Positions 1 through 34,277 of a DNA stretch of 34,277 nt are shown one piece after another. Position 1 is the stretch's first letter. Every line of letters begins with the position of its first letter. Made by a program: the position numbers and the translations under genes. The notes beneath the pieces are model-generated. The model was not told where the DNA came from and searched no databases. It was given only the letters and a program-made list of their open reading frames with translations. Source of the DNA: an uncultured Brachyspira sp. (GTDB taxonomy: Bacteria; Spirochaetota; Brachyspiria; Brachyspirales; Brachyspiraceae); contig NZ_CALXRN010000238.1 in assembly GCF_944390595.1 (NCBI RefSeq), positions 1 to 34,277 of the forward strand. The letters are read 5' to 3'.

Positions 1-2
1 CT

Positions 3-1793
3 AGAGCAGAGGCAGAAGCTAAGAGAAAAGCAGCTGAAGAAGCTAGAAGAAAAGCAGAGGCTGAGGCAAAAGCTAAAGCAGAAGCAGAAGCTAAAAGAAA
101 AGCCGAAGAGGAAGCTAAGAGAAAGGCAGAAGAAGAGGCTAAAGCGGAAGCAGAAGCTAAAAGAAAGGCTGAAGAGGAAGCTAAGAGAAAAGCAGCTGAA
201 GAAGCTAGATTAAAAGCAGAACAAGAAGCAAAAGCTAAGGCAGAAGCAGAAGCTAAAAGAAAAGCTGAAGAGGAAGCTAAGAGAAAAGCAGCTGAAGAAG
301 CTAGAAGAAAAGCAGAACAAGAAGCAAAAGCTAAAGCAGAGGCAGAAGCTAAAAGAAAGGCTGAAGAGGAAGCTAAAAGAAAGGCAGCTGAAGAAGCTAG
401 ATTAAAAGCAGAACAAGAAGCAAAAGCTAAAGCAGAGGCAGAAGCTAAAAGAAAAGCTGAAGAGGAAGCTAAGAGAAAAGCAGCCGAAGAAGCTAGATTG
501 AAAGCAGAACAAGAAGCAGAAGCTAAAAGAAAAGCTGAAGAAGCTAGATTAAAAGCAGAACAAGAAGCAGAAGCTAAAAGAAAAGCTGAAGAGGAAGCTA
601 AGAGAAAAGCAGCTGAAGAAGCTAGAAAGAAAGCAGAGGCTGAGGCAAAAGCTAAGGCAGAGGCAGAAGCTAAAAGAAAGGCTGAAGAGGAAGCTAAGAG
701 AAAAGCAGCTGAAGAAGCTAGATTAAAAGCAGAAGCAGAGGCAAAAGCTAAAGCAGAGGCAGAAGCTAAAAGAAAAGCTGAAGAGGAAGCTAAGAGAAAA
801 GCAGAGGAAGAAGCTAGAAGAAAGGCAGCTGAAGAAGCTAGATTAAAAGCAGAAGCTGAGGCAAAAGCTAGAGCAGAAGCAGAAGCTAGAAGAAAAGCTG
901 AAGAGGCAGCTAGAGCTAAACAGCAGGCTATAGCAAAAGCTAAGCAGGATATAAATAATGCTCAGCAAAAATATAATGCTATTATAAGCGATAGTACAAT
1001 CACTAAAGGTGATGAGAATGATCAAAATATTTCTACACTTTTAGCTGATGCTAACAGAGTAGTTGAGAATGATCCTGCAACAGCAAGCAAAAAAGCTTTA
1101 GAGGCTTCTAAAAATATGGATGATATAATTAAAGCTCGCAATGAGGCTATAGCTAGAGAAGAAAATCAGAAGAATTTAGAAGAAGTTAAAAATAGATATA
1201 AACAGCTTGTTGATGATGGATATATAATTCCTGAAACTGATGAGGATGTAAATTTATCTAGAGTTATAAAAGAAGCTGAAGATGCTCTTAATAATAATAA
1301 TAACATTTTAGCTGAGGAAAAAATAAATAGAGCTAATCAAACTATGAATGCTATATTCGAAGCCGGTCCTAAGAGACCTATAGACGGTGATTTGATAGAT
1401 GTAGATTTGAATACAGATCCTGGTTATATAATAGATGCTAATACAGGAAGAAATGTTAATGCTGATGGTAAAGTTACTGTTCTTCCAATGTATTATGTAG
1501 TTGTACAGAGAACTCGTTTAACTGACGCTTTATGGAGAATAGCAGGTTACTCTTACATATATAATGATCCAATACAATGGTATAGGTTGTATCAGGCAAA
1601 CAGAAATGTATTAAGAGATCCTAATAATCCAGACTTAATATTACCAGGTCAAGTATTAACTATACCTAGTATTAATGGAGAAGTTAGAGAAGGTACTTAT
1701 GATCCTACTTTAGAATATCTAACTTATGATGAAGCTATTACATCAGCAGCACAGCAGCAAAATGCTGAGGGAGTAATTAATACTACAAATTAA
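3..1793 (+). CDS. LysM-domain protein with long Ala/Glu/Lys-rich helical repeat (5' partial)
   Basis: The frame is open from base 3, so the gene starts outside the window. The TTG at 498 lies inside the repeat and is not a believable start. About 596 residues are visible. The first 300 are almost only A, E, K and R, with motifs such as EEEAKRKAAEEARLK, and should form one long charged helix like the middle domain of TolA. A less repetitive helical stretch follows (about nt 915-1370). Near the C-terminus (nt 1488-1670) is a LysM-like domain: it begins YYVVVQRTRLTDALW, contains YRLYQANR, and ends LILPGQVLTIP. LysM domains bind peptidoglycan, so the protein probably acts in the periplasm with the helix as a spacer; this is inference. 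The N-terminus, where a signal peptide or membrane anchor would lie, is not visible. A strong terminator follows. Confidence 0.85.
   Translation, partial: RAEAEAKRKAAEEARRKAEAEAKAKAEAEAKRKAEEEAKRKAEEEAKAEAEAKRKAEEEAKRKAAEEARLKAEQEAKAKAEAEAKRKAEEEAKRKAAEEARRKAEQEAKAKAEAEAKRKAEEEAKRKAAEEARLKAEQEAKAKAEAEAKRKAEEEAKRKAAEEARLKAEQEAEAKRKAEEARLKAEQEAEAKRKAEEEAKRKAAEEARKKAEAEAKAKAEAEAKRKAEEEAKRKAAEEARLKAEAEAKAKAEAEAKRKAEEEAKRKAEEEARRKAAEEARLKAEAEAKARAEAEARRKAEEAARAKQQAIAKAKQDINNAQQKYNAIISDSTITKGDENDQNISTLLADANRVVENDPATASKKALEASKNMDDIIKARNEAIAREENQKNLEEVKNRYKQLVDDGYIIPETDEDVNLSRVIKEAEDALNNNNNILAEEKINRANQTMNAIFEAGPKRPIDGDLIDVDLNTDPGYIIDANTGRNVNADGKVTVLPMYYVVVQRTRLTDALWRIAGYSYIYNDPIQWYRLYQANRNVLRDPNNPDLILPGQVLTIPSINGEVREGTYDPTLEYLTYDEAITSAAQQQNAEGVINTTN
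105..899 (+). repeat. Coding tandem repeat, unit about 96 bp (32 codons)
   Basis: The marker string GAAGAGGAAGCTAA or a close variant recurs at 105, 171, 267, 363, 459, 588, 684 and 780, and a diverged form (GAAGAGGCAGCT) occurs at 900. Most spacings are exactly 96 bases. The exceptions are 66, 129 and 120 bases, all multiples of three, so frame is kept. Copies differ by synonymous changes and by swaps such as GAACAA for GAAGCA. The array begins before the window. Confidence 0.9.
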
Positions 1794-1828
1794 TAACTAG
1801 GCAGCAAAGATACTTAGTAAGTAAAAAT

Positions 1829-1870
1829 AAAGCCATGCATGAAATAAGATAATCATGCATGGCTTTTTTA
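1829..1870. terminator. Bidirectional intrinsic terminator between the LysM gene and pyrG
   Basis: A perfect 12-bp stem (AGCCATGCATGA at 1831-1842 with its complement at 1853-1864) has a 10-base loop. On the plus strand it is followed by a T-run (1864-1869). On the minus strand the tail reads TTTATTTTTAC, so it can also end transcripts of the convergent pyrG. Confidence 0.85.
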
Positions 1871-1903
1871 TAAGAAGACTTCTATAAAAGCAAGTCTTCT
1901 TAT
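1870..1903. repeat. Second inverted repeat in the convergent spacer
   Basis: ATAAGAAGACTT (1870-1881) pairs perfectly with 1892-1903 around a 10-base loop, right after the terminator. It lacks an immediate T-run on either strand, but pyrG transcripts would meet it first. It may be an accessory 3'-end hairpin protecting mRNA ends. Confidence 0.6.
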
Positions 1904-1921
1904 CATTTTATTTATAATGTT

Positions 1922-3544
1922 TTATTTTTTATATTTTTTATTTTTAGCAGCAGCTACAAATCCTACAAATAAAGGATGAGGATTAGTTATTCTTGATTTT
2001 AGTTCCGGATGAAATTGTACGCCTATCATATAAGGATGGTCTTTTATTTCTGCTATTTCTGCTAGATTTCCATCTTTTAATTTTCCTGTTATGATAAATC
2101 CAGCTTTTTCCATATCATTTATATAATCATTATTAAATTCGTATCTATGTCTATGTCTTTCGCTTATTGATGTTTTTCCATATAATTTATGAGCTAAACT
2201 TCCTTCTTTTATTTCACAGTTAAAAGCTCCAAGCCTCATAGTTCCGCCTTTAAGTATGCTTTTTTTCTGCTCTTCCATCAGTGTTATTATAGGATGTTTT
2301 GTGTTTTCATTTACTTCCAAAGTATTAGCATCTTCAAATTTAAGAACATTTCTAGCAAATTCAACACTCATAAGCTGCATACCTAAGCATATTCCAAAGT
2401 AAGGTATTTCATTTTCTCTTGCATATTTTATAGCCTTTATTTTTCCTTCTATTCCTCTCTCTCCAAATCCGCCAGGTATTATTAATCCTTGTACATTTTC
2501 AAAATATGATGATATATTATCATTTTTCTCTAAATCTTCAGCACTTATCCATTCTATATCTACATTTATATCATTATATATTCCTCCATGATTCAATGCC
2601 TCTATTAATGATATATAAGCATCTTTCATAGAAATATATTTTCCAACTATTGCTATTTTTACTCTTTCATTTTGTATAGCTATATTTTTTTGTTTGCATA
2701 CCAAATCTGTCCAATTTCTTAAATCTATTTTAGCTGTTTCAAGCTTAAAATGTTTGCATACAACATTAGAAAGTCCCTGAGCTTCAAGCATCAAAGGTAC
2801 TCCATATATGTTAGGTTCATCAAAATTTTCAAATACATTTTCTTTTGGCAGGTTGCAAAATAATGCTATTTTAGCTTTATGTGATTCCTGTAAATGCTTG
2901 CTTGTTCTGCATACCAAAATATCTGGTATAATACCGCTTTGCATAAGTTCTTTAACGCTATGCTGTGTAGGTTTAGTTTTTATCTCTTCTGAAGAACTAA
3001 TAAAAGGTATTAAAGTTACATGTATATATAGAACATTATCCTGACCTAATTCTGTTTTTACTTGTCTTATAGCTTCAATATATGGCAATGATTCTATATC
3101 TCCTATAGTTCCTCCTATTTCTGTTATAACTATATCAGTTTTTGTAGTATCATTTTTTCTATATATTCTTCTTTTTATTTCGTTAGTAATATGAGGTATA
3201 ACTTGAACAGTTTCTCCAAGGTATTTACCTTCTCTTTCCATATTTATAACATGTTGGTATATTTTTCCTGTTGTTACATTGCTGTATTTATTTAAATTTT
3301 CATCTATAAATCTTTCATAATGCCCTATATCCAAATCTGTTTCTGCTCCGTCATCAGTAACAAAAACTTCTCCATGCTGAAATGGACTCATAGTACCAGG
3401 GTCAAGATTAATATACGGATCAAATTTTTGTATAGTTACACTTAATCCTCTAGCTTTTAGAAGTCTTCCCAAAGAAGCAGCTGTTATTCCTTTACCTAGT
3501 CCAGATACAACTCCGCCTGTTACAAATATATACTTAGTATTCAT
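1922..3544 (-). CDS. pyrG: CTP synthase
   Basis: Converts UTP to CTP using ATP and glutamine-derived ammonia, the last step of pyrimidine nucleotide synthesis, in the cytoplasm. The 540 residues have the usual length and order. The N-terminal synthetase domain starts [16 protein letters not shown] and contains the conserved [13 protein letters not shown] and KTKPTQHSV segments. The C-terminal class I glutamine amidotransferase domain has the nucleophile Cys386 in GICLGMQ and the His512/Glu514 pair in FHPE. The start is supported by AGAGGA a few bases upstream of ATG 3544. It stands alone on the minus strand, with about 150 AT-rich bases before the next gene, and ends at a shared bidirectional terminator. 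Confidence 0.98.
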
Positions 3545-3694
3545 ATAATCCTCTGTTTATTTTATTGTATTTATTATCAACCTTACTAACATTATCATAA
3601 ATAATTATTAAATCAAGTAAATTTTATTATTAAGTTCTTATAAAATTTATTATTTTTTATTTTATATATTAGTAATTTTCATTTTAAACTTCTG

Positions 3695-4351
3695 CTATTT
3701 AACTATAATTCCATTTTTTTCATCAAAATTAAAATAGTGTAATTTTATATTATTATTTGATTGAAAATTTTGAAATGCTGAATTAGAATTACTTGCTATA
3801 AATATTTGCACACCCGTTTTTGATAATTCTAAAAGCATATTTATGAAATCGTATGTAAAGTTATAATCTAATCCATCAAATAATAAAATACTTTCTTTAT
3901 CAATATTTTCTAATTCTATATTTTTTGATGTATATATAAATTTTTTATTTATTGGAAAAGCATTTTTATTTTTTACATGAATATCGAAAGATGTTATTAT
4001 TGAATTTTTATCTATTGTACTGTCTGCTGTAAAATTTTCATCTGTTATAATATTAAATGGTACAAAATGTATATATTCATTAAAAATTATTCTCCATACA
4101 TTAAGTGCTAAATATTTTCCAGCTAAAGATGTGATAGATGAAAACGGAAAATTTTCTTCCGATGCTATTGAATAAATTTCTCCTTCTTTTTTATTTATAT
4201 AAAATTTTTCATCCAAGCAATAAATAGCTTTTAATAAATCTATTTTTGCATTATCATCATCTCCAACAAATATATTGATTTTATCAGAGAATGTTATATA
4301 ACAATCTTTAAATGATGTAAAATTGTTTAGGTATACATTTTCTATAATCAT
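3695..4351 (-). CDS. RecF/SMC/OLD-like ATPase-type protein with degenerate motifs
   Basis: The opening MIIENVYLNNFTSFKDCYITFSD is typical of the first strands of RecF/SMC/OLD-type AAA ATPases. At the Walker A position it reads VGDDDNAKIDLL: the lysine remains, but the glycines and the Ser/Thr are lost. The Walker B region is SILLFDGLDYN, without the usual catalytic glutamate after the aspartate. The segment FIASNSNSAF sits where the family has its late strand and switch histidine. At 218 residues it is short and has no room for a long coiled coil. It probably does not hydrolyse ATP normally; this is inference. It lies 11 bases after the kinase gene with AGGA before the ATG, so the two are likely co-transcribed. 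Its specific role is unknown. Confidence 0.6.
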   Translation of the reverse strand: MIIENVYLNNFTSFKDCYITFSDKINIFVGDDDNAKIDLLKAIYCLDEKFYINKKEGEIYSIASEENFPFSSITSLAGKYLALNVWRIIFNEYIHFVPFNIITDENFTADSTIDKNSIITSFDIHVKNKNAFPINKKFIYTSKNIELENIDKESILLFDGLDYNFTYDFINMLLELSKTGVQIFIASNSNSAFQNFQSNNNIKLHYFNFDEKNGIIVK

Positions 4352-4362
4352 TTATATTCCTA

Positions 4363-5303
4363 TTATATTTTTATATCGAAAATTGTTTTAATTTTATTTT
4401 TTACTATTTCAAAATTTATATCATTATTAACAGCGTTTTCATTTTCTAAAGTGAGCATTGACATTACAGCAGCAAATTTTATTTTTTTGTCCAAATCATA
4501 ATTATGAAATATTGAGTATATAATGCCTGACATAAAAGCATCTCCAGCACCGGAAGCATTAATAATATCCACATTAGGTGCTTCTAAATGGAAAGCATAG
4601 TCTTTATCATAAGTACCATAACATATACCATTGCCGCCAAATGTTATGTAAACTTCTTTTATTCCTTTATTTAAAAATGTTTTTACAGCTTCTTTACCAT
4701 CTTCTATAGTATTAATATCTTTATCCAATAAAAAAGAGGCTTCATTGGCATTTGTTTTCAAGGCATAAATATTTTTTTCTAATCCCTTTATATTTAGAGC
4801 TTTCTTTATGGAAACGGCATCAGTTATTAATTTTTTATTTTGGAATTCTTTTATCAAATATTCAAATATATCTCTATTCATTACAGCAGATATGCTTATA
4901 AATTTTGATTTTTCTATTATTTCTCTAATGCTCTCTAAATATTTTATATTGATGTTTTTATCTAAATAATCCATATCAGATATTCCAATTTCTAAGTCTT
5001 TTTCATTATTCATAACAGCAATATATGATGTAGAACTTCCTTTTTTACTATATATGAAGTATCAATTCCCAATGATTTAATATTATCAAAAAGTATATTT
5101 CCAAATATATCATCTCCTATGGAAGTAATGAATTTAATATCTTTAAGCCCAAGATTAGAGAGGTTATTAACGATATTTCTTTCTACTCCTCCTGCACATA
5201 TATTTATTTTACCCGGATTTGATTCTTTTAAAATAATATTAGATTTTGAAAATCCTTGTATATCTATATTAGATCCGCCTATTGATAATATATAATCTTT
5301 CAT
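4363..5303 (-). CDS. psuK: Pseudouridine kinase-like PfkB-family kinase, split by a -1 frameshift
   Basis: Two overlapping frames together encode one PfkB-family sugar kinase of about 313 residues, the usual size for PsuK. The first part (5303-5010, 97 aa) has the PsuK-like N-terminus with SIGGSNIDIQGFS, ESNPGKI and GGVERNIVNNLSNLG. The second part (to 4363; nominal ATG at 5013) carries the rest, including the catalytic anion-hole motif NASGAGDAF. Reading through the A-tract at 5041-5046 with one base gained, or slipping back by one, restores KKGSSTSYIAVMNNE, which matches the family. PsuK phosphorylates pseudouridine for PsuG to cleave; no psuG is present here. The start has AAAGG upstream. 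The gene may be a recent pseudogene, a sequencing indel or a frameshifted but functional gene. A two-subunit protein is less likely. Confidence 0.75.
5040..5046 (-). other. Slippery A6G heptamer at the psuK frameshift
   Basis: On the coding strand the zero-frame reads gtA AAA AAG GAA, an exact A AAA AAG heptamer like the dnaX -1 slippage site. Slipping back one base continues as GGA AGT TCT and restores the family sequence. I see no convincing downstream stem-loop and no well-placed upstream Shine-Dalgarno. Loss of one A from an ancestral AAA AAA GGA would create the same heptamer. Confidence 0.5.
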
Positions 5304-5331
5304 TTAATACCTTTTACTATAATTAAAATAT

Positions 5332-5359
5332 ATTATAACAAATTGTTATTTTTTGACAA
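5332..5359 (-). promoter_or_regulatory. Sigma-70-type promoter for psuK operon
   Basis: On the minus strand TTGTCA (5359-5354) is followed by a 16-base spacer and TATAAT (5337-5332). The predicted start lies about 20 bases before the ATG at 5303. Its -35 box occupies the same bases as the -35 box of the dsdA promoter. Confidence 0.6.
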
Positions 5360-5380
5360 ATTATATTTTTTTACTATATT
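5353..5380 (+). promoter_or_regulatory. Sigma-70-type promoter for dsdA
   Basis: TTGACA (5353-5358), a 16-base spacer and TATATT (5375-5380). The predicted start lies about 20 bases before the dsdA ATG at 5409. Confidence 0.65.
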
Positions 5381-5408
5381 TTAAATACATTTTTATTGAG
5401 GTATTAAT

Positions 5409-6743
5409 ATGTCTTATGCTGAAGAATATATAAAGTCTAACAAAGTTATTAAAGAAGTTTCTGAAAAAAAAGAAACTTTATGGATAAATGATAGGCTTTT
5501 GAAATTTGATATTATAGATGCTTTATGTCAATTAGTTGTTTCTGATGATGATATACTTGATGCTGAAAACAGATTAAAAAAATTTGCTCCTTTTATAGAG
5601 AAATGCTTTGAAGAAACCAAAAAGAATAACGGTATAATAGAATCTCCTATAGTAGAAATCCCTGCTATGAAAAAAAGTTTAGAAGAAACTTATAAATGCA
5701 CTATAAACGGAAGACTATTTTTAAAGATGGATAGTCATCTTGATATAGCAGGTTCAATAAAGGCTAGGGCTGGAATATATGAAGTTCTTAAACATGCTGA
5801 AAATTTGGCTTTAAAAAATTCTATGATAAAAAAAGATGATGATTATTCAAAATTTGCTGAAATGAAAGATTTTTTTAATAATTACACTGTTCAAGTTGGT
5901 TCTACTGGTAATTTAGGAATGTCTATAGGTATAATGAGTGCTGCAATAGGATTTAAAGTTAAAGTACATATGTCAGCAGATGCTAAAGAGTGGAAAAAAG
6001 AACTTTTGCGAAATAGAGGAGTTGAAGTTTTAGAATATAAAGATGATTACTCTAAAGCTGTTGCTGAAGGAAGAAGACTATCAGATTCGGATCAAAATAG
6101 TTATTTTGTAGATGATGAAAAATCTGTTGATTTATTTTTAGGATATGCTGTTGCTGCCGGCAGATTAAAAAAGCAATTGGAAGATATGAATATTACAATA
6201 GATGAAAAACATCAAATGATAGTATATATACCTGCAGGAGTAGGAGGAGCACCCGGAGGAGTAAGCTACGGACTTAAAAGAATTTTTAAAGATAATGTTC
6301 ATTGTTTTTTTACAGAGCCGGTAAATTGTCCTTCCGTTTTGCTCGGAATAGCCACACAGAAGTTTGAAAAAGCTAATGTACATGATTTTGGAATATCCGG
6401 AATTACTGAGGCTGATGGGCTTGCATGTGCCAGTCCTTCCGGTTTCGTTACAAGAATAATGACAAATATTATTTCCGGTGATTTTACAGTTTATGATTAT
6501 AAGCTTTATGATTATTTAAGGCTTCTTAATCATTCTGAAAATATACAAATAGAGCCTTCAAGCTGTGCTGCATTTGCCGGAGCTGTAGGATTTGATATAT
6601 TTGATGCTGCTAAAGATTATTGTAAAAAATATAATTTAACAGAAGATATTTTACATAATTCTATTCATATATGCTGGGCTACAGGCGGAAGACTTATACC
6701 TGATGATATAAAAAAGAAATATTTGGAAACATATTTAAATTAA
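5409..6743 (+). CDS. dsdA: D-serine ammonia-lyase (D-serine dehydratase)
   Basis: A PLP enzyme converting D-serine to pyruvate and ammonia, which both detoxifies D-serine and uses it as a nutrient. The 444 residues match the usual DsdA length. PLP-binding Lys118 lies in DIAGSIKARAG. The phosphate-binding glycine loop reads AGVGGAPGGV, the substrate-side loop is VGSTGNLGMSIG, and the C-terminal part contains EPSSCAAFAG. TGAGG lies seven bases before the ATG. It is transcribed alone from a promoter back to back with that of the psuK operon. Its 3' end overlaps the convergent BioD-like gene by 9 bases. No dsdC- or dsdX-like neighbour is present, though an NSS-family amino-acid symporter lies elsewhere in the window. 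Confidence 0.95.
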   Translation: MSYAEEYIKSNKVIKEVSEKKETLWINDRLLKFDIIDALCQLVVSDDDILDAENRLKKFAPFIEKCFEETKKNNGIIESPIVEIPAMKKSLEETYKCTINGRLFLKMDSHLDIAGSIKARAGIYEVLKHAENLALKNSMIKKDDDYSKFAEMKDFFNNYTVQVGSTGNLGMSIGIMSAAIGFKVKVHMSADAKEWKKELLRNRGVEVLEYKDDYSKAVAEGRRLSDSDQNSYFVDDEKSVDLFLGYAVAAGRLKKQLEDMNITIDEKHQMIVYIPAGVGGAPGGVSYGLKRIFKDNVHCFFTEPVNCPSVLLGIATQKFEKANVHDFGISGITEADGLACASPSGFVTRIMTNIISGDFTVYDYKLYDYLRLLNHSENIQIEPSSCAAFAGAVGFDIFDAAKDYCKKYNLTEDILHNSIHICWATGGRLIPDDIKKKYLETYLN

Positions 6744-7400
6744 TTCTCTAATTATGTCCGGATATTTTATTGATTCTATTTTTTTATTTTTAGAATCATT
6801 ATCAAATTCAGTAACATGAACTCTTATAGGATTAATTTGCATTTTTATATATTCTATAACGCTATTGGAAACAAAAACATCTTTTTTTATATTAATTATA
6901 ATAAAAGGTGTTTTAAATCCTCTTGTATGCAGTAATTCCACCTGTTCTAAAGATGAATGTATAACATTAGAGTCATATTCTATTACAGGTATAATATTTA
7001 TGCTATTTTCTTTTTCTATATCTAGTATCAAATCCATAAAATTGTAATTTTCTTTTATAGGATCGTATAAGCATAATGATTCAAAAACCATATATTCATA
7101 ATGTTCTTTATTTTCATCTATTAAATCTGTTATATCTCTTTCATCTATTTTGGCATTAATGCTGTGAAGAGGAGATATATTTCCATTAGTGGCATAAGAA
7201 ACAAATATATCCGAAGCTTTTAAATTAGCAGTATTTTTTATGTATTCAGCATCAAATAATTTATTATCACGCACTTCCATGATAAAAGGTTTATAATAGC
7301 ATACTTTTTTGTCGAACATTTTTAATGATGCTGCTATATGTGAAGATATATAGGTTTTTCCTGCATGCTTTTTGTCTGATATAACACAAAATATTTCCAT
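6735..7400 (-). CDS. BioD-like (AAA_26) P-loop protein
   Basis: The N-terminus MEIFCVISDKKHAGKTYIS has the BioD-style P-loop (GKT at residues 14-16), followed by VCYYKPF, which matches the conserved Lys-Pro of dethiobiotin synthetases. The loop where BioD has EGAGG reads FESLCLYDP, and the segment after KPF is also unlike BioD. It is therefore a member of the dethiobiotin synthetase-like P-loop group, but biotin synthesis is doubtful. No other biotin gene lies nearby. The ATG at 7400 is preferred over the TTG at 7403 because AAGGG lies 8 bases before it. It follows the GH57 gene by 17 bases, so the two are probably co-transcribed. Confidence 0.65.
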   Translation of the reverse strand: MEIFCVISDKKHAGKTYISSHIAASLKMFDKKVCYYKPFIMEVRDNKLFDAEYIKNTANLKASDIFVSYATNGNISPLHSINAKIDERDITDLIDENKEHYEYMVFESLCLYDPIKENYNFMDLILDIEKENSINIIPVIEYDSNVIHSSLEQVELLHTRGFKTPFIIINIKKDVFVSNSVIEYIKMQINPIRVHVTEFDNDSKNKKIESIKYPDIIRELI

Positions 7401-7417
7401 CAAAATTACCCTTAAAA

Positions 7418-9538
7418 TTAAATATCCTTAGCTTCTACCTTTAATTTATATTTAATTTTTTCATTAGGTTTTAAATACATCTTCTTACAGCAAACTATTG
7501 TAGAGTTTTGATAATTCATTTCTAGTTTATCAACGGCATCAGATATAGTGTAATTAGGCATATATAAGAATATTGTCTCATCACTGGCTTCCATTGATAC
7601 ATTTACTTTTATATATCCTTTATCAACCATACCGAAAATAGTTCCATGATATTCTCCCGCACTTGAAAGATTAACAGATATTTTGTCGTCTCCTCCTGTG
7701 TAATATCTGTCAGGTTCATTTCCTGCAAGCAATGTTATATTATTTTCTAAAGCATATACAAATTCTATATCTTCATTAGATTTATTTTCTATAATTGCTT
7801 CAACTGAAAAACCGCCTTCATTTTGAACAACATATCTTTTTATCAAATGAATATCTTTTCCATTCACTTTTGAAGTTTTTTCAAAAGATACTGAAGCATA
7901 ATCTTTGTTTATGATATTTTCAATAACATTATAGTATGATTCATAAAATGAAGCATTTTCTTTATATTTTAACAATTGGAATTCTTCGGCAGTAGGTAAT
8001 TTATTCAAAAAGTGATCAACAGCAAATACTTTTTCATTCTTATCAAATACTAAATACTTAGCTATATTTTCATCTACTTTTTTTGCTATTTCATGTATTG
8101 ATACATGTTCATTATCATTTTGATTGTTATTAGCATTTCTCATAGCTGCTATATGATATGCTTCTTCTCTTCTTTTTAAGCAGTCTATTAAATTTATTGG
8201 GTTTTCTGTTTTTAAATCCCATTCTATTATAGAACCGCTTAAAGTATGGAATAAAAATGCTTCTCTTCTTGATGATATTATAATTTCTTCTCTTCCGTCC
8301 ATATCAAAATCTAAGTTATGGTTTAAGAAATATTTTCTTCCATATACTTTTTCTAATGAAATTTCAGTAGCTCTGATTAAATTAGCATAAGTTTCATGTC
8401 TTAAATTATTTAAATAAAGTCCTCCGAAAGTTCCATGCCAATAAGGACAATTGCATTGACCTTTTAAAAGATATTCTAAGGCTGCTTCTTTTTCTTTATA
8501 ATTAGATTCTGTAATTTCTCCTATCATGTTTGAAGTAAATATCATTCTTTTATTCATTCTGTTGCTTTCAGAATACTTAGCAAAATAATTTCTCCAGAAC
8601 CCGCCTCTCATAAATCTTGTAATAATTTCATTTTCTTCAGATTTTTTTAATTCTTCCTGTTTTGAATGGAATTCATCCTGTATCTTAGCAGGCAATACCC
8701 AAGTAAGCATTTCTTCATAAGAACCTGTAGGTATATATATTTTAGATATTGGAGGATGTTTCTGCATATATTCGCTGTATGTAGTTGTTATAATTGTATC
8801 TTTTTCTCTAGTAAGTGCTTCAAAAAATTTTTCAAGCCATTTATCTTCATAAACCCATTTTTGAGTACCAGGCCAATCTCCATATTTCTCTCCGTCATCA
8901 TGTAGTACAACAACTCTGTCGCCCTCTTCTGTTGCTATGGATTTTAAATACTCTATGGACTTTTCTACTTCTCTAAACGGTATTAGATAACGAAGCTCCT
9001 GAGATATAGGGAATATATTTAATTTATAATTTTCATCATCTGTAATAAAATACCCGAACATATTTTTTGTATCTATTCCAGTAGTTAAAAATTGCGAATC
9101 GTCAAGCATTATATATTTAAGTCCGTTTTTTGCCAGACTTTTAACTAATGTAGGCTCCCAAACTCTTTCTGCTATCCAAGCTCCGTTAGGTGTTACAGCA
9201 AAATTATTTTCTATATATTTATTTAATTTGTTTATTTGTATATTTCTGTCTTTATTAGGTATAGAAGGCATTATTGGCTCATAAAAACCGCCGCTTTGTA
9301 TTTCTATTCTATTTTCAGAGGCCAATCTTTTTAAAGCATATATATGCTCAGGATGTTTTTTTTCTATCCATTCTAAAAGACATCCTGTATAATGAAAATT
9401 AAATTTTATATCTTTGTATTTTTCTAAAATATCTAAAAACGGCTTGTAGGCATTTTTATATGTGTTTTCAAATACAAAATCAAAATTTCCTACAGGCTGA
9501 TGATTATGATTTCCTAATATTAAATTTATAGTTTTCAT
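7418..9538 (-). CDS. Glycoside hydrolase family 57, 4-alpha-glucanotransferase type
   Basis: A cytoplasmic enzyme of alpha-glucan metabolism; no signal peptide is seen. The start LILGNHNHQPVGNFD is the GH57 signature. The predicted nucleophile Glu124 is in GAWIAERVWEPT, and the acid/base aspartate is at 214/215 in VLHDDGEKYGDW. The following helical region (about 260-400) and the C-terminal beta-rich part (about 415-700) match the layout of the Thermococcus-type 4-alpha-glucanotransferase. At 706 residues it is slightly longer than the usual 650-660. It moves maltooligosaccharide segments between alpha-1,4-glucans and probably acts in glycogen or maltodextrin turnover. GGG lies upstream of the ATG at 9538. 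Alpha-amylase activity is an alternative. Confidence 0.9.
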   Translation of the reverse strand: MKTINLILGNHNHQPVGNFDFVFENTYKNAYKPFLDILEKYKDIKFNFHYTGCLLEWIEKKHPEHIYALKRLASENRIEIQSGGFYEPIMPSIPNKDRNIQINKLNKYIENNFAVTPNGAWIAERVWEPTLVKSLAKNGLKYIMLDDSQFLTTGIDTKNMFGYFITDDENYKLNIFPISQELRYLIPFREVEKSIEYLKSIATEEGDRVVVLHDDGEKYGDWPGTQKWVYEDKWLEKFFEALTREKDTIITTTYSEYMQKHPPISKIYIPTGSYEEMLTWVLPAKIQDEFHSKQEELKKSEENEIITRFMRGGFWRNYFAKYSESNRMNKRMIFTSNMIGEITESNYKEKEAALEYLLKGQCNCPYWHGTFGGLYLNNLRHETYANLIRATEISLEKVYGRKYFLNHNLDFDMDGREEIIISSRREAFLFHTLSGSIIEWDLKTENPINLIDCLKRREEAYHIAAMRNANNNQNDNEHVSIHEIAKKVDENIAKYLVFDKNEKVFAVDHFLNKLPTAEEFQLLKYKENASFYESYYNVIENIINKDYASVSFEKTSKVNGKDIHLIKRYVVQNEGGFSVEAIIENKSNEDIEFVYALENNITLLAGNEPDRYYTGGDDKISVNLSSAGEYHGTIFGMVDKGYIKVNVSMEASDETIFLYMPNYTISDAVDKLEMNYQNSTIVCCKKMYLKPNEKIKYKLKVEAKDI

Positions 9539-9670
9539 TATTATACCCTATCTTTATTATCTAAAATTTCGTAATAATATTAATTTTAATTAACATAATT
9601 CTATACTAAATATATGTTTTTGTAAAGTTTTTTAGTTTGAATTTTATCTACAGTATTACTAAAAACAGTA

Positions 9671-9698
9671 TTGACTTTTTTGTATTTTATTTTAAAAT
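9671..9698 (+). promoter_or_regulatory. Promoter for glmS
   Basis: TTGACT (9671-9676), a 16-base spacer and TAAAAT (9693-9698) would give a leader of about 70 bases. A second candidate is an extended -10 (TGGTAAAAT, 9744-9752) closer to the ATG. The leader is too short to hold a glmS ribozyme. Confidence 0.5.
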
Positions 9699-9774
9699 TT
9701 TCGATTATCAAAAAAACGCAATTTTTAAAAAACTGCTATTTTTTGGTAAAATAAATATTTAAGGAAATTTTTAT

Positions 9775-11601
9775 ATGTGCGGTATAGTTGGATATGTAGG
9801 TAATAATAATGCAGTTGATATTTTAATGGAAGGATTATCTTCTTTAGAATATAGAGGATATGATTCAGCCGGTATATCTGTGGTTAATTCAAATAATAAT
9901 ATTGTTACTTTAAAATCGGAAGGAAAACTTGAAAATTTAAAAAGTATTGTAGAGTCAAGAGATAATATAAATTCTAATATAGGAATAGGGCATACAAGAT
10001 GGGCAACGCACGGAGCTCCTTCAGATATAAATGCACATCCTCATTCTACATCAAGACTTTCACTTGTTCATAACGGTATTATAGAAAATTATAAGGATAT
10101 AAAAAATGATTTAATTAATAAGGGATACAAATTCCTTTCAGAAACTGATACAGAAGTTGCAGCTAATTTAATAGACTCTTTATATGATGGAGACCCTTTA
10201 AGTGCCATAATAAAAGCTGTTGATATAATAGAAGGTTCTTATGCATTTGCCATGATATTTAAAGATGATATTGAAAAGGTATATTCTATTAGAAAAGGTG
10301 CTCCGTTGATAGCTGCTTTGGGAAAGAATGAAAATTTTTTGGCATCGGATATACCTGCAATATTAAAATATACTAATAAATATATTTTGATAGAAGAATG
10401 CAATATTGCTGTATTAGAAAAAAATAACATAACCATTTATGATAAGAATTTGAAAAAAGTTGATTATGAGGTATTAGAAGCTAATTGGACTGTAGAGCAG
10501 GCAGAGAAATGCGGGTATGATCATTTTATGCTTAAAGAAATTAATGAACAGCCTAAGGCGTTGCTTGATACAATAGAGCCTAGAATAGTAAAGGGAGTGC
10601 CAAATTTTGAAAGAGACGGAATTGAGGATGAAAATTTTTGGAAATTTTTTGACAGAGTTTATATAGTAGGATGCGGTACAGCTATGCATGCTGCCATGAT
10701 AGGTAAAAGACTTATAGAAGATAATTGCAGAATACCTGTAGAATGTGAAATAGCTTCTGAGTTTAGATATAAAAACCCAATACTTACGGATAAAACTTTA
10801 TCTATATTTATATCTCAGTCCGGAGAAACAGCTGATACTTTAGCTGCATTAAATTTAGTAAAAGAAAAAGGATGTAAGAGCTTAGCTATAGTTAATGTTA
10901 ATGGCTCTTCTATAGCTAGAAATGCTGATCATGTTATATATACTTATGCAGGTCCTGAAATATCTGTAGCTTCAACAAAAGCATATTCTGTGCAAATGGC
11001 TATAATGTATTTAATAACTTTCAAGATTATGATGTCAAGAGAAATGAAAGATGATAATTATATAAGAAGTCTTATTAAATATCTTCTTCAAACTATAGAT
11101 TCTGTTAATGATGTTCTTTTGATGAATGATAAAATAAAAGATTTATGCATTGATTATAAAGAAGCTTCAAGCATATTTTTTATAGGAAGAGATTTAGATT
11201 ATTATCAAGTTATGGAAGGGGCTTTAAAAATGAAAGAGATTAGCTATATACATTGCGAGGCTTATGCCGGAGGAGAGCTTAAGCATGGAGCCATATCTCT
11301 TATAACAGATAATACTCCTGTAGTAGCTTTGGCTGTACAAGAGAAAATATTAGCTAAGATGATAAGCAATACTAAAGAAGTTATATCAAGAGGTGCTAAT
11401 GTTCTTCTTTTTGTAAAAGATGGTATAGATATAGACAAAGATGCTTACAGAAAAATAGTTTATTTGCCAAAGGTTGAAGATATGTTTATGCCTATAGTTT
11501 CAATAGTAGCATTGCAGTTATTAGCTTATCATACCGCAGTAATAAGAGGATGCGATGTTGATAAGCCTAGAAATTTAGCTAAAAGTGTTACTGTAGAATA
11601 A
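9775..11601 (+). CDS. glmS: Glutamine-fructose-6-phosphate aminotransferase (isomerizing)
   Basis: Makes glucosamine-6-phosphate from fructose-6-phosphate and glutamine, the entry into UDP-GlcNAc and peptidoglycan synthesis. The 608 residues have the standard layout. The glutaminase domain starts MCGIVGYVG with the catalytic Cys2 and contains YRGYDSAG and GHTRWATHG. The first SIS domain contains IVGCGTAMHAA and SQSGETADT. The second contains GRDLDYYQVMEGALKMKE and EAYAGGELKHG. The C-terminus ends DKPRNLAKSVTVE, as in intact family members. AAGGA lies nine bases before the ATG. The gene appears monocistronic, with 124 bases to dgt and no clear terminator between. Confidence 0.98.
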   Translation: MCGIVGYVGNNNAVDILMEGLSSLEYRGYDSAGISVVNSNNNIVTLKSEGKLENLKSIVESRDNINSNIGIGHTRWATHGAPSDINAHPHSTSRLSLVHNGIIENYKDIKNDLINKGYKFLSETDTEVAANLIDSLYDGDPLSAIIKAVDIIEGSYAFAMIFKDDIEKVYSIRKGAPLIAALGKNENFLASDIPAILKYTNKYILIEECNIAVLEKNNITIYDKNLKKVDYEVLEANWTVEQAEKCGYDHFMLKEINEQPKALLDTIEPRIVKGVPNFERDGIEDENFWKFFDRVYIVGCGTAMHAAMIGKRLIEDNCRIPVECEIASEFRYKNPILTDKTLSIFISQSGETADTLAALNLVKEKGCKSLAIVNVNGSSIARNADHVIYTYAGPEISVASTKAYSVQMAIMYLITFKIMMSREMKDDNYIRSLIKYLLQTIDSVNDVLLMNDKIKDLCIDYKEASSIFFIGRDLDYYQVMEGALKMKEISYIHCEAYAGGELKHGAISLITDNTPVVALAVQEKILAKMISNTKEVISRGANVLLFVKDGIDIDKDAYRKIVYLPKVEDMFMPIVSIVALQLLAYHTAVIRGCDVDKPRNLAKSVTVE

Positions 11602-11725
11602 CATAAAAAATAAATTACATTTAAAGCTGTTTCAAAATATGATATTTATTTGTAATAAGATTTTTATTGTATTTTTTTATTAATTAATTTATTATTAACA
11701 TAATTATATTTAAAGGATACTTATT

Positions 11726-12757
11726 TTGAGAGCTATAAGACTTGATATAGAAACTAGAGAGAAAAGTTTTTTATCTCCGGCAGCTGCATTCTCATCCGAA
11801 AGTAAAGGAACTGTATACCCTAGAGAAAAAGATGATATAAGAACTATTTATATGCAGGACAGAGACAGAATAGTTCACAGCGAATATTTCAGACGTCTTA
11901 AAGATAAGGCACAAGTTATAATGCTTTCTGTAGGAGATTTTAGGACAAGACTTACTCATACGCTTGAAGTTATGCAAATAGCCAGAAGTATAGCAAGGGC
12001 ATTGAGATTGAATGAAGATTTAACAGAAGCTATATCATTCGGACATGATTTGGGACATTCTCCATTCGGACATGCAGGAGAGAGAGCTATAGCTAAATAT
12101 TTTAAAGGATTCCATCATTCTTCGCATTCTTTAAGAGTGGTTGAACATTTAGAAAAAGGTAAAGGACTTAATTTAAGTTTTGAAGTAAGAGACGGTATTA
12201 TAAAACATACTAAAGGAAAAAGCGGAAAATTGATAGCAGATTCATCAGGCCCATGCACAAATGAAGGTATGATTGTTAGAATATCAGATACTATTGCTTA
12301 TGCCAATCATGATGTTGATGATGCCATAAGATACGGGCTTTTAAAATTAGATGATATCCCTAAAGATATAACTAATGTTTTGGGGCATACTTATGGAGAG
12401 AGAGCTGATACTATGATTATGGCTGTTATAGAAGCAAGTATGGAAAAAATGGAAATAGATATAGATGAAAAAGTACTTAAAGCTATAAATGATTTAAGAG
12501 CTTTTATGTTTGAGACTGTTTATGAGAGTAAAACGATACTTGAAGATGCAGAACGTGTTAATAGAATAGTATCAACTATATTTGAATATTTAATGAAGCA
12601 TAAAGAGATAATAGAAGAAGATAAATTATTCAAAAAGGCAAATATTCCATATACTAGTGATGAAGAACTTGTTAAAGATTATGTTGCTCATCTAACTGAT
12701 TCTGAAGCAATTAGTCTTCATAAAAAAATAACTTATGGAAAACTAAATTATATATAA
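11726..12757 (+). CDS. dgt: dGTP/dNTP triphosphohydrolase, HD superfamily
   Basis: Hydrolyses deoxynucleoside triphosphates to the nucleoside and tripolyphosphate, which helps balance dNTP pools. Conserved motifs are DIRTIYMQDRDRIVHS, YFRRLKDKAQV, RLTHTLEVMQIARSIAR (metal-binding His) and FGHDLGHSPFGHAGE (the HD pair). The 343-residue length fits the bacterial dGTPase-like (type 2) group. The start is TTG at 11726 with AAAGGA eight bases upstream. The N-terminal REKSFLSPAAAFSSESKG aligns with the usual family start, which supports TTG over an internal ATG. The radical SAM gene follows after 12 bases. Confidence 0.92.
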   Translation: MRAIRLDIETREKSFLSPAAAFSSESKGTVYPREKDDIRTIYMQDRDRIVHSEYFRRLKDKAQVIMLSVGDFRTRLTHTLEVMQIARSIARALRLNEDLTEAISFGHDLGHSPFGHAGERAIAKYFKGFHHSSHSLRVVEHLEKGKGLNLSFEVRDGIIKHTKGKSGKLIADSSGPCTNEGMIVRISDTIAYANHDVDDAIRYGLLKLDDIPKDITNVLGHTYGERADTMIMAVIEASMEKMEIDIDEKVLKAINDLRAFMFETVYESKTILEDAERVNRIVSTIFEYLMKHKEIIEEDKLFKKANIPYTSDEELVKDYVAHLTDSEAISLHKKITYGKLNYI

Positions 12758-12769
12758 TGGCTATAATAG

Positions 12770-13729
12770 ATGTATAATGATAAACATTTAAAAAACATAG
12801 ATAATGCTTTAAAGAAAGCCGAACTTCTTTATGATAATTGTGTATGCTGCGGACATATATGCAATACTAACCGTAATGAAAAAAAGATAGGAAGATGCAA
12901 AATTTTTGAGGATACTAACCATGTAAAAACGGCATCTCATACTCTTCATTTTGGAGAAGAACCAATGCTTGTAGGCAAAGGAGGAAGCGGAACAGTATTT
13001 TTTTCAAGCTGTAATTTGAGCTGTGTATTTTGTCAGAATCATCAAATAAGTTCTGACGGAGTGGGAGATATAATTGATATAGAAACATTGGCTGATTATT
13101 TTTTGGATTTGGAAAAGCAGGGGGCTGAAAATATTAATTTGGTTAGTGCTACTCATGTAATATTTCCTGTTTTGAAAGGATTAAAAATTGCTTTTGAAAA
13201 AGGACTTAATCTTCCTATAGTTTATAATACAAATGGATATGATACTGAAGAATTATTAGACTGCTTGAATGGTATTGTTGATATATATTTGCCGGATTTG
13301 AAATATGTTTTTGATGATAAAGCTTTTAAATATTCAAGAGCTGAAAATTATTTTAATGTAGCTATTAATGCAATAGAAATAATGAAAAAACAGGTTGGCG
13401 ATTTAGTATTGGATGATAACGGCATTGCTAAAAGCGGTATTATAATAAGGCATTTAATATTGCCTAATAATGAATCGGATTCTTATGATATATTAATTGA
13501 ATTAAAAGAGAGAGATTTTTTAAAAAGCACTATATCTTTGATGTCTCAATATAACCCTAAGTTTAAAGCATGCAGTTTTGAAAATATAAATAGGAAATTA
13601 TATAAAAATGAGTATGATGATTTGGTTGATTATGCTCTTGATTTAGGATTTGAAAATTTATTAGTTCAGGAAATGGAAAGTTCTGAGAATTATTTACCTG
13701 ATTTTACTAAAGAAAAGCCTTTTTTATGA
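12770..13729 (+). CDS. PflX-type radical SAM protein (COG1313)
   Basis: An iron-sulfur radical SAM protein related to pyruvate formate-lyase activating enzymes. The cluster motif CNLSCVFC (Cys81, 85, 88) is preceded by FGEEPMLVGKGGSGTVFFSS, a signature of the PflX family. Conserved downstream segments are NINLVSATH, YNTNGYD, DIYLPDLKY and IIRHLILPNN. An extra N-terminal cysteine group (24, 26, 27, 31, 43) may bind metal or a second cluster. The substrate is not known, and activation of a glycyl-radical enzyme is only one possibility. No Shine-Dalgarno is evident, so it probably relies on coupling to dgt, which ends 12 bases upstream. Confidence 0.85.
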   Translation: MYNDKHLKNIDNALKKAELLYDNCVCCGHICNTNRNEKKIGRCKIFEDTNHVKTASHTLHFGEEPMLVGKGGSGTVFFSSCNLSCVFCQNHQISSDGVGDIIDIETLADYFLDLEKQGAENINLVSATHVIFPVLKGLKIAFEKGLNLPIVYNTNGYDTEELLDCLNGIVDIYLPDLKYVFDDKAFKYSRAENYFNVAINAIEIMKKQVGDLVLDDNGIAKSGIIIRHLILPNNESDSYDILIELKERDFLKSTISLMSQYNPKFKACSFENINRKLYKNEYDDLVDYALDLGFENLLVQEMESSENYLPDFTKEKPFL

Positions 13730-13775
13730 TTAAAAATGTTAAAATATTTTAATTTTAATTTAATAATTTTATTTT

Positions 13776-13803
13776 TTGACGAAAATATTTTATGATGTAT
13801 AAT
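13776..13803 (+). promoter_or_regulatory. Promoter for the HEAT-like/MinD-like pair
   Basis: TTGACG (13776-13781), a 16-base spacer and a perfect TATAAT (13798-13803). The predicted start near 13810 rules out the TTG at 13808 as the start of the downstream gene. Confidence 0.75.
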
Positions 13804-13840
13804 TATATTGAGATACTATATTATCTATAGGAATAAAATT

Positions 13841-14035
13841 ATGAAAGAAATACTTGCTGATTTAGAAAGCGAGGATGTAGAAAAAAGATTGAATGCTCTT
13901 GATGAACTTGTAAGCATAGTTTCAACAGCTGATAGAATAGCTGTTATCAAAGCATTAAAGCCACATATATTAGATTGGGATGAAAATGTTAGATTAAAAG
14001 TGGCTCAGGTATTAAAATTGTATACGGGACAATAA
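13841..14035 (+). CDS. Small HEAT-repeat-like protein
   Basis: A 64-residue, wholly helical protein. Residues 10-60 look like one and a half HEAT-type helical pairs (SEDVEKRLNALDELVSIV and DENVRLKVAQVLKLY). The ATG at 13841 is chosen because TAGGA lies eight bases upstream, and an in-frame TTG at 13808 would fall before the predicted transcription start. It is followed after two bases by the MinD-like ATPase gene, so translation is probably coupled and the two products may work together. No specific function can be assigned. Confidence 0.75.
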   Translation: MKEILADLESEDVEKRLNALDELVSIVSTADRIAVIKALKPHILDWDENVRLKVAQVLKLYTGQ

Positions 14036-14037
14036 TT

Positions 14038-14838
14038 ATGGGAAGAATAATATCTTTTTCCAGCGGCAAAGGCGGTGCTGGTAAGACTTTATGCTCAGTT
14101 AATTTTTCCGCCGAATTAGCTTCCAGAGGCTACAAAGTTTTGGTATTTGATATAGATATTAACTGTTCTAATGTTTTTATATTACTTCATGTTAAGCCTC
14201 AGTCTAAGCTGCAGGAGTATTTTGAAGGTACTTTAACATTAAAAGACTGTGTTATTAAAAGCGAATATGGTATAGATGTTATAAGTGCAGGAGTTAATAT
14301 ACAGAGATTTGTTCAATTTGAAAATGATTTTAATTTATCTAATTTAGCCAAAGATTTAAAAGTTTTAGCTGATGATTATGATTATGTAATTATAGATTAT
14401 GCTGCAGGTATAACTCAGCCTATGATGCGTTTTTATGAAATGTCTGATGATATTATACTTGTTGCCAATCCTGAAATTACTGCTTTGACAGATCTTTATA
14501 GATTAATGAAAATGATATATGTTAATAATATGACAGACAAGATGTATTTAATAGTGAATAAAGTGAAAAATATTGACTGGGCTATAAATTTATATAGAGA
14601 AATTAAAAAAGTTTCAGCAAAATTTTCGTTAAATATAAATTTGGTATTATTAGGTCCTGTTCTTTTTGATGAGGAAAAAGTTATGATATCTGTTCAAAAG
14701 AGAACACCTATTATAATACTTTATCCTAAAACTCCTATAAAGGGAGGGTTTTCTTTAGCTGTTACAAGATATCTTTATGATATAGGAGTAATGAAAGAAG
14801 AAAATGCCAGAGAAAAAACATTCTCAGATTTTTTCTAA
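14038..14838 (+). CDS. MinD/FlhG/ParA-like P-loop ATPase
   Basis: It has the deviant Walker A of the ParA/MinD group, SSGKGGAGKT (signature Lys11, Lys16, Thr17). The DIDINCSNV segment follows, where the family has DxDxG-N, and the Walker B is YVIIDYAAG. At 266 residues it is the usual size for MinD or FlhG. Such ATPases dimerise on ATP and position cell structures, including septum, flagella and chromosomes. The C-terminus (MKEENAREKTFSDFF) does not clearly form the amphipathic membrane-targeting helix of MinD. No flhF or min gene lies nearby. Its partner is likely the small HEAT-like protein encoded two bases upstream. Confidence 0.85.
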   Translation: MGRIISFSSGKGGAGKTLCSVNFSAELASRGYKVLVFDIDINCSNVFILLHVKPQSKLQEYFEGTLTLKDCVIKSEYGIDVISAGVNIQRFVQFENDFNLSNLAKDLKVLADDYDYVIIDYAAGITQPMMRFYEMSDDIILVANPEITALTDLYRLMKMIYVNNMTDKMYLIVNKVKNIDWAINLYREIKKVSAKFSLNINLVLLGPVLFDEEKVMISVQKRTPIIILYPKTPIKGGFSLAVTRYLYDIGVMKEENAREKTFSDFF

Positions 14839-14907
14839 TATGCTTATTCTGTAATATTAATATCATCCTTTGGTATAAAAAAATTAACTTCAAATAGTAA
14901 TTTAAAT

Positions 14908-14936
14908 TTGACAAATATACATAATATTGGTAAACT
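14908..14936 (+). promoter_or_regulatory. Promoter for the cytidylate-kinase-like gene
   Basis: TTGACA (14908-14913), a 17-base spacer and TAAACT (14931-14936), with a TG two bases before the -10. The in-frame TTG at 14908 is part of the -35 box, so it cannot be the start codon of the gene. Confidence 0.6.
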
Positions 14937-14970
14937 ATTACTTATAAGATATAAACAGAGGTATATTATT

Positions 14971-15585
14971 ATGGATAAAAAGATTATTATAACTATTAGC
15001 AGAGAATTCGGAAGCGGCGGCAGGTATATTGGAGAAATGGTTGCTAAGAAACTAGATATACCTTTTTATGATAAAGCTATAATAGAAATGGCTTCAGATA
15101 AAACAGGATTCTCTCCGGATTATATTAAAGAAAATGAGCAAAAACTGACAGGCTCTTCTCTGTTTAATTTTGCCATAACTGGTTCTTATGCTGGAAATAT
15201 GGTTTTCGGCAATGGGGAATCTTTGCAGGACACTATGTTTTTTGCACAAAGCAATGTTATAAAAGAAGTAGCGTCCAAACATTCATGCGTTATAGTTGGA
15301 AGATGTGCAAATCATGTGTTAGAAAATTTTGATAACTGCATTAATATATTTATTTATTCTGATATTGATAGTAAAATAAAACGTGCTGTTAATGAATATA
15401 AACTTGATGCCTCTAATATAGAAAAGATATTAAAAGAGAGAGATAAATTAAGGTCAAAACATTATAATTATTATACAGGTAAAAATTGGGGAGATGCAAG
15501 AAATTATCATGCTTGTTTAAATAGTGATTTTATAGGTATTGATAATACGGTTGATATAATAGAAAAAATAGCAAAATCAAGGTAA
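14971..15585 (+). CDS. Cytidylate kinase-like family protein
   Basis: A 204-residue P-loop kinase of the cytidylate-kinase-like group (Cytidylate_kin2). The N-terminal KKIIITISREFGSGGRYIG holds the nucleotide-binding loop. CVIVGRCANHVL is the second family hallmark, and a lid-like region with RDKLRSKHYNYYTGKNWG follows. The ATG at 14971 has AGAGG nine bases upstream and starts right where family homology begins. Members are common in anaerobes, and their nucleotide substrate is mostly untested, so CMP kinase activity is possible but not shown. The PHP phosphatase gene starts 8 bases after its stop, which suggests one transcript. Confidence 0.85.
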   Translation: MDKKIIITISREFGSGGRYIGEMVAKKLDIPFYDKAIIEMASDKTGFSPDYIKENEQKLTGSSLFNFAITGSYAGNMVFGNGESLQDTMFFAQSNVIKEVASKHSCVIVGRCANHVLENFDNCINIFIYSDIDSKIKRAVNEYKLDASNIEKILKERDKLRSKHYNYYTGKNWGDARNYHACLNSDFIGIDNTVDIIEKIAKSR

Positions 15586-15593
15586 TAATAAGC

Positions 15594-16301
15594 ATGAAAA
15601 TAATAGCTGATTTACATACGCACACTTTAGTGAGTGAACATGCATATAGTACAGTAGATGAAATGTTAAATGCAGCAAAGGATAAAGGTTTTTTAGCTTT
15701 AGCTATTACAGATCATGGGCCTGCTTCAAGTGATGGAGCTAAATCTGTACATTTTAAGGCTATGCATAGCCTGCCTGAATATATTAATGGAGTTAGATTA
15801 TTAAAAGGAGCTGAAGTTAATATTATTGATTACAGCGGAAAATTGGATTTAAGTTCTAATATTTTAATTAATTTAGATTTTGTCATAGCATCATATCATG
15901 AAGATGCCATACAGCCTATTAATGTTAAAGAGCATACAAATGGTTATGCGGAAGTTATAAAGAATAAAGATGTTAATTGTTTAGGGCATGTTGGAAATCC
16001 TAGATTTCAATTTGATATGGATTATATTATAAAGATGTGTAAAGACTATAATAAACTTATAGAAATTAATTCTTCATCTTTTACTGTGAGACCTGGAAGT
16101 GCACCTATATGTAAAGAGGTAGCATTGCTTTGTAAAAAATATGGAGTAAATATTGTAATTACTTCGGATGCTCATTCAAAATATAAGGTTGGAGATCATA
16201 CAGACGCTGTTAATATGTTAAATGATATAGACTTTCCGGAAACTCTTATATTGAATTCGGATTATGATAGATTAATAGAATATCTTAAAATTCAAAAATA
16301 A
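15594..16301 (+). CDS. PHP-domain phosphatase, YcdX type
   Basis: A metal-dependent phosphoesterase of the polymerase-and-histidinol-phosphatase superfamily. The 235-residue length and the motifs match YcdX: ADLHTHTLVSEHAYST (metal-binding His8 and His10), AITDHGPAS, ASYHED, CLGHVGNPRF, LIEINSSSF and ITSDAHS. YcdX-type enzymes bind several divalent metals and hydrolyse phosphoesters; the physiological substrate is unclear. Histidinol phosphatase (HisK type) is the main alternative, but the HAYST and GNP segments favour YcdX. It appears to be the distal gene of the kinase-like transcript. Confidence 0.85.
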   Translation: MKIIADLHTHTLVSEHAYSTVDEMLNAAKDKGFLALAITDHGPASSDGAKSVHFKAMHSLPEYINGVRLLKGAEVNIIDYSGKLDLSSNILINLDFVIASYHEDAIQPINVKEHTNGYAEVIKNKDVNCLGHVGNPRFQFDMDYIIKMCKDYNKLIEINSSSFTVRPGSAPICKEVALLCKKYGVNIVITSDAHSKYKVGDHTDAVNMLNDIDFPETLILNSDYDRLIEYLKIQK

Positions 16302-16389
16302 TATTTTATTACATTCATTTTCTTTATTAAAACTTTAATTAATTTGCTATATTTGAATATATATATTTTTTAATTTAAAATTTATTTTG

Positions 16390-16418
16390 TTGTTATATAT
16401 GTAAAATTCTATTATAAT
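16390..16418 (+). promoter_or_regulatory. Promoter for hutI
   Basis: TTGTTA (16390-16395), a 17-base spacer and a perfect TATAAT (16413-16418), about 50 bases before the ATG. The rest of the 176-base gap shows nothing else I can support. Confidence 0.6.
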
Positions 16419-16477
16419 AATATAGTAACTTAATATTTTATATCATTGATTAGTAATGTAACAATTAGAGAGGTTTT

Positions 16478-17719
16478 ATGTTAGATGTTTTAATAAAAAA
16501 TATAGGATCATTAGTAACAGCTGAAGGTAATACACCATTATCCGGTAAAAATCAAGGCAATGTTAAATTTTATGAAAATGCTGCTATTGGTATTAAAGAT
16601 GGAATTATAGAGTATGTTGGTGATAATAAAAGACTTAAAGCTAAAAAAACTATAAATGCTCATGGACTTTTAGTTACACCAGGACTTATAGATTGCCATA
16701 CACATTTTGTTTTCGGAGGTTCAAGAGAAGATGAAATGTATAATATAGTTACTGGAAATATGAGTTATTTAGATATAATAAAATCCGGTTATGGCATACT
16801 ATCAACTGTTAAAGATACTAGAAATAAAACAGAAAATTTTCTCTATAAAAAAACACTTCCTGTATTAGATAATATGTTAAAATATGGTACTACAACACTT
16901 GAAGGTAAAAGCGGTTATGGACTTACTCTTAAAGATGAAATAAAAATATTAAAAGTTATGAAAAAATTGAATAATAATCATCAAATTGATATAGTATCAA
17001 CTTTTATGGGAGGGCATGTTGTTCCGGATGAATATAAAAATGACAGAGAGGCATATATAGAACTTATATGTAATGATATGATACCGGAAATATCCAGATT
17101 AAAATTGGCAGAATTTTGCGATGTATTTTGCGATACAGGCGGTTTTGATATGGAAGAGACTCATAAAATTCTCAATTCTGCCCAAGATTATAATATGGGA
17201 CTCAAGGTTCATTCGGATCAATTAGAAACAAGCGGCGGTTCATATTTGGCAGCAAGATTTAAAGCAGTGAGTGCCGAACATTTAATTATGTCCGATGATA
17301 GAGCCATCAGCCTTATAGGAAAGTCAGGTGTTGTAGCAGTGCTTTTGCCTAACACTTCATTTTATTTAAGTATGCCTTATGCTAGGGCAAGATATATGAT
17401 AGAAATGGATGTTCCTATAGCAATAGCATCTGATTATAATCCTGGATCTAGTCCAAGTTATAATATACAGTTTATTATGAAATTGTCTTATATTTTATAT
17501 AAATTAAAGCCGGAAGAGATATTAAATGCTGTAACAATTAATGCGGCTTGTGCTATAAATAGGGGAGATGAAATAGGTACTATAGAAGTCGGCAAAAAAG
17601 CAGATATTATAATATGGAATTCATATAATTTAAATTTTTTAGTTTATACTTTAGATGATAATTTATGCAATATGGTATTAAAATCAGGTAATATAGCATA
17701 TCAAATCGATACTTTATAA
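16478..17719 (+). CDS. hutI: Imidazolonepropionase
   Basis: The third step of histidine breakdown: it opens imidazolone-5-propionate to N-formimino-glutamate. It is a 413-residue amidohydrolase-fold enzyme with VTPGLIDCHTHFVFGGSREDE (metal-binding HxH), TTLEGKSGYGL, STFMGGHVVP, LKVHSDQLE, SAEHL and IASDYNPGSSPS, all typical of HutI. GAGAGG precedes the ATG at 16478. No hutH, hutU or formiminotransferase gene is in the window, so the pathway genes are dispersed or located elsewhere. It has its own promoter and probable terminator and appears monocistronic. Confidence 0.96.
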   Translation: MLDVLIKNIGSLVTAEGNTPLSGKNQGNVKFYENAAIGIKDGIIEYVGDNKRLKAKKTINAHGLLVTPGLIDCHTHFVFGGSREDEMYNIVTGNMSYLDIIKSGYGILSTVKDTRNKTENFLYKKTLPVLDNMLKYGTTTLEGKSGYGLTLKDEIKILKVMKKLNNNHQIDIVSTFMGGHVVPDEYKNDREAYIELICNDMIPEISRLKLAEFCDVFCDTGGFDMEETHKILNSAQDYNMGLKVHSDQLETSGGSYLAARFKAVSAEHLIMSDDRAISLIGKSGVVAVLLPNTSFYLSMPYARARYMIEMDVPIAIASDYNPGSSPSYNIQFIMKLSYILYKLKPEEILNAVTINAACAINRGDEIGTIEVGKKADIIIWNSYNLNFLVYTLDDNLCNMVLKSGNIAYQIDTL

Positions 17720-17733
17720 TACATATACTACAT

Positions 17734-17768
17734 TTGTATCCCTTTTTGCATAAGGGGGTATCATTTTT
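17734..17768 (+). terminator. Probable intrinsic terminator after hutI
   Basis: An imperfect hairpin pairs TATCCCTT (17737-17744) with AAGGGGGTA (17752-17760) and continues outward past a small bulge. TTTTT follows at 17764-17768. The next promoter begins three bases later. Confidence 0.55.
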
Positions 17769-17770
17769 GC

Positions 17771-17799
17771 TTGACAATTTCTCTTTATTTGATTATATT
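17771..17799 (+). promoter_or_regulatory. Strong promoter for the TPR gene pair
   Basis: A perfect TTGACA (17771-17776), a 17-base spacer and TATATT (17794-17799). The leader to the ATG at 17865 is about 60 bases and holds AAGGGAG (17841-17847), which is unusually far (17 bases) from the start codon. Confidence 0.75.
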
Positions 17800-17864
17800 A
17801 TATCATTATATGTGTATAACTCTATACATTTTTACCTTTTAAGGGAGTAGTTTATTTAAATATA

Positions 17865-18845
17865 ATGGCAGATGAATTGTTTTCAAGAAAAGAATCTGTA
17901 AAGGATATTTTCAACATTATAGAAAGTAAATTAAAGAAAGGTTTATTTAAAGAATCTATGGAAGATTTTGACAGAATCATGTACATGGATTTTGAATGTT
18001 CAAATCTTTACGAAAATATATCCTGTGTAAAGTTTTGGATTAATAGACTTGATAAATTTAATAGTGTAAAAAATAATTGTATAGAGTATTGTAAATTGCT
18101 TGATTCTACTTATAAGAAATTTAGAGCCTTTATAGGAAATAAATCTTATAATGAAGATTTAATATCAGTAAATGCTATACATTATTTTGTTTATAATAAA
18201 ACTATTAAATTAATAATGAATAAAAATACTGATGATATTGAAGGAAGTGAAGAGCTGCATTTATTATCAAATGCTTTTATAGAATTAAAGGATTACTCTA
18301 TGGCTTTAAAGTCTTATGAGTATTTGAATACAATAGAGCCTTATAATTCAAATACTCTAAGTTTTATAGCTATGATTTATGATATACTTGGAGATAAGAA
18401 AAAATCCAAGATGTATATAAGAGATGCTTTATTTTACGATCCTTTAAGTATAGAATTTGAAAATATAAGCATTGATGTATTAAGAGAAATTAGAGATATA
18501 ATAATTAAGAGGGGGGTTCATAATAATAGTCAGGAAGAGATAATAATGTGGATGAGTGCTTATGGTGAATTGATGAACATTTTAGATGTCAAAAGACCTT
18601 TAAGTGAAAAAGAAGAATTTGAACTTAGAAAGAATATTTCAAGATTGGAAGCAGATTACAGAAAGCTTAAATTAAGAGATATAACAGCACCTAAACTTTT
18701 ATCATCTTATGCATTCCTTACAACATATCTTATTATGAGAAATAGTGATTCTGATGTTGAGGAAGTAAAGGTATGGGGCAGGAAGATGGCTATGATAGAT
18801 AAGGACTTATTGCAATACTACATAAAAATACTAGATAAGGGGTGA
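17865..18845 (+). CDS. TPR-like helical protein, cytoplasmic
   Basis: 326 residues, with no signal peptide or membrane segment. Two tetratricopeptide-type helix pairs are visible: about 128-160 (LHLLSNAFIELKDYSMALKS) and 162-197 (TLSFIAMIYDILGDKKKSKM). The N-terminal third is also helical (KKGLFKESMEDFDRIM). The last third has a charged helix with RKNISRLEADYRKLKLRD. I know no specific function. The gene overlaps none and ends 4 bases before the second TPR gene, which has a strong Shine-Dalgarno, so the products are probably made together and may interact. No alternative in-frame start lies closer to the Shine-Dalgarno at 17841. Confidence 0.8.
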   Translation: MADELFSRKESVKDIFNIIESKLKKGLFKESMEDFDRIMYMDFECSNLYENISCVKFWINRLDKFNSVKNNCIEYCKLLDSTYKKFRAFIGNKSYNEDLISVNAIHYFVYNKTIKLIMNKNTDDIEGSEELHLLSNAFIELKDYSMALKSYEYLNTIEPYNSNTLSFIAMIYDILGDKKKSKMYIRDALFYDPLSIEFENISIDVLREIRDIIIKRGVHNNSQEEIIMWMSAYGELMNILDVKRPLSEKEEFELRKNISRLEADYRKLKLRDITAPKLLSSYAFLTTYLIMRNSDSDVEEVKVWGRKMAMIDKDLLQYYIKILDKG

Positions 18846-18849
18846 CAAG

Positions 18850-21060
18850 ATGTCAGAAGCTCTACAAAAATTAGAAAATATATTTTCAGAAGAAACATTT
18901 ACAAGAAAGCCTTTGCTCAATTATACTACTAAGTATTTTGTTGATTTAGCAGCTATTGTAAATGATATTAATGATACTAATGATATAAATTCAGCTATAG
19001 ATACTGCTAAATTGCAATTAGAAAAAAATCCTAATCATATATCAGCATTATATGCTAGCGGATTATTAAATTTAAAAATAGAAAATTACACAGACGGTAG
19101 TTTAGATAAACTTTTGGGTATTTTTAAAAATGCTAAGAAATGGAATATTGTTGAGTTTATAGCTCAGAAGATTTTAGATGAATATTATGAATGCGATTAT
19201 GCTTTAAGATATTTAGCCAGTTATTATCAAAGTGTTAACAGAGAAGCTGAGGCATTAGAAGTTTTGGAAAGATTAATACAGTTTGATGTATCTAATCCTG
19301 AACTTCCTGAAAAGATTGCACATACTAAAGAAGCAGCTGGGGATATTAGCAGTGCTGTTCATTATTATAAAATAGCTTTTGAGAGAAACCTTATTAGAGA
19401 AAGAAATAATGCAGAAAGTGATATAAAAAAAGTTCTTCAATATGAGCCTGATAACTATAATTATTTGCTTAAGCATGAAAATGATCTTAAAAAGCTAGTT
19501 GATTCTAATATTATGATAGATGTATGGAAATTAATATTTTTACATTATTTGGAAAACAGCCGTTATAATGATGCATTAAAGACTATTAAAAATCTTCTTA
19601 ATTATGAGCAGGATATAGTGGCTCAAAATAACAAAAAGGCTAAATTTTTTAGACATAGACTTGTTGATGTTTATAAAGGATTATACCCTAAACATACTCT
19701 TTTTGAAAAAATAGAAGAGATATCTTCAATAACAAATGTTAATAAAAAACCTAAAGAATGTATAGAAATATTTGAAAAATATATACAATATGATGTTGAT
19801 AAATATGTTATTCATAGAAATTTCGGTGTTGGTAAAATAAAAGATATAAATATAAATGAATTAAAAATTAAATTTGTGCAGCAGGATGATGAAAGAAAGA
19901 TGACATTTGATATGGCTATACAATCTCTTACAACATTATCCGATGATGATATAAATGTTTATAAGGCTTACAGACTTAATGAACTAAAAAAAATAGCAGA
20001 AGAGAATCCTACAGAGTTATTAACTATAATATTGAAGTATAGAAAAACTATTAATACAAAAGATTTAAAACAAGAATTAACCTCAAAGCCTAGTATTGTA
20101 GTTGCTGAAGGAGTTTATACTAAATGGCTCGAAAGTGCTAAAAAATCTGTTAGAGCTTCTACTACAGTTAAATTTGATAAAAATACTTTTCTTTATAATG
20201 AGGAAGCGGAAACTTATGATGCTGAAAGTTTATCTAAATTTAATAAAACAAATGATTTCTTTGAAAAGTATCAAATTTATATGGAATATTTAACTTACAC
20301 TCATAATTCAAACTCTGATGAAGCTAAAGAGATGAATAATTATTTCGTAAGTATTTCCAAAGATAAGAAAGCAGAAGATGATGCTAGAATTATAAGTACT
20401 ATACTTTTAAAAAGCCAGTCTTCTAATAGTGATAAAGATATACCTTTGTTATCAGATATAGTAAAAAATGTTAAAGATTATACTCATATTTATGAGGTTT
20501 TACCTTCTTCCAACTATAGAGAAAAATTTATAAAGGCTATATGGGATGGAAGAAGAGATGATTATTATAATATAATACTAAAAATGCTGTATTCTTCTCA
20601 GGTTAAAAATAATTATTTGATAGTGAATAAATTATTTGCTGACGGAAAAGTTGATATGCTTGCTAAAACTATAGATGATATATTCCTTCATTACAGAGAA
20701 TATCCGGAATCATTTGTATATTTTGCACAAAAAATACTTGACGGGGAATATTATGATGATATAGAGGGAGATATTAAAATAAATAAAAATTCACTTATGA
20801 TAGGTTTGTTAAGTATTATTCCTCATTTATCAAAAATGCTTGATAAAAAAGAAACTTCTGCACAGGCTAGAAAGCTTTTGAAGGTAGTTTATGATTTAGT
20901 GTTTGATAAAGAATATTTGCTTAAATTTATACAAAATGAATCTGAAGATGACGTAAAAATTATATTCAGCGAATTCCAAAAACTTGTAAATTTAGAGCAG
21001 CATTATAAAACAGATATTATATCAGCTGTTATAAAACGCTTTCCGGATTGGAAAATATAA
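18850..21060 (+). CDS. TPR protein with a CarD/RID-like segment (possible GreA N-terminal-domain relative)
   Basis: 736 residues, cytoplasmic and mainly helical. TPR-like pairs fill about 45-260, for example NHISALYASGLLNLKIENY and ALRYLASYYQSVNREAEAL. Residues 313-365 form a short beta segment, DVDKYVIHRNFGVGKIKDI, then strands and MTFDMAIQSLTTLS. This resembles the Tudor-like RNA-polymerase-interacting domain of CarD and Mfd (VVHPxxGVGxI). The remaining 370 residues are helical. From memory, Treponema and Borrelia GreA proteins carry a large N-terminal extension of this kind; here no GreA coiled coil or GreA C-terminal domain follows. A role near RNA polymerase is inference. AAGGGGTG precedes the ATG, and a strong terminator follows. 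Confidence 0.7.
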   Translation: MSEALQKLENIFSEETFTRKPLLNYTTKYFVDLAAIVNDINDTNDINSAIDTAKLQLEKNPNHISALYASGLLNLKIENYTDGSLDKLLGIFKNAKKWNIVEFIAQKILDEYYECDYALRYLASYYQSVNREAEALEVLERLIQFDVSNPELPEKIAHTKEAAGDISSAVHYYKIAFERNLIRERNNAESDIKKVLQYEPDNYNYLLKHENDLKKLVDSNIMIDVWKLIFLHYLENSRYNDALKTIKNLLNYEQDIVAQNNKKAKFFRHRLVDVYKGLYPKHTLFEKIEEISSITNVNKKPKECIEIFEKYIQYDVDKYVIHRNFGVGKIKDININELKIKFVQQDDERKMTFDMAIQSLTTLSDDDINVYKAYRLNELKKIAEENPTELLTIILKYRKTINTKDLKQELTSKPSIVVAEGVYTKWLESAKKSVRASTTVKFDKNTFLYNEEAETYDAESLSKFNKTNDFFEKYQIYMEYLTYTHNSNSDEAKEMNNYFVSISKDKKAEDDARIISTILLKSQSSNSDKDIPLLSDIVKNVKDYTHIYEVLPSSNYREKFIKAIWDGRRDDYYNIILKMLYSSQVKNNYLIVNKLFADGKVDMLAKTIDDIFLHYREYPESFVYFAQKILDGEYYDDIEGDIKINKNSLMIGLLSIIPHLSKMLDKKETSAQARKLLKVVYDLVFDKEYLLKFIQNESEDDVKIIFSEFQKLVNLEQHYKTDIISAVIKRFPDWKI

Positions 21061-21073
21061 TTATAAGAATAAT

Positions 21074-21106
21074 AAAAGGGACTTTAATAAGTCCCTTTTT
21101 TATTTT
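21074..21106. terminator. Intrinsic terminator after the TPR pair
   Basis: A perfect 11-bp stem (AAAAGGGACTT at 21074-21084 with 21089-21099) has a TAAT loop and a T-rich tail on the plus strand. On the minus strand the tail reads ATTATTCTTAT, so it may also stop the convergent gene. Confidence 0.9.
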
Positions 21107-21115
21107 TTTATATTC

Positions 21116-21868
21116 TTATTTTTTTATGCTCTTTTCAAAGTATTTTGATAAGTCCACAGGGGTTTCTTCAAGCCATGAAGACATAATGCATTCATATCTT
21201 CCTTTGGTTTTACTTAATTTGTATATTTGATATTCTACTCTGTCATTTCTTCCAACAACTTTTTCTCTTGATTCTACTAACATTTCATATATTCCGTCTC
21301 CGTCTATATCTTCAAATATATTATTCATTTGTGTAATAACAGAGCTTTTCATTGAATTTATTTCTTTATAAAAGGATATATCAGCAATCAATTTTACACC
21401 GCTTCCGTCTATTTTAAACATATACATATATATATCCCTGTCCTGTCCGTTTTCATTTAATATGTAGTATTTTATAATACCAACTTCGTTTTTTGCATCA
21501 TAAAAATTTTCTAAATCTATAGCAGCATTTTTGCTGTATGTTCCAGTTGAATATGAGAATTCTTCACTATCTCCATTGTATATTATGATTTTATCTCCAT
21601 GTAATGAAGATACAAGAGCTATAAATTCATTACCTTGTTTAGGAAGTACATTAGCAATTACAATTGAATAAACATTATATCCTTGCTTTTGTAAATCAAG
21701 TTTTAATTTTTCAGCTTGAGCGTATTCATCATTATTAATTTCATAGCTATTATAATATACTATGTCTCCATTGCTTGATAAATTAAATAAGCTTTGTACA
21801 TCAATAGCATGAAGATGTATATTGATAATCATTGAAATAAAAAAAGCTAATAGTAATATTTTTTTCAT
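21116..21868 (-). CDS. Exported protein with a DxDGDG calcium-loop-like motif
   Basis: 250 residues. A signal peptide (KKILLLAFFISMIINIHLHA, cleavage near residue 21) predicts export. The mature part is beta-rich. Near residue 187 is DIDGDGIYEMLVE, a calcium-loop motif of the EF-hand/FG-GAP (VCBS-like) type, usually found where a strand pair binds Ca2+. No enzyme motif is visible. It lies 27 bases after another exported-protein gene on the same strand, so they probably form an operon. The function is unknown; it could act in the periplasm or at the surface. Confidence 0.75.
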   Translation of the reverse strand: MKKILLLAFFISMIINIHLHAIDVQSLFNLSSNGDIVYYNSYEINNDEYAQAEKLKLDLQKQGYNVYSIVIANVLPKQGNEFIALVSSLHGDKIIIYNGDSEEFSYSTGTYSKNAAIDLENFYDAKNEVGIIKYYILNENGQDRDIYMYMFKIDGSGVKLIADISFYKEINSMKSSVITQMNNIFEDIDGDGIYEMLVESREKVVGRNDRVEYQIYKLSKTKGRYECIMSSWLEETPVDLSKYFEKSIKK

Positions 21869-21895
21869 AAAGCAAAATCCAATTATTTTTATTTT

Positions 21896-22567
21896 TTAAA
21901 ATGTTTTTATATCAGTAAATTCTATTTCTGAATTCACTCTTCCATCAGAACTTTTGTATTTTATTATTTCAGGTAATATATAATCACCTATTTCTGTATA
22001 ATAAATATTAACATCATATATTTTAGATTTTTTGTTATAATATTCTGCTCTTTCAACTAATAGAGTCTCTTTATTTACAGTATAATTAATGCTGTAATTT
22101 TTATCTTCGCCTTTAGCTCTTAAAGTAATTTTGTATTCATTTTTATTTTCATCTATAGTTTCTAAATTAAATTTTTGAGAAAATGAACTATATGTTGTTG
22201 CATTTCCAACTATAGCATAAAAACCTGTAGTTTCTAAAGCCCCTTCAAATACAGAAAACATATTTCTATAAAAATTATCAACATTTTCTAATACTAAAGT
22301 TGGCTTAGCACCCTGCTGAAATGTAAATTTTAATTTAATATTTTCTTTAGATGATGTATAACTTTTTTGAGGTATTGTAGCTATTTGTTTTTCAACTATT
22401 TTGCCGTTTATATAAGCCTCAAATTTTTTAGGATAAATAGAAGAATATTTTTCTTTCATTTTATCGTATATATCTTCAAAATTTAAAGCAGCATCTTCTG
22501 CATATACAATATTAGAAAATATTATGTTAATAAGTATAAATATTATTATTTTTTGTAAGTTTTTCAT
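21896..22567 (-). CDS. Exported protein, possibly LolA/outer-membrane-lipoprotein-sorting-like
   Basis: 223 residues with a signal peptide (IIIFILINIIFSNIVYA, cleavage near residue 23). The mature protein is built of alternating strands. Its C-terminal half (YTVNKETLLVERAEYYN, IYYTEIGDYILPEIIKY, SEIEFTDIKTF) resembles the strand order of LolA-fold lipoprotein-sorting proteins, in which a product is read against a lipid tail. The match is from pattern only, and I give it modest weight. The gene has only a weak ribosome binding site. The downstream exported protein gene follows after 27 bases. Confidence 0.65.
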   Translation of the reverse strand: MKNLQKIIIFILINIIFSNIVYAEDAALNFEDIYDKMKEKYSSIYPKKFEAYINGKIVEKQIATIPQKSYTSSKENIKLKFTFQQGAKPTLVLENVDNFYRNMFSVFEGALETTGFYAIVGNATTYSSFSQKFNLETIDENKNEYKITLRAKGEDKNYSINYTVNKETLLVERAEYYNKKSKIYDVNIYYTEIGDYILPEIIKYKSSDGRVNSEIEFTDIKTF

Positions 22568-22685
22568 TGACTTTATTGTCGTAATATTTCTGTCTTTTTT
22601 TAATCAATAAATTAAAATATAAAATGTGCCGTTTATTGATAATGAAGGAATTTATTATGTACTTTAATTTAGCAAAATATCAATC

Positions 22686-22714
22686 TTGACTTTAATTTCA
22701 ATTTTTGTTATACT
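22686..22714 (+). promoter_or_regulatory. Promoter for the 22753-26057 gene run
   Basis: TTGACT (22686-22691), a 17-base spacer and TATACT (22709-22714), about 38 bases before the ATG at 22753. Confidence 0.7.
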
Positions 22715-22752
22715 TTTAATATAAAAAACAATATAATTTATGGTAAGTATTT

Positions 22753-23058
22753 ATGAGCGAAGAACAAAATGAACAATTGTCAGAAACAGGCATTTATTGT
22801 GCAAATTGCAGATATTGCGTGCTATTTAGAAAAGCAAGCGGTATAGATAGTAATCAATATCTCCTAAGAGTAAAATGTGCACAAGAGCAATGGCGTAAAA
22901 AACTTGGGGAGGAAAAGATGTACAAGTATTTTACAGTTGCAAGAAGAACAGTAGAAAAATGTGACGATTATAAAGAAATGGGAGATTTAAGAAGTTTCTT
23001 AAAGGCTTTGCGTAAAAGTTTGCCTGTGCGTGATGAAGTATATACTATAAAGAAATAA
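22753..23058 (+). CDS. Small cysteine-motif protein, possible zinc binding
   Basis: 101 residues, soluble. Five cysteines are present, three of them in CANCRYCVLF (residues 16, 19, 22), then one each in VKCAQE and VEKCDDY. The spacing fits a zinc-ribbon-like or iron-binding site. The rest is helical and rich in Lys and Arg, so nucleic-acid or protein contact is plausible. I do not recognise a named family. It is the first gene of a run that includes a TPR lipoprotein, a permease-like protein and rsmA, with only 11 bases to the next gene. No function is assigned. Confidence 0.75.
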   Translation: MSEEQNEQLSETGIYCANCRYCVLFRKASGIDSNQYLLRVKCAQEQWRKKLGEEKMYKYFTVARRTVEKCDDYKEMGDLRSFLKALRKSLPVRDEVYTIKK

Positions 23059-23069
23059 CGGATTTTTTG

Positions 23070-23504
23070 GTGAAAAAATATTTTTATTTTTTTGTTATAC
23101 TTGTTTTTTTATTAAGTTCATGTGCTTCAGCTGTTAAAGTCTCTGTTGAAGAAGAGAAGTATCCTAAAATAATAGCTGAAAAAGCATATACTGAATTTGG
23201 TAATAAAAATTACAAGAATGCTATAGCATATTATCAATATATAATTGATAATTTTGATAGAGATAATTATGCTAAAGATGTTGCATGGGCATATTATGAA
23301 ATAGGTTTTTGTTACTATTATCAAAATAAATATGAAGAAGCTTTAAAATATTTCGATATAGTTATTAACAGTTTTACGGTATTGCCTCCTAGAATTTTGG
23401 CTCAAAAGGTTATGCAGGATATTTATGATAAAAAACCTAAGTTAAAACCTGTAGAGATGATAGAAGAGGCAGTGGAAAATATTGAAGAAAATATAGATTC
23501 ATGA
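23070..23504 (+). CDS. TPR lipoprotein
   Basis: 144 residues. The N-terminus VKKYFYFFVILVFLLSSCAS is a lipoprotein signal with lipobox LSSC, so the mature protein is anchored by its cysteine. The body holds two TPR-type helix pairs (YTEFGNKNYKNAIAYYQYII and AYYEIGFCYYYQNKYEEAL), as in the small TPR/BamD-like periplasmic proteins. The C-terminal tail is acidic. GTG at 23070 is preferred to TTG at 23067 because CGGA then lies seven bases upstream. Its last four bases overlap the start of the next gene (ATGA), so the two are translationally coupled. It may partner that membrane protein. Confidence 0.85.
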   Translation: MKKYFYFFVILVFLLSSCASAVKVSVEEEKYPKIIAEKAYTEFGNKNYKNAIAYYQYIIDNFDRDNYAKDVAWAYYEIGFCYYYQNKYEEALKYFDIVINSFTVLPPRILAQKVMQDIYDKKPKLKPVEMIEEAVENIEENIDS

Positions 23505-25222
23505 GAAAAGAATATACTATTACCAATAGACTTATATTAAATTTTTTAATACTTAGCGTTATAAGCATAACAGTCATATTTATAGTTTATGTTTTATATT
23601 CAAGAGGTGAAGGTAAAGAATATTCTATGCTTTCTTATTTATTGGTATCTATGGTATTTTATAAATCTTATATACCATATATAACAGCTTTATCTGTTCA
23701 TTTTTCCTTTTTTAAAGGTAAATATGTGAATCAAGAAAATATATCTAAAGTTATATCTATTCCAATTGCATCAATTGTGATATTAGTAGCATTTTATACT
23801 TTATATGATTATTATTTCGTTAATTATTTAATTGCAAATATTAAAAATCATAATGCCAATAGAGATTATATGGTTTATTATGAATATGAATTGAAGTTAA
23901 GAGATGAGGCTTATGAAAAGGCTAAAGAAGAGCTTGCAGTAGGTAATTTAGATAAAGCCAATACTTTTGCTGAGGAAGCTTTATTTTATGATAAAAATTA
24001 TGGAAATGTTATTTTACTCCTAAAAAGTATACAGGAAGAAAAAAGAAAAAAATATGAAAATACTCATCAAACAGAAATAAATAATATTAATAATCTTATA
24101 AAATCAGGTACTAGGCAATTTACATTAGGTAATTATAGTGAGGCATTAAAATATTTTAATAGAGTTTTATCATTAGATAATAATAATCCTTTAGCTTTAT
24201 ATTATTTAAACAGAATAAGTATTGCTAGAAATGAAAAACCTAAATATAAAGGCAATACTACAGAAGAAATATCAGTATATGGAAGATTATCTGAAGCTAT
24301 TGCTTTATATGATAATGGAAGATTATGGGAAGCGTATGATATAATATATAAGTTATATATGGAATCTCCTAATGTTGCAGAAGTTAATAATTATTATTCT
24401 ATTATTAGAGATGCCATAAGCAGATATGATTTCTTTATTAGAGAGGCTAAAGAAGTTAAAGAGGCATATATTGATAATGCTGATTTGTCTGTAACATCTT
24501 CTTTGGCAAATAAAAATGGCTTAAATATAATGCTTGATAAGAATACATTGCTTACATCACTAAGCGGTGCCATGTTTAAAGGAAATCTATATTTATTTGA
24601 TGTTTCTATTATTAAATTAGATGATGAACTAAAAAAAGTTAGTGCTGAAGATTATTTATATGGAAAATTAGCATATAATATTAAATCTACAAACAATAAA
24701 AATATTATATTAAAAGCACATTTTGATACTAATAAAAACGATTATATTTATAGTGATACGCAAAGCAGAGTAATTCCTATATCTATATCTGATAGTACAT
24801 TAGATATTATTAGAAATTATACTTCATTAAATTTAAATTATGTAAGTGTTCCTGATTTATTTACTTTGAGAAATGAAATGCCTAAATTTGGATATTCAAA
24901 CAGGGAAATAGATTTAACATTATTTGCTAAGAATATAACACCTATTTCATATTTGTTATTATTTGTATTTATAGCTTATTATTCATTTAGATACAGACTT
25001 TCTACATCTTCTGAAGGTCTTACTTTCTGTAATAAAGTAGTTGGAGTTTTAGGTACTTTAATTCTTGCTGCAGTATATAAAGTATTTATTGATTATATAG
25101 CTTCAATTCTTGTTGTATTGTCAAATGTTACAGTTGGAGTTATCGTTACAGTATTAATAGATGCTGTATTAATATTGCTTATAATATTCCAAATGGCTAG
25201 AATTCCTAGAGATGCTAGATAA
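23501..25222 (+). CDS. Membrane protein resembling LptF/LptG permease with a TPR insertion
   Basis: 573 residues. Three N-terminal membrane segments lie at about 12-33, 43-68 and 84-107. A large external region covers 110-470, and three more segments lie at about 478-498, 511-540 and 543-566. In the external region, residues 130-300 are TPR-like (EELAVGNLDKANTFAEEALF, RQFTLGNYSEALKYFNRVL). Residues 340-440 are beta-rich (NLYLFDVSIIKLDD, KNIILKAHFD). The second membrane block, with LFAKNITPISYLLLFVFIA then SFRYR, resembles the LptF/LptG pattern, as does the 3+3 layout around a beta domain. That assignment is inference. It overlaps the TPR lipoprotein gene by 4 bases and rsmA by 11. Confidence 0.65.
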   Translation: MRKEYTITNRLILNFLILSVISITVIFIVYVLYSRGEGKEYSMLSYLLVSMVFYKSYIPYITALSVHFSFFKGKYVNQENISKVISIPIASIVILVAFYTLYDYYFVNYLIANIKNHNANRDYMVYYEYELKLRDEAYEKAKEELAVGNLDKANTFAEEALFYDKNYGNVILLLKSIQEEKRKKYENTHQTEINNINNLIKSGTRQFTLGNYSEALKYFNRVLSLDNNNPLALYYLNRISIARNEKPKYKGNTTEEISVYGRLSEAIALYDNGRLWEAYDIIYKLYMESPNVAEVNNYYSIIRDAISRYDFFIREAKEVKEAYIDNADLSVTSSLANKNGLNIMLDKNTLLTSLSGAMFKGNLYLFDVSIIKLDDELKKVSAEDYLYGKLAYNIKSTNNKNIILKAHFDTNKNDYIYSDTQSRVIPISISDSTLDIIRNYTSLNLNYVSVPDLFTLRNEMPKFGYSNREIDLTLFAKNITPISYLLLFVFIAYYSFRYRLSTSSEGLTFCNKVVGVLGTLILAAVYKVFIDYIASILVVLSNVTVGVIVTVLIDAVLILLIIFQMARIPRDAR

Positions 25223-26057
25223 TTTATATTCTAAAAAAAAGGTAATGGACTATTTAAAAGATAAGTCTATATTTCCAAATAAGAACAGAGGTCAGAATTT
25301 TTTATGCGATAGGAATATTGCATATAATATAGCAAACACTGTTCCTAATGGTTTTTCAAGAAGTAATTACGGTTTAGAAATAGGCGGCGGACTTGGTGCT
25401 TTGAGTTCTATGCTTATAGATATATATAAAAAAAATCTTACTATAGTTGAATATGATAATGCTTTATATAATCATCTTATAGAAAAATTTGATGGTATTA
25501 ATATTATACATAAAGATATACTTACATTTGATATATCTAATTCAAATATAAAATATGATATATACGGTAATATACCATATAATATTGCAAGTCCTATAAT
25601 GGAGTGGCTTTTATGCGAATCTTATTCTAAATGGAACTATGCCGTATTTATGGTACAAAGTGATTTTGCAAATAGATTAACTGCAAAAGAAAATACAGAA
25701 GATTATTCTTCTTTAACATTATTCGCGAATTTTATGTCATCAATTAAACTTGAATATAATGTATCTAAAGATGTTTTTTACCCTGTTCCAAATGTAACTT
25801 CATCTATTATAAGCATAGTGCCTAAAGAAGTGGATATGTCTATGATAAATATTTTCAAATCTGTATCAAAAACATTATTTCATAATAGAAGAAAAACAAT
25901 AAAAAATAACTTTATAAATTCTCCTTATTTAAGCATTAATAAAGAAAAAATAGATGAAATATTGGAAAAAGCAAATATTGATAATAATGCAAGAGGGGAG
26001 TCTTTAGATATTGATAAAGTTAAAAAACTTTCTTATATAATACTTGATTACATTTAA
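25212..26057 (+). CDS. rsmA: 16S rRNA (adenine-N6,N6)-dimethyltransferase
   Basis: Dimethylates two adjacent adenines in the 3' hairpin of 16S rRNA, a late step of small-subunit assembly; loss gives kasugamycin resistance. The 281 residues show the KsgA/RsmA features: NRGQNFLCD at the N-terminus, SAM motif I as LEIGGGLGALS (the usual EIGPG reads EIGGG), VEYD, HKDIL, the catalytic YGNIPYNIASP, and the C-terminal VFYPVPNVTSS and FHNRRKTI. The ATG at 25212 lies inside the end of the previous gene (11-base overlap), so translation is coupled. Its stop directly abuts the stop of a convergent lipoprotein gene. Confidence 0.96.
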   Translation: MLDNLYSKKKVMDYLKDKSIFPNKNRGQNFLCDRNIAYNIANTVPNGFSRSNYGLEIGGGLGALSSMLIDIYKKNLTIVEYDNALYNHLIEKFDGINIIHKDILTFDISNSNIKYDIYGNIPYNIASPIMEWLLCESYSKWNYAVFMVQSDFANRLTAKENTEDYSSLTLFANFMSSIKLEYNVSKDVFYPVPNVTSSIISIVPKEVDMSMINIFKSVSKTLFHNRRKTIKNNFINSPYLSINKEKIDEILEKANIDNNARGESLDIDKVKKLSYIILDYI

Positions 26058-26615
26058 TTATTTATTAGTATTATTGCTTTCATCTTTCATTATTCTTACA
26101 GATTGTATTATATTATCAATTTGCTTATCATCTTTTTTACTGTTTGCATTGTACATACACATTATTTGAAGTATTCCATTTTCATGCAGCATTAAGAAAG
26201 ATTTATGATATGTTTTATTAGGTCCGTAATAAAAACTGCTTAATATTTTATATGAATTTGTTTTATTTTCAGGCATACCTTCAGATATTACCTGGAATTC
26301 TTTAATAGCATAATGATTTTTTAGCCCGTTTATTATCTTATTTTTAGCATCTTCTAAACTTATCCTACCTCTGTATGCTGATTTGTATTTTGTATAAACT
26401 ATCGTGTATATGGCAGTTTTTCTTTCAACTCCATAAGATTCATTAAATTCTACCGTATTATCTACAGCAACAGTTTGATCTAAAAAACCTTTTTGAAAAT
26501 CTTCAGGCATATCTATTGCTATGTCTGTAAGCATTACAGTTTTGCTTTTAGGCTGACATGCACATATTGATAGTGCAATTACAATAATAAATATAATGAT
26601 ATTTTTTTTATTCAT
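26058..26615 (-). CDS. Lipoprotein of unknown function
   Basis: 185 residues. The N-terminal IIIFIIVIALSICACQPKSK is a lipoprotein signal with the lipobox best read as ICA-Cys20. The mature region has a DcrB/PsbP-like feel: LTDIAIDMPEDFQ at the start, beta strands, then a C-terminal DDKQIDNIIQSVRIM. The DcrB/PsbP assignment is weak. No Shine-Dalgarno precedes the ATG. A TATAAT lies only 6 bases before it, so the mRNA may be leaderless. It converges with rsmA with no spacer between the stops. Confidence 0.75.
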   Translation of the reverse strand: MNKKNIIIFIIVIALSICACQPKSKTVMLTDIAIDMPEDFQKGFLDQTVAVDNTVEFNESYGVERKTAIYTIVYTKYKSAYRGRISLEDAKNKIINGLKNHYAIKEFQVISEGMPENKTNSYKILSSFYYGPNKTYHKSFLMLHENGILQIMCMYNANSKKDDKQIDNIIQSVRIMKDESNNTNK

Positions 26616-26773
26616 AGTATTATTATATAATAAAATTATTATTATTTAAAGTGTAAAATTTATTATATTTTTTAAAAATTTAAAATTATTTGATTATTGT
26701 AATATTTTTGTATATTTTATAATATATTATTATTTATTTAGATAAGATTTTTATAATAAAAAGGAAAATATAA

Positions 26774-28207
26774 ATGAGAAAAACAAAGATAATAGCGACA
26801 TTAGGTCCTAGATGGTCTAATGAAGAGATGGTTAAAAAGATTATAGAAAATGGAGCTGATGTATGCAGATTAAACTTTTCATTTGGAAGTTATGATGAGC
26901 ATTTAGAAAGAATTAATATTATAAGGAAAGTTTCAAGTGAATTAAAGAAGCCTGTAGCTATACTTGCTGATTTACAGGGGCCAAAAATAAGAATAGGAAA
27001 ATTAAAAGAACCTATTACAGTAAAAGAAGGAGATATTGTTAAATTAAGCGGATATAAAGAAACCAATGACGAGAGTATTATACCTACAACACATTCTAAT
27101 ATAGCACATGATGTTAAGAGCGGTTCTATGCTTCTGATAGCTGACGGTACTATACAGCTGATTGTTGAATCTAGCGATGAGGCTTCAAAACTAGTTGTAT
27201 GTAAGGTTATAACCGGAGGTACTATATTAAGCAGCAAGGGTATTAATTTGCCTGGTGCTCATGTTACAACAGAGGTTTTAACAGAAAAAGATGTTAATGA
27301 TGCTTTATTTTCTGCTAAAAACGGTGTTAATTATTTAGGAATGAGTTTTGTAAGACGTTCTGAGGATGTTATCAGACTTAGAAAAATTTTAGATGATAAT
27401 AATTTCCAAAATGTAGGAATTGTATCAAAAATTGAAAATACAGAGTCATTAGAAAATTTAGAAGAAATAATAAAACATTCTGACGGAGTTATGGTAGCAA
27501 GAGGAGATTTAGGAGTAGAAATACCATTTGGAGAAGTTCCTGTTTGGCAGAAGAAAATATTGAAAATGGCTAATGATATGGGTAAAATTACAATAATAGC
27601 TACACAAATGCTTGAAAGTATGACAAAAAGCCCTGTTCCTTCAAGAGCTGAAGCAAGCGATGTTGCTAATGCTGTTTTGGATGGTACTGATGTTGTTATG
27701 ATGTCAGCTGAAACTGCTTCCGGTGATTATCCTATAGAGTCTGTTAAAGCTATGGTTTCAATAGTTGAGGCAGCTGAAAGATCTGCTTCTAAATCTACGC
27801 ATGATAATATGATGTATTTGGATAGGGGATTAAATGATGCTTTATCTGACAGTGCTTCTTATTTATCTTATTGTTTGGATAATAAAGTTATTATTGCTCT
27901 TTCAAGATCCGGATATACTGTTAAAAATTTATCTAAAAAAAGACCTAAAACTCCTATAGTATTTATGTCAGCAGATAGAGATTTATGTAATAAACTTTCT
28001 ATATGTCATAATGTTTATACTATAATGATGCCTGAGGATTTGAATTTTAGTGCCGGTATTAGTCATGGAGGGCAAATTGATATATTAGAAGATACATTAG
28101 TTAAGTATAATTTAGCAAATCACGGAGATACAGCTATACTTGTCAGCGGAAGCAAATGGCAGGGAAGATGGCAGGAGAATAGTGTGCGTATAGTAGTAAT
28201 ACACTGA
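26774..28207 (+). CDS. pyk: Pyruvate kinase
   Basis: Last step of glycolysis: phosphoenolpyruvate and ADP give pyruvate and ATP. The 477 residues cover the barrel, the B domain (about 75-165) and the C-terminal regulatory domain. Motifs are TKIIATLGP, ADLQGPKIRIG, GMSFVRRSEDV, catalytic Lys219 in IVSKIENTESL, VMVARGDLGVEIP, ATQMLESM and MMSAETASGDYP. The usual NFSHG near residue 34 reads NFSFG, so that histidine is missing. AAGGAAAA precedes the ATG. It is a single gene with its own terminator. Confidence 0.97.
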   Translation: MRKTKIIATLGPRWSNEEMVKKIIENGADVCRLNFSFGSYDEHLERINIIRKVSSELKKPVAILADLQGPKIRIGKLKEPITVKEGDIVKLSGYKETNDESIIPTTHSNIAHDVKSGSMLLIADGTIQLIVESSDEASKLVVCKVITGGTILSSKGINLPGAHVTTEVLTEKDVNDALFSAKNGVNYLGMSFVRRSEDVIRLRKILDDNNFQNVGIVSKIENTESLENLEEIIKHSDGVMVARGDLGVEIPFGEVPVWQKKILKMANDMGKITIIATQMLESMTKSPVPSRAEASDVANAVLDGTDVVMMSAETASGDYPIESVKAMVSIVEAAERSASKSTHDNMMYLDRGLNDALSDSASYLSYCLDNKVIIALSRSGYTVKNLSKKRPKTPIVFMSADRDLCNKLSICHNVYTIMMPEDLNFSAGISHGGQIDILEDTLVKYNLANHGDTAILVSGSKWQGRWQENSVRIVVIH

Positions 28208-28235
28208 TTAATTTTTTATTGTATATATTTATTAT

Positions 28236-28267
28236 GGGATTGCGATTAATTTGTAATCCCTTTTTTT
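28236..28267 (+). terminator. Intrinsic terminator after pyk
   Basis: GGGATTGCGA (28236-28245) pairs with TTGTAATCCC (28251-28260), including two G-T pairs, with a 5-base loop. Seven Ts follow (28261-28267). Confidence 0.85.
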
Positions 28268-28284
28268 ATAAAATATAATTAATT

Positions 28285-28316
28285 TTTAAATATTACTGCT
28301 TGAAGTAATATTTAAA
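28285..28316. promoter_or_regulatory. 13-bp inverted repeat, probable operator for the NSS gene
   Basis: TTTAAATATTACT (28285-28297) and its exact complement (28304-28316) flank a six-base centre. AAGTAATAT is repeated directly at 28303 and 28315. The repeat straddles the predicted -35 box, where a dimeric repressor would block polymerase. Confidence 0.6.
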
Positions 28317-28328
28317 GTAATATATAAT
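28300..28328 (+). promoter_or_regulatory. Promoter for the NSS symporter gene
   Basis: TTGAAG (28300-28305), a 17-base spacer and TATAAT (28323-28328). A second TATAAT follows at 28331-28336 without a good -35. Confidence 0.55.
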
Positions 28329-28358
28329 ATTATAATCAATGATTATGGAGTTTCTAAT

Positions 28359-29750
28359 ATGCATAATGATAGAAGAGAGAAATTATCGAGCAGGGTTGGT
28401 TTTTTATTAGTATCGGCTGGATGTGCTATAGGACTTGGAAATATATGGAGATTCCCTTATATAACTGGTAAATACGGAGGTGCTGCTTTTGTACTTATTT
28501 ACCTTATATGTTTGGCAGTTGTAGGACTTCCTATACTTATAATGGAATTTAGTATAGGTCGTGCAGGCCAAAGGGATATAGCGGGTTCTTATAAAGTATT
28601 AGAAAAAGAAGGATCAAAATGGCATTTAATTGGTTATGTTCAAATGCTTGGATGTTTGATATTGATGATGTTTTATACAAGCGTTACAGGCTGGACAATT
28701 ACTTATGCTTATTATATGGCAACAGGTGCAACATTGGGTTTGACTCTTGATGGTGTAGCACAATTTTTTGGAAGCATGCTTTCTAATCCCAGAATAATGA
28801 TTGTAAGCTTATTTATAGCAATATCTTTAGGTACATTAATATGTTTTAAAGGTTTGCAGGAAGGTGTTGAAAAATCATCTAAATTTATGATGTCATCTTT
28901 ATTTGTATTGGTTATAATATTGATAATAAGATCTGTAACTTTAGATGGTGCAATAGAAGGTATAAAATTCTACTTGCTTCCTGATTTATCAAAAATTTTT
29001 AACGGCGGTGTTAAAAACTTTTTTGAAGTTATATATGCAGCAGTTGGACAGGCATTTTTTACATTAGGTATTGGTATAGGAAGTATGACTATATTCGGAA
29101 GCTATATAGGTAAAGAAAAATCTATAACTAATGAATCTATAATAATAGTTATACTTGATACTTTAATAGCGCTTCTTTCAGGTCTTGTAATATTCCCTGC
29201 TTGTTTTGCTTTTGGTGTAAATCCAGGAGAAGGAGCAGGACTTGCATTTGTTACTTTGCCTAATATATTTAATTCAATGCCTTTAGCTAGGTTATGGGGT
29301 ACATTATTTTTTGTATTTTTATCTATGGCAGCATTGACTACTGTTGTAACTGTATTTGAGAATTTGATAGCTTTTACTATGTCAGAGTTTAAAATGCCTA
29401 GAAATAAAGCTTCTATAATAGTTGGTATAGTTGTATTTATATGTTCTCTTCCAACTGCTTTGGGATTTAATGTTTTATCCTTTATACAGCCTATGGGAGA
29501 AAATACAAGTTTTTTAGATTTATTTGATTTTATAGTAAGCTACAATTTAGTTGAATTAGGGGGAATATATATAATAATATTCTGCGTATCTAAATACGGA
29601 TGGAGTTGGAATAATTTTCTACATGAAGTAGATTCCGGTACAGGTATTAAATTTCCAAATTCATCAAGGTTTTATGTAACTTATATATTGCCTATAATAT
29701 TATTTGCTATGTTTGTAATTAATTATATATATAAATTTTTTATTAATTAA
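28359..29750 (+). CDS. Sodium-dependent transporter, neurotransmitter:sodium symporter (NSS/SNF) family
   Basis: An inner-membrane LeuT-fold symporter that imports amino acids or related amines with Na+. The signature is at the N-terminus: REKLSSRVGFLLVSAGCAIG, then the unwound first helix GLGNIWRFPYITGKYGG, which carries Na+ and substrate contacts. PILIMEFSIGRAGQR ends helix 2. The SMTIFGSYIGKEKSI loop and the ALTTVVTVFENLIA helix are also family-like. The 463 residues give about 11-12 membrane helices, the short form common in bacteria. GGAG lies eight bases before the ATG. The substrate cannot be read from sequence. A probable operator overlaps its promoter, so expression is likely regulated. 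Confidence 0.93.
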   Translation: MHNDRREKLSSRVGFLLVSAGCAIGLGNIWRFPYITGKYGGAAFVLIYLICLAVVGLPILIMEFSIGRAGQRDIAGSYKVLEKEGSKWHLIGYVQMLGCLILMMFYTSVTGWTITYAYYMATGATLGLTLDGVAQFFGSMLSNPRIMIVSLFIAISLGTLICFKGLQEGVEKSSKFMMSSLFVLVIILIIRSVTLDGAIEGIKFYLLPDLSKIFNGGVKNFFEVIYAAVGQAFFTLGIGIGSMTIFGSYIGKEKSITNESIIIVILDTLIALLSGLVIFPACFAFGVNPGEGAGLAFVTLPNIFNSMPLARLWGTLFFVFLSMAALTTVVTVFENLIAFTMSEFKMPRNKASIIVGIVVFICSLPTALGFNVLSFIQPMGENTSFLDLFDFIVSYNLVELGGIYIIIFCVSKYGWSWNNFLHEVDSGTGIKFPNSSRFYVTYILPIILFAMFVINYIYKFFIN

Positions 29751-29810
29751 GCATGGATTATAGATTGATAATTATAATGATTTTGTGTTGTTTTAAAGGA
29801 TTTGGAATTT

Positions 29811-30227
29811 ATGGATAATAAAGAAATATATAAAAGATTGGAAAAGAGATATAAATCTGATGACTTTTTATCTTTTGTTGGAATGAAGTTAGAACATGCT
29901 GAAAAAGGTAAAGTTATTATATCATGTGAAAATAAAAAAGAGCTTTCACAGTATATGGGTTATATGCATGGAGGAATGATTACATCTTTAGCTGATACAG
30001 CAGGAGGTCAGGCTGCTTCTACAATATTTGAAGAGGAAGTAAAAATAGTAACTTCTGAGCTTAAAATACATTTTTTGAAGCCGGTTGTTTCTAAAAAGGT
30101 AATAGCTGTAGGAGAAGTTATAAATGCTGGAAAAAAATTAATAATAGTAGAATCTGTAATTAAAGATGAAGAAGATAATATGCTTGCTAAGATGATAGCC
30201 ACTATGTTTGTAATTGATCCTTCTTAA
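29811..30227 (+). CDS. PaaI-type hotdog thioesterase
   Basis: 138 residues of a single hotdog domain. The long helix and catalytic region read YMGYMHGGMITSLADTAGG, the PaaI/YbgC-like pattern with the conserved HGG and a downstream Asp. Strands follow with VTSELKIHFLKPV and KVIAVGEVINAGKKLI. Such enzymes release CoA from acyl- or aryl-CoA esters and usually work as tetramers; the substrate here is unknown. The ATG at 29811 is chosen because AAAGGA lies ten bases upstream. The in-frame TTG at 29802 would sit one base from that site. It lies 60 bases after the NSS gene. Confidence 0.88.
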   Translation: MDNKEIYKRLEKRYKSDDFLSFVGMKLEHAEKGKVIISCENKKELSQYMGYMHGGMITSLADTAGGQAASTIFEEEVKIVTSELKIHFLKPVVSKKVIAVGEVINAGKKLIIVESVIKDEEDNMLAKMIATMFVIDPS

Positions 30228-30260
30228 ATTTAATTATAAGATATTATTTTATTTATATTA

Positions 30261-30291
30261 CTAAAAAACTGTAAAAATTTTATAGTTTTAG
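30261..30291. repeat. AT-rich inverted repeat between thioesterase and proC
   Basis: An imperfect palindrome in which CTAAAAAACT at the left pairs with AGTTTTAG at the right, over an A/T core. It may be a weak terminator of the thioesterase gene or a regulator site for proC. TAAAAT lies just after it (30293-30298). The rest of the 142-base gap shows no clear element. Confidence 0.4.
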
Positions 30292-30369
30292 GTAAAATAC
30301 TTTTAAATAAATTATTTTTGAATTACAATTATGAATGTATTATTTTATATATAAATTAAGGAGTTAAAT

Positions 30370-31161
30370 ATGATAATAGGATTTATAGGTGCCGGTTCTA
30401 TGGGCGGAGCTTTGATAGAAGGGTTTATAAAATCTGGAATAGAGTATACCAATATCATAGCAAGCGTAAAAACTATGGAGAGAAAAGATTATCTCGAAAA
30501 GAATTTAGGAATAAAAGTATATACAGATAATAGAAAGGTAGCAAGCGAGGCTGATATATTATTTATAGCAGTTAAGCCTTATATGGTTAGTATGGTTGCT
30601 GCAGAAATATCATCATCTATTAAAGTAGGTGCTACTATTGTTAGCGTGGCTGCTTCTGTAAGCAAAAGAGATTTATCAAGATTATTTAACGGAAGCAGAA
30701 TTGTAAGGATAATGCCTAATACTCCTGTAAAAACTTGCAATGGTTTTATATCCGTTGCTGAGGCTGAAAATAAGGTTGTAGAGAGCGGAGTTGTAGAGTT
30801 ATTAAAACGTGTTGGAATGGTTAAGGTTGTTAAAGAAGAGCAGATACATGCCTATAATGCTATGGCTGGATGTTCTCCTGCTTTTATGTATATGCTTATA
30901 GAAGCTATGAGCGATGCCGGAGTATTTATGGGTATAGATAGAAAAACATCTATAGAAATGGCTGCCCAAGTTTTTAAAGGTTCCGGAGCAATGGTTCTTG
31001 AATCTAATAAACATCCTGCTCAATTAAAAGATGGAGTATGTACTCCAGGAGGTATTACCATAAAAGGTGTTAAAGTTATGGAAGATGAAGGGCTTAGAAG
31101 CGGCATTATAAATACTATTCTTGCTAGTTATAATGCTTCTATAGAAAGTGAGAAAAAATAA
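30370..31161 (+). CDS. proC: Pyrroline-5-carboxylate reductase
   Basis: The last step of proline synthesis: NAD(P)H reduction of 1-pyrroline-5-carboxylate. The 263 residues carry the Rossmann start MIIGFIGAGSMGGALIEGF, then ADILFIAVKPYM and RIMPNTPVKTCNGF. The C-terminal dimer domain has AMAGCSPAFMYMLIEAM, LKDGVCTPGGITIKG and an end close to the usual one. AAGGAG precedes the ATG. proB lies 1.5 kb away on the other strand, and proA is not in the window, so the pathway is not one operon here. A hairpin terminator follows. Confidence 0.96.
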   Translation: MIIGFIGAGSMGGALIEGFIKSGIEYTNIIASVKTMERKDYLEKNLGIKVYTDNRKVASEADILFIAVKPYMVSMVAAEISSSIKVGATIVSVAASVSKRDLSRLFNGSRIVRIMPNTPVKTCNGFISVAEAENKVVESGVVELLKRVGMVKVVKEEQIHAYNAMAGCSPAFMYMLIEAMSDAGVFMGIDRKTSIEMAAQVFKGSGAMVLESNKHPAQLKDGVCTPGGITIKGVKVMEDEGLRSGIINTILASYNASIESEKK

Positions 31162-31224
31162 ATATTTAATAATACAAGTTGTACATTGGTTATGAATTTT
31201 TATTTTTTATTAATTAGATAATAG

Positions 31225-31256
31225 AAGTCAAATAAAAAATTCTGTTTGACTTTTTT
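31225..31256 (+). terminator. Intrinsic terminator after proC, overlapping the next promoter
   Basis: AAGTCAAA (31225-31232) pairs with TTTGACTT (31245-31252) around a 12-base loop, followed by a T-run (to 31256). The 3' arm contains the TTGACT of the following promoter. Confidence 0.65.
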
Positions 31257-31273
31257 GACTCAATTATTATAAT
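31246..31273 (+). promoter_or_regulatory. Promoter for the response regulator gene
   Basis: TTGACT (31246-31251), a 16-base spacer and TATAAT (31268-31273). A second TTGACT (31255-31260) is too close to the -10 to serve it. Confidence 0.7.
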
Positions 31274-31305
31274 ATTTATAGTAAGATATATGAAGGAGCA
31301 TTTAC

Positions 31306-31668
31306 ATGCCTAAAAAAACAATATTAGTTTTAGATGATGAAAAGAGCATTAGAACTCTTTTTGAAGAAGAGTTTAAAGATGAAGGATATGATGTCGTATC
31401 CACTGATAGTGGAGAGGAAGCCTTAGAAATGCTTGATAAAGGTACTCCTCATATTGACTTGATAACATTAGATATAAAAATGCCTAAAAGGGATGGATTA
31501 GATTTTTTAGCTAAGGTTAGAGAAAAACATAGAGAGTTACCTATTATAATATGTACAGCGTATAACAATTATAGACATGAGTTCTCAGTTTGGAATGCTG
31601 ACGGATATATATTAAAATCTGGAAATCTTACAGAAATTAAAGACAAAATAAAGAGACTTATAGGTTAA
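31306..31668 (+). CDS. Single-domain response regulator (CheY-like receiver)
   Basis: 120 residues, one receiver domain and no output domain. Acidic-pocket Asp10 and Asp11 are in LVLDDEKS, and the phospho-acceptor Asp56 is in LITLDIKMPKRDG. The conserved Thr is in IICTAYNN, and the Lys is in YILKSGN, where the usual Lys-Pro is Lys-Ser. GAAGGAG lies upstream of the ATG. Such proteins pass phosphate in relays or control motility. No histidine kinase is nearby, so the partner is elsewhere. galT begins 8 bases after its stop, an odd pairing that may be only shared transcription. Confidence 0.93.
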   Translation: MPKKTILVLDDEKSIRTLFEEEFKDEGYDVVSTDSGEEALEMLDKGTPHIDLITLDIKMPKRDGLDFLAKVREKHRELPIIICTAYNNYRHEFSVWNADGYILKSGNLTEIKDKIKRLIG

Positions 31669-31676
31669 TATTTTTT

Positions 31677-32702
31677 ATGCCCCACATTCGCAAAGACCCC
31701 GTAACTAAGCAGTCGGTAATTATTTCTTCAGAAAGAACTGGAAGACCTAGTGATTATGTAAATTTTAGTGAAAAACATGTAGAAAATTCTGCTCTCAGCT
31801 GTCCTTTTTGCAGAGGACATGAAATGAAAACTCCTGATTCCATAAATACTATATATGCAAAGCAGGAGGAAATTTGGCAGGTTAGGATAGTTCCAAATAA
31901 ATATCCTATAATATCAGAAACATTAGAAGGAGAGCTTCCAAAAGAAAATAAACTTTTTTGTGCCAGCAGTTCTAAAGGTTTTCATGATGTTGTGATAGAG
32001 CATCCGGATCATTTTTTTAATTTTTATAATGCAGATACTGAAGATTTTTATTATATTTTTGATGCTTTAATTATGAGGCTTAAAAATTTAGCCACTAATA
32101 AAGATATGCTTTATAGTTTATATTTTAAGAATTTCGGACCTGAAGCAGGAGCTAGTTTATCACATTCCCATTCGCAAATTATTACAACTCCTTTTATACC
32201 TATTCAAATGAAGGATGAAATAAGCGGAGCATTGGAATACTATAATGAAAACAAAAAATGTGTATATTGTGATATTATAGAGGAAGAACTTAAGTTAAAT
32301 GAAAGAGTTATATGTGAAAATGATACTTTTATAGCTATATCTCCTTTTGCATCACGTTCTCCTTATCAAATTTATATAATGCCGAAATTTCATAGTCATA
32401 GTATTATATATTCTTCTAATATAGAGCTTTTAGATTTTGCTAGCATATTAAAAGAAGTTTTTGATAGACTTCTAAGAACATTGGGAGAAGTTAGTTTCAA
32501 TTATGTTCTTCATACACTTTCTCCTGTACTTAAAGATAAGTATTTCTATTCAAGTCATTGGTTTTTAGATATAATGCCTAAAATGAGTAAACTTGCAGGA
32601 TATGAGCTTGGAAGCGGTGTTTATATTAATTCCATTAAGCCTGAGGATGCAACTCAGCATTTAAGAGATTCTTTATCAAATATACATTATGATATATTAT
32701 AA
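31677..32702 (+). CDS. galT: Galactose-1-phosphate uridylyltransferase
   Basis: A Leloir-pathway nucleotidyl transfer enzyme of the HIT superfamily: UDP-glucose plus galactose-1-phosphate give glucose-1-phosphate plus UDP-galactose. The 341 residues begin IRKDPVTKQSVIISSERTGRP, the usual GalT start. The zinc pair is in CPFC (Cys42, Cys45) and the nucleotide motif in FGPEAGAS. The active-site motif reads HSH (163-165, then SQI), where the classic enzyme has HPH; the second His is the likely nucleophile. A second pair, CVYC (195, 198), is present. The Shine-Dalgarno is weak, so it is probably coupled to the response regulator 8 bases upstream. Its 3' end overlaps proB by 6 bases. A related ADP-glucose phosphorylase role is possible. 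Confidence 0.88.
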   Translation: MPHIRKDPVTKQSVIISSERTGRPSDYVNFSEKHVENSALSCPFCRGHEMKTPDSINTIYAKQEEIWQVRIVPNKYPIISETLEGELPKENKLFCASSSKGFHDVVIEHPDHFFNFYNADTEDFYYIFDALIMRLKNLATNKDMLYSLYFKNFGPEAGASLSHSHSQIITTPFIPIQMKDEISGALEYYNENKKCVYCDIIEEELKLNERVICENDTFIAISPFASRSPYQIYIMPKFHSHSIIYSSNIELLDFASILKEVFDRLLRTLGEVSFNYVLHTLSPVLKDKYFYSSHWFLDIMPKMSKLAGYELGSGVYINSIKPEDATQHLRDSLSNIHYDIL

Positions 32703-33842
32703 TATTACTATATGATCTCTTGTTATTACAGCATCATAATTTTTATATCCTAATATTTTTAGTATATCATCAGAATGATGACCTATAATTTTTTGAACAT
32801 CATCAGAATTATAATTTATTATTCCTCTTGCAAATTCTGTTCCATTTTCATCTATAATGCTTACTATATCGCCTTTTTTAAAAGTATTAATTACTTTTAT
32901 AACTCCTATAGGAAGAAGGCTTGATTCTTTTTCGAGTACAGCTTTTTTAGCACCGGAGTTAACAATTAATTTTCCTATTATAGTAGTGGCATAAGCAATC
33001 CATCTTTTTTTTGTAGAAAGTTCATCTGTTTCTTTTACAGGATAGAATATTGTTTTATCTTTGCTTTCAAATATATCATTAAGTACATTCGGTTTTTTTC
33101 CATTAGCTATAAATAATGCACATCCGGATCTTGTTACTATTTTTGCTGCTTGGAGTTTCGTTTTCATTCCTCCTCTTCCGCCTTTAGAAGCATCAAGACC
33201 TAAATTTTCTATTTCTTTTGTAACTTCAAATACTTCATGTATAAATTTAGCATTCGGATTTGTTTTAGGGTTATCATCATAAAGCCCATTTATATCTGAA
33301 AGTATTATAAGCAAATCAGCATCCAATTCGCTTGCAACAAGAGCAGAAAGTTTATCATTATCAGAAAAACTTATCTGTGTAACATCGTATAATTGTTTAA
33401 GTTCATCGCTGGATACTGTATCATTTTCATTTATTATAGGTACAACTTTATATTTTAAAAGCATACTTAAAGTTGAATGCAGATTTAAATATCTTCTTCT
33501 GTTTGAAAAATCTTCTTCTGTTAAAAGTATTTGAGCTGTAACTATATCGAATTTTGAGAATCCGTCTTCATATATAGACATAAGCTGCGACTGTCCTATG
33601 GCTGCACAAGCCTGCTTTAATGCAACTTCATCTAGGTCCTGCACATTAATTTTTTTAGCACCAAGTCCTACAGCTCCTGAAGTAACAATTAATACTTCTT
33701 TTCCCATTCTATGAAACTTTGCTATAGCTTCTATAAAAGAGTATATTCTAGCTAAAGATATATATCCCTCATCATTTCTTAAAACATTAGTACCAAATTT
33801 GAATACTATTCTTTTTATATTATTTAAATCTACTTTTTCCAT
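32697..33842 (-). CDS. proB: Glutamate 5-kinase with C-terminal PUA domain
   Basis: The first step of proline synthesis: ATP-dependent phosphorylation of glutamate. The 381 residues contain the amino-acid kinase domain (IVFKFGTNVLRND, IVTSGAVGLGAKK, VPIINENDTVS, LSDINGLYDDNP, SKGGRGGMKTKLQAA). A PUA domain follows from about 280 (GKLIVNSGAKKAVLE, KGDIVSIIDENGTEFARGI). Proline feedback control is usual for the family. No Shine-Dalgarno precedes the ATG, and a TATAAT lies seven bases before it, so the message may be leaderless. It converges on galT with a 6-base overlap. proA is not in the window. Confidence 0.95.
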   Translation of the reverse strand: MEKVDLNNIKRIVFKFGTNVLRNDEGYISLARIYSFIEAIAKFHRMGKEVLIVTSGAVGLGAKKINVQDLDEVALKQACAAIGQSQLMSIYEDGFSKFDIVTAQILLTEEDFSNRRRYLNLHSTLSMLLKYKVVPIINENDTVSSDELKQLYDVTQISFSDNDKLSALVASELDADLLIILSDINGLYDDNPKTNPNAKFIHEVFEVTKEIENLGLDASKGGRGGMKTKLQAAKIVTRSGCALFIANGKKPNVLNDIFESKDKTIFYPVKETDELSTKKRWIAYATTIIGKLIVNSGAKKAVLEKESSLLPIGVIKVINTFKKGDIVSIIDENGTEFARGIINYNSDDVQKIIGHHSDDILKILGYKNYDAVITRDHIVIL

Positions 33843-33849
33843 GCGAAGT

Positions 33850-33855
33850 ATTATA
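33850..33855 (-). promoter_or_regulatory. Candidate -10 box for a leaderless proB message
   Basis: TATAAT on the minus strand ends seven bases before the proB ATG, so a typical start site would coincide with the A of the ATG. The -35 region is poor (CTTTAT at 17 bases), which lowers confidence. Confidence 0.4.
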
Positions 33856-33908
33856 AATGATATAATAAAAAAATAAAGTTATAATCTGAAAATAGTTATA
33901 ATTTTTAT

Positions 33909-34277
33909 CTATTTATTTCCCCATGTTCCTCCAAATTTAAAACTCATACCTAAGTAAAAATCATTATCTACAGTATAGTGGCCGCTTTTCTCATTATATG
34001 AAATAACCCCTACCTGCTGTCTATTTTCTAATTCATAATATTGATAATTATTTTTGAATACAGGATCATAAGTAAATGTATCTGACAGCATAATTTTAAA
34101 ATCATCTGTTATATTTAATGTTATTTTTAAGAAAGCTCTGTATTTAAGCTGATAAATATCATATAAATTAGACAATATATTATTATCATGTATACCTACA
34201 TGTGCTGTAATATCAAATTTCCATAATTTTCTAACTTCAAAGAATATAAATCCGCTCATACCGTAATAAGGTTCTCC
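33909..34277 (-). CDS. Probable beta-strand envelope protein, C-terminal part (5' partial)
   Basis: The frame is open through the window edge: codons upstream of the ATG at 34259 continue as G-E-P-Y-Y-G without a stop, so the real start lies outside. About 122 residues are visible. They show alternating hydrophobic and polar residues in short strands joined by turns (KFDITAHVGIHD, YRAFLKITLNITDDFKIML, YLGMSFKFGGTW). That pattern fits the C-terminal strands of an outer-membrane beta-barrel. It ends Trp-Gly-Asn-Lys rather than with the terminal aromatic typical of many barrels. The family is not identified. It ends in TAG 66 bases before proB on the same strand. Confidence 0.6.
   Translation of the reverse strand, partial: GEPYYGMSGFIFFEVRKLWKFDITAHVGIHDNNILSNLYDIYQLKYRAFLKITLNITDDFKIMLSDTFTYDPVFKNNYQYYELENRQQVGVISYNEKSGHYTVDNDFYLGMSFKFGGTWGNK

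Follow-up and report, generated by a model that had tools for sequence, protein, structure and literature searches.

A TPR-bearing LptF/LptG-like membrane protein family of spirochaetes that lacks the coupling-helix glutamate

The locus and the predicted architecture of the protein

We analysed a stretch of 34,277 nucleotides from an uncultured Brachyspira sp., referred to here as the window, and focused on an intact gene that encodes a protein of 573 amino acids. This gene lies in a run of genes on the same strand:

22753..23058, + strand: Cys-rich protein of 101 amino acids (CANCRYC...C...C), first gene of the run
23070..23504, + strand: short TPR lipoprotein, BamD-like, with a GTG start, the lipobox LSSC and a match to TIGR03302
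23501..25222, + strand: TPR-bearing LptF/LptG-like membrane protein, an intact open reading frame with an ATG start, 573 amino acids
25212..26057, + strand: rsmA (ksgA), 16S rRNA dimethyltransferase (PF00398, E 6.5e-46)

The reading frame of the 573-residue protein begins in a 4 bp overlap (ATGA) with the stop of the lipoprotein gene and ends in an 11 bp overlap with the start of rsmA, which is probably a mere operon mate. For the lipoprotein, a TTG at 23067 is an alternative to the GTG start, and the match to TIGR03302 (E 3.1e-11, 43 bits) lies below the 81-bit cut-off. Pfam and NCBIfam scans returned no match for the 101-residue Cys-rich protein, which possibly binds metal. The closest named relative is B. 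alvinipulli (94% identical). Comparison with a further relative (L004) gave a dN/dS of about 0.16, with the lowest values (about 0.10) in the TPR and beta-rich parts; this purifying selection indicates a real gene, all parts of which are under selection.

Other genes of the window were noted in passing. On the minus strand, 21896-22567 encodes a signal-peptide-like protein with a weak LolA-like match (PF17131, E 0.0012, below the cut-off). Two adjoining genes at 17865-21060, for products of 326 and 736 amino acids, have weak TPR matches, and one stretch of the 736-residue product also weakly resembles CarD/TRCF RID (E 0.0055).

A profile built from the Brachyspirales members (alignment A1) retrieved relatives of about 600 amino acids from other spirochaetes. 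We refer to these as Treponema-type relatives, since the large family to which most of them belong is, in our reading, that of the treponemes. The Brachyspirales and Treponema-type groups aligned over nearly their whole length, with E 2.8e-28 across 535 columns, and a joint alignment of 36 sequences (A7) was used in the analyses below. The 573-residue protein has four parts:

23501..23878, + strand: N-terminal membrane half, TM1-3, residues ~1-126 (profile alignment, hydropathy)
23879..24502, + strand: predicted periplasmic TPR/helical domain, residues ~127-334 (Pfam TPR, AlphaFold, charge)
24503..24835, + strand: beta-rich stretch, remnant of the jellyroll (beta-taco) domain of LptF/G, residues ~335-445 (profile alignment, match in relative L032)
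24836..25219, + strand: linker helix and TM4-6, residues ~446-573 (profile alignment)

Averaged over the 36 members, hydropathy peaked at residues 20, 60 and 101 and again at 487, 521 and 556, giving three plus three TM segments. The predicted cytoplasmic loops and ends (N-terminus, TM2-3, TM4-5 and C-terminus) had a mean net charge of +1.0 to +2.2, as opposed to -0.1 to -0.3 for the predicted outer loops. Because the positive charge sits on the loops and termini of the opposite side, the region that separates TM3 from TM4 is predicted to lie in the periplasm. Six TM segments are therefore predicted to be split 3+3 round a periplasmic domain, with both termini inside. The original prediction had described three membrane segments, a large external region and three more, and hydropathy and charge across the family bear this layout out.

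Within the region between the halves, Pfam recognized one TPR motif (residues 207-237, E 1.2e-5), and the NCBIfam scan gave an Amuc_1098 match over the TPR region at 35 bits against a cut-off of 750. Scanned alone against Pfam and NCBIfam, the protein yielded nothing besides such TPR-type matches. An AlphaFold model, whose input was three near-identical sequences, had a pLDDT of 45.3 for the full protein and 40.7 for residues 339-573; the membrane parts failed, and the model was confident only at residues ~130-245 and near 280-295, where it placed helical hairpins whose block confidence rises as high as 84. The Pfam match and the modelled hairpins conform to the tandem 34-residue helix-turn-helix repeats of TPR proteins. 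Residues 335-445 look beta-rich by sequence; the original prediction had likewise read the region between the halves as TPRs plus a beta-rich part.

Relationship to LptF and LptG

LptF and LptG, the membrane subunits of the ABC transporter for LPS extraction, draw LPS from the inner membrane and work as a heterodimer together with an LptB dimer. We examined whether the 573-residue protein is related to them by comparing A7 with a second alignment (A2), made from 29 canonical LptF/LptG proteins of spirochaetes. For the C-terminal half, hhalign gave E 1.9e-9 and a score of 65.4; 60 local shuffles that preserved the hydrophobic segments had a mean of 16.2 (sd 2.9, maximum 25.5). The N-terminal half scored 25.3, and its local shuffles had a mean of 10.7 (sd 1.7, maximum 15.9); in global mode, one shuffle reached 21.2, which is below the real value. 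In the global alignment, TM1-3 of the family fell in register with TM1-3 of LptF/G, and the linker and TM4 fell on their counterparts, with the linker helix and TM4-6 being the region closest to the canonical proteins. The original prediction had seen an LptF/G-like block at residues 470-573. The likeness holds, but this span is too narrow, as the alignment of the C-terminal part begins at residue ~352-361. Residues 335-445 align with the later section of the jellyroll in LptF/G, which places the TPR domain after TM3, where it would replace or precede the first jellyroll strands.

In single-sequence scans, PF03739 matched 6 of the 36 relatives, always in the C-terminal part; one of them (L117, 31.6 bits) exceeded the 27.9 cut-off and the other five stayed below it, and in L032 the match covered PF03739 positions 142-350. 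A profile search of the PDB returned only four matches, all weak (E 0.85 or worse), three of which were LptG chains aligned in register. HMM-versus-sequence scores between the family and canonical LptF/G were weak. We considered whether the protein might be an unrelated six-TM protein with TPRs whose likeness to LptF/G is a chance hydrophobic similarity. This would fit the absence of any PF03739 match at E<=1 for the 573-residue protein alone, and the weak result of the Brachyspira-only profile against LptF/G (E 6e-4, 28 percent probability). However, the deeper profiles scored far above hydrophobicity-preserving shuffles in both halves, relatives reached or came near the Pfam cut-off in register, and the PDB matches were mostly to LptG, leaving chance similarity a very improbable explanation. 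Both membrane halves are, by profile comparison with shuffle controls, homologous to LptF/LptG, and the 573-residue protein represents a divergent lineage within the LptF/LptG (PF03739) superfamily. The LptF/LptG-like assignment of the original prediction is thus upheld by the profile comparisons, the Pfam matches in relatives and the weak PDB matches.

In canonical LptF/G, the TM2-TM3 loop forms a coupling helix that seats the proteins on the LptB ATPase. All 29 canonical sequences in A2 have the coupling-helix Glu, which contacts LptB, and a Gly eight residues downstream is likewise invariant. None of the 36 family members has this Glu, an equivalent Glu-Gly motif was found in none of them, and their TM2-TM3 loop is shorter than the canonical one, in most by roughly 10 residues. 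In E. coli, the corresponding residues (LptF E84 and LptG E88) are reported to be strictly conserved and required for affinity to LptB, and substitution by Arg kills the cells (PMC5082905). Loss of the coupling helix makes LPS extraction with LptB unlikely for the 573-residue protein, which we infer to be uncoupled from LptB.

The same genome holds canonical Lpt genes. With the PF03739 profile, two full-length canonical proteins (260 and 196 bits) were found, both encoded on contigs other than that of the window. A search with the LptB model found one clear LptB, at 372 bits, and ABC ATPase-like matches in the genome number 61. The LptD model gave no match in this genome, for which divergence may account. 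As the genome encodes canonical LptF, LptG and LptB separately, the 573-residue protein is an extra paralogue and not the LPS permease, and the canonical pair rules it out as the LptF or LptG of Brachyspira. The original prediction had named a canonical lptF and lptG pair elsewhere, together with a different fold here, as evidence against itself: the pair was found, and the fold here is of the same family. Two other genomes (G001 and G026) had three PF03739 matches rather than two at E<=1e-5.

Distribution, neighbours and a six-TM partner

The family, which has no Pfam or NCBIfam name, was detected at E<=1e-4 in 190 of 392 spirochaete genomes, or about half. We asked whether weak matches in distant spirochaetes might be canonical LptF/G and rejected this: all 22 matches that were checked, the weakest included, fit the whole-family profile at E 1e-17 to 1e-84, mostly over its full length, and 21 encode 532-653 amino acids, the remaining one being interrupted by a contig end. 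The genome search covered Spirochaetota, and members in other phyla are possible; no relatives were found in viral contigs. One genome (G021) encodes the TPR protein twice at full length, on contigs C199 and C173; its completeness of 86% and contamination of 4% make a mixture of strains likely.

No member was found in the tested Borrelia-like (f33) genomes, in f6 genomes or in the 1.1 Mb genome G074. The family was also absent from the samples drawn from spirochaete families f9, f20, f25, f29 and f37, whose listed genomes lack PF03739 as well, a shared absence that is a correlation only. This correlation and the common fold family would suit a regulator or accessory of canonical LptB2FG, pairing with LptF or LptG by means of that fold and holding its TPRs near LptC/LptA. 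Such a role is nevertheless quite unlikely: many genomes with canonical LptF/G lack the family, among them the Borrelia-like f33 genomes, f6 and G074; no lpt genes lie beside family members in the listed neighbourhoods; and the family has a constant partner of its own.

In all 24 Treponema-type (non-Brachyspirales) loci that were inspected closely, the gene for this partner lies immediately upstream and in the same orientation. It encodes a protein of about 250-340 amino acids (L068:918-1880, with counterparts in L069-L071 and L101-L120), and its distance to the TPR gene is -17 to +18 bp except at one locus, where an apparent overlap of 133 bp comes from start choice. The partner family has six TM hydropathy peaks and no Pfam family common to its members. 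Its N-terminus resembles that of the TPR protein (score 27.7 versus a shuffle maximum of 17.9), and direct similarity of the partner to canonical LptF/G was not detected. A profile search for the partner elsewhere in Brachyspira, and in Brachyspirales as a whole, found none, the partner profile being weak. In both families of that order, the run consists of the 101-residue Cys-rich protein, the BamD-like TPR lipoprotein, the 573-residue protein and rsmA, so that the lipoprotein holds the upstream place of the partner.

The original prediction had proposed a modified lipooligosaccharide exporter that recruits partners. Separate canonical lptF, lptG and lptB genes, a coupling Glu that is absent family-wide and the lack of an ABC ATPase gene among the listed neighbours leave this proposal unsupported. 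A related possibility is a working second ABC exporter, in which an LptF/G-like permease pair contacts LptB or another ATPase in a non-standard way, moves a lipid, glycolipid or lipoprotein, and uses the TPR domain in place of part of the periplasmic bridge. The shared 3+3 TM fold family with its jellyroll remnant, the strongly positive TM4-TM5 loop, the many ABC ATPases of the genome and the two-gene arrangement of the Treponema type, which recalls an lptF/lptG pair, speak for such an exporter. Set against them are the missing coupling helix and Glu in 36 of 36 members, the absence of an ABC ATPase gene among the listed neighbours of family loci, and a six-TM partner without detectable LptF/G similarity. 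We regard a second exporter as unlikely.

Proposed function and comparison with known systems

We favour, with some reservation, the view that the 573-residue protein serves in the inner membrane as a scaffold or passive conduit of LptF/G fold, works without LptB drive and carries a periplasmic TPR dock. In this model, which is drawn from sequence comparison, the LptF/G-fold membrane part would dimerize, its mate being the upstream six-TM partner in most spirochaetes and perhaps a second copy of itself in Brachyspira. The periplasmic TPR platform would dock envelope-assembly proteins, for example the adjoining BamD-like lipoprotein in Brachyspirales, and LptB would not power the protein. More tentatively, spirochaetes may have a second, ATPase-uncoupled LptF/G-like complex, composed of the TPR subunit and a six-TM partner (or the BamD-like lipoprotein in Brachyspira), that serves as a periplasmic docking platform dedicated to outer-membrane assembly. 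If this is true, the LptF/G fold would be open to reuse as a scaffold, through loss of the motor contact and gain of a protein-docking domain, and a docking platform for outer-membrane assembly would be a role not described for this fold. The model predicts a constant two-protein complex in treponemes. The family is common in spirochaetes, for which the assembly of the outer membrane is still poorly known.

The original prediction knew of no described LptF/G with TPRs, and we likewise found no description of such a relative in the open-licence literature, including that on spirochaetes, Brachyspira and Treponema denticola; a TPR-bearing, motor-uncoupled branch may possibly be described elsewhere. 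Borrelia BB0807/BB0808 and Treponema pallidum TP0883/TP0884 have been assigned as LptF/LptG orthologues by structural modelling (PMC10353723, PMC8407342). The assignment is to the canonical pairs of those species, and the parts of these two reports that we consulted mention no TPR-bearing relative (PMC10353723, PMC8407342). The likeness to BamD and other short TPR lipoproteins (TIGR03302), which is below the cut-off, belongs to the Brachyspirales neighbour and not to the 573-residue protein itself. With LptF and LptG, the family has in common the 3+3 TM segments in register, the end of the jellyroll, the linker helix and TM4. It differs from them in that the coupling helix is shortened and without its conserved Glu, in its length (mostly 530-690 amino acids versus about 355-430 for canonical LptF/LptG), in the TPR domain of about 200 amino acids that it adds after TM3, and in that the 573-residue protein occurs in addition to the canonical lptF/lptG pair of the same genome.
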